From: an uncultured Bacteroidales bacterium
GTDB taxonomy: Bacteria; Bacteroidota; Bacteroidia; Bacteroidales; Bacteroidaceae
DNA: 64,000 nt
NCBI GenBank assembly: GCA_902778625.1
Contig: CACYYM010000010.1
Location: 124,001 to 188,000, forward strand
Direction of reading: 5' to 3'
Part shown: one piece after another, positions 1 to 64,000 of the stretch
Layout of the letters: each line of letters opens with the position of its first letter
Position numbering within the stretch: position 1 is the first letter of the stretch
The notes under the pieces: generated by a model
The model's database searches: none
The model's input: the letters and a program-made list of their open reading frames with translations, nothing else
Told to the model about the DNA's origin: nothing
Position numbers and translations under genes: made by a program

Positions 1-609
1 GTTGAATATTACGCAGTTCTGCAGGATCTCGCACACGCTGGCACCCTTATGATCGTAGGCCGCCTTGAGAATCTCCACGGTTCCCGGAGCATCGGTAGCA
101 ACGGCGCGGGCAAAGAAATGACCTCTCGCTCCGAAGCACAGCTCGGCAGGACGGAAAGGATCCTCAACCGTTCCGTAAGGCGACGACTTGCTGACGAAGC
201 CGCGCGGGCTGGTGGGGCTGTACTGACCCTTCGTCAAACCGTAGATTCTGTTGTTGAGCAGAATCATGTTCAGGTTGATGTTACGGCGGTTGGCGTGTAT
301 GAAGTGATTGCCTCCGATAGCCAATCCATCGCCATCACCGCTGACTTGCCAAACGGCGAGGCTGGGGTTGACGACCTTACAGCCGGTCGCAATCGCAGCC
401 GCTCTGCCGTGAATGGTATTCATGCCATACGTCGCCATATAGTGCGGCAAACGGCTGGAACAGCCGATACCACTGATAACGGCTGTCTGCGACGGCGCCA
501 CACCTATCTCAGCCATCGCCTTATGCAGGCTGGCAAGGAAGAAATGGTCACCACATCCAGGACACCAACGCGGCTGTCCTTTCTTGAAATCATTATTCGT
601 GTAAGCCAT
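1..609 (-). CDS. korB: 2-oxoglutarate:ferredoxin oxidoreductase, beta subunit (3' end cut by window)
   Basis: Translating the minus strand from the ATG whose complement lies at 607-609 gives 203 codons without a stop, running off the left edge. The product starts MAYTNNDFKKGQPRWCPGCG and has the CPGCGDH motif, the thiamine-diphosphate/Mg site SGDGDGLAIGG, and a downstream NNRIYGLTKGQYSPTS stretch typical of the beta subunit of 2-oxoacid:ferredoxin oxidoreductases. It binds thiamine diphosphate and, with KorA, oxidatively decarboxylates 2-oxoglutarate to succinyl-CoA, reducing ferredoxin (or carboxylates in reverse). It starts 15 nt after the korA stop, so the two are one transcript. The family's usual length is about 250-340 aa, so roughly the last quarter to third is missing. 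Specificity for 2-oxoglutarate over other 2-oxoacids is inferred from the KorA partner. Confidence 0.93.
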   Translation of the reverse strand, partial: MAYTNNDFKKGQPRWCPGCGDHFFLASLHKAMAEIGVAPSQTAVISGIGCSSRLPHYMATYGMNTIHGRAAAIATGCKVVNPSLAVWQVSGDGDGLAIGGNHFIHANRRNINLNMILLNNRIYGLTKGQYSPTSPRGFVSKSSPYGTVEDPFRPAELCFGARGHFFARAVATDAPGTVEILKAAYDHKGASVCEILQNCVIFN

Positions 610-624
610 AGTTTTGTGTCCCTT

Positions 625-2460
625 TTACTTGTTGATAATCTGATTGAATGCTTCTACTAACTCGTTCACGACAAATGGTTGTCCCTTTACTTGGTTGAAC
701 TGCAAGGGCACGAAGCCGTCGACTTTCATGCGAAGCCAGCCTGCGAGCTGTCCCATATTCTGTTCTGCGACCACAACCTTCGGGTACTTCTTCAATACTT
801 CGGCAGTGTTCTTTGGCAACGGGTTGATGTAACGGAAATGCGCGAGGGCAACCTTCTTGCCCTGGGCACGCAGTTCGTCCATCGCTGCATGCAGGTGACC
901 ATAAGTACCGCCGAAGCCCACGATGAGCAACTCGGCATCGTCTTTGTCGCCGAGCACCTCGAGGTCGGGCACGGGGATGGCAGCTATCTTTGCCTGGCGC
1001 TTACGTGTCATCAGGTCGTGATTCTCTGGATTTGTGCTGATGGCACCAGTCTTGTCGTCCTTTTCGAGGCCGCCGAGGATGTGCTCGAAGCCTTCGCGGC
1101 CGGGCACGGCCCAGTAGCGAACGCCTTCAGCATTACGCATATACGGTGTCCACGAGCCTTTCAGTTCCTCCGGGACATACGGCGGATTGATAGCGGGATA
1201 CTGTTTCAAGTCGGGCAATCTAAAGGCAGCCGAGCCGTTTGCAACAAAGGCGTCGGTCATCAGGATGACGGGCGTCATGTGTTCCAACGCAATCTTTGAG
1301 GCAGCGTATGCCATTTCGAAGCAATCCGTAGGACTTGCTGCGGCAACGACAGGCATTGGGCTCTCGCCGTTACGACCAAAGAGAGCTTGCAAGAGGTCGG
1401 TCTGTTCGCTCTTCGTAGGAAGACCCGTTGCAGGTCCGCCTCGCTGCACATCAAGCACGACGATGGGCAACTCCATGATGACTGCAAGGTTCATCGCCTC
1501 GCTCTTGAGGCAGATGCCGGGGCCGGAAGTCGAAGTCACAGCGAGTGCTCCAGCGAATGATGCACCGACTGCCGACGCGCAGCCTGCTATCTCGTCCTCG
1601 CACTGAACAGTGATGACACCGAGGCTCTTGTGCTTCGACAACTCGTGAAGGACGTCGGTTGCAGGTGTGATGGGATACGAACCAAGGTAAAGCTTCAGCC
1701 CAGCCTTCTCGGCAGCAGCGATGAAGCCATACGCCGTAGCCTTGTTGCCGGTGATGTCCATATAGCGACCGGGCACTTTGTGCTTGGTCTCGATGCGATA
1801 GACGTTGGCCACGCTGCTGTGCGTGTTGTGGCCGTAGTCATAGCCTGCCTGGATGACTTTGATGTTTGCCTCAGCCACTTCGGGCTTCTTGGCGAACTTC
1901 TCACGCAAGAAGTTGAAGGCGACGTCGAGGTCTCTGTCGAACAACCAGCACACCAGTCCGAGGGCAAACATATTGCGACATTTGCTCACGCTCTTGGCGT
2001 CCATCCCACTATCGGCGAGGCAATCCTTCACCATCGACGTGAGTGGACAGGCAATCACCCTGTCTGGGTCGATACCCATCTCGCCGAGATAATCGTCCGA
2101 AGCAAACTGTGCCTTCTCCAAATCTTTAGGTCCGAAGCTGTCGGTATCGATGATGATAGCGGCATCGGGCTTAGCGTAGCGATACTGCGTCTTGAGTGCT
2201 GCGGCATTCATTGCCACGAGAACATCGCAGAGATCACCAGGCGTATAGACCTGCTCGGCACCGATATGTACCTGAAAACCACTGACGCCCGTGAGCGAAC
2301 CCTGCGGAGCGCGGATGTCGGCAGGGTAGTCCGGGAACGTACTGATACTGTTGCCTACGGTAGCACTCACCGTAGAAAAAATGTTTCCGGCGAGCTGCAT
2401 GCCGTCGCCGGAATCACCAGAGAACCTTACTACTACAGATTCTTTTTCCTTTATTTCCAT
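625..2460 (-). CDS. korA: 2-oxoglutarate:ferredoxin oxidoreductase, fused gamma-alpha subunit
   Basis: 611 aa. The N-terminal third is the gamma-type domain (FSGDSGDGMQLAG near residue 14, FPDYPADIRAP near 42). The C-terminal two thirds are the alpha-type pyrimidine-binding and transketolase-like domains (SYPITPATDVLHEL near 260, TSTSGPGICLKSEAMNLA near 310). This gamma-alpha fusion of about 600 aa is the usual form in Bacteroidetes. With KorB it interconverts 2-oxoglutarate plus CoA with succinyl-CoA plus CO2 using ferredoxin, replacing the NAD-linked dehydrogenase in anaerobes. It is followed 15 nt later by korB. The tRNA-Arg gene and its promoter lie upstream in the same orientation, so transcription may pass through the tRNA. 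The cytosolic location is inferred from the absence of a signal peptide. Confidence 0.95.
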   Translation of the reverse strand: MEIKEKESVVVRFSGDSGDGMQLAGNIFSTVSATVGNSISTFPDYPADIRAPQGSLTGVSGFQVHIGAEQVYTPGDLCDVLVAMNAAALKTQYRYAKPDAAIIIDTDSFGPKDLEKAQFASDDYLGEMGIDPDRVIACPLTSMVKDCLADSGMDAKSVSKCRNMFALGLVCWLFDRDLDVAFNFLREKFAKKPEVAEANIKVIQAGYDYGHNTHSSVANVYRIETKHKVPGRYMDITGNKATAYGFIAAAEKAGLKLYLGSYPITPATDVLHELSKHKSLGVITVQCEDEIAGCASAVGASFAGALAVTSTSGPGICLKSEAMNLAVIMELPIVVLDVQRGGPATGLPTKSEQTDLLQALFGRNGESPMPVVAAASPTDCFEMAYAASKIALEHMTPVILMTDAFVANGSAAFRLPDLKQYPAINPPYVPEELKGSWTPYMRNAEGVRYWAVPGREGFEHILGGLEKDDKTGAISTNPENHDLMTRKRQAKIAAIPVPDLEVLGDKDDAELLIVGFGGTYGHLHAAMDELRAQGKKVALAHFRYINPLPKNTAEVLKKYPKVVVAEQNMGQLAGWLRMKVDGFVPLQFNQVKGQPFVVNELVEAFNQIINK

Positions 2461-2506
2461 TGTTAACTATTAACTATGAACTCTAAAATGTTTACTACCG
2501 AAGTAG

Positions 2507-2578
2507 TACTCCCGAGGGGAATCGAACCCCTATCTAAAGTTTAGGAAACTTCTATTCTATCCGTTGAACTACAGGAGC
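2507..2578 (-). tRNA. tRNA-Arg (anticodon CCT)
   Basis: The minus strand folds as a full cloverleaf of 72 nt: acceptor GCTCCTG with CGGGAGT, D arm GTTC/GAAT, anticodon stem GAAGT/ACTTT with loop TTCCTAA, and T arm AGGGG-TTCGATT-CCCCT. The loop gives anticodon CCT, reading AGG (arginine). No CCA is encoded; the discriminator is A. It lies 47 nt upstream of korA on the same strand, with a TACCTTTG box upstream at 2619-2626. Confidence 0.93.
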
Positions 2579-2618
2579 AGCAGGACACAACTATGCCCGT
2601 CTTTCTAAAATTCGCGTG

Positions 2619-2626
2619 CAAAGGTA
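2619..2626 (-). promoter_or_regulatory. -7 promoter box TACCTTTG for tRNA-Arg (and perhaps korAB)
   Basis: The minus strand reads TACCTTTG, matching the Bacteroidetes -7 consensus TAnnTTTG, 41 nt upstream of the tRNA-Arg 5' end. Initiation about 7 nt further on would leave a short 5' leader for RNase P to remove. Confidence 0.65.
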
Positions 2627-2635
2627 CAACAAAAA

Positions 2636-2664
2636 GTGAAAAGTGAAAAGTGAAAAGTGAAAAA
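2636..2664 (+). repeat. 8-nt tandem repeat AAGTGAAA
   Basis: About 3.5 copies of an 8-nt word (GTGAAAA) lie just upstream of the tRNA-Arg promoter. It belongs to the short 7-9 nt tandem words that fill many gaps in this window. Confidence 0.7.
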
Positions 2665-2803
2665 TTATTTGTTAATTGCAGGAAATCGCAAAAGCGACAA
2701 TTGACAAATCGTCAAATCATCACGCCATTCTGCTTACTTTTTGCTACTTTGATTTCAGACGCTGCACGGCGCAAAATAGAACGAAAAACGGGGGAAAAGT
2801 GGA

Positions 2804-2902
2804 CTTAGCAGGGGGTGTTGACCGACCCCGCAGGCGACGTTGACAATCCTCGCAGGCGAAGTTTTACATTTTCGCGTGCCGCGTTTGGCATTTTCGCGTG
2901 CT
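2804..2902 (+). repeat. 22-nt-phased palindrome array (core CGCAGGCG/CGCGTGC)
   Basis: The 672 bp between tRNA-Arg and susC holds five short imperfect palindromes whose centres fall at 2810.5, 2832.5, 2854.5, 2876.5 and 2898.5, that is, exactly every 22 nt. The cores read AGCAGGGG (degenerate), CCGCAGGCGA, TCGCAGGCGA, TCGCGTGCCG and TCGCGTGC. The same core occurs in the arrays at 29590-29688 and 48743-48822. The array lies between divergent transcription units. Function unknown. Confidence 0.8.
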
Positions 2903-3213
2903 TAATCGGCCTCCAAAACACATCAAAAAAACCACTTTCCCGCTCAAAATCGAGCCTATTTACTGACTATGTCGCACATCGCAAAATATAAACACCACAG
3001 TCTCAGCCTGTTACAAAAATCGGCAAAATTCTAGAGAATCCGTACCTAGGTACAGGCCCTCGATTCCGATGGGCTTCTCCGCGATTTGGGAAAAGCCAGA
3101 ATGTAAGCAAAATGCCACTCTTTGCTAACAAATTGTCAAATACGACAAAGAAATGTTTTTTCTTTTAAGGGCAATAACATACCATTATACTTTATTTATC
3201 CGAAAATTTTGCA

Positions 3214-3221
3214 TATCTTTG
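3214..3221 (+). promoter_or_regulatory. -7 promoter box TATCTTTG for susC
   Basis: TATCTTTG fits TAnnTTTG and lies 31 nt before the susC start codon, a typical distance for this phylum. It is preceded by an AT-rich stretch. A likely promoter for the susC-susD-GH85 operon. Confidence 0.7.
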
Positions 3222-3251
3222 CAAGGCAGTTTGTACAAATAACTATTTTAT

Positions 3252-6200
3252 ATGAAAGACAGACAGACAAAACGGCTGGCTGGAGGCCCCGTAGTGGGGC
3301 TCGCCTTGGCGGCGCTGCTCTTGGTGCTTCCCGCCTCAGCCTCCCCTACCCCCTCCACAGGAGGGGAAGACGGACCTTCACAGGTCGTGCAGAACGACGA
3401 GCCACAAAAAGCAAAGCGGAAAATCAGCGGACAACTCCTTGACGAACAGGGCGAACCGCTCATCGGAGCCAGTGTCTCCGTCAAAGGCACCAGCGAGAAA
3501 GCCATCACGGATCTCGACGGGAATTATACTATCATGACCGGCGAGGAGGCTCCCGTGCTGGTCTTCTCCTACATGGGATACCAGGCGAAGGAAGTCGCTC
3601 TGAGTCAAGATTCAATGGTCGATGGCGGGTGGTCAATGGTCAATGTGGAAATGTCGGAGGACACGGCACAGCTCGACGAGGTCATCGTCACGGCCCTCGG
3701 CATCAAGCGCGAGAAGAAGATGCTGGGCTACGCCGTTCAGGACCTCAAGAGCGAGCAGCTGAACCTGACGGGCGACCCATCGGTGACGTCCGCCCTCTCA
3801 GGCAAAATCGCCGGCGTCGAAATGAATACGGCTCCCACGGGACTGGGCGGCTCCACGAAGATAACCATTCGCGGCAACTCGTCCCTCACGGACAACAACC
3901 AGCCGCTCTGGGTCGTGGACGGCGTGCCGTTCTCCGACAACCAGACGAGCGACGTGACGGCTTACGGCGGCTACGACAGGGGAGGAACCGTCTTTGACCT
4001 TAACCCCGAGGACATCGAGTCGATATCCGTGCTGAAAGGACCTAATGCGGCAGCCCTCTACGGCGCACGCGCAGGCAACGGCGTCATCCTCGTCACCACG
4101 AAGAAAGGCGCGAAGAAGGACGGCTGGGGCATCAGCTACTCCGGCTCCTTCACTTGGAGCCAGGCCGCGGAAACCATCAAGTTGCAGAACAAATACGGTC
4201 AGGGCAGCAACGGCGAAAAGCAGTATGTCTGCGACGAAGACGGCAACATCAGCTACATGACCGGCGAGAACTCCTTCGGCCCCCTGCTCGACGGGGTCAG
4301 CGATTACACCTGGAACGGCACTCAGATACCTTACCAGGCCTACGGCAACAAGCTGACCGACTACTTCAAAACAGGCTTCTCGCACTTCCACTCCGTCAGC
4401 ATGGGCAAGCAGACCGAGTCGTCCCACTTCCGCCTCTCCTTCGGATACAACGACAATCGCGGCATGTTCAAGGACGAAAGGCTGAACAAGATGACCATCG
4501 ACCTCAACGCCGGACAAAAGATTAACAAGTGGCTCAGCGTTGACGGCAAGATATCTCTGTCGAGGACAAAGGCCGACAACCGCCCGCAGACGGGACTCTG
4601 GGGCGAGGTCGGGCAGTTGCTCCTCATCCCGGCTAACGTCCGCCTCTGCGACCTGGCACAGTACAGCACCCCGCTCCGCCCGCACCAGAACTGGTTCGGA
4701 CCTGACCAGCACTACAGCAACCCCTATTACATCCGCCACCAGATGCAGAACAGCGACGAGCGCCTACGCGCCTTCGGCTACTTCGCAGGCAATCTCGACA
4801 TCAAGCCCTGGCTGAAGTTCCAGACGAAATATGCCTTCGACTACTACCGCACACGCATTAAGGAAACCAACCTCGGCCTGGCGGATCAAGCCATCACAAC
4901 AGGCGACGACACCTGGCAATCGAAACTCACCGAGGACGGCATGTACCGGGGCGAGACGAATCATTTCGAGCATAACATCTCCGCGATGTTTCTCGGCGAC
5001 TACACCCTCAGCGATGATTGGCGCTTTGGTTACACCCTGGGCGGCAACATCATGTATCAGAAGTACGAACTCCTCGGGGCTTCAGTGCAGAACATGCTCG
5101 TCAAGGACACTTGGCTCTTCAATACCGCCGAGCGCCTCAACAGCGCGACGGACGTGGGCAGCGACAGGGCGATGTACTCCATCTTTGCCTCCGCGCAGGT
5201 CGCCTTCAGGGAGTATCTCTCGCTCGACCTCACCGCGAGGAACGACTGGTCGTCCACCCTGCCCTCCAGCAACCGCTCGTTCTTCTACCCGTCTGCTTCG
5301 CTGAGCTACATCTTCTCAGATTTCATGAGCTCCATCAACAAGCCGCTGCCGCGGTGGGTTACTTTCTCGAAGCTCCGCCTCTCGTGGGCCCAAGTCGGAA
5401 AAGACCCGGAGCCCTACAACCTCTATAACACGCAGTTGTACAGCTTCTCGAATGGCGTCCGCCAGTCCGCCGTGCAGACCATCAAGATGAACAACAATCT
5501 GAAGCCCGAGATCAAGTCCTCCTACGAGGTGGGCCTCGACATGAAGTTCCTGCAGAATCGTCTCGGCTTCGACTTCACATACTATTACAACACGACGAAG
5601 AACCAGGCGATGCTGGTCGACGCTTCGTCTCCATGGAGCCAGCAATGGGTAAACGCCGGCAAGATCAGCAATAAGGGCATCGAGTTCACCCTCTACACGA
5701 CGCCCGTCAAGACAAAGGACTTCACCTTCGACCTCAATTTGAACCTCGCTCACAACGTCAGCAAAGTCGATGAGCTGGCCGATGGCGTGAACCGCATCTA
5801 CTTTGCCGGCGACTCGCACATGCCCGTCAAGGTCGGCGCCGTCAAGGGTGGCAAGCTCGGCGACATCTATGCGAACAAGCTCATGAAACGCGATGCGGCA
5901 GGCAACGTCATACTCGACGCCAACGGACTGCCTCAGCCCGAGACAGGCGGCGGCAACCAAGAGCAATGGCTCCTCGACCACCCAATCGGCAACATCCAAC
6001 CCAAGCTCCTGATGTCCCTGATGCCCACCTTCAACTATCGCGGCATTATCCTCTCGGGCTTGATCGACGCGAAGATAGGCGGCGACATCGTAAGCGTGTC
6101 CGAGGGCATGGCGACGATGGTGGGCACGTCAGAGCGTACGCTCGACCGCGACTTCCCCAACGCGCAGCGATACTATCAGACGATAGGCCTCTACTCTTCA

Positions 6201-6476
6201 GAACAAGGCTACGCCGAAGAGTTTGTGCACGACGCCTCCTTCGTCAAGCTGAAGGAACTTTCCATCGGTTACGACTTCCCGAAGAAGCTGTTCCTGAAGA
6301 CGCCGCTTACTTCCCTGCGACTCTCTTTCGTTGCACGCAATCTCTGTTTCCTCATGAAGAACGCGCCCGGCAATCCCGAGGGAGGCTACGACACAACGAT
6401 GTTCTCGCAGGCTCTCGACTTCCTATCCGTGCCGTATGCACGCACTTATGGACTCACCGTTAACTTGGGATTTTGA
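3252..6476 (+). CDS. SusC/RagA-family TonB-linked outer-membrane transporter
   Basis: 1074 aa. A signal peptide (about 1-30, ending near PASASP) is followed by a carboxypeptidase-like regulatory domain (KISGQLLDEQGEPLIGASVSV, about 56-130), the plug domain (VVDGVPFSDNQ, LKGPNAAALYGARAGNG, about 150-280) and a long beta-barrel ending in GLTVNLGF, a typical outer-membrane C-terminus. SusC proteins import oligosaccharides across the outer membrane using TonB energy. The partner SusD lipoprotein starts 30 nt downstream and a GH85 endoglycosidase follows, so N-glycan oligosaccharides are the likely cargo. Two oddities are visible. A half-copy of the CCCCTCC...GGAGGGG repeat encodes SPTPSTGG at the signal-peptide junction, and five 7-nt copies of TCAATGG (3612-3646) encode SMVDGGWSMVN just before the TonB-box/plug region. 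Confidence 0.95.
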   Translation: MKDRQTKRLAGGPVVGLALAALLLVLPASASPTPSTGGEDGPSQVVQNDEPQKAKRKISGQLLDEQGEPLIGASVSVKGTSEKAITDLDGNYTIMTGEEAPVLVFSYMGYQAKEVALSQDSMVDGGWSMVNVEMSEDTAQLDEVIVTALGIKREKKMLGYAVQDLKSEQLNLTGDPSVTSALSGKIAGVEMNTAPTGLGGSTKITIRGNSSLTDNNQPLWVVDGVPFSDNQTSDVTAYGGYDRGGTVFDLNPEDIESISVLKGPNAAALYGARAGNGVILVTTKKGAKKDGWGISYSGSFTWSQAAETIKLQNKYGQGSNGEKQYVCDEDGNISYMTGENSFGPLLDGVSDYTWNGTQIPYQAYGNKLTDYFKTGFSHFHSVSMGKQTESSHFRLSFGYNDNRGMFKDERLNKMTIDLNAGQKINKWLSVDGKISLSRTKADNRPQTGLWGEVGQLLLIPANVRLCDLAQYSTPLRPHQNWFGPDQHYSNPYYIRHQMQNSDERLRAFGYFAGNLDIKPWLKFQTKYAFDYYRTRIKETNLGLADQAITTGDDTWQSKLTEDGMYRGETNHFEHNISAMFLGDYTLSDDWRFGYTLGGNIMYQKYELLGASVQNMLVKDTWLFNTAERLNSATDVGSDRAMYSIFASAQVAFREYLSLDLTARNDWSSTLPSSNRSFFYPSASLSYIFSDFMSSINKPLPRWVTFSKLRLSWAQVGKDPEPYNLYNTQLYSFSNGVRQSAVQTIKMNNNLKPEIKSSYEVGLDMKFLQNRLGFDFTYYYNTTKNQAMLVDASSPWSQQWVNAGKISNKGIEFTLYTTPVKTKDFTFDLNLNLAHNVSKVDELADGVNRIYFAGDSHMPVKVGAVKGGKLGDIYANKLMKRDAAGNVILDANGLPQPETGGGNQEQWLLDHPIGNIQPKLLMSLMPTFNYRGIILSGLIDAKIGGDIVSVSEGMATMVGTSERTLDRDFPNAQRYYQTIGLYSSEQGYAEEFVHDASFVKLKELSIGYDFPKKLFLKTPLTSLRLSFVARNLCFLMKNAPGNPEGGYDTTMFSQALDFLSVPYARTYGLTVNLGF
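3341..3368 (+). repeat. Half-copy of the CCCCTCC/GGAGGGG coding repeat inside susC
   Basis: The sequence CCTCCCCTACCCCCTCCACAG followed by GAGGGG resembles the left arm of the inverted repeat found in-frame in the sulfatase at 31281-31362. It is translated as SPTPSTGGE, directly after the predicted signal-peptide cleavage region. Confidence 0.6.
3612..3646 (+). repeat. Heptamer tandem repeat TCAATGG inside susC
   Basis: Five 7-nt copies (TCAATGG, TCGATGG, CGGGTGG, TCAATGG, TCAATGT) lie within the reading frame. The same heptamer occurs in the coding end of the large protein at 44263-48471. Confidence 0.75.
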
Positions 6477-6506
6477 ATGATTGATAATGTAAAATAGATA
6501 TTCGAC

Positions 6507-8390
6507 ATGAGACACCATATATATAATAAGGTAAGGCAGACCATCCTGAAAGCCCTCGTCCTCGGGGGCGTAATGGGAGGCGGCCTCTCCTCCTGCTACG
6601 ACCTGACCGAGATGAGCCACAATCCCTACGCCCTGGAAGGCAGCACGGGAGCGGCGAGCGGTGAGGTGACGGATGTGGACGACAACTCAAAGTACGCCGA
6701 CATCAACCTCAGCTATGCCGTCACGGCAGAGGACTCGGCCTATTGGAAAGAGTATATCAGCGCCGTGCCCAACGACCTGCGCTCCTTCCTCTATCAGAGC
6801 TACTACTCTCAGTACCAGCGAGCCACGAACCTCACCCACGACGTCTATTCCGGCTACGGTGCTTACAACCAGCCGAAGCACATGAATGGCTCGCCCCGCT
6901 ACGGCTACACGGACGGATGGTCGGCATATCGATGGGAAGACTTCTACAACCAACGCTGCACGGAGTACCGCAACATCCTGCGCGCCCTGAAATTCAACGA
7001 CACGCCCGAGCGCTACAAGAACATGTTCTACAAGGTGCGCATCTACATGGCCTTCGTGCTGCTGGCACATACCGACACCTACGGCGACATGCCCTGCAAG
7101 GAGTACGTGCAGGCCAAGATTCCTGAGGAGAACAACGTGGCCTACAACACGCAGGAGGAGGTGTACGACTGCATGTTCCGCATGCTCGAACAGGCCGTCG
7201 ATTCCATCAAGCCGAATGACGAGAGCCAGTACAACATCACCGACGACGACATCTGCTACTTCGGCGACGACCTGAAATGGCTTCGCTTCGCCAATACCTT
7301 GCGCCTCCGCATGGCGCTCCGTATCTCAAACGTCGACCCCGAGCGCGCTAAGAAGGAGGGCGAGGCTGCCCTCTCGAACCAGTACGGCCTGCTTGAGTCG
7401 AACGACGACAACATGCAGACGGTCCCCAAATATGCGCCTGTGAGCATCGGCGGCGAGGATGCCGGCGGCGACGAGAACGGCATGGCGATGTGCTCGGTGG
7501 CCTACGGCGGCGAGTTCGTCCTGTCGTGGGACATGGAGCAGTTCTACAGGAACCTCTCGACGGGCGGTGCCGAGTACACCATCAAGACGGGTCGCACGGG
7601 CTCTACGACGAAGGTCATCGACCCGCGCTGCCTGAAGTGCTGGTACAGGGCCAAGATGACGTCCGAGACCCTTGCCGCCGGCGAGGAGTCGCTCCGCGAG
7701 GACTACGTGGGCTGCCACCGCAACGCGCAGGACGATGCTGTGTCGATGTCGGTCCTCAACTACAGCTTGACCAAGACGCAGCCAAAGCCTCAGTCGAAGG
7801 ACCTGAACCCCGACTTCTACTTCAACTACTGCCGTCCGCACGTCTGGCTCAGCTATGCAGAGAGCCTTTTCCTCAAGGCCGAGGCGGTGCTGCGCGGCTG
7901 GAGCGGCGAGAGCCTTACCATGAGCGTCGAGGAGTATGTACGTGCCGGCATCCAGGCCTCGATGGACCACTACGAGGTGGACGCAGCCGAGGCGCAGTCG
8001 TATATTGACGGCGTCGTCTGCTTCAACGACGGAACGTTCCAGAGCGGCGACAACGAGCGCATCCTCGAAGCACTTATCACCCACAAGTGGATGGCCGTCT
8101 TCCCGAACGGCAATGAGGGGTGGGCCGACTTCCGCCGCACGGACTATCCTGCCCTCGAGGGCATGTACGACCCCGAGACAGATGTCGTGACCAACACTTC
8201 CGGCGACCCCCTGCTCGACCATCACCTCATCAAGCGAATCCTCTACCCCAATAGCGAGAGCCAGAACCAGTACTATCAGAACAACGCCGAACTGCAGGAA
8301 AAGAACCGGCAGAGCACTCGCCTCTGGTGGGACGTCGATGATACGATGGACGATTCTGGCAATCGGAAAACCCACAATAACTTTAGATAA
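6507..8390 (+). CDS. SusD/RagB-family glycan-binding lipoprotein
   Basis: 627 aa. The N-terminus MRHHIYNKVRQTILKALVLG leads into a lipobox LSSC near residue 30, so the mature protein should be lipid-anchored and probably surface exposed. The body shows SusD-type features: TPR-like helices, the segment FYNQRCTEYRNILRALKFND, and a C-terminal WADFRRTDYPAL followed by RILYPNSE, typical of RagB/SusD. SusD forms the lid of the SusC barrel and binds the glycan. It follows susC by 30 nt and precedes the GH85 gene by about 100 nt, forming one PUL operon. Confidence 0.94.
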   Translation: MRHHIYNKVRQTILKALVLGGVMGGGLSSCYDLTEMSHNPYALEGSTGAASGEVTDVDDNSKYADINLSYAVTAEDSAYWKEYISAVPNDLRSFLYQSYYSQYQRATNLTHDVYSGYGAYNQPKHMNGSPRYGYTDGWSAYRWEDFYNQRCTEYRNILRALKFNDTPERYKNMFYKVRIYMAFVLLAHTDTYGDMPCKEYVQAKIPEENNVAYNTQEEVYDCMFRMLEQAVDSIKPNDESQYNITDDDICYFGDDLKWLRFANTLRLRMALRISNVDPERAKKEGEAALSNQYGLLESNDDNMQTVPKYAPVSIGGEDAGGDENGMAMCSVAYGGEFVLSWDMEQFYRNLSTGGAEYTIKTGRTGSTTKVIDPRCLKCWYRAKMTSETLAAGEESLREDYVGCHRNAQDDAVSMSVLNYSLTKTQPKPQSKDLNPDFYFNYCRPHVWLSYAESLFLKAEAVLRGWSGESLTMSVEEYVRAGIQASMDHYEVDAAEAQSYIDGVVCFNDGTFQSGDNERILEALITHKWMAVFPNGNEGWADFRRTDYPALEGMYDPETDVVTNTSGDPLLDHHLIKRILYPNSESQNQYYQNNAELQEKNRQSTRLWWDVDDTMDDSGNRKTHNNFR

Positions 8391-8488
8391 TGGTAGACGC
8401 GACTCGTGGGATTTAGCAAAAAAGCACGATAAATTCGATTGAGGAACACGACAAGAATACCTTTTATATTAACCAAATAATCATCATC

Positions 8489-11400
8489 ATGACATTAAAA
8501 CGACTAACCCTCTCGGTAGCATTGCTGCTGACGGCTGCAATGGGCTTCGCTCAGCAGCCTTTCAACGTTTGTTGCCACCCGCAAGACATCAAGAACTGGA
8601 CGCCCGGCTCCAATCCCAACGATGCCTTCAACGTGGCCAAGGTACCTTTGCAGGCCCGATTCAAAGAGCCTACCCTCATGAAGGCCAACGAGAACCAGCA
8701 CTACGAGGGACAGATTTGCAACTCCACCATCCTGTACCCCACCTGTTCGCTTTGCCCGTCGCAAGGCGAGCTGGGCAACTTCCTCGGCTATCAGCCCACG
8801 TACTGGCAGTACATGGACAAGCTGGTCTATTGGGCCGGCGCTGCCAGTGAGGGCATCATCAACATCCCGCCAGCCGGCTCGACCGATGCGGCCCACCAGA
8901 GTGGCGTGAAGTCGCTCGGCAACATCTTCTTCCCGCCCGCTGCCTTCGGCGGCACACAGGTTTGGGTTCGCGAGATGCTGCAAACCGAAGGCGGCCACTA
9001 CCCGATGGCCGTGAAGCTTTATGAGATGGCAAAGTACTACGGCTTCGACGGCTGGTTCATCAACGAGGAGACGGGCGGCGGTTCGCAGAGCGAATGGGAA
9101 GCCTTCTGCCGCGACTTCTACGCCGCTGCTATGGCCGACGACCCCAACACGCAGATGGAGATTCAGTGGTACAACGCATCGCGCATGCCCAACATCGGCA
9201 TCTTGAACACCCACCTCAACACCTCGCAGTTCCTCGAGTACGGAGCCGTGGGTGACTACCGCAGCTATGCATCCCAGCTGGGTTGCAGCGAGGCCGAGAC
9301 GTTCTCCAAGATTTATGCGGGCATCGAACTGGCGCAAGCAGGCCATCTGGGCTGGACGTCAGCCCTGAACAACGCAATGCCGACCACCGGCCACGTGGGT
9401 TCGCTCGACCTCTTCTGCCCCGAAACGAAGATTTGGGAAGACCCCGCCAAGCGCGCCTTCAAGTCGGCGAGCGACTGCCACGGCGAAACGGCCTACCCCA
9501 TCGGCAAGACGGTCTTCGACAACGAAGAGGACATGTGGGTCAATACATTAGGCGACCCGACGCAAACGCCCGCAAGCGGCTTCCCGGGCGTCTCGAACCG
9601 CGTGCTCGAGCGTTCAGTCATTACCACGATGCCCTTCGTCAGCGACATGAGCGTCGGCAACGGCAAGCACCGTTTCGTAAAGGGCGAGAAGATGAGCACA
9701 ACGGACTGGTACCACTCGGGCATGCAGAGCATCCTGCCGACGTGGCGCTGGTGGATAGAGCGCGCCTCGAATCTCTCCGTCTCCATCGATTGGGACGATG
9801 CCTGGAACGTCGGCTCGAGCTTCAAGATTGCAGGCTCGCTGACATCGGGCAACCACTTGGTGCGCCTCTACAAGACGCAGATTCCCGTGACCGACGGCGG
9901 CATCTTCCGCATCGTCTATAAGGCATCGCGCCGCCTCAACCTGCAGGCCATGCTCTCGACGGAAAGTTCCGTGGAGCCCGACGTGACGCTTAGCGGCGAG
10001 ACCACGACCGTGAACGGCTGGACCGTTTGCGACTTCGACCTCTCTTCCCTCAACGGCAAGACCATCTACATGCTGGCATTCAACGTGAAGGCGGCTGCCG
10101 CATCGGCAAACTTCTGGATGAACATCGGCCAAGTGGCTGTGCTGCCCGTCGATTACGCACCGACGGCTGTCGAGATTAGCGAACTCAGCACGACAAGCGT
10201 CCTCGGCGAGGAAGGCGGCGACATCCGCATCACTTGGAAATACGACTGGAACCAGGACTTCGACCACTTCGACATCTATACGCAAACGATGGACGGGGCG
10301 AAGACACTCGTCGGACAGACCCGCGACGAGGGCTTCTACATCCCGCGCTTCGAACGCAACGGCTCGGACGCATCCGTCTCGGTGCTCGTCGTGCCCGTCA
10401 TGAAGGACGGCGCCGAGCAGCCTGCCAGCGAACTGCAAGTCAGCTATCCCGCGCCATCGGCTCCGAAGGTGACGTATGCCGTCGCTCCCAAGAGCTATGT
10501 CCTGCCGGGCGAAGAGGTGACGGTGACGGCTAAGTGCACCGGTCACCCGACCAGCTACGAATGGACACTCCCCGAAGGCGTTGAGCTGGCATCGGGCGGA
10601 CTGAACGACGAGGCCGTCACGGTCAAGTCGAGCGTAGAAGGCAAAATCAGCCTGACCGTAGCCGCCACGAACGAGGTGGGCACGACGGTCTATACCGCCG
10701 AAGCTTTCGACGTCTTTGCCGATGAGGCCGCACAGAACGCCGTTTACAATATCCTGAAGGGCAAGACGGTAGTCAGCTTCAGCGGCTCGACGAACTCCAC
10801 CGAGGTGCCCGGCAAGATAATCGACGGCGTGACCAATCCCTCGCAGACCTCCTCGAAGTGGTGCAACATCTCGCCCGACAACGAGGTGGTGTTCGATGCT
10901 GAGGGCGCTTACCGCATCTACGGCTTCGTCATCTACGACGGCAACGCAGGCCCCGAATCGGGCGTCGACCAGATAGACCGCTACACCATCGAGCTCTCGC
11001 AAGACGGCGAGAACTGGCAGACCGTCGTCGATAACGACACGCCCGGCAACGAGAAGATTTCCATCAAGAGCGACTACATCGCGCCCGTCAAGGCACGTTA
11101 CGTCCGTCTGCGTCCCCACGTCAATGGCACGCTGCGCATCTGGGAATTCGAGGTTTACGGCAAGGAAGACAACAACTTGACGATGAGCATCGACCCGAAG
11201 GAGCTGACGCTTCCCGCCGGTTCAAACAAGCTTGTGACCGTCAGCTACGACCTCGGCGGCGACACTCGCGAGGACCTCTTCGTCTGCACAGCGAAGTCCA
11301 CGACGGGCAAGACCGTCATTGGCAATATTTTGGAAGACAAGCAGGCTCAGACCTTCACCATCCCCGTTTATGCCGGCTATGCCTTTGGCGAGGACAACGT

Positions 11401-12739
11401 CGTCATCAACATCAACAATGGCGGCTCCTATCAGGAACGCACGCTCAAGGTTACCATCGACTCCAACACGCAGCCTAACGTCCTTGCAGGACAGACCGCT
11501 ACCGTTCGTCACTACCAAGCCGACTACTCGTACGAGGCAAGCTTCAACACCTACAACGTCACCACTCTTACCGACGGCGACAAGCAAGCCGAAGGTCTCC
11601 TCGAGATAGAAGACTTCTCGACCCACAAGCGCGACCTCTGGACCATCTTCGAGGCTCCTACGGACGAGGGCTGGAACATCGCAAAGGTCAATATCTACCT
11701 GCCTAACGGCAACTTCGGAGAGAACGATAACGGCAACGAGGGCACCGTCACCAAGACCATCGAGATTTGCGTGGGCAACGACCTCACCTCGATGCAGACC
11801 ATTCAGACCTTCAGCGAACTGGACGGCGTCAGCAAGCTCTCCTATATCCTGCCCGAATACCGCAACACGAAGTACCTCGCCATCGTCTCTACCCTCAACG
11901 CCTACTTCTATCCCTCGATGGCCGAGGTGGAAGCCTACGAGCAATACGAGGACGCCATCCCCGTCAATGCTTCCGTAGAGATTGCAAACTGGACGGATGA
12001 TGTGCTGGCTGAGGGCAAGCCCGTGACCAACTTCACCGACGCCACGCTCGACAATCAGGGCTGGTGCCTCTTCACGCCCGAGGTTCGCCAGAGCGGTTCC
12101 CTCGGAATTGTGGACGGTAAGCTGACCACCAGCAGCGGGACAGAATATACCATCAATCCTGCCGCAAAGAACGCCCTCGTGCTCAAGACTGCCAACTCGC
12201 CCAAGACGCTCGAGTTCACTGCTCCAGCCTGCTGCGAAGAGCTCCGCTTCATCGTCATCTCGGCTGAAGGCACCTCTACCCTCCGTGCATCTGTCAACTA
12301 CGACGACGGCACTTCTGAGACCGAACAGCAGTTCTCTGTAGGCGACTGGTACAGCGGCAGCGCAGGTCAGGGCGAAGCCATCTATGGCCTCGACCGCATC
12401 AAGCGCGGAAGCGGTAGCGGCTATAGTGCCGACCAGTTCGACGGACGCACAAAATTCCGCATCTTCGAATTCGTCTTGCCAGCCGACAAGAGCAAGATGA
12501 CCTCCGGCATCACTTTCAACTCTACGGCATCGGGCAAGATACCCACCATCCTCGGCGTTGCGATGAAGGGCTACGCCCATCCCTTCGACCCCGTTGGCAT
12601 CGAAGCACCTGCAGCAGAGGCTTTGAAGGAAATTGTCGGCATCTATGCCCCCGACGGACGGAAGCTGGCGAAGCTCCAAAAGGGCATCAACGTCATTCGC
12701 TTTGCCGACGGCTCCGTGAAGAAGATTCTAAGGAAATAA
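8489..12739 (+). CDS. GH85 endo-beta-N-acetylglucosaminidase with discoidin-like domain
   Basis: 1416 aa, signal peptide about 1-22 (ending GFAQ). Residues about 90-480 match glycoside hydrolase family 85: YWQYMDKLVYWAG, IPPAGSTDAAHQSGVKSLG and YGFDGWFINEETGGG. In the last motif Asn192 and Glu194 match the Asn-x-Glu pair of GH85 enzymes (substrate-assisted cleavage of the chitobiose core of N-glycans). An F5/8-type C (discoidin-like) carbohydrate-binding domain is likely at about 748-895 (KIIDGVTNPSQTSSKW... YVRLRP... IWEFEVYG), with Ig-like segments around it. The C-terminus (IYAPDGRKLAKLQKGINVIR) is a version of the short tail found on other secreted proteins here. In the SusCD operon it would release N-glycans outside the cell for uptake. 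Confidence 0.92.
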   Translation: MTLKRLTLSVALLLTAAMGFAQQPFNVCCHPQDIKNWTPGSNPNDAFNVAKVPLQARFKEPTLMKANENQHYEGQICNSTILYPTCSLCPSQGELGNFLGYQPTYWQYMDKLVYWAGAASEGIINIPPAGSTDAAHQSGVKSLGNIFFPPAAFGGTQVWVREMLQTEGGHYPMAVKLYEMAKYYGFDGWFINEETGGGSQSEWEAFCRDFYAAAMADDPNTQMEIQWYNASRMPNIGILNTHLNTSQFLEYGAVGDYRSYASQLGCSEAETFSKIYAGIELAQAGHLGWTSALNNAMPTTGHVGSLDLFCPETKIWEDPAKRAFKSASDCHGETAYPIGKTVFDNEEDMWVNTLGDPTQTPASGFPGVSNRVLERSVITTMPFVSDMSVGNGKHRFVKGEKMSTTDWYHSGMQSILPTWRWWIERASNLSVSIDWDDAWNVGSSFKIAGSLTSGNHLVRLYKTQIPVTDGGIFRIVYKASRRLNLQAMLSTESSVEPDVTLSGETTTVNGWTVCDFDLSSLNGKTIYMLAFNVKAAAASANFWMNIGQVAVLPVDYAPTAVEISELSTTSVLGEEGGDIRITWKYDWNQDFDHFDIYTQTMDGAKTLVGQTRDEGFYIPRFERNGSDASVSVLVVPVMKDGAEQPASELQVSYPAPSAPKVTYAVAPKSYVLPGEEVTVTAKCTGHPTSYEWTLPEGVELASGGLNDEAVTVKSSVEGKISLTVAATNEVGTTVYTAEAFDVFADEAAQNAVYNILKGKTVVSFSGSTNSTEVPGKIIDGVTNPSQTSSKWCNISPDNEVVFDAEGAYRIYGFVIYDGNAGPESGVDQIDRYTIELSQDGENWQTVVDNDTPGNEKISIKSDYIAPVKARYVRLRPHVNGTLRIWEFEVYGKEDNNLTMSIDPKELTLPAGSNKLVTVSYDLGGDTREDLFVCTAKSTTGKTVIGNILEDKQAQTFTIPVYAGYAFGEDNVVININNGGSYQERTLKVTIDSNTQPNVLAGQTATVRHYQADYSYEASFNTYNVTTLTDGDKQAEGLLEIEDFSTHKRDLWTIFEAPTDEGWNIAKVNIYLPNGNFGENDNGNEGTVTKTIEICVGNDLTSMQTIQTFSELDGVSKLSYILPEYRNTKYLAIVSTLNAYFYPSMAEVEAYEQYEDAIPVNASVEIANWTDDVLAEGKPVTNFTDATLDNQGWCLFTPEVRQSGSLGIVDGKLTTSSGTEYTINPAAKNALVLKTANSPKTLEFTAPACCEELRFIVISAEGTSTLRASVNYDDGTSETEQQFSVGDWYSGSAGQGEAIYGLDRIKRGSGSGYSADQFDGRTKFRIFEFVLPADKSKMTSGITFNSTASGKIPTILGVAMKGYAHPFDPVGIEAPAAEALKEIVGIYAPDGRKLAKLQKGINVIRFADGSVKKILRK

Positions 12740-12810
12740 GGAACTTCAAAAGAAAACAAGAAGGGGAGAGAAAAAGAAGACCTTTCTTCTTAATTCTTAA
12801 TTCTTAAAAG

Positions 12811-12845
12811 AAGCGGCCTGTCTTGACAGATGGGCCGCTTTCCGT
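12811..12845 (+). terminator. Terminator of the SusCD-GH85 operon
   Basis: A stem AAGCGGCC(TGTC)/(GACA)GGCCGCTT begins about 70 nt after the GH85 stop and is followed by a short T-rich stretch. Confidence 0.7.
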
Positions 12846-12903
12846 CTTGCTCCATTTCTGAAAAATTTGTTGTTAAAGTTGTTTATTTGTTAAAGACTTT
12901 TCG

Positions 12904-12911
12904 TAACTTTG
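12904..12911 (+). promoter_or_regulatory. -7 promoter box TAACTTTG for the BspA-like gene
   Basis: TAACTTTG lies 29 nt before the ATG at 12940, with a TTG-containing stretch about 22 nt further upstream that could be the -33 element. Confidence 0.7.
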
Positions 12912-12939
12912 TCGTCGAAAACCCCAAAATATAGAAAAC

Positions 12940-14295
12940 ATGAAAAGAATATCTTTACTTATTTCGGCGGCCTTGCTGTCCTTGATAGCAGGCGTGCAGA
13001 CAGCGATGGCACAGAAGGTTATGCTCTATATGACAGGGAATCAGGCTGTCGAGTACGACATCGCGCAGCTGGACAGCATTGTCTTCTGCGAGGGGCAAAC
13101 GATTCCTGCAGATGAAATTGTTGTTACCGTTGACACTAATGGGAATGCCGACGGCGGGCATAGGTTTGAGAAAATTGACGAAACTCACTTTTACATTGAT
13201 GACATAAAATATACTGCTCAAAATGGTGATTTGGTAGTTACTGGGTATTATAATGCTTTCTTCAAGGGTGCTGCAAATATAATCTCGGTATTGAAGTACC
13301 GCGGTAGAACATTGAATGTTGTTAGCATAAAAGAAAAAGCCTTTCAAGATTGCAGCAGCCTGACCTCCATCACCATTTCCACCAGTGTAACTGGCATTGG
13401 TAGCTCTGCTTTCGAAGGTTGCAGCAGCCTGACCTCCATCACCATCCCTGAGAGCGTGACCAGTATCGGACAACGGGCCTTCTATGGTTGCCGTAGCCTG
13501 ACCTCCATCACTATCCCCAAGAGCGTTACTAGCATCGGCGAATGGGTCTTTTATGATTGTGGCAGACTGGCATCTGTAACTCTGGAAAGCAATAATATCG
13601 TCTCTGCTGCAAGAGATTATAATTCTTCTATGAGAACAATCTTTGGGGATCAAGTTGAAGAATATATTATTGGCAACAGCGTGACCTGCATTGGCAAGTA
13701 TGCCTTCGAGTATTGCCGCAACCTGACCTCCATCACCATCCCCGAGAGTGTGACCAGCATCGGCGAATGGGCCTTCTCAAATTGCAGCAGCCTGAGCTCC
13801 GTCACCATCCCAAACAGCGTGAACAGCATCGGCGACGAGGCCTTCCAAAATTGTTTTTTCAAGACAGAATCTTTTGTTAACAACTCTTCTTTAACGAGTG
13901 ATGACAATTGGGGAGCAACCTTATGTGATGAAGAAACGAGTGATGGATTGGTTATCAAAAACAATATTGTTGTGAGATGTAGAGTATGGGCTGTCTCCAT
14001 CACCATCCCCGAGAGCGTGACCAGTATCAGCAACGCTGCATTCTGGAGTTGCAGTAGTCTGACCTCCGTCACCATCGGAAGTGGAGTGACCAGCATCGGC
14101 AGCTCTGCCTTCTCTCAATGCAGCAGCCTTACAGATGTCTATTGCTATGCTGAAAATGTTCCAAGCACAGATGATAATGTGTTTTCTTCCACCCCCATTT
14201 CGTCTGCTACACTCCATGTGCCTGCCGGGTCTGTGGATGCTTATAAAGCAGCAGGACCTTGGAAAAACTTCGGAACCATCGTAGCGATAGAGTAA
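12940..14295 (+). CDS. BspA-type leucine-rich repeat surface protein
   Basis: 451 aa. Signal peptide MKRISLLISAALLSLIAGVQ, cleaved near TAMAQ. From about residue 125 there are repeats of about 23 residues, of the form CSSLTSITIPESVTSIGxxAF, the LRR_5 (BspA/TpLRR) type. At the DNA level these are near-identical units such as AGCCTGACCTCCATCACCAT, prone to recombination. Residues 20-50 (KVMLYMTGNQAVEYDIAQLDSIVFCE) are an N-terminal module common in secreted Bacteroidales proteins. BspA-like proteins mediate adhesion in some species; that role here is only by analogy. The end (ATLHVPAGSVDAYKAAGPWKNFGTIVAIE) is the usual LRR_5 capping segment. It has its own promoter and terminator. Confidence 0.9.
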   Translation: MKRISLLISAALLSLIAGVQTAMAQKVMLYMTGNQAVEYDIAQLDSIVFCEGQTIPADEIVVTVDTNGNADGGHRFEKIDETHFYIDDIKYTAQNGDLVVTGYYNAFFKGAANIISVLKYRGRTLNVVSIKEKAFQDCSSLTSITISTSVTGIGSSAFEGCSSLTSITIPESVTSIGQRAFYGCRSLTSITIPKSVTSIGEWVFYDCGRLASVTLESNNIVSAARDYNSSMRTIFGDQVEEYIIGNSVTCIGKYAFEYCRNLTSITIPESVTSIGEWAFSNCSSLSSVTIPNSVNSIGDEAFQNCFFKTESFVNNSSLTSDDNWGATLCDEETSDGLVIKNNIVVRCRVWAVSITIPESVTSISNAAFWSCSSLTSVTIGSGVTSIGSSAFSQCSSLTDVYCYAENVPSTDDNVFSSTPISSATLHVPAGSVDAYKAAGPWKNFGTIVAIE

Positions 14296-14385
14296 TACCA
14301 TGCTTTGAAATAATTTTATGGCTTCACCTCCTGAAGAACGTGAAATCGCAATGAAGGGATAATCCAATGGAAAATAATACGAAGG

Positions 14386-14425
14386 AAGCCCCGCTGCCAG
14401 AAGGACAGCGGGGCTTTTTCTTTTC
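14386..14425 (+). terminator. Rho-independent terminator after the BspA-like gene
   Basis: The 11-bp stem AAGCCCCGCTG/CAGCGGGGCTT is followed by TTTTCTTTTC. Confidence 0.88.
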
Positions 14426-14486
14426 TCAAGTTTTGTCAGATTGCCGAGTTGACGGGATTGTCAAATCTTCAAATCCCTGAATCCCG

Positions 14487-16706
14487 TCAATACCTAATCT
14501 TCAGGAGCTTGACGCCGTGGGTGGGAATGAAGTAGTTGACGTCGGAGGTGCTGAGGTCTTTCTGGCGCCAGAGGTCGCGGGCGGCTTTCAGGCTGCTGAT
14601 GCCCATCTGGGCGAAGTATTTCTTGAAGTCAACGCGTGCGTCTGTTGTACCGACATTAAAGATGCCCACTGCATAGCTGCCATCGCTGAGGGGACGTGCC
14701 CATATCTGAATGCTGCCGTCCAGCACTTCGCGCTTTGCCTGTTTGCCGAGAATATCCTGATTTACGGCGTTCACCTCGTGGTTGCAAAGCAGAGCGACGG
14801 TGAAGTCGTCCATCTGTGCAATGTCGCAACCGATGAGCATGTTGCTGGCCAGGAGCGACCAGAGGCTGATGTGCGTGTACTGCTCGTCGGGTGTGAGGCG
14901 GCTGTCTCGCAGGTTGTTGCTCCAACCCACCTTGCCGACAATCAGCATGTCGGGGTCGTTCCAGTGACCGGGTTGTGCATAGGGATAAAGTTCGGTCTGC
15001 TGAACAAAACCAATGCTGTAGAGGCTCTCCCAGGTGTCGGTAATGTCGCCCGTGGTGCGCCAAGAGTTTGCATCGACTGATTCGCCCCACTTCCAGACAT
15101 CGGCCATACCATATTGGCAAAGGCTGTAGAAGATGTCGCGAGGTTGCTGGCGGAGGCAGCGTTCCATCAGGAGATAGGGACGGACATAGCTGGCAACGGT
15201 CTGGTTGTCGGGTTCTGTCCTGTGCTTACGGCCATAGCCGCACCAGTCATATTTCAGGTAGTCGATGCCCCAGCTGTTATAGCTTTCCGCATCTTGCAGC
15301 TCGTGGTCGATGGAGCCAAGATAGCCGCCGCAGGTGAGGTCGCCGGGAGAGGAGTAGATGCCAAACTTCAAACCTTCCGAATGCAGCCAGTCGCCGAGGT
15401 CCTTCATGCTTGGGAACTTCTGGTTGACGGCAATTGTACCGTCGGCATTGCGTTCCTTGGCTTCCCAACCGTCGTCGATGTTCATATAGCAGTAGCCATA
15501 ATCTGCCAGGCCTTTCTCGATGAGTGCCTTAGCGCTGCTGATGACCTTGTCCTGGGTGACACTCAGTCCCCAGCAGTTCCAGCTGTTCCAGCCCATGGGA
15601 GGTGTCAGGCCAATCTTGCTGCCGCAGCGGATGGTGAACTTTTGCTCCTGCTCGCCCTTGGCATTCTTTGCCTTGACGGTAAAGGTGTAGGAACCTGGCT
15701 TCTCGAGCGAGCCGCTGAGAGCTCCATTGTCGGGATTGATGGCGAGGCCCTTTGGCAGGTCGTCCGAAGTAATCTTCATGGGACGGTCGCCGCTCACGCC
15801 AAAGCGGAAGTGAATGGGCGAGCCGGGACGGACGCCATAGAGCGGCGCGGTGTTGAAGCGCGGTTCTGCAGGAGCGGCAGGTGTCAGGATGTACTTCGGG
15901 ATGTACTTTGTCGTGGTGCTCAGGCCTGTCTTGCTTTCCGTGAAGGTCGAGACAATGCGCACCATCTGGTGGCTGTCGTAGGGAAGGCTGATGCTACGGC
16001 TCTTGGCCTTGTTGACACTGACCTTCATTGTCTTTTCGCTCAACACCTTGCCCGATTCGGGGTCTTCCACCTTGACAGAGAAGACGCCGCTTTTCGAAGA
16101 CTGCATTTTGCTGACAAGTGTGCAGACACTTTGACTGCCTTCACCCTCCTTGATGTTAATGCTGAGGTTATCGATGGTGTTAGGAACGCGGACACTTATG
16201 GGGCCTGCGAACATACCACCCGGGTCGCCTGCATTATAGCAACGGACTGCAATCACATTGTCCGCATCCCACTTGACGAGGCCGCCATTTGCCTTGACGC
16301 TATAGACGCGCTGGGCGTTCCAGTTGCTGTGGTAGCCATTCGGGTCTTTGGGGAAGGAACCGGTCTTGCCGATGAGTTTGCCATTGAGATACACCTCGTC
16401 AGCATCGTCGATTTTTGCCATGTTGAAGTCGACAGTCTCCTTGAGGTCGGACTTCTCGAGCATCGACTTCGGAATTGTCACGTGGTAACGGTACCAGCCG
16501 AAACCGTTCTCAATCTTGACGCCCTGAGAGGTCCAGGTCGTCATGTTCGAGAGAGTTTTCCAGCCGCTTTCATCCACATTCACGCCAGCCCACGACATGT
16601 CGTCGCCAGCATGGAACTTACCTTGTTCCAGAGTCAGCTCCTGAGCATAGGAAGCCAGAGACATTGTGCCCGCAAGCACCAAAAGAGAAAGAATTCGTTT
16701 CATCAT
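14487..16706 (-). CDS. GH27-family alpha-galactosidase, exported
   Basis: 739 aa from the start chosen here. The frame is open further upstream, but the -7 box TATCTTTG at 16737-16744 overlaps the upstream ATG (16739), so translation must begin at 16706 or 16703 (MMKRILSLLVLAG, a signal peptide ending SYAQ). The N-terminal half contains a beta-sandwich with VYLNGKLIGKTGSF and an Ig-like putative domain (PKGLAINPDNGALSGSLEKP). The catalytic barrel starts at TPPMGWNSWNCWG and contains YLKYDWCGYG, whose Asp (about 487) is the expected GH27/clan-D nucleophile. Family activities are alpha-galactosidase, alpha-N-acetylgalactosaminidase and beta-L-arabinopyranosidase. Substrate choice cannot be read from sequence. 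It is monocistronic. Confidence 0.9.
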   Translation of the reverse strand: MMKRILSLLVLAGTMSLASYAQELTLEQGKFHAGDDMSWAGVNVDESGWKTLSNMTTWTSQGVKIENGFGWYRYHVTIPKSMLEKSDLKETVDFNMAKIDDADEVYLNGKLIGKTGSFPKDPNGYHSNWNAQRVYSVKANGGLVKWDADNVIAVRCYNAGDPGGMFAGPISVRVPNTIDNLSINIKEGEGSQSVCTLVSKMQSSKSGVFSVKVEDPESGKVLSEKTMKVSVNKAKSRSISLPYDSHQMVRIVSTFTESKTGLSTTTKYIPKYILTPAAPAEPRFNTAPLYGVRPGSPIHFRFGVSGDRPMKITSDDLPKGLAINPDNGALSGSLEKPGSYTFTVKAKNAKGEQEQKFTIRCGSKIGLTPPMGWNSWNCWGLSVTQDKVISSAKALIEKGLADYGYCYMNIDDGWEAKERNADGTIAVNQKFPSMKDLGDWLHSEGLKFGIYSSPGDLTCGGYLGSIDHELQDAESYNSWGIDYLKYDWCGYGRKHRTEPDNQTVASYVRPYLLMERCLRQQPRDIFYSLCQYGMADVWKWGESVDANSWRTTGDITDTWESLYSIGFVQQTELYPYAQPGHWNDPDMLIVGKVGWSNNLRDSRLTPDEQYTHISLWSLLASNMLIGCDIAQMDDFTVALLCNHEVNAVNQDILGKQAKREVLDGSIQIWARPLSDGSYAVGIFNVGTTDARVDFKKYFAQMGISSLKAARDLWRQKDLSTSDVNYFIPTHGVKLLKIRY

Positions 16707-16736
16707 AATAGTTAGTTTTAGGTTAATACTGTGCTG

Positions 16737-16744
16737 CAAAGATA
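16737..16744 (-). promoter_or_regulatory. -7 promoter box TATCTTTG for the GH27 gene
   Basis: On the minus strand TATCTTTG lies 31 nt upstream of the ATG at 16706. It overlaps a spurious upstream in-frame ATG and so decides the start. Confidence 0.75.
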
Positions 16745-17051
16745 CGAAGTTTCATTCAAAATTCAAAATAATTAAATTCAAAATTGATTGTGAGAAGGAA
16801 AAAAAATCAGGAAGGCAGACGTCCCTGTCCGCAAAAAACAAGCCCGAGTGCCATCACTTATGTGCCAAAATGACATCTCCAGATTGCAAAACGGCACTTT
16901 GACGGAAGAAAAATAGCCTCAGGGGTTAACAAAACGGGGGGTGCCGAGTATATAAAAGCGTGAGGGTTCCGCAAAAGACAAACCGCGACACCCCTGAAGT
17001 TTTTTTCCGACTGCAGTCAATTTGGCCAGCTTCTGGGATGGGGTTTTCAAA
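16745..17051. other. Gene-free gap, left part, between GH27 and HU genes
   Basis: About 470 bp lie between the divergent GH27 and HU-like genes. This left part starts with a 7-nt AAATTCA-type tandem word (about 16752-16790). A near-perfect inverted repeat CCTCAGGGGT (about 16917-16926) / ACCCCTGAAG (about 16990-16999) brackets about 60 nt that include a TATATAA stretch. I see no open reading frame with coding character. The right part is the phased array at 17052-17152. Confidence 0.5.
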
Positions 17052-17152
17052 ATGCTTGTGAGCATTTGAAAAAATCCACGTGTGGATTTACTAAAATCCT
17101 CGTGTGGATTTCGTCAAATCCTCGTGTGGATTTTGCCATATCCTCGTGTGAT
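17052..17152 (+). repeat. 22-nt-phased palindrome array upstream of the HU-like gene
   Basis: Five 14-nt units start at 17052, 17074, 17096, 17118 and 17140, a strict 22-nt pitch with 8-nt spacers. They read ATGCTTGTGAGCAT, ATCCACGTGTGGAT, ATCCTCGTGTGGAT (twice) and ATCCTCGTGTG. Unit arms also pair across the spacers (GGATTT-ACTA-AAATCC), so two alternative hairpin registers exist. The array lies 65-165 nt upstream of the HU-like start. The array at 54665-54766 has the same architecture. Confidence 0.88.
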
Positions 17153-17216
17153 GTTTTTTCGCCTCTCTCGCAAATTCTCTAACTCTTTTATTTTTAACCT
17201 TTTAAATCTTATTGTT

Positions 17217-17678
17217 ATGATTAACTACAGTATCTGTATCAAGGGCACCAAGCCCGGCACTCTCAAAGCCAACATCCAGGAGACCAAAGCCTATGGCGTG
17301 GCTCAGGCAGACGAGATTCTCAACCTCGACGACTTCTGCCAGCACATTGCCGACCACAATTCACCTTTCTCGAAGGGCACCATCAAAGGTATCCTCACCG
17401 ATGCAGTCGCATGCCTTCGCGAACAAATGCTCGCCGGAAACAAGGTGAAGCTCGGTGACCTCGGCGACTTCCACGTCGAACTCGGCTCCGAAGGAGCAGA
17501 GACCACAGAGGACTTCTCCATCAACAACATCAAGGACGTCAACATCCGCTGGACGCCAGGAAAGAAGTTCCGAAACCTCCGACTGGATGCAACCTTCCAA
17601 CTCGTCCCCAGCCGAAAGATGGCAGCCGACGCCATCGAGGTCATCAAGAACACAGACACCATCCACGGACTCGAGTGA
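17217..17678 (+). CDS. HU-family (HU-HIG) histone-like DNA-binding protein
   Basis: 153 aa from MINYSICIKGTKPGTLKANI. The frame is open further upstream (from 17082), but that part runs through the palindrome array and lacks family similarity, so the ATG at 17217 is used. The sequence matches the Bacteroidetes histone-like family: LNLDDFCQHIADHNSPFSKGTIKGILTDAV is the N-terminal helical part and GNKVKLGDLGDFHVELGSEGA the start of the DNA-binding arm. Proteins of this kind bend and compact DNA without strong sequence preference. It is monocistronic, with a strong terminator 25 nt downstream. The phased palindromes just upstream make it worth asking whether it binds them, which is speculation. 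Confidence 0.9.
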   Translation: MINYSICIKGTKPGTLKANIQETKAYGVAQADEILNLDDFCQHIADHNSPFSKGTIKGILTDAVACLREQMLAGNKVKLGDLGDFHVELGSEGAETTEDFSINNIKDVNIRWTPGKKFRNLRLDATFQLVPSRKMAADAIEVIKNTDTIHGLE

Positions 17679-17703
17679 TCCCAGGCTGAAGCCTAATTTA
17701 AAA

Positions 17704-17741
17704 AACTCCCTCATCTCTTGCAGGTGAGGGAGTTTTTTTTT
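17704..17741 (+). terminator. Rho-independent terminator of the HU-like gene
   Basis: Stem AACTCCCTCA/TGAGGGAGTT with an uninterrupted run of about 10 T. The T run passes straight into the next gene's -7 box. Confidence 0.92.
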
Positions 17742-17749
17742 TATCTTTG
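17742..17749 (+). promoter_or_regulatory. -7 promoter box TATCTTTG for the gene at 17779
   Basis: TATCTTTG lies 30 nt upstream of the ATG at 17779. It begins at the last T of the preceding terminator, so terminator and promoter are nested. Confidence 0.75.
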
Positions 17750-17778
17750 CAGAGCAAAACGCTTAACCCTTAAAACTT

Positions 17779-18630
17779 ATGAAGACAAGAGTATTATTTG
17801 CATGGTTGCTTTGTGCAACATGCCTGTCCGCACAGGCACAGACAGAAGAGCAGGAATACCATCCGTTTGCAGAAGAGGGGAAGAATTGGATGACTAAAGT
17901 CGGCGGGGAATATTATAATCAATTCTACGGCTATTTCATAGGTGATACAATAATTGAAGGCAAGGTATGGCAAAAAGTATATACGGAACAAATCAGACAC
18001 GGATTAAAGCCAGCATACTACGCGGCAGTTCGTGACGAAGGGAAAAAGGTCTATGCCATTGCCAAAGGAAGCAGCAGACCACGCTTGCTCTATGATTTCA
18101 GCCTGAAAGAATGGGATATTGTCAGGTGCGGAGTGGAAGGCAGTGCCTTTGGCTGTCTGAGGGAAAAGGATGAGCCGATGGACTCGCTGCTTGGATTTCC
18201 CTTCGTTGCTGTCTTGGAGGTGAATCGCATAGACACGGTTAGGCTACGAGACGGTTCAGAACGTAGGCGTTTCACTCTCACCTTATGGTCTTCTCCTGGC
18301 AAAGACATTCCACTTGCTCCCCCTATCGTCTGGATAGAAGGGCTTGGCTCTGGTGCAGGACCTTTTTGTCCTTGGATGCCTCAGCCACCACTCATACCTA
18401 AGCCTAACGCGGAATACCGAGTGTATTATACTTATTGGCACAATGATAATTCCTCCCCTTCCATAGCCGATTACGATGATTTCTATGACTTGGAATCATC
18501 AACAGCGGTCAACAGCCCACAGCAGTCCCCAAGGAACGACGCCCTTTATGACATAGAAGGACGTGCTCTTCCCAAGAAACCGACAAATGGCATTTACATC
18601 GAAAACGGAAAGAAGAAGCTCCAACCATAG
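17779..18630 (+). CDS. Secreted hypothetical protein with short C-terminal tail motif
   Basis: 283 aa. Signal peptide MKTRVLFAWLLCATCLSAQA. I do not recognise the body (YYNQFYGYFIGDTIIEGKVW, WIEGLGSGAGPFCPWMP). The pattern of a measured quantity with units of conversion resembles small uncharacterised Prevotella exported proteins. The C-terminus LYDIEGRALPKKPTNGIYIE followed by NGKKKLQP matches the GR...GIxIxNGKK tail seen on several secreted proteins in this window and common in Prevotella, which may be a sorting or anchoring signal. It has its own promoter and terminator. The role is unknown. Confidence 0.8.
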   Translation: MKTRVLFAWLLCATCLSAQAQTEEQEYHPFAEEGKNWMTKVGGEYYNQFYGYFIGDTIIEGKVWQKVYTEQIRHGLKPAYYAAVRDEGKKVYAIAKGSSRPRLLYDFSLKEWDIVRCGVEGSAFGCLREKDEPMDSLLGFPFVAVLEVNRIDTVRLRDGSERRRFTLTLWSSPGKDIPLAPPIVWIEGLGSGAGPFCPWMPQPPLIPKPNAEYRVYYTYWHNDNSSPSIADYDDFYDLESSTAVNSPQQSPRNDALYDIEGRALPKKPTNGIYIENGKKKLQP

Positions 18631-18641
18631 ATGAAACAACA

Positions 18642-18671
18642 AAAGGCGGCAGATTTGCCGCCTTTGTTGTT
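18642..18671 (+). terminator. Terminator after the secreted hypothetical
   Basis: Stem AAAGGCGGC/GCCGCCTTT with a 6-nt loop, followed by GTTGTTAT. Confidence 0.75.
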
Positions 18672-18687
18672 ATCCTGTCGCTAATAG

Positions 18688-18755
18688 TTGAAAAGGTGAA
18701 AAAGTAAAAAGGTGAAAAGGTTTTTCAATTTTTCAATGTTTCAATTTTTAAACTT
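18688..18755 (+). repeat. Degenerate 8-9 nt tandem words
   Basis: GTGAAAAG-type words, then TTTCAATT-type words, fill the gap between the convergent genes. No gene is visible. Confidence 0.55.
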
Positions 18756-19868
18756 TTATACCTTCAGGAAGACCTTTTTCCTGTAGAGGAAATACAGGAA
18801 GAGCCAACAGACGGCAATGTACGCCACCTGCGTGAAGAAGGCCTGCGAGTTCTCGGGCATGAACTTAATGAGGCCGCTGAAGAGCTTCTCGGAGGTGTAG
18901 GAGAAACGGATGAAGCGCTGCGCCAGGTAGATGGTGATGGAGTTCATGCCGATGACCGTGAAGAAGAGTGTCCACTTGCGCCACTGCAAAACATCTATTA
19001 TATAATAGAAGAGGGCAAACATCAGGACGGAATAGGCGCCGACAACCAGCACAAACGAGCTCGTCCACATCTTCTTGTTGATGGGGAACACTTCATTCCA
19101 AAGCAGACCGACGACGAGCAAAATGATGCCGCCAAGTACCATCCACAACACCTTCTTGCCAGGTGTCAGGCCCTCGCGCTTCGACTTCACCAGCTCGCCC
19201 GTAAACATGCCAAGCAGGGCTGTGCCTATAGCGGGTATGACGCTCAAGATGCCTTCGGGGTCGATGTTGCCGTAGTAGATGCGTCCGGGCAGAAGAATGC
19301 GGTCCACATAGCCGACAAAGCTGCCTTGAGCACTGAAGATGTCTTCTCCATTTCCATCAGGAGCGGGTATGAAGCCAGCCACAAGCCAGTAGCCGACAAG
19401 CAAGAGGGCTGTTATTCCCACGCGGGTCTTCCATCCGGTATGGATGTAGATGAGGGCTGCAAACATCCAAGCCAAGCCGATCCGACCGAGGACACTTGCA
19501 TAGCGAAGTGTCTCGAAGTCGAAGTCGAGCAAGCCGTTATAGACGACTCCCAGGAAGACAAGCATCAGGCCGCGCACAATGATTTTCCTGTGGATCTGCC
19601 AAGATGTCCTTCCATTTGCCCGTTGCTTTGCCAAAGAGAATGGGAAGGAAATGCCTGCGAGCCAAAGAAACAGGGGGAAGATGGTGTCGTGGTGGCGAAG
19701 TCCGTGCCACTCGACATGGTCCATCTGCTCGGCAATGGCCTGTGTAAATGAACAAGGGAACCACTCGGCAAGTGCCACGAGAAGTGCTGCACCGCCCATA
19801 ATAAACAGCATATCGAAGCCTCGAAGGGCATCAATGGACATCAATCTGTCCGATTTGGCATCTTTCAT
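18756..19868 (-). CDS. DUF5009 / HGSNAT-like (NagX) integral membrane acyltransferase
   Basis: 370 aa, about 10 predicted membrane segments. The N-terminus (RLMSIDALRGFDMLFIMGGA) and the His-bearing stretch HVEWHGLRHHDTIFPLFLWLAG are characteristic of the heparan-alpha-glucosaminide N-acetyltransferase/NagX (DUF5009) family. In eukaryotic HGSNAT a luminal His receives the acetyl group; here His73, His78 or His79 could serve. Bacterial members are annotated as N-acetylglucosamine-related transporters or acetyltransferases without firm biochemistry. It is last in a minus-strand set with the nucleoside kinase (52 nt gap filled by heptamers) and sirtuin, probably co-transcribed. Confidence 0.85.
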   Translation of the reverse strand: MKDAKSDRLMSIDALRGFDMLFIMGGAALLVALAEWFPCSFTQAIAEQMDHVEWHGLRHHDTIFPLFLWLAGISFPFSLAKQRANGRTSWQIHRKIIVRGLMLVFLGVVYNGLLDFDFETLRYASVLGRIGLAWMFAALIYIHTGWKTRVGITALLLVGYWLVAGFIPAPDGNGEDIFSAQGSFVGYVDRILLPGRIYYGNIDPEGILSVIPAIGTALLGMFTGELVKSKREGLTPGKKVLWMVLGGIILLVVGLLWNEVFPINKKMWTSSFVLVVGAYSVLMFALFYYIIDVLQWRKWTLFFTVIGMNSITIYLAQRFIRFSYTSEKLFSGLIKFMPENSQAFFTQVAYIAVCWLFLYFLYRKKVFLKV

Positions 19869-19920
19869 TTTGAATTTTGAATTTATAAATTTTGAATTTT
19901 GAATTTATTAATTTGAATTT
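19869..19920 (+). repeat. Heptamer tandem repeat (TTTTGAA type)
   Basis: The operon-internal gap is made almost entirely of 7-nt TTTTGAA/ATTTTGA words. No promoter is seen. Confidence 0.65.
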
Positions 19921-21579
19921 CTAGTATTTGAACGAGCTTCCTCCGGCAAACTCCCTCAGCAGGCTTGAAGGCGGCACCTGGTCGCCCGGGATGCCCCGGA
20001 AGTAAGCCAGGAACTTGCGGAGGCGGCTTGCCTCGGCATACTCGATGGCCCGTTCAGGCACTTGCTCCAGGATAGGCATCACCTGGTCGCGAATCACGCC
20101 AAGCTCATAGAGCAAAGCACTGTTGAAGGTCGCGTCGGCAAAGCCCTGGAAGGGGAAAATCCACTTCTCCTCGCCAGAACTGACACTTGGAGCGCGCTTG
20201 ATGGTCTCCACGGCCGAGAAGCCGCGATGCTTGTAGTCGCGAAGGATGCGGCGAAGCAGGCGGATATCGGCTGTCGGGATGTGGTTGTGGTCATCGAGCT
20301 GAATGGTTGTCAGTGTCGAGACATAGATGCGATATTTCTTCTCGTCGGGTATCTGCTGTGTCAAGATGGGGTTAAGAGCATGGTTCCCTTCAAGGATGAT
20401 GACATCATCGGGACCTATCTTGAGCTTCCTTCCCTCGAAAACTCGCTCGCCCCGCTTGAAGTCATAGCGCGGCAGCTCCACCTCTTCGCCATTCAGCAAC
20501 TCATTCATCTGCTTGTTGAAGAATGTAGTATCTACAGCTCCGATACACTCGAAGTCATACTCGCCATTGGCATCCTTGGGTGTATCAACGCGGTTGACGA
20601 AGTAGTCATCGGTGCTGATGGTATGAGGCCTCAAGCCACAAGCCATCACGAGGACTGCCAGTCGCTTGGCCGTTGTTGTCTTGCCGCTACTGCTCGGCCC
20701 TGCAAGCAAGACAATACGAGCATGCCGGTTCGCTATCTCGTCAGCAATGTCGCTGAGCTTCTTCGACTGCAAAGCCTCGCTGACATTAATGAGGTCGGTG
20801 GCATGACCCTCTTGGATGGCATGATTCAGTTCGCCAACCGTCTGCACGCCAAGGATTTCTTGCCATCTGTGGTGTTCCCTGATAACATCGAACATCTTCT
20901 TGTTCTGCGCCATTATCTCTTCCAATTGCGAGGGGTTCTTCTTGGAAGGAGCACAAATCAACATGCCGTTGTAGAACTTGATGAGGTCGAAGAGATGCAC
21001 CTGACTGGTGCGAGTCAGCAGGCAACTATAGAAATAATCGACGGTATTACCTAACTTATAATAATAGGTGTATAGCTCGTCCTGACTCTCCAGCAGCTGC
21101 ACTTTGCTCTTCATGCCTCGCTTCTCGAACATCTCGATGGCCTCTTCGATGGGGCATTGAATGCGATGGATAGGCATATCGGCATCGATAATCTCTTGCA
21201 TGCGCTGCTTGATGCGAAGCACATCCTCTTCCTCAACAGGACGCCCTATGCGCAGTTCGCAGTAATAGCCTCTGCAGACAGAACCGCCAATAAGCAGTTG
21301 CGCATCGGGATAAGTGTCCTCAACTGCTTTTGCCAAAATGAAGAAAAGCGTTCGGGTATAAGTGCGCATACCACTTTCATCAGAAAGGGAAAGGAACTCC
21401 ACATCCTTATTATTATAAAAGCGGTAGTTCATGCCCTGCACCTTATTGTTGACGCGAGCCGCCACAGGACCAAATTCCATCTGGAAGTCCGCTTTGGCAA
21501 AGGCTTCATAAAGATTGCTGCCAAAAGGAATGCTTATCCTCTTGCCAGTATTGCGGCAACGAATTCTAAGCTCACTCAT
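19921..21579 (-). CDS. Nucleoside (uridine-type) kinase with N-terminal TGS-like domain
   Basis: 552 aa. Residues 1-60 resemble a TGS domain, about 60-240 a threonyl-tRNA-synthetase-like second domain (HRIQCPIEEAIEMFEKRGMK). The C-terminal half is a P-loop kinase of the uridine kinase/phosphoribulokinase superfamily with Walker A GPSSSGKTTTAKRL near residue 293 and DDYFVNRVDTP as the expected substrate/magnesium region. Such fusions are common in Bacteroidetes and are annotated as nucleoside kinases; substrate unproven. Its start lies 24 nt after the sirtuin stop with heptamer repeats between. Confidence 0.88.
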   Translation of the reverse strand: MSELRIRCRNTGKRISIPFGSNLYEAFAKADFQMEFGPVAARVNNKVQGMNYRFYNNKDVEFLSLSDESGMRTYTRTLFFILAKAVEDTYPDAQLLIGGSVCRGYYCELRIGRPVEEEDVLRIKQRMQEIIDADMPIHRIQCPIEEAIEMFEKRGMKSKVQLLESQDELYTYYYKLGNTVDYFYSCLLTRTSQVHLFDLIKFYNGMLICAPSKKNPSQLEEIMAQNKKMFDVIREHHRWQEILGVQTVGELNHAIQEGHATDLINVSEALQSKKLSDIADEIANRHARIVLLAGPSSSGKTTTAKRLAVLVMACGLRPHTISTDDYFVNRVDTPKDANGEYDFECIGAVDTTFFNKQMNELLNGEEVELPRYDFKRGERVFEGRKLKIGPDDVIILEGNHALNPILTQQIPDEKKYRIYVSTLTTIQLDDHNHIPTADIRLLRRILRDYKHRGFSAVETIKRAPSVSSGEEKWIFPFQGFADATFNSALLYELGVIRDQVMPILEQVPERAIEYAEASRLRKFLAYFRGIPGDQVPPSSLLREFAGGSSFKY

Positions 21580-21580
21580 C

Positions 21581-21615
21581 TTTCAATTTTCAATTATCAA
21601 TTGTCAATTATCAAT
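21581..21615 (+). repeat. Heptamer tandem repeat (NNTCAAT)x5
   Basis: Five exact 7-nt steps (TTTCAAT twice, TATCAAT, TGTCAAT, TATCAAT). The sirtuin stop codon (complement at 21604-21606) and its last two sense codons are made from this repeat. Confidence 0.8.
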
Positions 21616-22299
21616 TAAAGAAAGCAACTCTTTCATTCCCTCGCTTGCGCCCTTCATGATATGGCGAACTGGTACATCGCTGTTCCAGGCGACGGGCTTC
21701 GGGTCGATGAGGTAGATGGGTGTGCCTGGGCGGACACAGCGCGTCAGTCCTGCAGCAGGATAGACATTGAGACTTGTTCCAATGACTATCATCATGTCTG
21801 CCTTTGCACATTCCTCGACAGCTTTGTCTATCTCAGGTACAGCCTCGCCAAACCAAACAATGAAGGGCCGTAGCTGACTGCCATCATCGGCCAAGTCGCC
21901 AATCTTCACTTCGAGATGGTCCTTGTCGAGCGTCTTGATATATCGCGGGTCATTAGGAGACCAACTGCTCGTCACCTTCATCAGCTCGCCATGCAGATGA
22001 ATGACATAGCTGCTGCCAGCCCGCTCATGGAGGTCATCCACATTCTGTGTCACAACCGTCACAGCATGCTCTTCTTCAAGCTTTGCCACAAGCTCGTGTC
22101 CAAGGCAAGGCTTCACATCGAGCAACTGCTTGCGCCGTGCATTATAGAACTCCGTCACGAGCTTCGGGTCGCGAGCCCAGCCTTCTGGCGTCGCGACATC
22201 CTCCACATTGTACTGTTCCCAAAGACCGCCACTATCGCGAAAGGTACTGATGCCACTTTCGGCGCTCATACCCGCTCCTGTCAAGACAACAATTCGCAT
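21604..22299 (-). CDS. cobB: NAD-dependent protein deacylase, sirtuin (CobB-like, class III)
   Basis: 231 aa, start at MRIVVLTGAGMSAESGISTF. The frame is open upstream to 22395, but the -7 box at 22328-22335 rules that out. NAD-binding GAGMSAESGISTFR at 8-21, TQNVDDLHERAG at 84-95 and the catalytic His103 in HLHGE are present. No zinc-binding cysteines follow, so this is a zinc-free sirtuin. Tyr52 and Arg55 in FYNARR match the YxxR pair of class III enzymes (SIRT5, E. coli CobB) that favours succinyl- and malonyl-lysine, so desuccinylase activity is a reasonable inference. It heads the probable operon with the nucleoside kinase and DUF5009 genes. Confidence 0.92.
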   Translation of the reverse strand: MRIVVLTGAGMSAESGISTFRDSGGLWEQYNVEDVATPEGWARDPKLVTEFYNARRKQLLDVKPCLGHELVAKLEEEHAVTVVTQNVDDLHERAGSSYVIHLHGELMKVTSSWSPNDPRYIKTLDKDHLEVKIGDLADDGSQLRPFIVWFGEAVPEIDKAVEECAKADMMIVIGTSLNVYPAAGLTRCVRPGTPIYLIDPKPVAWNSDVPVRHIMKGASEGMKELLSLIDN

Positions 22300-22327
22300 A
22301 TTTGCCCCTTTTTTGGTTAAAGATACG

Positions 22328-22335
22328 CAAATATA
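22328..22335 (-). promoter_or_regulatory. -7 promoter box TATATTTG for the sirtuin operon
   Basis: Minus-strand TATATTTG lies 28 nt upstream of the sirtuin ATG at 22299, divergent from the FKBP promoter. Confidence 0.7.
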
Positions 22336-22379
22336 GTAAAAAAAACGATGCGATAGCACGAAGAGTGAAGAAAAAAGTG

Positions 22380-22387
22380 TATTTTTG
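22380..22387 (+). promoter_or_regulatory. -7 promoter box TATTTTTG for the FKBP operon
   Basis: TATTTTTG lies 29 nt upstream of the first FKBP start, about 45 nt from the divergent sirtuin box. Confidence 0.65.
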
Positions 22388-22416
22388 CGGCGCATTTAAT
22401 ATAACATATCGTTTAT

Positions 22417-23001
22417 ATGGACAAAATAAGCTATGCTCTGGGACTTGGAATCGGCCAACAGATTAGGAGCATGAACATTGAGAACTTCAGCATCGAGGAC
22501 TTTGCAAAAAGCATCACGGACGTGATGGAAGGTAAGGAGACTGCTTTCTCTGCCCGCGAGGCACAGATCATGCTGCAAGAGTATTTCACAAAGAAGCAGA
22601 AGGAAGAGGCTCAGGCACACATTGCTGAGGGCAAGGCTTACCTCGACACAAATGCCAAGAAAGCTGGCGTGACCGTTACAAAGAGCGGCTTGCAGTATGA
22701 GGTATTGCAGGAAGGAACAGGCAAGAGCCCGAAGGCTACCGACACCGTTCGCTGCCATTATGAGGGGCGCCTGCTCGACGGCACCATCTTCGATAGCAGC
22801 TACAAGCGTGGCGAGCCTGCCGACTTCGGCCTCAATCAAGTCATCCCTGGCTGGACGGAAGGCGTGCAGCTGATGAAGGAAGGCGCGAAGTTCCGCTTCA
22901 CCATCCCCTACCTGCTGGCTTATGGAGAGCAGGGCGCAGGAGCAAGCATTCCGCCTTTCAGCACACTCATCTTCGACGTGGAACTCATCAAAGTGCTTTG
23001 A
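22417..23001 (+). CDS. FKBP-type peptidyl-prolyl isomerase, cytosolic
   Basis: 194 aa with no signal peptide. Residues 1-80 form the helical FKBP_N dimerisation part (ISYALGLGIGQQIRSMNIEN). The C-terminal FKBP domain carries VRCHYEGRLLDGTIFDSSYKRG, VIPGWTEGVQLM and IPYLLAYGEQGAG, with the tyrosine, phenylalanine and aspartate residues of the active site. It catalyses cis-trans proline isomerisation and helps protein folding in the cytosol. First of three consecutive FKBP genes. Confidence 0.93.
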   Translation: MDKISYALGLGIGQQIRSMNIENFSIEDFAKSITDVMEGKETAFSAREAQIMLQEYFTKKQKEEAQAHIAEGKAYLDTNAKKAGVTVTKSGLQYEVLQEGTGKSPKATDTVRCHYEGRLLDGTIFDSSYKRGEPADFGLNQVIPGWTEGVQLMKEGAKFRFTIPYLLAYGEQGAGASIPPFSTLIFDVELIKVL

Positions 23002-23047
23002 CAAATTCAAAATTCAAAATAACTAAATTCATAATTAAACAAACAAC

Positions 23048-23917
23048 ATGAAAAAGTTTTCAATTCTCGCAGCCATTGCAGTGGCTGCAATCATGGGTAG
23101 CTGCACAAATGGCACTCCCAAAGCTGACCTTAAGAGTGACCTTGACACACTGAGCTATGCTTTCGGTATCGCACAGACTCAGGGCCTCAAGGAGTACCTG
23201 ACAATGCGCATGGACGTCGACACAACCTACATCGACGAGTTCATCAAGGGCTTGAACGAAGCTGCAAACGCTGGCGACAACAAGAAGAAGGCTGCTTACT
23301 ATGCAGGCTTGCAGATTGGCCAGCAAATCAGTCAGCAAATGATTAAAGGCATCAACTATGAAATCTTCGGCGAAGACAGCACACAGACCATCAGCCTGAA
23401 GAACTTCATGGCTGGCTTCATCTCTGGCACCACAGGCAAGAACGCCCTCATGACCATCGACGAGGCTTCTGCTACCGCTCAGTCTATGATGCAAACCGTC
23501 AAGGCTCGCGTGATGGAAGAGAAGTATGGTGATTGGAAGAAGGAGTGCGAGGACTACATGGCCAAGATTGCCAAGAAGGAAGGCATCAAGGAACTTGGTG
23601 ACGGCATCTACTACGAAGTGCTCACCGAAGGCAACGGTCCCGTTCCTGCCGACACTTGCCGCGTTAGCGTCAACTACGAGGGCAAGCTCCTCAACGACAC
23701 CATCTTCGACAGCTCCTACGAGCGCAAAGAGCCTGCCAAGTTCATGGTTAAGCAGGTTATTCCCGGATGGCAGAAGGCTCTGACCAACATGCCCGTCGGC
23801 TCAACCTGGATGGTTTACATTCCTCAGGAGCAGGCTTATGGCGAACGCGATGGCGGCAAGATTCCTCCCTTCTCCTGCCTCATCTTTAAGATTGAAATGC
23901 TCGGCATTGAGAAGTAA
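23048..23917 (+). CDS. FKBP-type peptidyl-prolyl isomerase, lipoprotein
   Basis: 289 aa. Signal II sequence MKKFSILAAIAVAAIMGSCT with lipobox MGSC (Cys19), so it should be lipid anchored on the periplasmic side or the surface. A long FKBP_N helical part (25-165) is followed by the FKBP fold (VSVNYEGKLLNDTIFDSSYE, VIPGWQKALTNM, IPQEQAYGERDGG). It follows the cytosolic FKBP by 46 nt (heptamer-type AAATTCA words) and precedes the third by 6 nt. Likely a periplasmic chaperone for envelope proteins. Confidence 0.93.
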   Translation: MKKFSILAAIAVAAIMGSCTNGTPKADLKSDLDTLSYAFGIAQTQGLKEYLTMRMDVDTTYIDEFIKGLNEAANAGDNKKKAAYYAGLQIGQQISQQMIKGINYEIFGEDSTQTISLKNFMAGFISGTTGKNALMTIDEASATAQSMMQTVKARVMEEKYGDWKKECEDYMAKIAKKEGIKELGDGIYYEVLTEGNGPVPADTCRVSVNYEGKLLNDTIFDSSYERKEPAKFMVKQVIPGWQKALTNMPVGSTWMVYIPQEQAYGERDGGKIPPFSCLIFKIEMLGIEK

Positions 23918-23923
23918 GACGAC

Positions 23924-24832
23924 ATGAAAAAGCTTATCCTGTTTGCACTCTGCGCCTGCATCACGCTGGGCGCAGGTGCTGCCAAAAAGAATACTGGCAA
24001 AAAGAAAAAGGGCAAGGAACCTGTCGAGGTAGTCGATACACTTTGCGTCGATACCTTCAGCTACTTCTTTGGCCGCGCCAACTCCAACGGACTGAAGGGC
24101 TATCTGGCACAGCGCATGGGCATCGATACAACCTTCATTGCCGACTTCCTGAAAGGCTTCGAGCAGAAAGAACTCACTGCGGCCGACAAAAAGGAGAAGG
24201 CTCGCCTGGCTGGCATCGAGATTCGTCAGCAGGTGGAGAGTCAGGTCTATCCCAACGCCTCAAAGCAGGTGAACGACAGCACCGACATCCTGAACAAGGC
24301 TCTCTTCATAAAAGGTTTCCGCGAGGGCTTCGAAGGCACGAACAACGCCGTTTCGATGGACAGCACTCAGAAACTTGTCAAGAAGCAGATGGAGTACTAT
24401 CACAAAGTCAACATGGAGAAGAAGTACGGCGCAAACCGCATTGCTGGTGAGGAATTCCTCAAGGCCAATGCCAAGAAGGACAGCATCAAAGTCACTCCCA
24501 GCGGCTTGCAGTACAAGGTGCTGACACAGGGCACTGGCGAGATTCCAACGAAGGAAGCCAAAGTAAAGGTTAACTACGAAGGCCACCTCATCGATGGTAC
24601 CGAGTTCGACAGCTCTTACAAGCGCAACAAGCCCGTCAGCTTCCCCGTCAGCGGTGTTATCCCAGGTTGGACAGAAGCACTCTGCATGATGCCCGTCGGC
24701 AGCAAGTGGATGCTCTATGTTCCACAGGAGCTCGCATACAAGGACCGCGAACAGGCCAAGATTCCTCCTTTCTCCTGCCTCATCTTCACCGTTGAGCTGC
24801 TGGAGATTGAAAAAGACGCAACGAAAAAGTAG
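23924..24832 (+). CDS. FKBP-type peptidyl-prolyl isomerase, exported
   Basis: 302 aa. N-terminal signal MKKLILFALCACITLGAGAA followed by a lysine-rich stretch KKNTGKKKKGKE. FKBP_N part about 45-170, FKBP domain with VKVNYEGHLIDGTEFDSSYK, VIPGWTEALCMM and VPQELAYKDREQ. There is no clear lipobox at the cleavage site, so a soluble periplasmic form is likely. It starts 6 nt after the preceding FKBP. The TAG stop (24830-24832) is the first three bases of the palindrome array that follows. Confidence 0.92.
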   Translation: MKKLILFALCACITLGAGAAKKNTGKKKKGKEPVEVVDTLCVDTFSYFFGRANSNGLKGYLAQRMGIDTTFIADFLKGFEQKELTAADKKEKARLAGIEIRQQVESQVYPNASKQVNDSTDILNKALFIKGFREGFEGTNNAVSMDSTQKLVKKQMEYYHKVNMEKKYGANRIAGEEFLKANAKKDSIKVTPSGLQYKVLTQGTGEIPTKEAKVKVNYEGHLIDGTEFDSSYKRNKPVSFPVSGVIPGWTEALCMMPVGSKWMLYVPQELAYKDREQAKIPPFSCLIFTVELLEIEKDATKK

Positions 24833-24910
24833 CCACAGCTAGTTGGCCAACTAGGCACGTCTAGTTTGCGAATTAGGCACGCCTAGTTTGGCAATTAGCC
24901 ACGGCTAGTT
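24830..24910 (+). repeat. 22-nt-phased palindrome array (TAGSCACRSCTA)
   Basis: Four 12-nt units start at 24830, 24852, 24874 and 24896: TAGCCACAGCTA, TAGGCACGTCTA, TAGGCACGCCTA and TAGCCACGGCTA. The pitch is exactly 22 nt. The 10-nt spacers are themselves palindromic or nearly so (GTTGGCCAAC, GTTTGCGAAT, GTTTGGCAAT; GTTTCGAAAC after the last), giving alternating palindromes every 11 nt. The first unit overlaps the stop codon of the upstream FKBP gene. Paired changes (C..G, G..C) keep the stems, as compensatory substitution would. Confidence 0.88.
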
Positions 24911-24955
24911 TCGAAACGCCACCGCATAAGATTATCAACCACTAAAACTGACAAT

Positions 24956-26899
24956 ATGAAGAAGTCACTTTTCCTTGCGGTTCTGCTCCTCTCGAGTTTT
25001 GCCGCCAAAGCACAGAAACAAGTCAGCGCTACAAGTCCCGACGGACAGACAAAGGTAACGGTAACCGTTTCCGACCGTATCTACTATGACGTAGAGAGTC
25101 ACGGCGAACTGCTGTTCAAGCAGAACCACATCGGCATGACCCTCAAAGACCGCACCCTTGGAGAGAAGCCCGCACTCAAGGGCAACAAGGTGACGAAGGT
25201 CAACGAGACCATCACGCCCATCCATCCCCTCAAGTTCAGCAAGGTAGAGAACAACTATACTTTGCTGACTCTCACTTTCGGCGGGAACTACAAGGTTGAG
25301 TGGCGCATCTACAACGACGGCGTGGCCTACCGCTTCGTCACAGCCTTGAAGGGCGACATCGAAGTGATGAGCGAAGACGGAACATGGCAACTTGCCAGTC
25401 CCGCAAAACTCGTCCTGCAGCAACCCGGCGGCTTCAAGACAAGCTGCGAGGAGAACTACTCCGTCGTGGCAAGCAACGAGTGGAAAGCCGACGACCGCAT
25501 GAGCGAACTGCCCATCCTCGTCATGGGCGAGAAGCAGAAAGTGCTCATCTCCGAATTCGACCTCTTCGACTATGCCGGCGTCTTCCTTAAGTCAACTGGC
25601 GAAGGCAGCAACACTTTCACGATTACTCAGCCCAAGTGCCCGATTGAATACGAGGACCGCGGCGACCGCAGCCACAACATCCTCAAGGAAGCCGACTATA
25701 TCGCCAAGACGACTGGCACTCGCACATTCCCCTGGCGCTACATGCTCATCACTCAGAACGACGGACAACTGGTGGAGAGCACAATGCCTGTTCGTCTCGC
25801 ACCCGCCAACGCAATCGGAGACACCGATTGGATTAAGGTGGGACAGACTTGCTGGGACTGGCTCAACGGCATTCCCTATGGCCCGGATGTAACGTTTAAG
25901 TCTGGCATCAACCTCGACACCTACAAGTACTTCATTGATTTCGCAGCTCGCAACGGCGTAGGCTACATCCTCATCGACGAAGGCTGGGCACTCAATACAC
26001 GCGACCCCTTCCAGACCAATCCCGAAGTACATCTGCCCGAGATCATCTCCTACGGCAAGAGCAAAGGCGTGGGCGTCATCCTGTGGTTGCCATGGCTCAC
26101 CGTAGAGCACCACATGGACCTCTTCCAGAAGTTTGAGGAGTGGGGCATCAAGGGCACAAAGATTGACTTCATGGACCGTCAGGACCAATGGATGATTAAC
26201 TTCTACGAGCGCGTTGCCAAGGAAGCTGCCAAGCACCACATCTTCATCGATTTCCACGGCGCATTCCATCCCAGCGGCTTGGATTACAAGTATCCCAACG
26301 TCCTGACCTACGAAGGTGTGCGCGGTATGGAATATAACGGAAGCTGCAAGCCCGACAACAGCGTTTGGCTTCCCTTCCTTCGCAATGCCGTCGGACCAAT
26401 GGACTACACGCCAGGCTCCATGCTGAACTACCAGCCCGAACGCCATCATGGTAGCCGTCCCATCTGTTCAGGTGTGGGCACAAAGGCTCTCAACATGGCT
26501 GTATTTGTTCTCTTCGAGAGCAACCTGCAGATGTTGATGGACAATCCTTGCCGCTACGACATGTGGCCCGACTGCCGCGACTTCCTCACAAGTGTTCCTG
26601 TGAACTGGGACGAGACTCGCGTCCTCGCAGCGGAAGCAGGTCAGTATTGCGTGGTTGCAAAGCGCAAAGGAGACAAGTGGTTCATCGGTGGCTTCACCAA
26701 CAGCACAGAACGCGACCTGCAGCTCAAGTTCGACTTCCTGCCTTCTGGCAAGCAGTTCAAGATGACGAGCTTCGAGGATGGAGTCAACGCACACATCATG
26801 GCCATGGACTACATCCGCAAAGAGAGCAGAGTCAGCAACACGACCACGTTGCCCATCCACATGGCTCGCAATGGCGGCTGGTGCGCAAGCATCGAATAA
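24956..26899 (+). CDS. GH97-family alpha-glycosidase, exported
   Basis: 647 aa. Signal peptide MKKSLFLAVLLLSSFAAKAQ. The N-terminal beta-sandwich (SPDGQTKVTVTVSDRIYYDV, YNDGVAYRF) and the central barrel (WCWDWLNG-like TCWDWLNGIPYG, YILIDEGWALN, GVILWLPWLTVEHHMD, GTKIDFMDRQDQWMINFY) are typical of family 97, to which SusB belongs. Asp404 in KIDFMD is the likely nucleophile of the retaining subgroup (alpha-galactosidase like), with calcium-binding glutamates elsewhere; an inverting alpha-glucosidase role is less likely but not excluded. It degrades oligosaccharides in the periplasm. Preceded by a phased array and followed by a strong terminator. Confidence 0.9.
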   Translation: MKKSLFLAVLLLSSFAAKAQKQVSATSPDGQTKVTVTVSDRIYYDVESHGELLFKQNHIGMTLKDRTLGEKPALKGNKVTKVNETITPIHPLKFSKVENNYTLLTLTFGGNYKVEWRIYNDGVAYRFVTALKGDIEVMSEDGTWQLASPAKLVLQQPGGFKTSCEENYSVVASNEWKADDRMSELPILVMGEKQKVLISEFDLFDYAGVFLKSTGEGSNTFTITQPKCPIEYEDRGDRSHNILKEADYIAKTTGTRTFPWRYMLITQNDGQLVESTMPVRLAPANAIGDTDWIKVGQTCWDWLNGIPYGPDVTFKSGINLDTYKYFIDFAARNGVGYILIDEGWALNTRDPFQTNPEVHLPEIISYGKSKGVGVILWLPWLTVEHHMDLFQKFEEWGIKGTKIDFMDRQDQWMINFYERVAKEAAKHHIFIDFHGAFHPSGLDYKYPNVLTYEGVRGMEYNGSCKPDNSVWLPFLRNAVGPMDYTPGSMLNYQPERHHGSRPICSGVGTKALNMAVFVLFESNLQMLMDNPCRYDMWPDCRDFLTSVPVNWDETRVLAAEAGQYCVVAKRKGDKWFIGGFTNSTERDLQLKFDFLPSGKQFKMTSFEDGVNAHIMAMDYIRKESRVSNTTTLPIHMARNGGWCASIE

Positions 26900-26922
26900 C
26901 ACTAAACGCATCTGCACATAAC

Positions 26923-26967
26923 AAAAGCGGACGAAGGCTACAAAACATCTACCTTCGTCCGCTTTTT
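26923..26967 (+). terminator. Rho-independent terminator after GH97
   Basis: A 15-bp stem AAAAGCGGACGAAGG/CCTTCGTCCGCTTTT ends in TTTTT. Confidence 0.92.
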
Positions 26968-27048
26968 CGTAAGCAAACAGAAGTTTTTATTTACATTAGC
27001 GGGAACAATATCCCTCATTATGCGTCTTCATATTAGAGCAACGACACA

Positions 27049-27549
27049 ATGGAGAAAGAAGCGTTCTGCACATTGGCACGACAGCTGAGGCCCGACATCC
27101 TGTCCCTCAGCCGCCGCTTTCTTAAAGAGGAGAGCGAGGCCGAAGACAACGTGCAGGACACGCTGCTCAGGCTGTGGACCATCAGAGCTCAGCTCGACGA
27201 AGTCCGCTCCGTTCAAGCGCTGACGTTCGCCATATGCCGAAATCTCTGCATCTCCAAGCTGCGCAAAAGGCACACCATACCAATGGAACTGAGCGACGAG
27301 ATACGGCTCGTCAGCACACACGACTCCGGGTGGATGCTCGAGGAAAAGGAAAACGCCGAGTGGCTGGAGGACAACATAGCAGGACTCCCTGCGGCACAGA
27401 TGCAAATCCTAAGGATGAGCCAGCAGGACGGCCTGGAGAACAGCGAGATAGCAGAGGTGCTGGGCATCAGCGAAGTGACTGTCAGAACTGCACTCTGCAA
27501 AGCAAGGAAGAACCTCATGGAACGACTCATAAAGCGCAATCAATCATGA
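27049..27549 (+). CDS. ECF-type RNA polymerase sigma factor
   Basis: 166 aa. Region 2 (about 10-75: LSRRFLKEESEAEDNVQDTLLRLW) and region 4 (about 110-160: LPAAQMQILRMSQQDGLENS, IAEVLGISEVTVRTALCKAR helix-turn-helix) are present, with no region 1 or 3, as in extracytoplasmic-function sigma factors. It ends in ATGA, overlapping the next start by 4 nt, which implies translational coupling with the putative anti-sigma factor. The operon also encodes an exported small protein and an outer-membrane barrel, suggesting an envelope-stress response. Target promoters cannot be read here. Confidence 0.93.
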   Translation: MEKEAFCTLARQLRPDILSLSRRFLKEESEAEDNVQDTLLRLWTIRAQLDEVRSVQALTFAICRNLCISKLRKRHTIPMELSDEIRLVSTHDSGWMLEEKENAEWLEDNIAGLPAAQMQILRMSQQDGLENSEIAEVLGISEVTVRTALCKARKNLMERLIKRNQS

Positions 27550-27998
27550 AGAAGGAGATAAACATACGCGAACTGCTCCACCGCTATATGGAGGGGGAGA
27601 GCACGCAAACAGAGATGAAGCAGCTCAAGGCATACTTCGACAGCGGACAAGACTTGCCTGAGGACTTGAGAGCCTTTGCCCAGATGTTCGCCATCATAGA
27701 CGAAGAGATGCCGACGCCAAGCGCAGAGGCATTAGACAGGTTCTCTGAAGGACAGCCACTGAAAGCAAAGCGCACACTGCCTCTCTGGCCTTTCATAGCT
27801 GCTGCCTGCATTGCCGCCTTTGCCTTTATCTTCCTCACGCCTCCACAAAAAGAGGAAAGCATGGCAATAGCATACATCGACGGCAAGGCAGTGGGCGACA
27901 AGGCACTGGCCATGCAAATGGGGCAAGAAGCCCTGCAAGAGATATTCAGCAACGGAAACCAAGAACAGCAACTCAATGAATTATTCAACGCGCCATGA
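27546..27998 (+). CDS. Putative membrane-anchored anti-sigma factor
   Basis: 150 aa from MKKEINIRELLHRYMEGEST, beginning in the ATGA overlap with the sigma gene. An N-terminal helical cytosolic part of about 78 residues (sigma-binding candidate) precedes one membrane segment (PLWPFIAAACIAAFAFIFL, about 80-100) and a short periplasmic tail. There is no zinc-binding HxxxCxxC motif. The position directly after an ECF sigma gene and the topology support an anti-sigma role; there is no direct sequence proof. It ends in another ATGA overlap with the next gene. Confidence 0.75.
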   Translation: MKKEINIRELLHRYMEGESTQTEMKQLKAYFDSGQDLPEDLRAFAQMFAIIDEEMPTPSAEALDRFSEGQPLKAKRTLPLWPFIAAACIAAFAFIFLTPPQKEESMAIAYIDGKAVGDKALAMQMGQEALQEIFSNGNQEQQLNELFNAP

Positions 27999-28456
27999 AA
28001 CATCTACTCATAACACTTGCGCTCATCGCAGCCAGTCTGCCCCTCTCGGCACAGGAAGGCCTCCGCATCAACGAGGTCTTTGAGGGGAACATTATTAATG
28101 AACTAGCCATGCAGGAAAGTCTCGTCAAGGGAGAAAGCCTCGAACCATTCAAACTGAAGGTGCTCCATACAGTCAAGTTCACTACTGGCAACTCGCCTCG
28201 CGACAAAGTGGAAGCGCTCTTCGAGGAAGACATGAAAGGTCGTCTCTCTGACAACAACGACAATCTGGAGCTTGAGTATCGCGACGGACACCTTTACTAC
28301 GCCATCGTTCAGATTGCCGACACAAAGAAAGGACGGCACCGATACATCTGCTATCAATGCCGACAAGCAGCAATGGGCGGCAACAGCATCACGCTCGTCT
28401 ATATGGAAGGCAAGGCCAGCCTGGCAGACCTCAGGAAGACGTTCAAGAAGAAGTAA
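27995..28456 (+). CDS. Small exported protein of the ECF operon (possibly DUF6108)
   Basis: 153 aa. Signal peptide MKHLLITLALIAASLPLSAQ, mature part of about 134 aa with EGLRINEVFEGNIINELAMQ and a C-terminal YMEGKASLADLRKTFKKK. It resembles small uncharacterised Bacteroidales proteins (I think DUF6108, not certain). It starts in the ATGA overlap with the anti-sigma gene, so all three are coupled. A periplasmic role in the envelope response is inference from context only. Confidence 0.78.
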   Translation: MKHLLITLALIAASLPLSAQEGLRINEVFEGNIINELAMQESLVKGESLEPFKLKVLHTVKFTTGNSPRDKVEALFEEDMKGRLSDNNDNLELEYRDGHLYYAIVQIADTKKGRHRYICYQCRQAAMGGNSITLVYMEGKASLADLRKTFKKK

Positions 28457-28484
28457 AACACATAATATAATAATGTATAAGACA

Positions 28485-29175
28485 ATGAAAAAGGTTTTAG
28501 CAGCCATCTTATTGGCAACATTGGGAGTAACAAGCGTAATGGCAGATGACACTTAAGGTTGGGAAGAACAATTCGAGAAGTACCGTGGAGGTAAATCTGA
28601 GCAGCAGTCTCTCGTTCGGTTTCATCGGAGGCATCAACCAGGCAGAAGGCGTCAGCATCGACATGGGGCAGTCCTTCGAGATTGAATGGGGCGACGTCAT
28701 CAGCAGCAAGGTACGTGTCGGCAAGAAGGATTTCATGCGAATCGGAATGGGATTCGACTGGAGGAACTACAGAGTGACTGACTTCAAGATGTTCTCCAAG
28801 GACGAGCGCGGCATCATTTCCATGCAGGACTATCCCGAAGGCACAGAGCCCAAGTTCAGCCGCATCCACACTTTCAGCCTCTCATTCCCCCTCAAATACT
28901 ACCACTACTTCAACAAGAAGGTGTATTTCGCCGTAGGTCCTGAGCTCTACTTCACCCCTTGGGGCTCCCTCAAGACACGCTATTATGAGGGCGACGAGAA
29001 GAGGAAGATAACGGCAGGCAATGTCCACCAGAGCCGCTTCTCAGTGGGCGTAGGGGCAGAAGTCATTGTGCACCACGTGGGCATCTACTACAAATACAAC
29101 CCCTTCAACGTCCTTCGAACCAGTTATGGTCCGAAGTTCAGCACAATGACCGTCGGCCTCAAAGTGGCGTTCTGA
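28485..29175 (+). pseudogene. Outer-membrane beta-barrel gene with frameshift after the signal peptide
   Basis: Two overlapping frames make one gene. Frame one starts at ATG 28485 (or 28473): MKKVLAAILLATLGVTSVMA, a good signal peptide, then DDT and stop TAA at 28554-28556. The second frame, open from 28546, gives MTLKVGKNNSRSTVEVNLSS and a barrel of about 200 aa ending GLKVAF, with alternating residues and a terminal Phe as in outer-membrane proteins (PorT-like size). A +1 shift (or loss of one AC from an ACAC run) in GATGACACTTAAG would join them. Read as is, the barrel has no export signal. It could be a real lesion, a phase-variable site or a sequencing error. Last gene of the sigma operon. 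Confidence 0.8.
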
Positions 29176-29203
29176 AGAGGAGCATGGCGTTGGCATACTA
29201 AAG

Positions 29204-29241
29204 GAGAGCCCCCAATCCGATAGGAAAGAGGGCTTTCGATT
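29204..29241 (+). terminator. Possible terminator after the barrel gene
   Basis: An 8-bp stem GAGAGCCC/GGGCTTTC (one G-T pair) lies 28 nt after the stop; there is no clear T run. Confidence 0.4.
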
Positions 29242-29589
29242 ATAGTAGGGATATTCATGTAGAAATCCGTTGCGCGTGACAAACGAGCCAATCGTCCTCT
29301 GTCAATTATCTCTCTGCGGGTGGACATCAATAGTAATTATAATGGGAATCAACGTATAGATTAGGGCATATTGTCTGCTTGTTTTGTAAACAATTTTCCG
29401 AGAGAGACGCGTTCTGACGGCTTGTTTTTTGCTTTGTGGCACTTTCCTGCCTGAAACGCTGAAAATGGGCTTAAATCAAGTCGCAGTTGATAATCAGCTG
29501 GTTACAAAGCCAAATTTTGAAGCACAAGGCAAAGAAAGTATATTTGCAGCACACAGAATAGTTAAATAGCGCATGGTTTGAGCCGAAAT
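29242..29589. other. Gene-free gap, left part, between convergent genes
   Basis: The 673 bp from 29176 to 29848 between two convergent genes holds a weak terminator, about 350 bp of AT-rich sequence with no coding character on either strand, then the phased array (29590-29688) and a CTCCCCT...AGGGG repeat (29769-29825). Confidence 0.5.
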
Positions 29590-29688
29590 TCTGCCTGCGG
29601 AGATGGGCAACTCCACATGCGGTAATTACAAACATCGCGTGCGGCGTTGGCAATCTTCGCGTGCGGCGTTTTCTTTCTTCGCCTGCAA
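29590..29688 (+). repeat. 22-nt-phased palindrome array (core CGCGTGCGG)
   Basis: Centres fall at 29595.5, 29617.5, 29639.5, 29661.5 and 29683.5. Cores read TGCCTGCGG, CCACATGCGG, TCGCGTGCGG (twice) and TCGCCTGCAA. The arrays at 2804-2902 and 48743-48822 have the same core. Confidence 0.85.
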
Positions 29689-29768
29689 TATTTCCAGACG
29701 CCTCACTTTTTGGCGCTTTTTTTGTAAAGGATTTTCCCTGAAAATGGACGGAGAATACCGCGACAAAA

Positions 29769-29825
29769 CTCCCCTCCCATTCCAAAGAGGAGCCCTCTTA
29801 TCCTAAAAGGGGTTCGGGGACTCCT
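29769..29825 (+). repeat. Divergent copy of the CCCCTCC/GGAGGGG repeat
   Basis: ACTCCCCTCCCATTCCAAAG and AAAAGGGGTTCGGGGACTCC form an inverted pair about 15 nt apart. Both resemble the in-frame copy in the sulfatase gene. Here it lies between convergent genes, where it could also end transcription. Confidence 0.5.
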
Positions 29826-29848
29826 TGTTTCTCCGAGGAACAATTGTG

Positions 29849-30940
29849 CTATTTGAGTATCTTGCGAAGCTTGCGGAGGTAGGCATCAGCATACTGGCGC
29901 ATGCCAAGGTCGTTGGGATGAAGGCCTTCCACCATCGAGTCCTGTGTGAATCCCATTTCATCATGGCTCAGATAATAGAGTTGCTTCACTCCCTGCTTCT
30001 TCATGGCTCTGTAGGCCCGACGCTGCTCACTGTTGCTGCCTGTGTACCAGTCAATGTTCCGCTGCGAACTTGCCCCATTGGCATAGTCGTGCTCCACCAG
30101 CAGGATGGGTGCCTGACTCTTTTCCCTCAGTATGCCCACACCCTTCAGCAAACGGTCGTAAATCAGTTCTGTGCGCTCTGTCGACATGTTGGGCAGGCAG
30201 TCTATGACAAAAAGCCTTGCATCTATCTCTGCCAGGAACTCGAACATCTCCTCTTCCAACTGGCCATTGCCGGAGAAAGCCAGGTTGATGACTGGATAGC
30301 CTGACTCGCGATGCACGATGTTGGTCCATGCCATGCCTGGCCTCGAGGCACATGCCCCCTGACCTATCGAGGTGCCATACACCACAATGGGCTTCTCCTC
30401 AGAAACAGGGATGAAGCGCAGTTCCTTGCCTTCGGGCACTCCTATCTCCATCCATGCCACCTCATTGTAAAGAGGCAGGAACAACTCGAAATCATAGCCT
30501 TTGTCCTCGCCTGTAAAGTAGGTCAGGTCCTTGAACTCATAGTTGACTGTATCCTTGAACGACTCGTTGAACTTGCTGGCACACCATCGCAACCTGCCAT
30601 TAGCATCTGTGGCATAGAGGTCAACTCCCGAGACGCCTGTTGTGGGCATGTGGAACATGTTCAGCCCTCCTCTCACCTTGTATCTCACCTTTATGCTCTG
30701 TGCATTCGAGTGGAAGCATATCGACAGGCCTGCCGACTGCTTGGAGAGCCTCCACACGGCACTGCGCACCTTGCTCTCTGCTCTTGGACTCAAGCGGAAG
30801 AAGTTGTCCCTGAGCTCGCTGTTCCACCATCGGCCATGCACCATATTGTCGCCCTGCTCAAGAGGGTTCATCCACTTTGTCTGAGCCCCTATGGGCAACA
30901 GACACATCACACTCACTGCTATCAATACTAATCTTTTCAT
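29849..30940 (-). CDS. SGNH/GDSL-family hydrolase, exported
   Basis: 363 aa. Signal peptide MKRLVLIAVSVMCLLPIGAQ. An N-terminal beta-sandwich (WWNSELRDNFFRLSPRAE, YKVRGGLNMFHMPTTG; SGNH_hydro_N type) is followed by the hydrolase domain with block I YGTSIGQGA (nucleophile Ser), block III SGNGQ and block V EGLHPNDLGMRQYA (Asp-His). Such enzymes are carbohydrate or other acyl esterases. It follows the sulfatase by 46 nt on the same strand, so de-esterification and desulfation of a host or plant glycan are plausibly linked; substrate unknown. Confidence 0.87.
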   Translation of the reverse strand: MKRLVLIAVSVMCLLPIGAQTKWMNPLEQGDNMVHGRWWNSELRDNFFRLSPRAESKVRSAVWRLSKQSAGLSICFHSNAQSIKVRYKVRGGLNMFHMPTTGVSGVDLYATDANGRLRWCASKFNESFKDTVNYEFKDLTYFTGEDKGYDFELFLPLYNEVAWMEIGVPEGKELRFIPVSEEKPIVVYGTSIGQGACASRPGMAWTNIVHRESGYPVINLAFSGNGQLEEEMFEFLAEIDARLFVIDCLPNMSTERTELIYDRLLKGVGILREKSQAPILLVEHDYANGASSQRNIDWYTGSNSEQRRAYRAMKKQGVKQLYYLSHDEMGFTQDSMVEGLHPNDLGMRQYADAYLRKLRKILK

Positions 30941-30986
30941 ATTGTCTTCTTTCTTCTGATGGTATAAATTGAAAGTTTAGAGTTTG

Positions 30987-32669
30987 TTAAGGCAATGTAA
31001 TGGGGAAGAGCGGGCTGTCGGTGTGCTCTTGGTGGACAATGCCGATGAGTTCAGCAAGCTTGTCGGGACAGGTGGCCTTGAGGTCGTGGTCTTCATGGAT
31101 GTCGTCCTTGAGATTATAGAGGAAAGGCTTGCCCTGACTGACCACGAGTTTCCAATCGCCCTGCCTCACTCCAATCACTTGTGTAGGGCCGTCGCTCATC
31201 TCCCAATAGAGGAACTCGTGCTTCTGTTGTTTGTGAGGCTTGCCAAGCAGAGTCGGGCAGAAGGAGATGCCATCAAAACCAGCCCCCGTCCCCTCCAAAG
31301 GAGGTGTGAATGGCAAGAAAGAAGCGTGTCTGTTCCCACCTCCTTTGGAGGGGTTAGGGGAGGCCTTGCTATGCGCCCTTATCTCTTTCTTTGTAAATGC
31401 ACCACTATACTCCATGAAGGTTGGCATGAGGTCGTAGAAAGCCAACTGATGATTGCTGACTTTGCCTTTTGGGACGCCTGCTCCCCAACAGATGAAGGGG
31501 ATGCGAATGCCGCCTTCGTAAGTGCTTCGCTTGATGCCTCGCAGCTTACCGTCACGCCCAAAGAAACCCGGATCTGCCCCACCCTCCTCGTGCGGACCGT
31601 TGTCGCTGGTGAAGATGACGAGCGTGTTGTCGGCAAGCCCCTTGTCTTTCAGTTTCTCGATAATCTCTCCTACGTAAGCATCGAGGCGTGTTATCATCGC
31701 CGCAAACTGCGCGTGCTTGTCATTGCCGCCGTAATACCAGCTCCCTGCATCTGTCTTGTAAGAGCGTTCTTCCTCGGCAAGAAAGAGTTTATGATAGCGT
31801 TCGACGATAGAGTCCCTTGGTTGCCAAAGCTCAGCATGCGGCAAGGTGTAGGTGAAGATGCCAAGGAAAGGCTTGCCTTTTGTTTGCCTGTCGAGCCATT
31901 CAAGGGCATAGCGATGGATGAGGTCGGCAGAGTATTGAGGACGCTTCTCATAATCTGTGCTGCCGGAATTTACGCCAGGATGCTCAATGTTTTGCTCCAA
32001 GACTTCGGCCACGAGGTGCGTGTCGCCCCGTCCCTCCGGGTCGTAGCGGTTCAGGAAATTGGGGAAATAGCTGTGTGCCTGGAATTGACAGACAGGACCA
32101 TAAAAGCAATCGATGCCCCTGAGGTTGGGTAAAGAACACGACGAACTCTCGCGGCTCTTGCTTGTATCTGTGTTTCCATCGGGCAGACAGGCATAAGTGT
32201 CAGGGAAGTCGTAGTTCCAATACCCCCCTGCCCATTTGCCAAACATGCCTGTACGGTAACCCTTCTCCTTGAAAAGCTCAGGGATGATGGGCTGTGTCAT
32301 ATCGTAAGGCTCTTGCCCTATGACATAGTAGTCGGCATTCTCGCCAAACATATTCTGCCTCAAGACCGCACGACCCCAATACTCGCGGTTGCCTCGTATC
32401 TTAGCATGTCCGGTATGTTGTCCTGTCATAAAGGAGCAACGGCTGGGCGCGCTCACAGGGCAGCCGGCATAGGCATCAGTAAAACTCATCCCTTCCTCCG
32501 CCATACGGTCGATGTTGGGAGTGGCGATGAGCCTTTGCCCATAGCATCCCAAGTCGCCATAACCCATGTCGTCACACATTATATATATTATATTATAGTG
32601 TGGCGTCTTAGCCGTCAAAGCAAAAGGAAACGTAGCAAAGAGCGATACAAAATAGAGTTTAGAATTCAT
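30987..32669 (-). CDS. Ser-type sulfatase (arylsulfatase family S1) with in-frame repeat insertion
   Basis: 560 aa with a signal peptide (about 1-20). Metal site IMCDDMGYGDLG (Asp33, Asp34). The sulfatase signature is PVSAPSRCSFMTGQHTG, in which Ser73 of S-x-P-x-R replaces the more common Cys and should be converted to formylglycine by a radical-SAM maturase (anSME, not in this window). Further motifs: FTSDNGPHEEGG and GDWKLVVSQG. Residues about 430-467 (SKASPNPSKGG ... FTPPLEGTGAG) are not sulfatase sequence but the translation of an inverted repeat, 31281-31362, inserted in frame between the catalytic and C-terminal parts. The downstream parts still align, so the enzyme may be functional. 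It heads a two-gene operon with the SGNH hydrolase. Confidence 0.9.
   Translation of the reverse strand: MNSKLYFVSLFATFPFALTAKTPHYNIIYIMCDDMGYGDLGCYGQRLIATPNIDRMAEEGMSFTDAYAGCPVSAPSRCSFMTGQHTGHAKIRGNREYWGRAVLRQNMFGENADYYVIGQEPYDMTQPIIPELFKEKGYRTGMFGKWAGGYWNYDFPDTYACLPDGNTDTSKSRESSSCSLPNLRGIDCFYGPVCQFQAHSYFPNFLNRYDPEGRGDTHLVAEVLEQNIEHPGVNSGSTDYEKRPQYSADLIHRYALEWLDRQTKGKPFLGIFTYTLPHAELWQPRDSIVERYHKLFLAEEERSYKTDAGSWYYGGNDKHAQFAAMITRLDAYVGEIIEKLKDKGLADNTLVIFTSDNGPHEEGGADPGFFGRDGKLRGIKRSTYEGGIRIPFICWGAGVPKGKVSNHQLAFYDLMPTFMEYSGAFTKKEIRAHSKASPNPSKGGGNRHASFLPFTPPLEGTGAGFDGISFCPTLLGKPHKQQKHEFLYWEMSDGPTQVIGVRQGDWKLVVSQGKPFLYNLKDDIHEDHDLKATCPDKLAELIGIVHQEHTDSPLFPITLP
31281..31362 (+). repeat. Inverted repeat inserted in-frame in the sulfatase gene
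   Basis: A perfect 17-bp inverted repeat, CCCCTCCAAAGGAGGTG (31290-31306) and CACCTCCTTTGGAGGGG (31337-31353), with a 30-nt loop. Each arm is itself palindromic. Outer flanks GCCCCCGT and GGTTAGGGGAGGCC are also related to each other. It is translated as SPNPSKGG and PPLEG on the sulfatase strand. Confidence 0.85.
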
Positions 32670-32688
32670 TGCGGCCTTTATTTTGGCA

Positions 32689-32696
32689 CAAAGTTA
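32689..32696 (-). promoter_or_regulatory. -7 promoter box TAACTTTG for the sulfatase operon
   Basis: Minus-strand TAACTTTG lies 19 nt upstream of the sulfatase ATG (32669), implying a very short leader. It is divergent from the tRNA-Leu box. Confidence 0.7.
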
Positions 32697-32728
32697 CGAA
32701 AAAGTTTGGAAGGAACAAAAAATTGTCT

Positions 32729-32736
32729 TACCTTTG
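32729..32736 (+). promoter_or_regulatory. -7 promoter box TACCTTTG for tRNA-Leu
   Basis: TACCTTTG lies 12 nt before the mature 5' end of tRNA-Leu. Confidence 0.7.
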
Positions 32737-32748
32737 CACATGTTTTAA

Positions 32749-32830
32749 GCCCCGATGGCGGAATCGGTAGACGCGTCGGTCTCAAACACCGATAGGGAAA
32801 CCTGTGCCGGTTCGACCCCGGCTCGGGGTA
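32749..32830 (+). tRNA. tRNA-Leu (anticodon CAA)
   Basis: 82 nt class II tRNA. Acceptor GCCCCGA/TCGGGGT, D arm with GGCGGAATCGGTAGACGC, anticodon stem TCGGT/ACCGA with loop CTCAAAC giving CAA (reads TTG), long variable arm TAGGGAAACCTG, T arm CCGGTTCGACCCCGG. No CCA encoded. Confidence 0.94.
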
Positions 32831-32922
32831 CGCAAACAGGCGGATAGCTAAGAGGCTGTCTGCCTGTTTTGCTAAAGACACATCTCTCGACTATTCTTAA
32901 AATAACTAAACACATATTTATT

Positions 32923-34520
32923 ATAAAAAGACAACTACTATTAAACGCACTGCTCTTATGCCTTTCGACCTCCATGATGGCACAGACGAGTAAGCTGACA
33001 CTCGATGCCCACATGCAGGCGGAAAGGCATCAGGCAACAACGCGGACAAAAGCGCCCGGAACAACTGTTGGAACATTGAGCGCCATCGTCAAACTCGACG
33101 AAGCAAACATCGACAAGACACTTGACTGCTTGCGCACAATGGGCGTAAAGCTGCAGGGACGTCTGGGGCAGCAAGTGGCAGCAGCCATTCCTCTCGACGT
33201 CTTGCAGCAAGTGGAGGATATGCAGGGCGTACTGCGTATCGGCACGGGCGGCCTTGCTCCCAAGCTGCTGACCGACATATCGCGCGGCGAGATTGGTGTG
33301 TCGGACATCGACGGCACCCGCGGAATGGTGGGCGACAAGTCCTACAGCGGAAAGGGCGAGATAACGGAAGCTGTCGAAGCAATCTGCTAGGAGGGCGTGC
33401 CTTTGGTCATTTCAGCCGGCAACGAGGGCAACAGGCGGCTGTATCTTCATAAGGATTTCGAAAGCGACACGGATACGCTGCGTTCAATGATTGCCATGAA
33501 GGATAAATTTGAGAACATCGAAGGCTTCGTACCGAAGGATGCCGACCTCTGTATGCGCCTGTCGCTGGTCAAAAAAGATGGCGACAACACATGGAAGACG
33601 CTATGGCAATCGCCGATGCTCAAACCCGAGACGGGCATCCTGCCCGACATCATCAGCGAGGGAGTGCCTGCACTGGATGAAGGCTTCAGTGGCATTTTGC
33701 GTTTAGGCGTTTCGCGTGAGCCCGACCAGGTGCGTATGAAAATTTGCGGTATGGGTATGCTGCAAGAAGACTACTTCCTCGAACTGACCATTGGCAGCAA
33801 GCAGGGCGTGGGCCTCGACATCTTCAATGCCGAGCTGACGTCCGGGGGCAGGGCAGGCTTCCTGAGCAGCGTGGATGGCATGTTGCAAAACGACTGGGCC
33901 ACAGCGCCCTCCTGCATTTCCGCAGGCGCTTATACCACCAACACTATGGTGCGTTCACTCTACGATGAACCTTTGCCCTCAATTGACGAAACACTTAACG
34001 ACATTGCCCCGCTGAGCAGCTATGGCACCGGCCTTAATGGCGTACATGTGCCCACTATTTGTGCTCCAGGCATTAATATAGTGGCAGCCGTGAGCCACTT
34101 CAACGTGGAAAAAGACGATAAAGGCAATCCGAAGCCATACCGTCCCGATATGACTTGGCAAGGCTTCCCCTATAACGCCGAAAGCGGCACATCGATGGCA
34201 GCGCCCACCGTGGCCGGAACCATCGCCCTGTGGCTGGAAGCCAATCCAAAGCTGACACCTGCCGAGGTGAAGGACATTGTGTGCCGCTCCGCCCGCACCG
34301 ACGCGTTTACCGAAGCCAAACCCGCACAGTCGGCCACGGCATGATTGACGCCAAGCGCGGACTCGAGATGGTGCTCAATGCGGGTACTGGCATCAGAGAG
34401 ATTTCCGAGGGTCAGCTGAGCGAGAACGGCACGATGTACGACCTGCAGGGCCGTCCTTGCAGACAGCCTCGCGCCAAAGGCATCTACATAAGCAACGGGA
34501 AGAAAGTCATCATCAAGTAG
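32923..34520 (+). pseudogene. Decayed S8 (subtilisin-like) secreted peptidase
   Basis: Remains of an exported subtilase with several lesions. The expected start reads ATA-AAA-AGA (32923), before a signal-like LLLNALLLCLSTSMMAQ, where ATG would be expected. After DKSYSGKGE (about 33358) the sequence jumps to ITEAVEAIC and GVPLVISAGNEGN, so the segment that should hold the catalytic Asp and His is missing. A TAG stop interrupts the frame at 33388-33390. The Ser motif GTSMAAPTVAGTIALWL survives. At about 34333, CAGTCGGCCACGGC lacks one base and shifts the frame to GHGMIDAKRGLEMVLNAG. The tail MYDLQGRPCRQPRAKGIYIS then NGKKVIIK matches the C-terminal tail of other secreted proteins here. No active protease can be made. 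Confidence 0.88.
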
Positions 34521-34553
34521 GACGCCGACTTTCTTAATAGCCTTCAAAAAAAC

Positions 34554-34722
34554 ACTCGACGTGTCGTGTCACCAAACTCGACACGTTGAGTTGATTATAT
34601 ATACATGTATGTATAATTAAATGTACATGTATGTATAATTAAATGTACATGTATCTATAATCAACTTGGCACGCCGTGTTGAGAAACACGACTTGAGGTC
34701 TCGAGCAACCCGACCTGTCGAG
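34554..34722 (+). repeat. Long 22-nt-phased palindrome array with changing cores
   Basis: Eight positions on a 22-nt pitch, centres 34561.5, 34583.5, 34605.5, 34627.5, 34649.5, 34671.5, (34693.5 weak) and 34715.5. Cores: CTCGACGTGTCGTG, ACTCGACACGTTGAGT, TATACATGTATGTA, GTACATGTAT (twice), TTGGCACGCCGTG, a weak unit near GACTTGAGGTC, and CCGACCTGTCGAG. The core changes sequence class three times while the phase is kept. It lies between the subtilase pseudogene and the lipoate ligase promoter. Confidence 0.85.
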
Positions 34723-34801
34723 TGAGGTGACGCACTATGTCATTTTTCCTAAAAGAACGAAATAATTCTCCATTCTTCTTTCTTAATTCCTAATTTATTT
34801 G

Positions 34802-34809
34802 TATCTTTG
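34802..34809 (+). promoter_or_regulatory. -7 promoter box TATCTTTG for the lplA-gcv-lpd operon
   Basis: TATCTTTG lies 52 nt upstream of the lplA ATG. The leader is short and shows no glycine-riboswitch-like structure. Confidence 0.72.
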
Positions 34810-34860
34810 TAGTCGCAAAGCGACTAACAACGAAACTAAGACGAACCTGTCTCACCGGTC

Positions 34861-35586
34861 ATGACCTACTTGTCTCTGCCTTCGGACGAAACGCGACGCC
34901 TCAGCTTCTATCTGGCGATGGAGGAGTATGCAACACGCTCGACAAACGATGGGTCTCCGTTCTTCTTCCTCTGGCAAGTGGAGCCGACGGTCATCTTCGG
35001 CAGGCATCAGGTCATCGAAAACGAGGTGAACATCACATATTGCCGCGAGCACGGCATACAGTTCTACAGGCGAAAGAGCGGCGGAGGCTGCGTCTATGCC
35101 GACAAGAGCAACGTCATGATGAGCTACATCACACGCTCCGACCAGGTGCAAACCACTTTCAAGGAGTACATGCAAATGGTCTGCTCAATGCTCAAGGAAC
35201 TTGGCTTGGACGCCACCTCCACAGAGAACAACGACGTGCTCATCGGCGGCCGGAAGGTCTCGGGCAATGCCTTCTACCACCTTCCCGGGTGGAGTATCGT
35301 TCACGGCACAATGCTCTTCGACACAGACATGCGCCACATGCTCTCTGCCATCACGCCGCCAAAGCAAAAGCTTGACAAGCACGGTGTCGAAAGTGTGCGT
35401 CAACGCATCACCCTACTCAAGGAGCACACGGACTTGAGCATCGAAGCGTTCAAGGACTTCGCCAAGCAAAAACTCTGCTCCGACGAGTTGAAGCTGACCG
35501 AAGAAGACGTCAGGAACATCGAAACAATTGAACAAGAATACCTTAACCCTGAATTTATCTATGGAAAAGAAAACATGTCTCTATGA
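34861..35586 (+). CDS. lplA: Lipoate-protein ligase
   Basis: 241 aa. The biotin/lipoate ligase fold is shown by FLWQVEPTVIFGRHQVIENE, YRRKSGGGCVYADKSNVMMS (the RRxSGGG loop), ENNDVLIGGRKVSGNAFYH (substrate lysine) and HGTMLFDTDM. It is shorter than E. coli LplA and lacks a large C-terminal domain, as in many Bacteroidetes. It attaches lipoate to target proteins, and its location at the head of the glycine cleavage operon makes GcvH the obvious target. Its 3' end overlaps the start of gcvT by 26 nt, implying coupled expression. Confidence 0.92.
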   Translation: MTYLSLPSDETRRLSFYLAMEEYATRSTNDGSPFFFLWQVEPTVIFGRHQVIENEVNITYCREHGIQFYRRKSGGGCVYADKSNVMMSYITRSDQVQTTFKEYMQMVCSMLKELGLDATSTENNDVLIGGRKVSGNAFYHLPGWSIVHGTMLFDTDMRHMLSAITPPKQKLDKHGVESVRQRITLLKEHTDLSIEAFKDFAKQKLCSDELKLTEEDVRNIETIEQEYLNPEFIYGKENMSL

Positions 35587-36643
35587 CCGCCACGTGGCTT
35601 TGGGCGCACTTATGTCACCCTTTGGCGGCTTCATCATGCCGATTCAGTACTCCAACATTACTGACGAGCACAACGCCGTACGTCAGCATTGTGGCGTCTT
35701 CGACGTGAGTCACATGGGCGAAGTGCGCATCACCGGACCCGATGCAGAACGTTATGTCCAGCACATCTTCACGAATGATGTGGCCGGAGCACCAGTCGGA
35801 CAAATCTACTACGGCATGATGCTCTATCCGAACGGCGGTACTGTCGATGACCTGCTCGTGTATAAGATGGGCGAAGGCGACTTCTTCCTCGTCATCAACG
35901 CCGCTAATATCGACAAGGATGTGGCTTGGATGAAGGAAAACGCGACAGGTTTCGACATCAAACTCGACCACCAAAGCGACCAGTACGGACAGCTTGCTGT
36001 GCAAGGTCCAGAAGCAGAAGCTGTCGTTCTCGACGTGCTTGGCATCGACGGACGCGACTTGAAGTTCTACACCGCGAAAGAGGTTGTGGGCGAGTATATC
36101 ATTTCGAGAACAGGCTACACAGGCGAGGACGGCTTCGAGATCTACGGGTCGCATGAGTTCACACAAAAGTGTTGGGACAAGCTTATTGCAAGCGGCCGTT
36201 GCAAACCCTGCGGCTTAGGCTGCCGCGACACCTTGCGTTTCGAGGTCGGTCTGCCGCTTTATGGCGACGAGCTCAGCGCAGACATCTCCCCCGTAATGGC
36301 AGGTCTGTCAATGTTCTGCAAGCTCGACAAGCCTGAATTCATCGGCAAGGAAGCCCTCGTTGAGCAGAAGGCAAATGGCGTCGCACAGAAGCTCGTCGGC
36401 ATCGAACTCGTGGACAAGGCAATCCCTCGTCATGGCTATGCCGTTCTCAACACTGAAGGCGAAGTCGTGGGCGAAGTAACGACCGGCTATCATTGCCTCA
36501 GCGTGGACAAGAGCGTCTGCATGGCTCTCGTCAAGACCGACTATGCAAAACTCGACACACCACTCTCTGTCCAAATCCGCAAGAAAGTCTTCGAGGGCAA
36601 AGTTGTCAAGAAGAAATTTTACGATAAACATTATAAAAAGTAA
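35561..36643 (+). CDS. gcvT: Glycine cleavage system T protein (aminomethyltransferase)
   Basis: 360 aa from MEKKTCLYDRHVALGALMSP, overlapping lplA by 26 nt; the frame is open 11 codons further up, but family similarity begins here. Key segments: GGFIMPIQYSNITDEHNAVR, VFDVSHMGEVRITGPDA, GYTGEDGFEIYGS, and CGLGCRDTLRFEVGLPLYGD. It transfers the methylene group from aminomethylated GcvH to tetrahydrofolate, releasing ammonia. Length is normal for the family (about 360). gcvH follows 7 nt later. Confidence 0.95.
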   Translation: MEKKTCLYDRHVALGALMSPFGGFIMPIQYSNITDEHNAVRQHCGVFDVSHMGEVRITGPDAERYVQHIFTNDVAGAPVGQIYYGMMLYPNGGTVDDLLVYKMGEGDFFLVINAANIDKDVAWMKENATGFDIKLDHQSDQYGQLAVQGPEAEAVVLDVLGIDGRDLKFYTAKEVVGEYIISRTGYTGEDGFEIYGSHEFTQKCWDKLIASGRCKPCGLGCRDTLRFEVGLPLYGDELSADISPVMAGLSMFCKLDKPEFIGKEALVEQKANGVAQKLVGIELVDKAIPRHGYAVLNTEGEVVGEVTTGYHCLSVDKSVCMALVKTDYAKLDTPLSVQIRKKVFEGKVVKKKFYDKHYKK

Positions 36644-36650
36644 TTAAACT

Positions 36651-37031
36651 ATGGCTAAATTTGAAGAAGGACTCCGCTACAGCGAGTCACACGAGTACAT
36701 TCGCGTTGAAGGCGAATACGGTTACATTGGTATTTCGGACTATGCTCAGCACGCACTCGGCAACGTTGTTTACGTCGACATGCCCGAAGTGGACGACGAG
36801 GTAACAGCAGGCGAAGAGTTTGGCGCCGTTGAAAGCGTCAAGGCTGCAAGCGATTTGATTTCTCCCGTAAGCGGTACAGTCGTTGAAGTTAACGAGGCCC
36901 TCGAGGACCAGCCCGAGCTTCTGAACGAAGACGCCTTTGCCAACTGGATCATTAAGGTGCAGCTCTCCGACCCCTCGGAACTCGATGCCCTCATGGATGT
37001 AGAAGCATATAAGGAACACTGCAAAGAATAA
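36651..37031 (+). CDS. gcvH: Glycine cleavage system H protein (lipoyl carrier)
   Basis: 126 aa, the standard length. The lipoyl-lysine site is GAVESVKAASDLISPVSG (Lys near residue 64). It shuttles the aminomethyl group from the P protein to T and is reoxidised by Lpd. Its lysine must be lipoylated, probably by the LplA at the head of the operon. 7 nt to gcvPA. Confidence 0.95.
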   Translation: MAKFEEGLRYSESHEYIRVEGEYGYIGISDYAQHALGNVVYVDMPEVDDEVTAGEEFGAVESVKAASDLISPVSGTVVEVNEALEDQPELLNEDAFANWIIKVQLSDPSELDALMDVEAYKEHCKE

Positions 37032-37038
37032 CGTCTCC

Positions 37039-38388
37039 ATGTTTAAGTATTTTCCTCATACCGAGGAAGACTTGCAGGAAATGCTTAAGGCTGCCGGTGC
37101 GAAGTCGGTTCACGACCTCTTCGACGATGTGCCTGAGGCTGCGCGCTTCAAAAGAGAGTATGAACTGCCCGAAGCTCTCTCGGAGACTGACCTGCGACTC
37201 TTCTTCGAACAACTGACCGCACCGGATAATGCGATGCAACTCGTCTGCTTTGCCGGTGCAGGATGCTACGACCACTATGCACCTAGTGTAGTGCAGAACC
37301 TCATCCAGCGCTCGGAGTTCCTGACGTCCTACACGCCTTACCAGGCCGAGATATCGCAGGGCACGCTCCACTACATCTTCGAGTATCAGTCGATGATTGC
37401 AGAGCTGACGGGCATGGACATTGCAAACGCCTCGATGTACGACGGCGCAACCGCTACGGCGGAAGCTGCCATGATGGCTTGGGGCAACGCCAAGAAGGCA
37501 AACTGCGTCTTGATGAGCGAGACGGTGGACCCAAAGGTGCGCCGCGTCGTCGAGACTTACGCGCACTTCCACGGCTTCCCCATCAAGCTTGTGCCTGCTG
37601 TTAATGGTGTTCTCGACCGCAGCGCTCTCGACAAGGAAATCGCTGAAGGCGGCGTCGCAGGACTCATCGTGCAGCAGCCTAACTACTACGGCATCGTCGA
37701 GAACTACACAGGCATCGCCGACGCGCTCCACGAGCAGAAAGGCATCTTCGTAGTGAACGCTAATCCCAGCGACCTGGCTATCCTGAAGACGCCAGCCGAG
37801 TGGGGAGCCGACGTGGCAGTAGGCGAAGGCCAGAGCCTCGGCATTCCCATGACCTTCGGAGGCCCCGGCGTGGGCTACATGGCCTGCACGGAGAAGCTGA
37901 TGCGAAAGCTTCCAGGACGCATCGTGGGACAGACCCTCGACAATCGCGGCCAGCGGGCTTTCGTCCTGACACTGCAGGCTCGCGAGCAGCACATACGTCG
38001 CCAGAAGGCAACCTCCAATATCTGTTCCAACCAAAGCCTCATGGCGCTCTACGTCACGATATACCTCAGCCTCATGGGCAAAGAGGGACTTCGCGAAGTG
38101 GCGGAGATGAGCTATGCCGGCGCACATAGCCTCCGCGACAAACTCATCGCGACGGGCAAGTTCAAGGACACTTTCCCGGGACAGCCTTTCTTCAATGAGT
38201 TCTGCGTGGATTACGAGGGAGACCTCGAAGCGCTCCTCGACGAATGCACCGCCAACGGCTACCTCGCTGGCGTTCAGGTCGGCGAGAAGACGCTCATGCT
38301 GGCTGTCACAGAGCAGCGCTCAACAGAGGAAATCGACGAACTCGTCGAGATTATTCAGCAATTTAAGGAAGAGGAGGCAAAGGCATGA
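37039..38388 (+). CDS. gcvPA: Glycine dehydrogenase (decarboxylating) subunit 1
   Basis: 449 aa, the N-terminal half of the P protein as a separate subunit (about 450 aa is usual). Recognisable: YFPHTEEDLQEMLKAAG, CFAGAGCYDHYAPSVVQNLI, TPYQAEISQGTLHYIFEYQS, TFGGPGVGYMAC and RQKATSNICSNQSLMALY. With GcvPB it decarboxylates glycine and loads the aminomethyl group on GcvH. It overlaps gcvPB by 4 nt (ATGA). Confidence 0.95.
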   Translation: MFKYFPHTEEDLQEMLKAAGAKSVHDLFDDVPEAARFKREYELPEALSETDLRLFFEQLTAPDNAMQLVCFAGAGCYDHYAPSVVQNLIQRSEFLTSYTPYQAEISQGTLHYIFEYQSMIAELTGMDIANASMYDGATATAEAAMMAWGNAKKANCVLMSETVDPKVRRVVETYAHFHGFPIKLVPAVNGVLDRSALDKEIAEGGVAGLIVQQPNYYGIVENYTGIADALHEQKGIFVVNANPSDLAILKTPAEWGADVAVGEGQSLGIPMTFGGPGVGYMACTEKLMRKLPGRIVGQTLDNRGQRAFVLTLQAREQHIRRQKATSNICSNQSLMALYVTIYLSLMGKEGLREVAEMSYAGAHSLRDKLIATGKFKDTFPGQPFFNEFCVDYEGDLEALLDECTANGYLAGVQVGEKTLMLAVTEQRSTEEIDELVEIIQQFKEEEAKA

Positions 38389-39917
38389 ACAGGACATTAT
38401 ATGGAAACCTTATCTTCGAGTTGTCGAAGAAAGGACGCAAGGGTTACTCCCTTCCGCAGGACTATGACCGCACGCACACAACGGCGGAACTTCCCGAAGC
38501 ACTTCGCCGCAAGGAAGCTGCCCGCCTGCCCGAGTGCGATGAGCTGACGGTGGTGCGTCACTACACGAACCTCAGCCACAACAACTTCGGCGTGAACGAC
38601 GGCTTCTATCCGCTCGGCTCATGCACGATGAAGTACAATCCCGTCATCAACGAAGAGATAGCCGGCATGAAGGCCTTCGCCGGACTGCATCCCCTGCAAC
38701 CCGCCGTGACCTGCCAAGGTGCGTTGGAGGTGTATTACAATCTGCAGGAGTCGCTTGCTGAGCTTGCCGGCCTGAGCGAGTTCACGCTGAATCCCTGTGC
38801 CGGCGCACATGGCGAATTGACTGGTCTGATGGTCATCCGTGCTTATCACGAAAGCCAAGGCGACATCCGCACAAAGGTGCTTATTCCCGACTCGGCACAT
38901 GGCACGAACCCAGCCTCTGCAGCAGTCTGCGGCCTGGAAGTCGTCGAGGTGAAGAGCCTGGCTGACGGCACGGTCGATGTTGACCACCTGCGTCAGCTTC
39001 TCAGCGAGATGGGAAGCGAGGTCGCAGCCATGATGATGACCAACCCCAACACGCTTGGCATCTTCGAGCCGCGTGTTCTGGAGATTACCGAGATGGTGCA
39101 CAAGGCAGGCGGCCTCATGTACTACGACGGCGCGAACCTCAACGCCTTGCTCGGCGAATGCCGTCCCGGCGACATGGGCTTCGACGTGATGCACATCAAC
39201 CTGCACAAGACATTCTCCACGCCTCATGGTGGCGGCGGCCCTGGCAGCGGCCCAGTCGGTGTACGCAAGGGCTTGGAGCAGTTCCTCCCGACGCCTCGCG
39301 TCAAGAAGGTTGTCGTGAACTACGACCTCCCCGAAGACGGTCCGACCGAATGGGAAGGCTTCATCGTTGACTGGGGAACTGCGTCTGACATCAACAACAG
39401 CAATAAGCCTCTCGGCTCCGTCGGCAATTTCTTCGGCAACTTCGGCGTGATGCTGAAGGCTTACACCTACATCTTGTCGCTCGGCTCAGAGAACATCAAG
39501 CACGTTGGTCCCTTGGCAACGCTCAACGCAAACTACATCAAGGAACGCCTTCGCGACAGTTATCTCTTGCCCATCAGCGGCCTGTGCAAGCACGAGGTGG
39601 TCTTCGACGGACTCGTTGACAAGAGTTCCGGCGTGACGACAATGGACGTTGCCAAGCGTTTGCTCGACTATGGGTATCATGCTCCGACCATCTATTTCCC
39701 GTTGCTCTTCCATGAAAGTCTCATGATAGAGCCAACCGAGAACGAGAGCAAGGAGACCATCGACGCCTTCATCGACGTGATGCACAAGATTGCGAAGGAA
39801 GCCAAGACAGATCCCGAACTGGTGAAGACAGCGCCGCACAACACGCCAATCGGCCGTGTGGACGACGTGTTGGCAGCAAAGAATCCTATAACAACCTACT
39901 GGAAAAGCAAAGAATGA
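38385..39917 (+). CDS. gcvPB: Glycine dehydrogenase (decarboxylating) subunit 2
   Basis: 510 aa, the PLP-binding half of the P protein. The PLP lysine lies in HINLHKTFSTPHGGGGPGSG near residue 280. Other family marks: LGSCTMKYNPVINEEIAGMK, CAGAHGELTGLMVIRAYH, IPDSAHGTNPASAAVCG. Slightly longer than the common 480-490 aa. It starts in the ATGA overlap with gcvPA and its stop overlaps the lpd start (ATGA) by 4 nt. Confidence 0.95.
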   Translation: MNRTLYGNLIFELSKKGRKGYSLPQDYDRTHTTAELPEALRRKEAARLPECDELTVVRHYTNLSHNNFGVNDGFYPLGSCTMKYNPVINEEIAGMKAFAGLHPLQPAVTCQGALEVYYNLQESLAELAGLSEFTLNPCAGAHGELTGLMVIRAYHESQGDIRTKVLIPDSAHGTNPASAAVCGLEVVEVKSLADGTVDVDHLRQLLSEMGSEVAAMMMTNPNTLGIFEPRVLEITEMVHKAGGLMYYDGANLNALLGECRPGDMGFDVMHINLHKTFSTPHGGGGPGSGPVGVRKGLEQFLPTPRVKKVVVNYDLPEDGPTEWEGFIVDWGTASDINNSNKPLGSVGNFFGNFGVMLKAYTYILSLGSENIKHVGPLATLNANYIKERLRDSYLLPISGLCKHEVVFDGLVDKSSGVTTMDVAKRLLDYGYHAPTIYFPLLFHESLMIEPTENESKETIDAFIDVMHKIAKEAKTDPELVKTAPHNTPIGRVDDVLAAKNPITTYWKSKE

Positions 39918-41164
39918 CTGACCTTATAATCATCGGAGCCGGCCCTGGAGGCTACAAGGCAGCGGTTTATGCGGCCAGGCACGGACTCAAGGTTACCGTG
40001 TTCGAGGACGTACACGTGGGCGGCACATGCCTCAACGTGGGCTGCATCCCGACGAAGACCTACGTGCATTCCGCAACGTTTGCTGAAGCCACAGAGCGTC
40101 AGCCACAAGTCGTAGAAGCCCTGCGAGGTGGCATCGAGACACTTCTCTCCCACCCCAACATCACGCTGATTCGCGAGAAGGGCGTCTTCATCAATGCCAA
40201 TACGGTGAGCGGCGTGACGGCAAAGCACATCATCGTCGCCACAGGTAGCAGCGCAAAGATGCTGCCCATCCCTGGTGCCGACGGACAGAACGTCGGCTCT
40301 TCCACCGAGTTGCTCGGCCTGAAGGAACTGCCCAAACGGCTCTGCATCATAGGCGCTGGCGTCATCGGCATGGAGTTCGCGAGCGTCTTCCAACGCTTCG
40401 GCTCAGAGGTGACCGTCGTGGAGTACCTCAAGGAGTGCCTGCCCATGGTGGATGGCGATATTGCCAAGCGCCTGCGCAAACTCCTGGAGAAGCGCGGCAT
40501 CACCTTCTACATGGGGGCTGGCGTGAAGAGCATCGACGGCTCGACAGTCCTGTTTGAGCAGAAAGGCAAGGAGGTGAGCGTGGAGGCCGATTACGTGCTG
40601 ATGGCAACGGGCCGCAAGCCGAACGTGTCGCCGGACTTCGCCAATGCAGGTTTCAACTACGACGAGCGCAAGGGCATCGCCGTGGACGAGAACTTCAAGA
40701 CCAGCGTGAAGGGCATCTATGCCATCGGCGACGTCAACGGACGACAGATGCTGGCCCATGCGGCAGAGATGCAGGGCATACACGTCGTGAACCGCATCCT
40801 CGGCATCGAGGACAAGATACGTTTCGACTTCATGCCTGCCGCTATCTTCACCGAGCCTGAGGCCGCTTGCGTCGGTCCCACGGAAGATCAACTGAAGGAA
40901 CAGGGCGTGCCGTTCGAGTGCCACAAGAGTTTCTACCGCGCCAACGGCAAAGCTCTGGCGATGAACGAGACCGAGGGAATGGTGAAGCTGTGCTGCGAGC
41001 CCGAGGAAGGCAAGTTGCTCAGCGCACACGTCTTCGGCGCGCATGCCGCCGACATCGTGCAGGAAGTGACGGCCTACATCACGCTCGGGGCAACGCTCCG
41101 GCAGTTGCGCGAGACCGTCCACATCCATCCCACCCTCTCCGAAGTGCTGATTGAAGTGAACTGA
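39914..41164 (+). CDS. lpd: Dihydrolipoyl dehydrogenase (L protein), short form
   Basis: 416 aa. FAD motif LIIIGAGPGGYKAAVYAARH, redox disulphide GGTCLNVGCIPTKTYVHS, NAD motif CIIGAGVIGMEFASVFQRFG, AIGDVNGRQMLAHAA, and the C-terminal His-Glu pair HIHPTLSEVLIEV. It reoxidises dihydrolipoyl-GcvH with NAD. It is 40-50 residues shorter than usual (450-475); the shortage lies between the disulphide region and the NAD domain (about 45-100), while all catalytic motifs are kept, so it is probably active. Last gene of the lplA-gcv operon. Confidence 0.92.
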   Translation: MTDLIIIGAGPGGYKAAVYAARHGLKVTVFEDVHVGGTCLNVGCIPTKTYVHSATFAEATERQPQVVEALRGGIETLLSHPNITLIREKGVFINANTVSGVTAKHIIVATGSSAKMLPIPGADGQNVGSSTELLGLKELPKRLCIIGAGVIGMEFASVFQRFGSEVTVVEYLKECLPMVDGDIAKRLRKLLEKRGITFYMGAGVKSIDGSTVLFEQKGKEVSVEADYVLMATGRKPNVSPDFANAGFNYDERKGIAVDENFKTSVKGIYAIGDVNGRQMLAHAAEMQGIHVVNRILGIEDKIRFDFMPAAIFTEPEAACVGPTEDQLKEQGVPFECHKSFYRANGKALAMNETEGMVKLCCEPEEGKLLSAHVFGAHAADIVQEVTAYITLGATLRQLRETVHIHPTLSEVLIEVN

Positions 41165-41202
41165 CGACCCGTCTCTACAATCGCTCCTGCGAGCATCAAC
41201 AC

Positions 41203-41244
41203 AATCCGCGTACTACGATACCCATCGAGGCACGCGGATTTTCC
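41203..41244 (+). terminator. Terminator of the lplA-gcv-lpd operon
   Basis: A 9-bp stem AATCCGCGT/ACGCGGATT is followed by TTTTCC, about 40 nt after the lpd stop. The rest of the gap between convergent operons (41245-41410) shows no credible gene. Confidence 0.78.
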
Positions 41245-41410
41245 TTGCCCGTCCTGTCGCGCCAGCCAACATGGCACGAGATGCTCTTTGCCTTTACGTG
41301 TATAAACAACAAACTTTCCACGCCAAGTTGATCGCTTCGTCGCCATGCAGCAACAAAACAGACGCGGGAAGTCTGGTTCCGACTGACGACAAATCGGGTA
41401 AAATGACAAG

Positions 41411-41446
41411 TAAAAAAGAAGAGTCCGACGCATTACATCGGACTCT
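41411..41446 (-). terminator. Terminator of the tdh gene (minus strand)
   Basis: On the minus strand AGAGTCCGA/TCGGACTCT, 9 bp, is followed by TCTTTTTT. Confidence 0.85.
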
Positions 41447-41479
41447 CAACTATTTAGCGATTATTATTGATATAGCAGC

Positions 41480-42433
41480 TTAAAGGAGTTTCTTTGCCAG
41501 CTTCTCGAGCATGTCCTTCGTCATTGCGTCGAGGTCGAACTTGTGTTCCCAATCCCATTCCTGACGAGCGCAAGAGTCGTCCATCATGTTGGGCCACGAC
41601 TCGGCAATAGATTGTTTCAAGGGATCGACGTCATAGACCATCTCAAACTCCGGCTTATACTTCTTGATGTTCTGGTAGATCATCTCAGGGTCGAAACTCA
41701 TAGCAGCGATGTTGAAGCCGTTGCGATGCACGAGGCGGCTTGGGTCGGCCTCCATCAGCATTGTTGCTGCGTGCAGGGCATCGGGCATATACATCATGTC
41801 CATGTGCGTGCCGGCCTTGATGGGACAAGTGAAGCGTTCACCACGAACAGCGTAGTAGTAAATGTCAACAGCGTAGTCGGTGGTGCCACCGCCTGGAGGT
41901 GTGACATAGGAGATGATGCCGGGGAAGCGGACGCTGCGTGTGTCGACGCCGTACTTGTGGAAGTACCAGTCGCTCAGCAGTTCAGTCGTCACCTTCGACA
42001 CGCCGTAGATGGTGCGCGGACGCTGCACGGTGTCCTGGGGTGTCATATCGTGGGGCGTCTCGAGACCAAACGAGCCAATCGAGCTGGGAGTAAACACCGC
42101 GCACTTGTTCTCGCGAGCAATCTCGAGGATGTTCCACAGGCCGTCTATGCCGATGTTCCATGCCAAGCGAGGCTTCGACTCTGCCACAACAGACAGTAAG
42201 GCCGCGAGGTTGTAGATGGCGTCGATGTTGTACTTCTTCACCGCATCAGCAATGCTCTCTGCCTTAATCACGTCAGCCAGAGCACATGGTCCGCTCTCAA
42301 GCAATTCACCCTTAGGCTCGGCTCCAGGAATGTAGCCTGCCACAACGTGTTCGTTTCCGTAAAGACTTCTAAGGTGCATAGTTAGCTCAGAACCTATCTG
42401 TCCTGTTGAGCCGATAATCAGTATGTTCTTCAT
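41480..42433 (-). CDS. tdh: L-threonine 3-dehydrogenase, SDR type
   Basis: 317 aa from MKNILIIGSTGQIGSELTMH; an upstream in-frame start at 42469 lies inside the -7 box (42467-42474) and is rejected. Rossmann motif GSTGQIGSE, NLAALLSVVAE, and the SDR catalytic YGVSK in RPRTIYGVSKVTTELLSDW. The VRFPGIISYVTPPGGGTTDY stretch is characteristic of the short-chain threonine dehydrogenases of Bacteroidetes and animals, not the zinc enzyme of E. coli. It oxidises threonine to 2-amino-3-ketobutyrate, which Kbl (divergent, 155 nt away) cleaves to glycine and acetyl-CoA. Confidence 0.93.
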   Translation of the reverse strand: MKNILIIGSTGQIGSELTMHLRSLYGNEHVVAGYIPGAEPKGELLESGPCALADVIKAESIADAVKKYNIDAIYNLAALLSVVAESKPRLAWNIGIDGLWNILEIARENKCAVFTPSSIGSFGLETPHDMTPQDTVQRPRTIYGVSKVTTELLSDWYFHKYGVDTRSVRFPGIISYVTPPGGGTTDYAVDIYYYAVRGERFTCPIKAGTHMDMMYMPDALHAATMLMEADPSRLVHRNGFNIAAMSFDPEMIYQNIKKYKPEFEMVYDVDPLKQSIAESWPNMMDDSCARQEWDWEHKFDLDAMTKDMLEKLAKKLL

Positions 42434-42466
42434 TGTAGATAAAGTTGTTTTTTGTTTTAGCGACCA

Positions 42467-42474
42467 CAAAGTTA
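42467..42474 (-). promoter_or_regulatory. -7 promoter box TAACTTTG for tdh
   Basis: Minus-strand TAACTTTG lies 33 nt upstream of the tdh ATG at 42433. Confidence 0.75.
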
Positions 42475-42518
42475 CAAATTAATTCATAATTAAGAAAGAA
42501 GTATTGAGAATAATTTTG

Positions 42519-42526
42519 TATCTTTG
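42519..42526 (+). promoter_or_regulatory. -7 promoter box TATCTTTG for kbl
   Basis: TATCTTTG lies 61 nt upstream of the kbl ATG and 44 nt from the divergent tdh box, suggesting joint control of threonine breakdown. Confidence 0.75.
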
Positions 42527-42587
42527 CACTACAAATGACACAAAACATCATTACACACTAACCTATTAACCTTATAACCTTATATCT

Positions 42588-43775
42588 ATGTACGGTAAAA
42601 TGAAAGAACATCTCAGCCAGACGCTCGCTGAGATTCGTGAAGCTGGCCTTTACAAGGAAGAGCGCCTCATCGAAAGTCCTCAGAAGGCTGCCATCCAAGT
42701 CAAGGGAAAGGAAGTCCTGAACTTCTGTGCCAACAACTATCTTGGCCTCTCCGACCATCCGCGCCTCATCGAGGGCGCAACGAAGATGATGCAGGAGCGC
42801 GGCTTCGGCATGTCGAGCGTCCGCTTCATCTGCGGCACACAAGACATCCACAAGCAGCTCGAGGCTGCCATCAGCGACTATTTCAAGACCGAAGACACCA
42901 TCCTCTATGCTGCTTGCTTCGATGCTAACGGCGGTGTGTTCGAACCGCTCTTCACGGAGGAGGATGCCATCATCAGCGATGCCCTCAACCACGCCAGCAT
43001 CATCGACGGCGTGCGCCTCTGCAAGGCAAAGCGCTATCGCTACGCCAACGCCAACATGGAAGAGCTGGAGAAGTGCCTGCAAGAAGCACAGGCACAGCGC
43101 TTCCGCATCATCGTGACCGACGGCGTCTTCTCCATGGACGGCAATGTCGCTCCGATGGACAAGATTTGCGACCTCGCTGAGAAATATGACGCACTGGTGA
43201 TGGTGGACGAGAGCCACTCGGCTGGTGTTGTAGGCAAGACAGGTCACGGCGTAAGCGAACTGACCGACACCTACGGACGCGTCGATATCTATACGGGAAC
43301 TTTGGGCAAAGCATTCGGCGGCGCTTTGGGCGGCTTCACGACTGGCCGCAAGGAGATTATCGACCTGCTGCGTCAGCGCTCACGTCCCTATCTGTTCTCC
43401 AACTCACTTGCCCCCTGCATCATCGGCGCTTCGCTTGAGGTCTTCAAGATGCTCAAGGAATCGAACGAGCTGCACGACCGCTTGGTTGAGAACGTCAACT
43501 ACTTCCGCGACAAGATGATGGCAGCAGGCTTCGACATCAAGCCCACACAGAGCGCCATCTGCGCCGTAATGCTCTACGACGCCAAGCTCTCGCAAGTCTT
43601 CGCTGCCAAGATGCAGGAGGAAGGCATCTACGTCACCGGCTTCTACTATCCCGTTGTGCCGAAGGGCGAGGCCCGCATCCGTGTTCAGCTCTCCGCAGGC
43701 CACAAGCGCGAGCATCTCGACAAGTGCATTGCCGCCTTCATCAAGGTCGGCAAGGAGCTCGGCGTGCTAAAGTAA
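42588..43775 (+). CDS. kbl: Glycine C-acetyltransferase (2-amino-3-ketobutyrate CoA ligase)
   Basis: 395 aa, the usual length of this alpha-oxoamine synthase. PLP lysine in YTGTLGKAFGGALGGFTTG near residue 242; NFCANNYLGLSDHPRLIEGA, MVDESHSAGVVGKTGHG, and SGNAL-type RPYLFSNSLAPCIIGAS are typical. It cleaves 2-amino-3-ketobutyrate with CoA to glycine and acetyl-CoA, following Tdh. The last codons (GGCGTGCTAAAGTAA) are the first unit of the repeat array that continues downstream. Confidence 0.95.
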   Translation: MYGKMKEHLSQTLAEIREAGLYKEERLIESPQKAAIQVKGKEVLNFCANNYLGLSDHPRLIEGATKMMQERGFGMSSVRFICGTQDIHKQLEAAISDYFKTEDTILYAACFDANGGVFEPLFTEEDAIISDALNHASIIDGVRLCKAKRYRYANANMEELEKCLQEAQAQRFRIIVTDGVFSMDGNVAPMDKICDLAEKYDALVMVDESHSAGVVGKTGHGVSELTDTYGRVDIYTGTLGKAFGGALGGFTTGRKEIIDLLRQRSRPYLFSNSLAPCIIGASLEVFKMLKESNELHDRLVENVNYFRDKMMAAGFDIKPTQSAICAVMLYDAKLSQVFAAKMQEEGIYVTGFYYPVVPKGEARIRVQLSAGHKREHLDKCIAAFIKVGKELGVLK

Positions 43776-43856
43776 GAGATTCGGCACGCCAAGGTTCTCC
43801 TTGTGGCGTGCTGAAGTAAGAGATTCGGCACGCCAAGGTTTTCCCTGCGGCGTGCT
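43761..43856 (+). repeat. 44-nt (2 x 22) inverted palindrome array from the kbl 3' end
   Basis: GGCGTGC occurs at 43761, 43805 and 43849 and the inverse GCACGCC at 43784 and 43828, a strict 44-nt period with half-steps of 23 and 21 nt. The text AAGTAAGAGATTCGGCACGC is repeated, and it includes the kbl stop codon. The first copy is the coding end of kbl. Confidence 0.85.
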
Positions 43857-43885
43857 GAAGTAAGAACCACATCACACAAACATAA

Positions 43886-43927
43886 AAGAGGAGCCTTTCG
43901 CAATGAAGGGCTCCTCTTCGTTTTTTT
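43886..43927 (+). terminator. Terminator after kbl (may work both ways)
   Basis: A 10-bp stem AAGAGGAGCC/GGCTCCTCTT is followed by CGTTTTTTT on the plus strand. On the minus strand it is followed by TTTATG, so it may also end the 58-aa gene. Confidence 0.85.
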
Positions 43928-43949
43928 CATGACCCAATGGTCAATTGAA

Positions 43950-44126
43950 TTACCACTCCTCGTCCCAGATGGACTTGCTTCCCTTTGTCAGGATTTGACT
44001 ATCATCAGTGATGGTATCATCATCAGTACCAGTACTATTAGTATAAATATCCAATGACTCTGCCATCATCTGTACTGTACCGAGCTGAACGGTCAGCGCT
44101 GCAGGAGAAATATATGTCTTTTTCAT
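43950..44126 (-). CDS. Small 58-aa peptide of the Bacteroidales MKKTYISP type
   Basis: A 58-codon minus-strand frame: MKKTYISPAALTVQLGTVQM, an Asp/Thr-rich middle (TGTDDDTITDDSQ) and a tail KGSKSIWDEEW. Many Prevotella and Bacteroides genomes encode peptides of 50-80 aa with the same layout (KKxYxxP start, hydrophobic-Q-Met patch near residue 20, W/DDE-rich end); none has a known function to my knowledge. There is no classical signal peptide. It starts 137 nt after the end of the large repeat protein on the same strand and is followed by a terminator, so they may share a transcript. The start codon and family resemblance make it likely to be real. Confidence 0.62.
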   Translation of the reverse strand: MKKTYISPAALTVQLGTVQMMAESLDIYTNSTGTDDDTITDDSQILTKGSKSIWDEEW

Positions 44127-44138
44127 CTTTGTTTTCTT

Positions 44139-44186
44139 GTTTAAAGTCCTTAGAGTCCCTAAAGTTCTTAGTGACCCTAAGGTCTT
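44139..44186 (+). repeat. 9-nt tandem repeat (AGTYCYTAR)
   Basis: About five 9-nt steps (AGTCCTTAG, AGTCCCTAA, AGTTCTTAG, TGACCCTAA) lie between the large repeat protein and the 58-aa gene. A hairpin TTGCTCA/TGAGCAA follows at 44221-44248 without a T run. Confidence 0.65.
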
Positions 44187-44262
44187 TGTTATTTATTTCA
44201 GTATCTTGGCTTTGCCGAGATTGCTCACGCTCGATAAAGCATGAGCAAACTCAGCTTTATTC

Positions 44263-47200
44263 TCACTTAACCGCAATCTTCTTTCCGTTCACGATGTTGA
44301 TACCCTTCTGCATCTTGTTGATGCGCTGACCAGCAAGGTTGAAGATGGGGCCATTGACCATTGAAGATTGACCATTGACTATTTCGATAGCTGTTGCATC
44401 ATCCTCGAAGGTGAAGACCTTAATAGGGTTGCTGCCAGTGTATTCAAGGTAAGCCTTACCTTCAGGAATAGTAACGCTTGCTGCTACAGGATAGAAGCCA
44501 ACGACTGCAGGATCACCTTTCTGTGCAAGAGCATAGATGCCTTCGCCGCCAGTAACAGAGCCGTTAGAACCGCTGAGGCTGTTGCTTGCTGCCTTGCTTG
44601 CACCAGTAGTGGGCATGAAGTTGAAGAGACCTGCATCAGTTCCTTCAGCCAACTTTAGAACAACAGGCTCGCTTGCAGCAATCTTGTTTTCAATGGCAAC
44701 GAGAGAGAGGCTTGTTCCATTTACGACACCAGCGTATGCTTCAATGCCAGAGGGAATCTCCACATCAGAGTAAACATTATACATAGTAGAGTAACCAGCC
44801 GCACCAATCTGAGCAACAAAGCCATGATCGGAAGCTAAGTTAGGATATGCATCGCTGCTCAAGTTCTGACGGAAACCAAAGCCAAGCTTTGCGCAAAGTT
44901 CGCCGGATGTAACTTTGCTGGCATCTGTGGAAATGATGCTGGCATTGTCACTATCCGATAATGTCGTGCTATAGCAATTGGTGTATGTACCATTTGAAGT
45001 ACGAACAAAGTTGCCTTGTGTAGCACCCGTAACACTTCCAGAATTATATACATTCTTGAAAACAGAGCTGGAATTTCCCTGGCATGCACATATTGTTGAA
45101 ACATCACCTGAGCCTGAAACATCGCCTATGTTGTACACATTTTCGATATTCAATGTACATTGATATCCCCAGTTGTTTGCTACGATAGCTGCTGTTTCGC
45201 CAGAATTACCTTGAATAGTAGCCTCGTTACCACAGTTCTGGATTGTTACGACACCGCCACCGATTGCTTCTGCAATAATACCGGCTGTCTTGCTATCAGC
45301 ATTCTTTACAGAGCCAGTAACGACAAGGTTCTTAACAGTTACACCGCCTGTGGCAATGCTTATGAAGCCTTGACCATATGCGTTGGCATCGATGTTGAGA
45401 TTAACTTTATGGCCTGAGCCGTCAAATGTGCCTTGATACCTATTGGCACCATTGCCTATAGGAGTATAGGTTACACTGCTCATATCCACATCAGCAGTTA
45501 GCTTGCCATTGATGGTAGTATTGCCTGCGTTCACCATAGCAGAGAACCAAACCAAATCGTCAGAAGAAGACAAGTGCAAGAAGTTATCCGCATCAGGAGA
45601 AATATGATCCGGTATTACCTCATCACAATAAGTACAGAAACCTTTCGTATTGTTTGTGTGTGATGTGAAGTTACCTGTTATATTTTCTGTGTTCGAGTAT
45701 GCCAGACTCTCCACAGTATTTGGACAAGAATAATTTCCATTCTGATAGACAACAGCACCCTCTTTTGCGAATGGCATGGGATAAGCATCTGTACCGAGAA
45801 GCTGCCACCAACCTACTGTGTAGGCAAGCTTACCGCCAGCGATGTCAGTAGTATTAAGTCCAGAGTTATTACCCTGAGTCTTGTCATCTGTATCAGAGAG
45901 GTCGATGAGGTTCGTCACATCACCAATGTTGTGACGGCCGATGTTGCCGCCTTCGTGACCATTGACCGTACCGAGGTTAACGAAGTTCTCAATCTTCGAA
46001 CCGCCTCCTACTCCCAAATAGCAGCAGAGAGCACCAGCATAGGGATGTTCGTTCTTAGCTGTGATGGTGCCAGTGTTCAGCACATTCTTGATAATGATAG
46101 TTGGACTGCCACCTTCGTGACCACCAAAGATACCGCCTGCATCCTGATGCTCTGCTGTAATGGTTGCTTCGTTGATGACATTCTCAATGGTGATGGTACC
46201 GCCTTCGACTTGATAGGAGCCGGTAATGCCACCTATACGGTTGTAGCCGTGGATGGTGCAACTCTTGTCCATGATGAGGTTCATAATCGTTGTGGTACCA
46301 TTGCCGCGCAGGAAACCGAAGAAGCCGATGTTGCTGTCAGAGGGACGCTCGATAATCATATTCTTGATGCGGAAGCCCTGACCGTCAAAAATACCGTTAT
46401 ATTTCTTCCCTGTATTGGGGCCAATGGGGCTGTGAAGGTTTTCTATGTTGAGGAAGTCTATGTCATTCATCAACTTACCATTTATTGTAGTATTTCCTGC
46501 TGCAACAGATGCACCAAACCATTCCACGTTGCCTGCGTTCTTCAGTTCATACCAGCCGTCAACAAGGGTCGGTTCTTGGAACTGAGTGTGACAGAAAGTA
46601 CACATGCCAATCTCGTCGGAGATGTCGTGAGGAATCTGGACGATGCCATCGGGGCCTTCATTATTATATAATGTACCGGGAGCAGAAGTTCCGTCGCAGT
46701 ACAACTGACCATGAGCATAGACTTGAGCGCCGTCGGCAACGGGAAGAGGATACTCCTGTGTGCCATCCAGAGTCTGAGTCCAGGCGATTTCGCTCTGGTC
46801 GCCATTCAATCTGTAGCAGAGCTCGCCGGAAGTCAGCATCTCGTCTGTGATGACTGCGCCCTGTCCGCCGTTCTTGTCATAGACATTTGTCACGGTTACC
46901 GTGCCACGATATGTGTTGTCTGAATTGCTGATTCCGGTGACGCTACCGATATTCCAGCAATTGGTGATGATGTTGCCTGAGTTGCTGCCAATCCAGCCGG
47001 TAAGGGCTGCGGATTCTGTTGTTGCAGAAACATTACCGGTGTTGCCGCAATTAATCATTCTGATGGTAGCCTTGCTGCTGGTGTTAGCGCCATGAATGCC
47101 ACCGCAGTTCTTGTTGCCTGTGCTTGTGACGTCAGCAAAGTTCATACACGACTCGATGTTCAATGCCACGGCGCAATTGTTTGCTTGGCTCACGATACCG

Positions 47201-48471
47201 GCAGCACAAAGGCCTGCTGTTTGTACGGCTCCCTTATTGGTGCAACCGAAGATATTAACAGTTGATGCTGCAGCACTATTGATCTGAGCAACGATACCGG
47301 CTGCATAGGCTACGGATGTCGTTATGGCACCTTCGTTCGTGCAATTCTTGATGGTTATGGTTACGTTCCTGTCGTTGATTGCTGTGATTTGACCTACGAT
47401 GCCAGCCACGTGATTTGCAGTAGTTGTAACGTTAGCCTTGTTGACGCAGTTCTCAATCAGCAAGGTGTTGTTCTGAGTTCTTTCATGTATTCTGCCTACG
47501 ATACCAGCCACATACGCGGAAGAGCCCTTGACTTCGCAGCTGGAGTCGATGGTAAGGTTCTTGATGACTACGTTAGCAATTGCGTCGTTGCCGACACGAA
47601 CACAGCCGAAGAAGCCGATGCCATCATCACCGGGCCTGGGACGCTCGGGCTGGTCAAGCTTCATGTTCTTTATGGTATGGCCATCGCCGTCGAACACGCC
47701 AAGGAACTTCTTGTCGAATGTACCGATAGGCTTGTGAGCATTTACAGGCAGACCTGCATAGTCGATGTCGGCCGTCAGCTTGTAGCTGCAGATGGCATAG
47801 GGAGTGCCTTCTTCGTTGGCAGCTCCTGCACCGACCTTAGCGGACATCCATTCCACGTTGCCCACGTTGCCGAGCATATAGACGCCGTCAACCATTTCTG
47901 CAGGCTGATACTTTTCGTCGCCGTCACAGGTGCAGATACCGTTGTTGGTGTAGTCGTGCACGTGTGCAGGGTCGGGGTCTTCTACCTCAGTCAAGGTCCA
48001 GGCTGAACGCGGGTTGCCTTCTGCTACAGAAGCAAAGCTCTGAACGGTGTTGTTGTCTTTCCAGTTCAAGCCCAACGTGCCGTCACTGAAGTCATACGGA
48101 GAGTTGGCCGTGCACGACATACGGTATTTGCCGCTGTACGAACCACTGGCATCTGCCTTTACACAATACTCCACACCTGCATCGCCAGTAGCCACCTCTT
48201 GTCCAGAGGTAGTATAGCCCTGAATATACTTTCCTGTTTTGGCATTCTGGATGTAGTAACAGTCAGCATTTGCTGTGGCCACGAACTTCCAATAGGAGTT
48301 TTCGTTCTCACCACCGAGGTCAACACCTCCAGTGCCATTGTCCTGCATGAACATGTTGGCATCGTTGTTGTTGACAATGGTGTAGGTCTTTGTCGCGTCA
48401 AACTGAGCAAAGAGGTCTGAGCCTAACGCACTGGCGATGAGCATCGCCGCGAAAAGAAATAGTTTCTTCAT
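44263..48471 (-). CDS. Giant secreted GLUG-type repeat protein
   Basis: 1402 aa from MKKLFLFAAMLIASALGSDL (signal peptide ending FAQ); the upstream in-frame codons from 48507 are rejected because the -7 box lies at 48538-48545 and the signal peptide begins here. Three homologous parts repeat the scheme VEWMSAKVGAGAANEEGTPY-like opening, a GxFDGxGHxIKNM segment, then many short GLUG-like units (GIVGQI, NxGxVTG), and a block ending in TSGELCYRLNG-like words with DAYPMP. This is the Bacteroidales GLUG surface-protein type, often adhesin-like; role unknown. A ricin-like opening (YTIVNNNDANMFMQDNGTGG) may bind carbohydrate. The C-terminal tail FNLAGQRINKMQKGINIVNG then KKIAVK follows a coding 7-nt repeat (44351-44378). 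Confidence 0.85.
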   Translation of the reverse strand: MKKLFLFAAMLIASALGSDLFAQFDATKTYTIVNNNDANMFMQDNGTGGVDLGGENENSYWKFVATANADCYYIQNAKTGKYIQGYTTSGQEVATGDAGVEYCVKADASGSYSGKYRMSCTANSPYDFSDGTLGLNWKDNNTVQSFASVAEGNPRSAWTLTEVEDPDPAHVHDYTNNGICTCDGDEKYQPAEMVDGVYMLGNVGNVEWMSAKVGAGAANEEGTPYAICSYKLTADIDYAGLPVNAHKPIGTFDKKFLGVFDGDGHTIKNMKLDQPERPRPGDDGIGFFGCVRVGNDAIANVVIKNLTIDSSCEVKGSSAYVAGIVGRIHERTQNNTLLIENCVNKANVTTTANHVAGIVGQITAINDRNVTITIKNCTNEGAITTSVAYAAGIVAQINSAAASTVNIFGCTNKGAVQTAGLCAAGIVSQANNCAVALNIESCMNFADVTSTGNKNCGGIHGANTSSKATIRMINCGNTGNVSATTESAALTGWIGSNSGNIITNCWNIGSVTGISNSDNTYRGTVTVTNVYDKNGGQGAVITDEMLTSGELCYRLNGDQSEIAWTQTLDGTQEYPLPVADGAQVYAHGQLYCDGTSAPGTLYNNEGPDGIVQIPHDISDEIGMCTFCHTQFQEPTLVDGWYELKNAGNVEWFGASVAAGNTTINGKLMNDIDFLNIENLHSPIGPNTGKKYNGIFDGQGFRIKNMIIERPSDSNIGFFGFLRGNGTTTIMNLIMDKSCTIHGYNRIGGITGSYQVEGGTITIENVINEATITAEHQDAGGIFGGHEGGSPTIIIKNVLNTGTITAKNEHPYAGALCCYLGVGGGSKIENFVNLGTVNGHEGGNIGRHNIGDVTNLIDLSDTDDKTQGNNSGLNTTDIAGGKLAYTVGWWQLLGTDAYPMPFAKEGAVVYQNGNYSCPNTVESLAYSNTENITGNFTSHTNNTKGFCTYCDEVIPDHISPDADNFLHLSSSDDLVWFSAMVNAGNTTINGKLTADVDMSSVTYTPIGNGANRYQGTFDGSGHKVNLNIDANAYGQGFISIATGGVTVKNLVVTGSVKNADSKTAGIIAEAIGGGVVTIQNCGNEATIQGNSGETAAIVANNWGYQCTLNIENVYNIGDVSGSGDVSTICACQGNSSSVFKNVYNSGSVTGATQGNFVRTSNGTYTNCYSTTLSDSDNASIISTDASKVTSGELCAKLGFGFRQNLSSDAYPNLASDHGFVAQIGAAGYSTMYNVYSDVEIPSGIEAYAGVVNGTSLSLVAIENKIAASEPVVLKLAEGTDAGLFNFMPTTGASKAASNSLSGSNGSVTGGEGIYALAQKGDPAVVGFYPVAASVTIPEGKAYLEYTGSNPIKVFTFEDDATAIEIVNGQSSMVNGPIFNLAGQRINKMQKGINIVNGKKIAVK
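44351..44378 (+). repeat. Heptamer tandem repeat (CCATTGA)x4 inside the GLUG protein gene
   Basis: Four 7-nt steps (CCATTGA, CCATTGA, AGATTGA, CCATTGA) encode NGQSSMVNG on the minus strand, between the body and the C-terminal tail. Reverse complement TCAATGG equals the heptamer in susC. Confidence 0.78.
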
Positions 48472-48537
48472 AAAATAAATATTTGGGTTTAAAAATCTTT
48501 TTACCAAGTTTTCTGTGCTTATGCAAGCAATTTAGTA

Positions 48538-48545
48538 CAAAGTTA
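48538..48545 (-). promoter_or_regulatory. -7 promoter box TAACTTTG for the GLUG protein
   Basis: Minus-strand TAACTTTG lies 66 nt upstream of the start at 48471. Confidence 0.65.
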
Positions 48546-48742
48546 AACACTTCCTTACAAATAATGATTCGCGACGTGTTAATAATTGTTAACCGTGCTA
48601 AAATCCATACAGAAGTGTGCAAAAATAGTAATAATCGCGAGCTTAATGATACTCTTTTTGTTCAGGAAAATGTAAAAGTCACAAAAAAAAATATCACTTG
48701 CGGCAGAGATGTACACTTTGCTTCGTCAGGGGGCATGAAAAA

Positions 48743-48822
48743 CGCCGCGTGCGGCGATGGGCATTTCCGCGTGCGGCGTTGGCAAACTCCGCAGGCGGCG
48801 TTTGGAGGCGTCGCCTGCGGAG
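48743..48822 (+). repeat. 22-nt-phased palindrome array (core CCGCGTGCGG)
   Basis: Centres at 48749.5, 48771.5, 48793.5 and 48815.5: CGCCGCGTGCGGCG, CCGCGTGCGG, CCGCAGGCGG and TCGCCTGCGG. The pitch is exactly 22 nt. It lies between the recQ stop and the GLUG gene promoter. The remaining gap, 48546-48742, is AT-rich with no gene seen. Confidence 0.88.
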
Positions 48823-48847
48823 TTGTATGTTGCTGTGTGAGAGGGTG

Positions 48848-51025
48848 TTAGTTGCCGTTTTCGGAGAGGAACTTGATGCGGACGAGTTTGATTTCTTCCT
48901 CTGTGTATTCGTCTTCGTCGTCGGCGAACTCGTCGAGGGCGTCGTCGATGTTGTTGTCCTCTGCCTCGCGGAAGTAGTCGTAGATGTCCTGCATGTGGTC
49001 GTCGTCCATGACCTCGCGGATGTAGTAGTCGAGGTTGAGCTTTGTTCCGCTCTCGACCATGCTGTATATTTCGTCGAGCAGCTCGTCGAGTGTCATGCCC
49101 TTGGTGCGGGCTATCTCTTCGAGATCGACTTGTCGGTCGATGGAGGTGATGATGCTGACCTTGTCGGCGCTCTTGTTGACGACGGTGCGTATGCGGAAGT
49201 CTTCGAAGCGGTCTATCTCGTTTTCTTCGCAGTAGCGTGCGATGAGTTGCACGAACTCTGCTCCGTAGCGGTTTGCCTTGCCTTCGCCGACGCCCTTGAT
49301 GTTCTTGAGTTCCTCAACTGTTGTGGGATATGACGTTGCCATGTCCTCGAGCGACGGGTCTTGGAAGATGACGTATGGCGGCAGGTTCTTGCGTCGGGCG
49401 ACATCGCGGCGCAGGTCTTTAAGCATGGCGAAGAGCGTCTCGTCGAGCACTGATGTGCCTTCGCCTGCAACGTCGTTGTATTCGTCGAACTCGCGGTCCT
49501 CGGTGATGTAGAAGTCTTCGGGCTCTTTCATGTACTCGCGGCCTTGTTCGGTAATGCTCAGCAGGCCATAGTTCTCGATGCCCTTCTCGATGTAGCCGGA
49601 TATCATTGCCTGGCGGATGACGGCGTTCCAGAACGGCGCCTCGCGGTCGTCGCCGCAAGCGAAGCAGCTGAGCATTTCGTGGCGATGTGCGATGACGTCG
49701 TCCGTCTCGTTGCCGACCAGGATATCGATGATGTGCTGCGTCTTGAAGCCTTCCTTGACGGCATTGATGACTTTGAGCACCAGCAGGAGCTCGTCGCCAG
49801 CTTCCACTCTTTCGCGCGGATGGAGGCAATTGTCGCACTTGCCGCAGTTCTCGGGCTCGTACTCCTCTCCGAAGTAATGCAAGAGGAACTTGCGTCGGCA
49901 GATGGATGTCTCGGCGTATGCTGCCGTCTCTTGCAACAACTGCCGACCGATGTCCTGCTCTGCAACGGGTTTGCCTTGCATGAACTTCTCGAGCTTGCGC
50001 AGGTCGTGAGGCGAGAAGAAAGTGAGGCAGATGCCTTCTCCGCCGTCTCTGCCAGCTCGGCCTGTCTCCTGATAATAGCCTTCGAGGCTCTTGGGAATGT
50101 CGTAGTGGATGACGTAGCGGACGTCGGGTTTGTCGATGCCCATACCAAAAGCAATGGTAGCAACGATGACGTCGATGCGCTCCATGAGGAAGTCGTCCTG
50201 TGTCTCTGCCCTATCGACCGACTCCATTCCTGCATGATAAGCGCGTGCCTTGATGTTGTTGGCTCGCAACATTTCCGCGAGTTCCTCTACACGACGACGG
50301 CTCAAGCAATAGATGATGCCGCTCTTACCCTTATTTTGTAGCACGAAACGCGTGATGTCCTTGTCCACGTCCTTAGTTTTGGGGCGTATCTCGTAGTAGA
50401 GATTGGGGCGGTTGAATGAACTCTTGAACTCTGTAGCATCAGGTATGCCGAGGTTCTTCTTTATGTCCGTGCGGACTTTATCAGTCGCCGTTGCTGTGAG
50501 AGCAATAATGGGCGCCTTGCCGATTTGCTCGACGAGCGGACGGATGTTGCGGTACTCAGGACGGAAATCGTGACCCCACTCCGAGATACAATGCGCCTCG
50601 TCGACGGCATAGAACGATATCTTGGTGTTGGAAAGGAATCGCATGTTCTCTTCCTTCGTCAGCGACTCGGGTGCGACGTAGAGTAGCTTCGTGCGGCCAG
50701 CGCTGACGTCTTCCTTCACCATATCTATCTGCGCTCGGGTGAGGGAAGAATTAAGGTAGTGAGCGATGCCGTCGTTGTCCATAAACTGACGTATCGCATC
50801 AACTTGGTTCTTCATCAGAGCAATGAGGGGAGAAATCACGATAGCCGTGCCTTCGCTTATCAAAGCCGGCAACTGGTAACACAGCGACTTACCGCCGCCG
50901 GTTGGCATCAGCACAAAGGTGTCTTTGCCATCGAGGAGGTTGCGGATAATCGCTTCCTGGTCGCCCTTGAAGGTATCGAAGCCAAAGAAATGCTTCAGCT
51001 GTTCTGTCAAATTAATCTCGTGCAT
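48848..51025 (-). CDS. recQ: ATP-dependent DNA helicase RecQ
   Basis: 725 aa. Walker A MPTGGGKSLCYQLPA near 40, DEAH box AVDEAHCISEWGHDFRPEY, RecQ zinc-binding cluster (CRRKFLLHYFGE ... CGKCDNC near 370-395), winged-helix part, and an HRDC domain (about 525-600). An acidic C-terminal extension (FADDEDEYTEEEIKLVRIKF) makes it longer than E. coli RecQ (610 aa), as in other Bacteroidetes. It unwinds DNA 3' to 5' in recombination and repair. It follows clpX on the same strand with its own promoter. Confidence 0.95.
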   Translation of the reverse strand: MHEINLTEQLKHFFGFDTFKGDQEAIIRNLLDGKDTFVLMPTGGGKSLCYQLPALISEGTAIVISPLIALMKNQVDAIRQFMDNDGIAHYLNSSLTRAQIDMVKEDVSAGRTKLLYVAPESLTKEENMRFLSNTKISFYAVDEAHCISEWGHDFRPEYRNIRPLVEQIGKAPIIALTATATDKVRTDIKKNLGIPDATEFKSSFNRPNLYYEIRPKTKDVDKDITRFVLQNKGKSGIIYCLSRRRVEELAEMLRANNIKARAYHAGMESVDRAETQDDFLMERIDVIVATIAFGMGIDKPDVRYVIHYDIPKSLEGYYQETGRAGRDGGEGICLTFFSPHDLRKLEKFMQGKPVAEQDIGRQLLQETAAYAETSICRRKFLLHYFGEEYEPENCGKCDNCLHPRERVEAGDELLLVLKVINAVKEGFKTQHIIDILVGNETDDVIAHRHEMLSCFACGDDREAPFWNAVIRQAMISGYIEKGIENYGLLSITEQGREYMKEPEDFYITEDREFDEYNDVAGEGTSVLDETLFAMLKDLRRDVARRKNLPPYVIFQDPSLEDMATSYPTTVEELKNIKGVGEGKANRYGAEFVQLIARYCEENEIDRFEDFRIRTVVNKSADKVSIITSIDRQVDLEEIARTKGMTLDELLDEIYSMVESGTKLNLDYYIREVMDDDHMQDIYDYFREAEDNNIDDALDEFADDEDEYTEEEIKLVRIKFLSENGN

Positions 51026-51101
51026 TCAGGTGGTATTTGAAATAAAGCCGCGCTGCTCAACGAGGTCAAGTGTTAAAGCTCGACGAAGTCAAGTAGTGTT
51101 A

Positions 51102-51109
51102 CAAAGATA
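51102..51109 (-). promoter_or_regulatory. -7 promoter box TATCTTTG for recQ
   Basis: Minus-strand TATCTTTG lies 76 nt upstream of the recQ ATG. Confidence 0.65.
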
Positions 51110-51178
51110 CATCTTTTTGCGCAAACTGCCAAAGAAAATTCAGTTAAAAATAAAAAAAAGAGGGATTTCATTCCCTCC

Positions 51179-52414
51179 TTATTTCAACTTTTCACTCTTC
51201 TTTATCTGCTGCTCTGCATATTCACGAGTAATCGTAAGCATCTTTTCGCCATTCGAAGGAGCGCTGAACTGCGCCTCTATCATAATGGTCTCCATGATGC
51301 TGCGCAAGCCACGGGCTCCAAGCTTGTACTCGATGGCTTTGTCCACGATGAAGTCCAAGGCATCTTCCTCGAAGGAAAGCGTGATGCCATCCATCTGGAA
51401 AAGCTTTATCTGCTGTTTGACGAGCGAGTTCTTGGGCTCAGTCAGGATCTTTCGCAAGGCATCGCGGTCGAGGGGATTGAGGTATGTGAGAACCGGCAAA
51501 CGACCGATGATTTCAGGGATAAGGCCAAAACTCTTGAGGTCTTGCGGAACGATGTACTTCATCAAGTCCTTCGTGTCAATCTTTTGCTGGTTCTGCACGC
51601 TGTCGTAACCTACCACATGTGTGTTCAAGCGCTGTGCTATCTTGCGCTCTATGCCGTCGAAAGCACCGCCACAGATGAAGAGGATGTTGCGTGTGTCGAC
51701 ATGAATGTAGTCCTGATCCGGGTGCTTTCGTCCGCCTTTTGGTGGCACGTTTACTATCGAACCCTCAAGAAGTTTAAGCAGTCCTTGCTGCACTCCTTCG
51801 CCACTCACGTCACGAGTAATGCTCGGATTGTCTTGCTTGCGAGCTATCTTGTCTATCTCGTCGATGAAGACAATGCCGCGTTCGGTAGCCGTCACGTCGT
51901 AATCTGCCACTTGCAGAAGTCGGGTCAGGATGCTCTCGACGTCTTCTCCTACATAACCTGCTTCGGTGAAGATGGTGGCATCCACAATGGTGAAAGGCAC
52001 CTTGAGCAGCTTTGCAATAGTGCGAGCCAACAGAGTCTTGCCCGTACCTGTTGCGCCGACCATGATGATGTTGCTTTTCTCTATCTCCACGCCATCATCT
52101 GTCTTCTGTGACAAACGTTTGTAGTGGTTATAGACGGCAACAGAAAGGTAACGCTTCGCGCTGTCCTGCCCGATTACATACTGGTCGAGAAAGGCCTTGA
52201 TGTCACGAGGCTTGGGAATATCGTCCATGTCAAGGCCTGCTGTACTACCGGTCTTGACATTTACCTTACTGCCCAAATTTTCCCGAACTATATGCTCTGC
52301 CTGACGGACACATTCGTCGCAGATGAAGCCGTTCAAGCCTGTAAGCATTAGAGCTACCTCGTCTTCACTGCGTCCACAGAAGGAGCAACGGTTTTTGCGC
52401 TTGCCTGTCATCAA
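51179..52414 (-). CDS. clpX: ATP-dependent Clp protease ATP-binding subunit ClpX
   Basis: 411 aa. N-terminal zinc-binding domain with four cysteines ([15 protein letters not shown] ... CDEC), Walker [17 protein letters not shown] near 125, Walker [13 protein letters not shown], and a conserved [17 protein letters not shown] sensor region. It unfolds substrates and feeds them to ClpP. The start could be 52414 or one codon later (MTGKRK). Gene order tig-clpP-clpX is conserved widely. 42 nt separate it from clpP. Confidence 0.96.
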
Positions 52415-52456
52415 TAGAGGTTATTGGTTAAAGCTCAGAGGTTATTGAATGAAACC

Positions 52457-53128
52457 TTAATCCTCTTTGCGTGTCATCACACGGTCAATCATCCCGTACT
52501 CGAGGGCTTCCTGTGCAGTCATCCAGTAGTCTCGGTCGCTATCTGCCCAGACTTTGTCGAAGTCGGTATGCGAATGCTCTGCTATGATGCTGTAGAGCTC
52601 TTTCTTGAGCTTCAGTATCTCTCGAGCAGTAATCTCGATGTCGCTTGCCTGACCTTGAGCACCACCCATCGGTTGGTGAATCATGACCCGGCTGTGCTTC
52701 AGGGCGCTACGTTTCCCTTCCTTGCCGGCCACGAGCAATACTGCGGCCATGCTGGCAGCCATGCCTGTGCAGATGGTAGCCACGTCGCTCGAGATGAACT
52801 GCATTGTATCGTAGATGCCTAAGCCTGCATGTACGCTGCCACCAGGGCTGTTGACGTAAATGCTGATGTCTTTGCCCGGGTCGGCACTGTCGAGGAAGAG
52901 CAACTGAGCCTGCAAGGTGTTGGCAGTATAGTCGTCAATCTCTGTGCCAAGGAAGATGATGCGGTCCATCATCAGACGGCTGAAGACGTCCATCTGCGTT
53001 ACGTTCAGCTGACGCTCCTCAAGGATGTAGGGATTGAGGTACTGATTTTGCATGCTGACCACATCGTCGAGCACCATGCTGTTTATACCCATATGACGGG
53101 TTGCGAACTTGCGAAACTCTTTATCCAT
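52457..53128 (-). CDS. clpP: ATP-dependent Clp protease proteolytic subunit ClpP
   Basis: 223 aa from the ATG at 53128 (MDKEFRKFATRHMGINSMVL); a GTG three codons upstream (53137) is possible but less likely. Catalytic Ser in CTGMAASMAAVLLVAG, His in SRVMIHQPMGG, and Asp near DYWMTAQEALEYGMID. Partner of ClpX for regulated proteolysis. 42 nt from tig. Confidence 0.95.
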   Translation of the reverse strand: MDKEFRKFATRHMGINSMVLDDVVSMQNQYLNPYILEERQLNVTQMDVFSRLMMDRIIFLGTEIDDYTANTLQAQLLFLDSADPGKDISIYVNSPGGSVHAGLGIYDTMQFISSDVATICTGMAASMAAVLLVAGKEGKRSALKHSRVMIHQPMGGAQGQASDIEITAREILKLKKELYSIIAEHSHTDFDKVWADSDRDYWMTAQEALEYGMIDRVMTRKED

Positions 53129-53170
53129 AGCTATCACATTATATATAATAACACGCGTACGCGAGAGATT

Positions 53171-54532
53171 TTACTTCTTCTCCGAGAGCTTGCGGAACTC
53201 GTCCATCGAGACTTCCTTTGTCTTCAGCGTAACGGCTTCCTTAACTTTCGCTGCCATGAGGTTCTCGACGGTACGTTCTACGAGACCTTGTGCCTGCTGC
53301 TCGTTCTTGAGCATCTCGGCTGCGTAGTTCGTGACGGTCTCTTCGGGAAGATTCATCATACCGTACTGAGCGAACTGAAGACGGGTGTAGTGTTTCGCTG
53401 TCTCGAGCACATCTTCATGCTGCACCTTCACCTCAAGCTGGTCGCAAATCTGTTCCTTAGCAAGGTGCCAGAGCAGTTCGGGCAGGCTCTTCTCGAAGTT
53501 CTCCTCGACATATTCCTCGCCCTTATCCTGATTGCGAAGCTTCATAAAACGCTTCAGGAGTGCTTCGGGGAACTCAACTTTACCGATGCGACCCAAGATG
53601 TAGTCGCGAAGGTCTTGTGTGAACTGATATTCTGCCTCGCCAGCGAAGTTCTTCTTGATGTCGTTGGCAATAAACTCACGAAACTCCTTCTCGCTCTTCA
53701 CTACACCTTCTCCGAGCACTTTGTCGAAGAGGTCCTGATCGAGCTTGGCAGGCTCGTAGCGCATAATCTCGCTTATCTGGAAATTGAAGTTCGACTTCAT
53801 TTCCTCTGCTTCTTCCTTCGTGATGTGCAGCAGGCTGGCAAGTTCTGTAGCATTACCAGCATATGCCTTTGCCGGGTTGAAGGTGATGACATCGCCGAGC
53901 TTGGCACCTTCGAACTTTTCTTTCTCCTTGTTGTCCTTCATGTACTCGGGGAGCATAACTGCGTCCTCGACGGTAATGCCGTCCTTGAGCGTATTGTTCT
54001 TGGTGTTGAGTTGCGTGAGCGTGCCCTTCACCATGTCACCCTTCTCGAAACTTTCCGTCTTTACATGCTGACCGCCACGTTGGCAATAGCTTTGCACCTG
54101 CTGATCAACAAGGGCATCGTCCACCTTGATTTCGTAGTACGTCAACTTGTCCTTCTTGGAGAGCTTGGCGTCGAACTCAGGAGCGAGTGCAATGTCGAAG
54201 GCGAAGGTGAAGTCGTCCTGTGTCTCGAAATCCATCTGAGGAGTCTTCTCTTCATTTGGAAGAGGCTCGGCAAGCATGTTAATCTTATTCTCACGAATGT
54301 ACTTGTTGACTTCCTCACCAAGAATCTTGTTGATTTCCTCCGCCTTTACTTCTGTACCGAAACGCTTCTGAATGAGCGAAGCAGGTACTTTGCCAGGACG
54401 GAAACCAGGCAGACTTGCCTTATGGCTAAAGTCCTTAAGGGCCTTCTTTACTTTATCTTCATAGTCAGCTTTCTCGATGTTAAGGGTAAGCAAAGCGCTC
54501 ACCTTGTCAACGTTTTCAAATGATATCTTCAT
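53171..54532 (-). CDS. tig: Trigger factor
   Basis: 453 aa. Ribosome-binding tail with ASLPGFRPGKVPASLIQKRF near 40-60 (GFRxGKxP signature), a degenerate FKBP-like middle domain (about 150-240), and a helical C-terminal arm domain. It binds at the ribosome exit and folds nascent chains. It heads the tig-clpP-clpX cluster; the -7 box lies at 54578-54585. Confidence 0.95.
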   Translation of the reverse strand: MKISFENVDKVSALLTLNIEKADYEDKVKKALKDFSHKASLPGFRPGKVPASLIQKRFGTEVKAEEINKILGEEVNKYIRENKINMLAEPLPNEEKTPQMDFETQDDFTFAFDIALAPEFDAKLSKKDKLTYYEIKVDDALVDQQVQSYCQRGGQHVKTESFEKGDMVKGTLTQLNTKNNTLKDGITVEDAVMLPEYMKDNKEKEKFEGAKLGDVITFNPAKAYAGNATELASLLHITKEEAEEMKSNFNFQISEIMRYEPAKLDQDLFDKVLGEGVVKSEKEFREFIANDIKKNFAGEAEYQFTQDLRDYILGRIGKVEFPEALLKRFMKLRNQDKGEEYVEENFEKSLPELLWHLAKEQICDQLEVKVQHEDVLETAKHYTRLQFAQYGMMNLPEETVTNYAAEMLKNEQQAQGLVERTVENLMAAKVKEAVTLKTKEVSMDEFRKLSEKK

Positions 54533-54577
54533 CAGTTATTTGGGTTTAGTTATTATCCTTTTCTTCTAAAGCGGGTG

Positions 54578-54585
54578 CAAAGGTA
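54578..54585 (-). promoter_or_regulatory. -7 promoter box TACCTTTG for tig-clpP-clpX
   Basis: Minus-strand TACCTTTG lies 45 nt upstream of the tig ATG. Confidence 0.72.
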
Positions 54586-54664
54586 CAAAGAAAAGTTGAA
54601 AAATTGAAATATTAAAAGGTTAAAAAGAAAGAAGAATGAGGAATTGTTTCGAGTCCTTCGCAAA

Positions 54665-54766
54665 ATCCACAGGTGGATTCGGGCAAATCCACAGGTGGAT
54701 TTTGCAGAATGCACGTGTGGATTTGCCCGGATGCACGTGTGGATTTTCCCGGATGCACGTATGTGG
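54665..54766 (+). repeat. 22-nt-phased palindrome array upstream of tig
   Basis: Five 14-nt units start at 54665, 54687, 54709, 54731 and 54753: ATCCACAGGTGGAT (twice), ATGCACGTGTGGAT (twice), ATGCACGTATGTGG. The pitch is exactly 22 nt and the spacers 8 nt (TCGGGCAA, TTTGCAGA, TTGCCCGG, TTTCCCGG). It has the same architecture and arms as the array at 17052-17152. It lies upstream of the tig promoter and downstream of the phosphodiesterase gene. Confidence 0.9.
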
Positions 54767-54806
54767 CTTGTTTACAAAACGTCACCCTGCCCTGCAGGAC
54801 ACTCGG

Positions 54807-55874
54807 CTAAGGAGCGATGGGCAGGAGTTGCGCACCGCCTTCAGGCGTGAAATCAAGGTCGAGGATTCGGGCGATGGTTGCAGCCACTTGCTTTGTGAAG
54901 AAGGGACCGTTGTTGAGTGTCTCGCCCTTTGGTTCAATGCCTTTGCCCAGGAGCATGAGCCAAGTTGCCTCGGAACCTTTGGTGCTGCTGCCATGACTTG
55001 CCCATTGGTCACCATCCCCACGCCCGTGGTCACAGGTGATGAGATAGGTGGTCTTGCCTTTATAGAACTTATCCGACTCGCATGCATTGTAGATATCACT
55101 AATGAAAGCATCGGTGGCGTTGGCTGCATCGAGGTAAAAATCGTACTTGCGAGCATGCGCCCACTCGTCGCAGTCACCAAAGGATATCCACATCACTTTG
55201 GGATGGTCTGCCTTCAATGTCTCAATGGCATAAGCATACGTGAAAGCATCAAAGTGCTCACTTCCCCAATAGTGAGGCATGCCTTCCATCATCCTGTCCA
55301 CCATCTTTAGGACAGGCGTCTGCGTTTTTGCAATGTTCTTCTCGTAAGAGACACTGGCGGGAATGTGTGCTTCCTCGTTATGAATGGCATAACGTGTCGA
55401 CTTCCAAGAGCCATACATTACAACGCTTCCTTTATAACGAAGGTCTTGATTGGCCACTTCGAGGACGTTAAGATGGGGATTGGGAATAGGGTCGTTGCCC
55501 TTGATGTCTTCATCCACGATGCCTGTCATCATCTCAGAATAGCCTGGGAAAGAGATGTTTGTCTTGTTGGCGACCTGCATCACGCTACCAAGATTGCGGT
55601 TGCCGATGAGCATGCCTTGCTTGGCGACTGTGTTCCAGACGAAAGGCATCAAAGCCATACGGCGGTCAACAGGTGTGTGTCGCCAATAGAGGCGACGTGT
55701 CTGCTCGACGTTCCTCACCTCTTTCGTATTGGAAAGCAGGCTCTCTTCAGCACCCGAGAAGACCTCCTGCCAACGTAATCCGTCAATGGTGATGATGACA
55801 AGACGCGGGAAGTCATCACCCTTTGCAAATGCCATCAAAGGCATCAAGAATAGAATTAAAATAAGACGTTTCAT
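54807..55874 (-). CDS. Alkaline-phosphatase-superfamily phosphodiesterase-like protein, exported
   Basis: 355 aa from MKRLILILFLMPLMAFAKGD (an ATG four codons upstream at 55886 is also possible). VIITIDGLRWQEVFSG gives the first metal ligand; TNISFPGYSEMMTG holds the likely nucleophile (Ser/Thr) as in type I phosphodiesterase/nucleotide pyrophosphatase proteins; WISFGDCDEWAHARKYDFYL and YLITCDHGRGDGDQWASHG supply Asp/His metal ligands. Substrate unknown; a periplasmic phosphodiesterase or phosphatase is likely. On the same strand, 77 nt after lptB's end. Confidence 0.82.
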   Translation of the reverse strand: MKRLILILFLMPLMAFAKGDDFPRLVIITIDGLRWQEVFSGAEESLLSNTKEVRNVEQTRRLYWRHTPVDRRMALMPFVWNTVAKQGMLIGNRNLGSVMQVANKTNISFPGYSEMMTGIVDEDIKGNDPIPNPHLNVLEVANQDLRYKGSVVMYGSWKSTRYAIHNEEAHIPASVSYEKNIAKTQTPVLKMVDRMMEGMPHYWGSEHFDAFTYAYAIETLKADHPKVMWISFGDCDEWAHARKYDFYLDAANATDAFISDIYNACESDKFYKGKTTYLITCDHGRGDGDQWASHGSSTKGSEATWLMLLGKGIEPKGETLNNGPFFTKQVAATIARILDLDFTPEGGAQLLPIAP

Positions 55875-55951
55875 ATTATTTGCCATTTAATCATTTAGCA
55901 TATACTATTTATTCTCCACCTTACGGGTGAGCCGGAGGGAGACAACTCACG

Positions 55952-56740
55952 TCATGCCTTCCCGGTTGCCGTGCGTTGCTCCTCCATTTGCTGGAAGTCC
56001 TTGAAGCGAAGGACAAAGTTTCTGGTCAGGTATTTATCGAGAACAACGGGATTGACACTCAGCTCCTGAGGTGTTCCGTGGAAAAGTATCTGCCCTTCGA
56101 ACAGCAGATAGGCGCGGTCGGTAATGCAGAGGGTCTCCTCCACGTTGTGGTCCGTGATAAGAACTCCGATGTTCCTCTGCTTCAGTTTCCACACGATATA
56201 TTGTATGTCCTCCACAGCAATCGGGTCAACGCCAGCAAAAGGTTCGTCGAGCATAATGAACTTCGGGTCGATTGCAAGGCAGCGGGCAATCTCCGTCCTG
56301 CGTCGTTCGCCACCACTTAACTGGTCGCCCAAGTTCTTTCGTACCTTTTCGAGATGGAACTCCGTGATAAGACTTTCGAGCTTTTCGCGCTGTTCTTCCT
56401 TCGTCTTATTCGTCATCTCGAGCACGCTGGCGATATTGTCTTCTACACTCATCTTGCGAAAAACGCTGGCTTCTTGCGCGAGGTAACCAATGCCCAGACG
56501 AGCTCTCTTATAAACAGGCAGGTCGGTAATCTCCTCGTCACCCAGGAAGATATGTCCGTCGTTTGGCAAAACGAGGCCTGTCGTCATGTAGAAAGAGGTG
56601 GTTTTGCCTGCACCGTTCGGCCCAAGCAAACCAACAATCTCGCCCTGACGAACGTTGAAAGTGACGTTGTTCACAACAGTTCGCTTGCCGTATATCTTTA
56701 CAAGTCCTTCGCTTCGAAGCTGCAAACTCTCATTTTCCAT
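55952..56740 (-). CDS. lptB: LPS export ABC transporter ATP-binding protein LptB
   Basis: 262 aa. Walker [20 protein letters not shown] near 37, Q-loop [20 protein letters not shown], signature [16 protein letters not shown], Walker [21 protein letters not shown]. The [21 protein letters not shown] stretch and [11 protein letters not shown] are typical of LptB, which powers transport of lipopolysaccharide from the inner membrane. A C-terminal extension follows YLTRNFVL. 15 nt downstream of the MlaF-like gene. Confidence 0.93.
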
Positions 56741-56755
56741 TTCACCGTTTTCCGT

Positions 56756-57526
56756 TTACAATTTCTCCTTTTGAGCTTCTTCTTCCTTGACCTTCCTCAG
56801 CAAGTCGCTTGCAAAGATGAAGGAATTCAGCTTTTCGTTGGTAGAACCCATTATCTGATCCTTCGAGCCCTCCCATTCTTTGTGACCATCGCAAATGAAA
56901 AGGATGCTCTCGCCTATGCCGAGCACGGAGTTCATATCGTGTGTGTTGATAATGGTCGTCATGCCGTATTCGTGCGTGATACTGCTGATGAGGTCGTCGA
57001 TGACGAGACTCGTTTTCGGATCGAGACCGGAGTTTGGCTCGTCACAAAAGAGGTATTTGGGATTGAGAGCAATGGCTCTGGCAATCGCCACACGTTTCTG
57101 CATACCGCCACTTATCTCGCCTGGCATCTTATCTTCGGCTCCTTTCAGGTTGACTCTCTCGAGGCAGAAACGGGCACGAGTGATGCGGTCGGCCTGATTC
57201 ATGTCGGAGAACATGTCGAGCGGGAACATAACATTCTCCAGTACGGTCATGGAGTCGAAAAGGGCGGCACTTTGGAAAATCATTCCCATTTCGCGTCGCA
57301 TCATCACTCGTTCCTTCTTTGCCATCGTCACGAAGTCACGTCCGTCGTAGAGTATCTTTCCCTTTGTAGGCGTGAAGAGCCCCACGATGTTCTTCATCAG
57401 CACAGTCTTGCCCGAACCCGACTGCCCGATGATGAGGTTCGTCTGCCCGTCGCGGAACGTCATGTTGATGTCCGAGAGGATGTCTCTGCCATCGAAACTC
57501 TTGTATAGATGCTGGACTTCAATCAT
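56756..57526 (-). CDS. mlaF: MlaF-type ABC transporter ATP-binding protein
   Basis: 256 aa. Walker A IIGQSGSGKTVLMKNIVGLF near 33, Q-loop MIFQSAALFDSMTVLENVMF, signature EISGGMQKRVAIARAIALNP, Walker B YLFCDEPNSGLDPKTSLVID. FQSAALFDSMTVLENV is characteristic of the Mla/Mce lipid-transport ATPases. With the permease starting 2 nt upstream it would move phospholipid between envelope membranes; the Mce-domain partner is not in the window. Confidence 0.9.
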   Translation of the reverse strand: MIEVQHLYKSFDGRDILSDINMTFRDGQTNLIIGQSGSGKTVLMKNIVGLFTPTKGKILYDGRDFVTMAKKERVMMRREMGMIFQSAALFDSMTVLENVMFPLDMFSDMNQADRITRARFCLERVNLKGAEDKMPGEISGGMQKRVAIARAIALNPKYLFCDEPNSGLDPKTSLVIDDLISSITHEYGMTTIINTHDMNSVLGIGESILFICDGHKEWEGSKDQIMGSTNEKLNSFIFASDLLRKVKEEEAQKEKL

Positions 57527-57527
57527 T

Positions 57528-58271
57528 TTACGACAACAATGAGGTTAGGAAGATGTCTGAGAAGAGAATCAACATGCTGCTCGAGACGACGGCGTTTGTG
57601 CTGGCCTTGCCCACATCGAAGCTTCCGCCCTCCACGAAGTAGCCGTGATACGATGCCACGCTACTGATGATGAAGGCAAAGAAGATGCTCTTGATGATGC
57701 TCATCCAGACGTACCATTGGTTGAAGCTATGCAACAAACCGACGGTCAGGTCGTCAGGTGTGATGATGCCGGCAATGGCTGTTGCATAGGCTCCTACAAA
57801 ACCTGCAACGATGCTGAAGACTACCAGGAAGGGAATCATCGTCATCATGCCGACCACTTTAGGCAAGATGAGGAACGACGCCGAGTTAACCCCCATAATC
57901 TCCAACGCGTCAATCTGTTGCGTCACTCGCATAGTGCCTATCTCCGAAGCGATGTTAGAGCCCACCTTACCTGCCAAGATGAGACACATGATGCTTGAAG
58001 AAAACTCCAAGAGCATGATTTCGCGCGTGGTGTATCCTGTCGTGAACGTCGGCATCCACGGGCTTTGGATATTGAGCTTTATCTGTATGCAGATGACGGC
58101 GCCTATGAAGAAACTGATGAGCAACACGATGCCGATGGAATCGACACCAAGCGAACCCATCTCGCGGACGTACTGGCGGAAGAACATTCGCCACCTTTCG
58201 GGAATGCTCAAGACTCGCCCCATCAGTTGCAAGTACCTGCCAAAAGCTGCCAGCCACTTCGTGATAAACAT
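57528..58271 (-). CDS. mlaE: MlaE-family ABC transporter permease
   Basis: 247 aa from MFITKWLAAFGRYLQLMGRV; 22 more in-frame codons upstream are heptamer-type repeat DNA and are rejected. It has about five to six membrane segments and the MlaE motifs VLLISFFIGAVICIQIKLNI, SNIASEIGTMRVTQQIDALE and LPKVVGMMTMIPFLVVFSI. The membrane half of a lipid ABC transporter, directly followed by mlaF (1 nt gap). Confidence 0.93.
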   Translation of the reverse strand: MFITKWLAAFGRYLQLMGRVLSIPERWRMFFRQYVREMGSLGVDSIGIVLLISFFIGAVICIQIKLNIQSPWMPTFTTGYTTREIMLLEFSSSIMCLILAGKVGSNIASEIGTMRVTQQIDALEIMGVNSASFLILPKVVGMMTMIPFLVVFSIVAGFVGAYATAIAGIITPDDLTVGLLHSFNQWYVWMSIIKSIFFAFIISSVASYHGYFVEGGSFDVGKASTNAVVSSSMLILFSDIFLTSLLS

Positions 58272-58305
58272 AGCTTCTCGAAACTCTAAACTTTCAACTC
58301 TAAAA

Positions 58306-61107
58306 CTATTGCTGCGGCGTTTCCATGCCGACAACAAGGCGGTTGCCGCTGCCGAAGATGTCCTGAGCCACCTTTTTGATGTCCTCGATTGTTATGCTCT
58401 GGACACACTCCTCATAGCCCTCGACGAACTCCTGATTGTAGCGCGTCTTCGAGACAAGGCTGGTCATCCAGTAGCCGTTGTTCTTCAAGTCTTCCTGATG
58501 CGAACGGAGCATGTACTCCTTTATCTTGCCAAGATTCTCCTCGGAAGGTCCTTCGGCCATCATCTTCTTGATGCCGTCGTTCACGATGCCCGTCATCGAT
58601 TCACGCTTTTCGGGAGCCGTGGGCAGGACGATCTGAGCAGTCGCTATCTCTTCAGGATAGTCGCTCAGGCTGGCACTTACAGGCACGCCGTAAGCTCCGC
58701 CGTTGTCCTCGCGAACAGTCTCCGTGTAGAGCATCTGCATGGCCTGCTGGAGCATGTCAACAAGGATGTCGTTCCTCAATGTCTCCTTCATGGGGGCATG
58801 ATAGAGGAAGACATTCAGGGAGTTGGGCGTGTCCTGCTCCTTCGTGAAGAAGCACTCGCGTTCGCCCTTCGTCATGCGCTGGTCTATCATCTTGTACTTC
58901 TCCTTCTTGCCCTTTGCAGGAAGCGCTCCAAGATACTTTGCAAGCAAGGGAGCAACAGAATCCGCATTAACATCGCCCACGAGATAGTACTCGAAGTCGC
59001 CTGCATTGGCAAAGCGTTCCTTGTACATCTCGAGCAAGCGGTCGTAGTTGATGCGGTCGAGGTCTTCCTCCTTGAAGCGCTTAGCACGGACATTATTGTT
59101 GTAAACCACGCTGATTACGCTATCCTGCAGTGCCGTTTGAGGATTGAGGTCTTGGTTCTTCAAAGCATTGCGACTGCGCTCTATGGCAGAGGTGAAGGCT
59201 TCGTCGTCGCGACGGGGAGAGGTGAAGTTAAGGTAAACCAGCTGGAGCATCGTCTCGAGGTCCTTCTTCACACAGTTCGCGCTGATGCCTTCGCTGCGTA
59301 CATTGACGCTCGACGACACGCTGGCCTGCTTGCCTGCAAGCTTCTTGTTGAGCTCTACAGCAGAGAAGTTGCCCAAACCGCCCTGATGAACCAAACCGAT
59401 GTTGCTGGCGTTGATGTACTCGTCGTTGCCGTAGAGGCTGTTGCCGCCCCAAGATGTTGCACGGAAGACTATCTTGTTGGGGCTGTAGTCGGTCTGCTTC
59501 ACATGAATCTTCATGCCGTTGCTCAGGGTAATGAGCTTGGCGCCATAGATGTCGTCGGTTATCTTCTTGACCTTCACCTTGCTTTTCAGCTCGGGCACCA
59601 ACGGCTCGGTGCTGACCTCTTCTGTAAAGGCGGCAATGTCTTCGCCATCAACTTCTGTCATTGCCGACAGCACTTCCTGTTCGGTCGGACAAGCGAGTCC
59701 TTCCTTCTCGGGCATAAAGACGAGAATGACCCTGTTGTCTTGCGAGAGCTCTCCGATGGCTTGATTAATCATGTCCAAAGGAATGTTGGGCACAATTTGG
59801 TTCATCATCTGATGCTCCCATTCAATGCCGGCTGCAGGGATATTATCTATAAAGTGACGGACATAATCATTAACGAAGGACGTATTGGTGCGCTTGTCGC
59901 GAGCCTCGTAAGCTGCATCGATTTGCGACAAGTACTCTTGCTTGAAGCGGTCATACTCGCTTTCCGTAAAGCCACCACGAGAAGCACGGAGCAATTCACG
60001 ATAGGCTGCCTTGATGCCCTCTGCATAACGGTTCTCCTTCATCGAGATATCGAGGGAAAGTGCTTCCTTTGTCTTTGCAACAAGGAAGTCACCGAAACTG
60101 ACAGAAGCACCCGAGAAAGGTGCATCCGCCTTTCGTGTAAGTTCATTGAGACGCTCGTTCAGCATGCCCGAAATTGCGTCCTCGACGTAATCCTGAGCGA
60201 TATAAGCCATTGTGCCTCTCAGTTCGCGAGGCAGTGGTTCAGTCTTGAACATGACGGATGCCACCATACCGGTGAACTCTTTGTCTTTGCCGATAAATAC
60301 CAGTGGCTCCTGATTGTCGGGCACAGGGAACTCTTCGCGAACGGCAGCATTTGCAGCGGCGGGAGCAATATCGGCAAACATCTCCTGCAACTTCTTCTCG
60401 ACGGCATCGGGGTCAACATCGCCAACGACGATGAGCGCCTGCAGGTCGGGACGGTACCACTTGCGGTAATAGCTGCGGAGTGTTTCATAGGGGAAGTTCT
60501 TCACCACCTCCATTGTGCCGATAGGCATGCGCTCGGCATACTTACTGTCTTTGCAGATAGTAGGCAGAGCGGCTTCAATAAGTCGCAACTGAGCGCTGCG
60601 ACGCACACGCCATTCCTCTTCGATGACACCACGTTCCTTGTCTATCTCCTTGTCTTCGAGCAGGAGGTCGTGGCTCCAATCATGAAGGATGAGCAGACAG
60701 GAATCGACGGCTCCGGCTATCTCGACATTGACGTTGTTGATGTTATAGACCGTCTCGTCGAAAGAGGTATAGGCATTCAGGTTCTCGCCGAACTTCACGC
60801 CAATGCGCTCCAGGTACTGCTTCAGGGCATCACCGGGAAAATGTGTTGTGCCATTGAAGCACATGTGCTCGAGGAAGTGAGCCAAGCCGCGCTGGTCGTC
60901 CTCTTCTTGCATCGAGCCGACGCGCTGGGCGATGTAGAAGTCGCAACGCTTCTCGGGCCACTCGTTGTGGCGAATGTAGTAGGTAAGGCCATTGTTCAAC
61001 TTGCCTGTCTTGACGGCAGGGTCAAGGGGAACTGGAGGCATTTGCATTTGTGCGCTAACTGCTGATACTGCCACGAGCATCAGCAGGAAAGAGATAAGTT
61101 TCTTCAT
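58306..61107 (-). CDS. M16-family (insulinase/pitrilysin-like) zinc peptidase, exported
   Basis: 933 aa from MKKLISFLLMLVAVSAVSAQ (signal peptide); nine upstream in-frame codons are repeat DNA. The inverted zinc motif HFLEH in GLAHFLEHMCFNGTTHFPG near residue 75, with the downstream Glu in YNINNVNVEIAGAVDSCLLI-type helix. Four M16 domains in a row: the active domain, an inactive N-like part, and a second pair (FRATSWGGNSLYGNDEYINA; ASVSSSVNVRSEGISAN). Such periplasmic peptidases degrade peptides in Bacteroidetes. 34 nt before mlaE. Confidence 0.93.
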   Translation of the reverse strand: MKKLISFLLMLVAVSAVSAQMQMPPVPLDPAVKTGKLNNGLTYYIRHNEWPEKRCDFYIAQRVGSMQEEDDQRGLAHFLEHMCFNGTTHFPGDALKQYLERIGVKFGENLNAYTSFDETVYNINNVNVEIAGAVDSCLLILHDWSHDLLLEDKEIDKERGVIEEEWRVRRSAQLRLIEAALPTICKDSKYAERMPIGTMEVVKNFPYETLRSYYRKWYRPDLQALIVVGDVDPDAVEKKLQEMFADIAPAAANAAVREEFPVPDNQEPLVFIGKDKEFTGMVASVMFKTEPLPRELRGTMAYIAQDYVEDAISGMLNERLNELTRKADAPFSGASVSFGDFLVAKTKEALSLDISMKENRYAEGIKAAYRELLRASRGGFTESEYDRFKQEYLSQIDAAYEARDKRTNTSFVNDYVRHFIDNIPAAGIEWEHQMMNQIVPNIPLDMINQAIGELSQDNRVILVFMPEKEGLACPTEQEVLSAMTEVDGEDIAAFTEEVSTEPLVPELKSKVKVKKITDDIYGAKLITLSNGMKIHVKQTDYSPNKIVFRATSWGGNSLYGNDEYINASNIGLVHQGGLGNFSAVELNKKLAGKQASVSSSVNVRSEGISANCVKKDLETMLQLVYLNFTSPRRDDEAFTSAIERSRNALKNQDLNPQTALQDSVISVVYNNNVRAKRFKEEDLDRINYDRLLEMYKERFANAGDFEYYLVGDVNADSVAPLLAKYLGALPAKGKKEKYKMIDQRMTKGERECFFTKEQDTPNSLNVFLYHAPMKETLRNDILVDMLQQAMQMLYTETVREDNGGAYGVPVSASLSDYPEEIATAQIVLPTAPEKRESMTGIVNDGIKKMMAEGPSEENLGKIKEYMLRSHQEDLKNNGYWMTSLVSKTRYNQEFVEGYEECVQSITIEDIKKVAQDIFGSGNRLVVGMETPQQ

Positions 61108-61146
61108 TTTATTTTGAATTTTGAATCTACACATTTTGAATTATTC

Positions 61147-61575
61147 CTAAGGCGTCCACATTTTCCACCCTTCTTTAAGAAGCACGAGGGGCAGTTCTAT
61201 CTGTTCGCTTGTACTGTCGGAGAAGTTGAGCTGGAGCATCACGTAGGCTGTGCTGTCCTCACAGAGGCTGTCGCTTATGGCTTTGACAGATTTGAGGCTC
61301 CGCATATCGTCCTTTGCCATGAACTGCGCCGTCGCATCGATGAGTTGACTGCGGAAGTCTTCCGGCAGGTTGTCGGAACTGGCATAACCATCGACGAAGC
61401 CCTTGTAGTTGCCTTTGATGAGCATTGTATAGTACTTCTCGGCCGCCTTCTGCGCAGACTTGTGCGTGAAGTGCCCTTTTGAGCATGCGAACAGGACAGC
61501 TGTCAGCAGACCTCCGCACATTAAAAGTGCGCCTTGGTGCAAAAGCATCCGAGAACAGACAACAACTTTCTTCAT
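61147..61575 (-). CDS. Small lipoprotein with DUF4878-like fold
   Basis: 142 aa. Signal II sequence with lipobox LFACS near residue 31; a later start (MLLHQGALLM) is possible. The mature part (KSAQKAAEKYYTMLIKGNYK ... EDFRSQLIDATAQFMAK, WKMWTP end) resembles the NTF2-like DUF4878 lipoproteins. Role unknown. It begins on the base after the der stop, so the two are probably co-transcribed. Confidence 0.78.
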   Translation of the reverse strand: MKKVVVCSRMLLHQGALLMCGGLLTAVLFACSKGHFTHKSAQKAAEKYYTMLIKGNYKGFVDGYASSDNLPEDFRSQLIDATAQFMAKDDMRSLKSVKAISDSLCEDSTAYVMLQLNFSDSTSEQIELPLVLLKEGWKMWTP

Positions 61576-62886
61576 TTATTTCTGCCTGATGAATATGTTT
61601 ATCGGACATCCCGAGAAGTCCCAGCGCTCGCGTATCTTGTTCTCGAGGAACCGCTTGTAGGGCTCCTTCACGTATTGCGGCAGGTTCGCATAGAACACAA
61701 ACGAGGGCACATGTGTGTCGGGAATCTGCATGCAGTACTTTATCTTGATGTACTTGCCCTTCATCGATGGTGGCGGATAGGCCTCGATGAGCGGCAGCAT
61801 TTCTTCGTTGAGCTTGTGCGTCGACACTTTTCTGCGGCGATTGAGGAAGACGTCCTTTGCCGTCTCGAGCACCTTGAAGATGCGCTGCTTTGTGAGTGCC
61901 GAGCCGAAGATGATGGGGAAGTCTGTGAAGGGAGCCATGCGCTCGCGGATGGCGTCCTCCATCGTCTTGATCACCTTCGTGTCCTTATCAGGCACAAGGT
62001 CCCATTTGTTGACCACCACCACGATGCTCTTCTGGTTCTTCTGAATGATTTGGAAGATGTTCAGGTCCTGCGCCTCGATGCCTCTGGTGGCATCAATCAT
62101 GAGGATGCAAACATCGCTGTTTTCGATGGCTCGAATCGACCGCATCACGCTGTAGAACTCCAGGTCTTCGCTCACCTTGTTCTTCCTTCTGATGCCAGCA
62201 GTATCCACCAGATAGAAGTCGAAACCAAACTTGTCGTAGCGGGTATAGATACTGTCGCGAGTGGTGCCAGCGATGTCGGTCACAATGTTGCGTTCCTCGC
62301 CGATGAAGGCGTTGATGAGGCTCGACTTGCCAGCATTCGGGCGGCCAACAACGGCAAACCTCGGGATGTCTTCGTCGGGCAGGGCGTCGCCTTCCTTGGG
62401 GAACTTACTGCAGACGAGGTCGAGCAGGTCGCCCGTACCGCTTCCGGTTGCAGCCGAGATGCACTGCGGCTCGCCCAGTCCCAAGGCATAGAACTCGGCA
62501 GAGAGCCAAGTCTCGTTGTTGTCCATCTTATTGCAAACGAGCAGGACGGGTTTCTTCGAGCGGCGGAGAATGCCGGCCACAGCCTCGTCGAGGTCGGTGA
62601 TGCCGTTCTGGATGTCAACGAGAAAGAGGATCACGTCGGCCTCGTCGGTGGCGAGGGTCACTTGCTTACGGATTTCCTCCTCGAAGATATCGTCGCTTCC
62701 GACCACCCAGCCGCCGGTATCGATGACGGAGAACTCACGGTTGCCCCACTCGCACTTGCCGTACTGGCGGTCGCGTGTAGTGCCAGCCTCCTCGCTCACG
62801 ATGGCGTGGCGAGTCTGTGTCAAGCGGTTGAAAAGGGTACTCTTGCCCACATTCGGGCGCCCCACAATAGCTACTATGTTCGACAT
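61576..62886 (-). CDS. der: Ribosome biogenesis GTPase Der (EngA)
   Basis: 436 aa from [20 protein letters not shown]; upstream in-frame codons (to 62937) span the -7 box and are rejected. Two tandem GTPase domains: G1 GRPNVGKST (8-16) and GRPNAGKSS (about 180), G3 DTGGW and DTAGI, G4 NKMD and NKWD, followed by the KH-like C-terminal domain ending [11 protein letters not shown]. It helps assemble the 50S ribosomal subunit. Confidence 0.96.
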
Positions 62887-62906
62887 AACTGTATATTTTG
62901 CGCGTG

Positions 62907-62914
62907 CAAAGTTA
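62907..62914 (-). promoter_or_regulatory. -7 promoter box TAACTTTG for der
   Basis: Minus-strand TAACTTTG lies 20 nt upstream of the der ATG at 62886 and fixes the start. Confidence 0.75.
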
Positions 62915-63134
62915 CGAATAAGTGAGCGAAATACCAAATTTATTTGAGTATTTCCGAGCGAAAGTACCCTCTTGCGCTCCAGTTGCTGCTCAGGCGCAGG
63001 CGGAACGGCGAAGTGTCTAAGCTTTCAAAAGTATTTTTTCTCGGTCTTTGTTTCAGCGGAGAGGTTACGGGCAGAGAGTGTATAGTTTAAGTTTAGAACT
63101 CCGCCGAAGGCCGCACTATCGACTTTAAGTCTGC
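62915..63134. other. Gene-free sequence right of der
   Basis: The stretch from 62887 to the window end (about 1.1 kb) has no gene I can support other than a possible gene end at 63969. It holds a heptamer array, a region with small hairpins (63480-63560) and a nested inverted repeat. On the minus strand a TACCTTTG box occurs at 63382-63389, but no start codon with a credible frame follows. Confidence 0.5.
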
Positions 63135-63278
63135 CTCTCAACTCTTGACTCTCAACTCTCGACTCTCAACTCTTGACTCTCAACTCTTGACTCTTGACTC
63201 TCAACTCTCGACTCTTGACTCTCGACTCTCAACTCTTGACTCTTGACTCTTGACTCTTGACTCTTGACTCTCGACTCA
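63135..63278 (+). repeat. Heptamer tandem array (CTCTYRA), about 20 copies
   Basis: Steps of exactly 7 nt alternate among CTCTCAA, CTCTTGA and CTCTCGA. The largest heptamer array in the window. Because 7 is not a multiple of 3 every frame is read in turn, which creates spurious open frames such as the minus-strand repeat ESRVKSQ. Confidence 0.92.
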
Positions 63279-63588
63279 ATTGGTTCTCTCGTGCAATCAA
63301 TTCCAACTACTGCAGTTAAGTTGGCGAACTCGCTGCGCCAAATTGGCCACTTTAGCGCGTCGTGTTCTTTGATTGACACTGCAAAGGTACGGCATTTTTC
63401 CTGCGCCACCAAATTTCAGGCATCGAATTGGGCCGATTTTCAGCAGCAATTGACGAGATTTTGCGCAGGCCCTGCTCGCAACCTTGACGCGATTTCGTCG
63501 AGCTTGCTTCCGCTCGGCAAGGTCGATGCGAGCATCACTCTGCACTCGCCTGCCCGCAACCTTGAAGCATTTTCCGCGAACATGTGGT

Positions 63589-63787
63589 TTTTTTGACTCA
63601 GAATTCAGAATTCAGTTTCTATATGAGGGGGTCATTCAGTGGGAAATATGGCCCTTAGAATTTTATAATATATAATATATATATATATTATATATTATAA
63701 AATTTTAGTAGCAAGATTTCGTTTTACTGCTTGCTAACTGTATTACTGCTCATATAAAAACTGAATTCTGAATTCCGAGTCAAAAAA
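63589..63787 (+). repeat. 199-bp inverted-repeat element with nested AT palindrome
   Basis: Arms of 39 nt (63589-63627 and 63749-63787) match at 37 of 39 positions as inverted repeats. They begin TTTTTTGACTC and end CTATATGAG on the left. The arms contain 7-nt steps (TCAGAAT). Inside lies a perfect 46-bp AT-only palindrome, 63659-63704 (AATTTTATAATATATAAT...). The element has no open frame. I see no clear target-site duplication. It could be a MITE-like element or a cruciform-forming site. Confidence 0.82.
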
Positions 63788-63968
63788 TATGTAAAGAACC
63801 TCGCACGATGGTTAATAGATGTTAAATTATGAGTTTCCCGTGAAGTGTTTGATGCGTTGCAGGGAAGTGCAAGTTATTGCCAGTTATTGCTGGTTATGTG
63901 TGGCAATAATATCCTTCTCCTGCCGTTTCTCGCAAAAGCCGAAGAAGGAGAGGGAACAATCAGGGAAC

Positions 63969-64000
63969 TTACGCGTTGCCGAGGGTGCCGTCCATGGGCA
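63969..64000 (-). CDS. Possible 3' end of a gene running off the right edge
   Basis: On the minus strand the last bases read in frame as PMDGTLGNA and stop (TAA, complement 63969-63971). This is too short to identify. It is a plausible gene end given the hairpin-like CCTTCTCCT/AGGAGAGG at about 63911-63955, but may be chance. Confidence 0.25.
   Translation of the reverse strand, partial: PMDGTLGNA

Follow-up and report, generated by a model that had tools for sequence, protein, structure and literature searches.

We found that the intergenic DNA of an uncultured Bacteroidales bacterium carries arrays of short imperfect palindromes at an exact pitch of 22 nt, whose units consist of symmetrical half-sites, are frequently four in number and lie by preference near gene 3' ends. 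In this genome the arrays are evenly spaced and exclude one another over about 2 kb, also between different sequence classes, and their positions are partly conserved in related species, where the same gaps can hold arrays with differing cores. We tentatively suggest that the arrays may be operator lattices of a candidate multimeric DNA-binding protein, which would mark off chromosome segments of ~6 kb.

The window is the whole stretch of 64,000 nt that was analysed (G000:C10:124001-188000, G000 being the window's own genome), and it comes from an assembly of 3.08 Mb in 39 contigs that is 89% complete. Own-genome counts refer to a sample of 864 kb (~28% of the MAG) with home-made gene calls. 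The trigger factor encoded in the window shares 92% identity with that of a water buffalo cecum MAG, 'Bacteroidaceae bacterium RGIG7250', and its further close relatives belong to ruminant-gut MAGs. The window contains the following arrays:

2800..2910 (cores 2809-2897), no strand assigned: array of five cores, CAGG, CAGG, CAGG, CGTG and CGTG, at exact 22-nt pitch, in the gap from tRNA-Arg (-) to a TonB-receptor gene (+).
17047..17156 (cores 17055-17143), no strand assigned: array of five units of the ATCCACGTGTGGAT class, immediately upstream of an HU-like gene.
24826..24911, no strand assigned: array of four units of the TAGGCACGCCTA class, at the end of an FKBP gene.
29585..29692 (cores 29594-29682), no strand assigned: array of five units of the CGCGTGCGG class in a convergent gap, with an additional CATG core at 29572.
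34551..34725 (cores 34560-34714), no strand assigned: array of eight units in a single phase, three TACATGTA units standing inside CGACGTGTCG-like flanking units.
41222..41331 (cores 41231-41322), no strand assigned: ninth, degenerate array, with cores CACG, CCTG, CACG, CGTG and CACG at 22-nt pitch.
43754..43862 (cores 43763-43851), no strand assigned: array of five alternating CGTG/CACG cores at 22-nt pitch.
48739..48826 (cores 48748-48814), no strand assigned: array of four units of the CCGCGTGCGG class, downstream of recQ.
54661..54748 (cores 54670-54736), no strand assigned: array of four units of the ATCCACAGGTGGAT class, upstream of the trigger factor gene.

All of these except the array at 41222..41331 had been listed in a preliminary description of the window as palindromes whose centres are 22 nt apart without drift. 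Seven of the eight listed arrays carry 4-8 CNNG cores whose distances are exact multiples of the 22-nt pitch, and the eighth (24830-24910), where a core-based reading picked CTAG and the first core is CACA, has four dyad centres 22 nt apart. The one exception that had been proposed, half-steps of 21 and 23 nt in the array at 43761, disappears once the cores are read as CGTG/CACG, which gives a pitch of exactly 22; this array doubles as a 44-bp tandem repeat beginning within the 3' end of an aminotransferase gene. Arm symmetry is uneven, the scored detector (threshold 12) catching 5/8 listed loci and a relaxed detector 7/8, and the 2804 array, missed by both, was identified by its cores and by eye. 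A search with one array (window 48725-48850) against plasmids and phages gave no match, and Rfam at the gathering threshold returned two tRNAs and nothing else. The TACATGTA triple of the window (34594-34661) is conserved in sequence and occurs in 12 further own-genome arrays, in phase amid units of other classes.

The preliminary description held that a lag-22 peak in intergenic DNA, absent from coding DNA and from shuffled controls, would support the arrays, and this peak was present in the own genome (82 kb intergenic and 777 kb coding DNA): 111 intergenic positions begin a run of four CRYG cores spaced at lag 22, compared with 0 in coding DNA and 0 in ten dinucleotide shuffles. Across lags 10-49, only the harmonic 44 scored besides 22 (14 runs; 0 at all the rest). 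At pitch 22, a scan of arm symmetry that was blind to the core gave 74 arrays in intergenic and 3 in coding DNA, whereas the remaining pitches between 16 and 30 gave 0-8 and 0-5, respectively. The phased palindrome arrays are thus a real observation. CRYG-defined runs alone made up 112 arrays in the 864 kb; merged with the symmetry-defined ones they came to 113, or one per 7.6 kb, which extrapolates to ~400 arrays per genome.

Among symmetry-defined arrays, four units were present in 46/73, five in 15, three in 6 and more in 6, and among CRYG-defined arrays with lax extension, four were present in 34/112, three in 28 and five to eleven in 50. The centre was GT or AC in 353/536 own-genome units, and when these units were turned to GT they gave the degenerate consensus AWYNNNRC-GT-GYNNNRWT with spacers like KGCM, in which the C and G flanks (0.98 and 1.00) are a selection artefact because the units were picked by core. 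Symmetry-defined units, chosen with no selection of letters, still had C at 0.73 and G at 0.76 beside the purine-pyrimidine centre (0.90, 0.87), and A at 0.76 and T at 0.72 eight positions out. Because of this consensus and these base preferences, we regard the letters as constrained within the own genome. The preliminary statement that phase and symmetry are conserved and sequence is not was therefore borne out across species, where the same gap can hold different cores, but not within the genome, given the share of GT/AC centres and the common consensus.

Our motif rules separated five sequence classes (13 arrays in the TACATGTA class) and left 20/113 arrays unclassed; classes switch within single arrays without loss of phase, and units 2 and 3 of an array have a mean identity of 0.88. 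At inner-arm positions 2-4, complementarity was 0.56/0.60/0.55 within the unit, 0.49-0.58 with adjacent units, 0.43-0.49 with all other units of the array and 0.29-0.35 as expected from composition, and arm position 5 was near background (0.33 vs 0.32). This pattern suggests half-sites that belong to one class, not hairpin pairing. Within-unit matching does exceed the mean over the other units of the array, and some pairing or concerted change may therefore contribute.

Even spacing and mutual exclusion are the strongest result beyond the preliminary description, to which the usual size of four units and the position near gene 3' ends are further additions. In the own genome, 7.1% of the steps between neighbouring arrays were <3 kb, compared with 34.7% (sd 4.6) when array labels were shuffled among gaps of equal orientation and length class, and 0/3000 permutations were as low; the median step was 5.5 kb vs 4.3 kb permuted. 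Another array lay within 2 kb of 0/82 array-bearing gaps and of 28/72 array-free gaps (p=1.8e-11; gaps >=150 bp that lay more than 2 kb from either end of a stretch). Pairs of arrays from different classes at <2 kb numbered 0 against 9.1 expected. Since arrays exclude one another even when their letters differ, they must count as equivalent for whatever spaces them. On the two long contigs the median step was 5.9 kb (C10, 208 kb) and 6.4 kb (C1, 200 kb), and the step CV was 0.59 vs 0.85 for random gaps on C10 (P 0.006) and 0.45 vs 0.84 on C1 (P <1/3000), these values coming from a looser detector that places 2/31 C10 steps at <2 kb and overlooks the array at 2804. A cruder coding filter, which loses true arrays, gave a CV of 0.73 (P 0.07) on C10 and 0.37 (P <1/2000) on C1. 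No neighbour step <2 kb was found in five relatives, and the <3-kb test gave P 0.005 in G005, 0.065 in G008, 0.11 in G013, 0.21 in G003 and 0.23 in G012, so that even spacing was significant in 2/6 species tested (G000, G005).

With respect to genes, arrays occupy 31/45 convergent, 64/149 codirectional and 16/61 divergent gaps (gaps >=90 bp), and the 46 codirectional arrays start at a median of 33 nt past the upstream stop and finish 150 nt ahead of the following gene start. Outside the array, terminator-like hairpins were found at 19/51 codirectional gene ends with an array and 19/51 without, and at 14/33 convergent gene ends with an array and 14/25 without; hairpins of this kind overlap the array itself at 15/51 codirectional and 9/33 convergent gene ends. 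As outside hairpins are about equally common with or without an array, the arrays are no plain stand-in for terminators, and we rejected them as intrinsic-terminator substitutes on these counts. The hallmark of intrinsic terminators, an RNA hairpin selected for pairing with G.U tolerance on the sense strand, was not seen in the arrays either.

Arrays at the same pitch were present in related species. In direct-repeat samples of 78-864 kb, lag 22 was the top lag in G000 (101, median lag 1), G012 (29), G008 (18), G005 (13), G003 (8) and G013 (8), the median lag score being 0 in the latter five; G014 and G006 were too thinly sampled (25 and 33 kb). The cores have a flavour of the species: AACGCCCTATAGGGGAAT in G005, AATGGTTAACCATT in G012, CGTAACACGTTACG in G008 and several different ones in G013. 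G004 had four arrays by the symmetry scan, where lag 22 was not top by direct repetition; by eye, the palindrome ATTCRYGAAT is constant in these four arrays (for example L185:1570-1660 and L185:18464-18552), the pitch is exactly 22 and the 12-nt spacers are unrelated. Simple tandem duplication is therefore not the source of the pitch there. Among same-genus genomes, direct repetition at lag 22 gave none in G001 (115 kb), one doubtful case in G011 (149 kb) and two in G015 (110 kb), and the symmetry scan of these three found no arrays; since they are nearly empty, the arrays are dispensable for some species of the genus.

Outside the genus, one scan of 67 loci (816 kb; arms of 4, four units, >=15/16 pairs) gave 5 arrays at pitch 22 and no more than 1 at each of the other pitches. 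Arrays of 22 nt precede the trigger factor gene by ~300-900 bp in the Bacteroides/Prevotellaceae loci L053, L038, L056 (these three from Bacteroides) and L065, each with other letters, and one lies between two genes at L028:8125-8278, which we take to be clpP and clpX from the gene order. The L028 array consists of alternating hairpin units whose loops are TTCG/TCCG/TTTG, has a fixed linker resembling AGGAGTTAA, and looks more RNA-like than the arrays of the window. In nine genomes from other families the three symmetry hits were not array-like by eye, and a second scan of six of these genomes gave none.

When the same gap was compared between species, arrays sometimes recurred with other letters. 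The FKBP gene is followed by arrays of TAGGCACGCCTA in G000, TCGACACGTCGA in G005, CGTAACACGTTACG in G008 and CTTCTGCAGAGAAG in G012; upstream of the HU-like gene the units are ATCCACGTGTGGAT in G000 and CTTCTGCAGAG in G012. The gap upstream of the trigger factor gene holds other cores in G008 and G013 and none in G012, the gap of 41222..41331 also scores for arrays in G008, G012 and G013, and a G013 stretch related to the 43754..43862 array has steps of 24/20 by eye. Orthologous gaps anchored on two genes held an array in 5/6 cases where the window has one and in 1/11 where it has none (p=0.005), and control pitches of 20, 21, 23 and 24 gave 0/17; in this test the nine array gaps of the window were labelled by hand and the mapping was programmatic, and its count supersedes a hand-mapped tally of 10/15 vs 1/12. 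Orthologous gaps with one anchor showed no concordance (7/17 vs 4/12).

Several described systems resemble the arrays in part. A CRISPR repeat plus spacer is far longer than the 22-nt pitch. The accessible text of PMC2817692 describes the REP/BIME elements of enterobacteria, Pseudomonas and Xanthomonas as many extragenic imperfect palindromes in regularly spaced arrays with a proposed role in chromosome organisation, and the present arrays likewise have >100 extragenic copies with imperfect palindromes (113 arrays; 74/77 symmetry-defined ones intergenic). They differ in that a REP family has one palindrome, compared with five classes and 20/113 unclassed arrays here, mixed within arrays; in that these classes are interchangeable on a strict 22-nt pitch and mutually exclusive; and in RAYT, PF01797 being unmatched in the own genome (89% complete) while 5/14 controls match. 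One marginal PF01797 match was found in the array-bearing G003. A further trait of REP/BIME is that gyrase, IHF or DNA polymerase I binds them. The BrickBuilt MITE of Porphyromonas gingivalis is also an intergenic repeat of a Bacteroidales species, made of short tandem repeats with possible dyad symmetry, and according to the available part of its description it is built of a 23-nt unit, forms a single sequence family that has a leader and a tail with small inverted ends, and occurs in 19 copies (PMC4596501). Here, in contrast, pitch 23 gives 0 four-CRYG runs, and pitch 22 gives 113 arrays in 28% of the genome with many sequences. PINSR of Prevotella intermedia is intergenic, with 177 and 184 copies in two strains and about three-quarters of regions shared, and seems set apart by its description, which in the accessible text is of one 188-bp sequence and does not mention 22-nt units (PMC4755523). 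The arrays thus differ from REP/BIME, BrickBuilt and intrinsic terminators in the tested defining features, and probably from PINSR, to go by its description. We judge them a kind apart because pitch and chromosome-wide spacing are conserved and not sequence; if the REP-like look were weighed more, it would place them with the REP kind. A literature search, mainly of open papers, showed no 22-nt phased palindrome arrays in the titles and abstract openings of the matches listed.

For the geometry there is a precedent in Lrp/AsnC octamers, round which the DNA is wrapped and whose operators, in the accessible text of two papers, contain 4-5 regularly spaced semipalindromic dimer sites two turns apart (PMC10201364), or have centres two or three turns apart (PMC2995911). 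The 22-bp pitch and the four units of 46/73 symmetry-defined arrays agree with this geometry; the difference is that Lrp/AsnC sites are described at few promoters, whereas the present sites are hundreds, intergenic and biased to gene ends. Lrp was present alike in array-bearing and array-poor genomes of the genus and no link to the arrays was found, nor was a binding protein found among the candidates looked at.

A multimeric DNA-binding or nucleoid protein seated on a single DNA face, one of two readers named in the preliminary description, fits best. Each array would be a block of ~90 bp, most often of four dyad-symmetric 22-bp units, ~6 kb from the next in an intergenic gap, along which a row of protein dimers may assemble on one face of the DNA; 22 bp is two turns and could fix the contact between dimers. 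The arrays might then act as nodes (by looping, wrapping or as a supercoil barrier) with no given sequence required, and the base preference of the reader, or of a paralogous set of readers, may drift between species as the geometry stays. A node that segments the chromosome would be the simplest function, and a spreading mechanism with immunity is the main rival. A wider reading, which we hold to be rather doubtful, would make the arrays a ruler along the whole chromosome whose geometry is read, not its sequence: ~400 dyad-lattice nodes per genome, ~6 kb apart and excluding near neighbours, would divide the chromosome into segments through a lattice-forming protein, with the pitch locked and the base preference drifting between species. 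If this is true, bacterial domain or loop anchors would be readable in plain sequence at a fixed pitch, the old question of segmentation into pieces of a few kb could be tested directly by shifting or re-phasing a single array, and the DNA would hold an unusual code that keeps geometry while its letters drift.

The arrays could instead be selfish or neutral palindromic repeats which spread, are homogenised by slippage and template switching, and are kept from genes, promoters and each other by target immunity. Transposons with target immunity are known to have exclusion zones; the exclusion might stem from the spread of the arrays and not from their function, and the amplification of one or few classes in each species and the likeness of units within an array (units 2 and 3) point the same way. 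We nevertheless consider this origin unlikely, as the G004 palindrome is constant in four arrays read by eye while its spacers differ, class changes inside one array keep the phase, arrays with other cores recur in the same gap of relatives, and no Y1 transposase (PF01797) was matched in the own genome, where RAYT-type spreading is rejected. The Mu/Tn7-type domain PF09299 matched 0/16 genomes, but also 0/14 controls. Wrapping sites for gyrase (topoisomerase) near gene ends, read by bendability and comparable in role to BIME-2, would account for the 3'-end bias, with its highest share in convergent gaps, and for a helical phase that is kept while sequence differs; BIME-2 arrays bind gyrase in the accessible text of PMC2817692. 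Such sites seem distinctly unlikely here, because the single-base preferences by the centre of symmetry-defined units (C 0.73, G 0.76) look like base reading and because A/T peaks fall by eye at steps of 16 and 6 bp and not ~10.5.

A structure-forming RNA, the other reader of the preliminary description, fared worse. RNA hairpin arrays at 3' ends, acting as terminators or decay barriers, would agree with the short distance from the stop codon in the 46 codirectional gaps, with the terminator-like hairpins that overlap some arrays, with the folding of some units (CCGC unit, -9.7 kcal/mol) and with the runs of A that often open, and of T that often close, the G012 and CCGC arrays by eye. However, on the sense strand of codirectional gaps 905 arm positions were paired, and the mismatches comprised 60 G.U, 68 A.C and 167 others, so that wobble is not favoured; arms match adjacent units nearly as well as their own; and G004, TAAC and TACATGTA units fold at 0 to -3.0 kcal/mol. 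A long array-level hairpin, sought in 46 four-unit arrays, was absent (units 1-4 0.63, units 2-3 0.67, all unit pairs 0.63-0.67), T was not enriched in the 8 nt after the 46 codirectional arrays (2.61, vs A 2.52 in the 8 nt before), outside hairpins were as common with as without arrays, and divergent gaps carry arrays too. We hold this explanation to be improbable, and we give even less credit to a set of paralogous transcription factors, Lrp-like or of another kind, with the arrays as their ordinary operators and each class regulating its own genes. The degenerate half-site consensus, the several sequence classes and the Lrp-type precedent in geometry speak for such operators. Against them, no theme or autoregulator was seen by eye in 30/70 array-preceded genes (those <420 aa), arrays lie closer to gene ends than to starts, classes are mutually exclusive along the chromosome, and Lrp is universal, the two copies compared (G003 and G004) having an identical helix stretch despite their differing arrays.

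The window has other features in addition to the arrays. An open frame of 1414 aa on the minus strand (44263-48507) has no Pfam match at E 0.001. The 12940-14295 gene contains coding repeats with a 69-nt period (13350-13853) and by its look encodes a repetitive surface-type protein. Moreover, a long tandem repeat of 7/21 nt with ~20 copies of ACTCTTG-like units is present at 63136-63277, and other heptamer repeats are located at 2632, 12787 and 21583.
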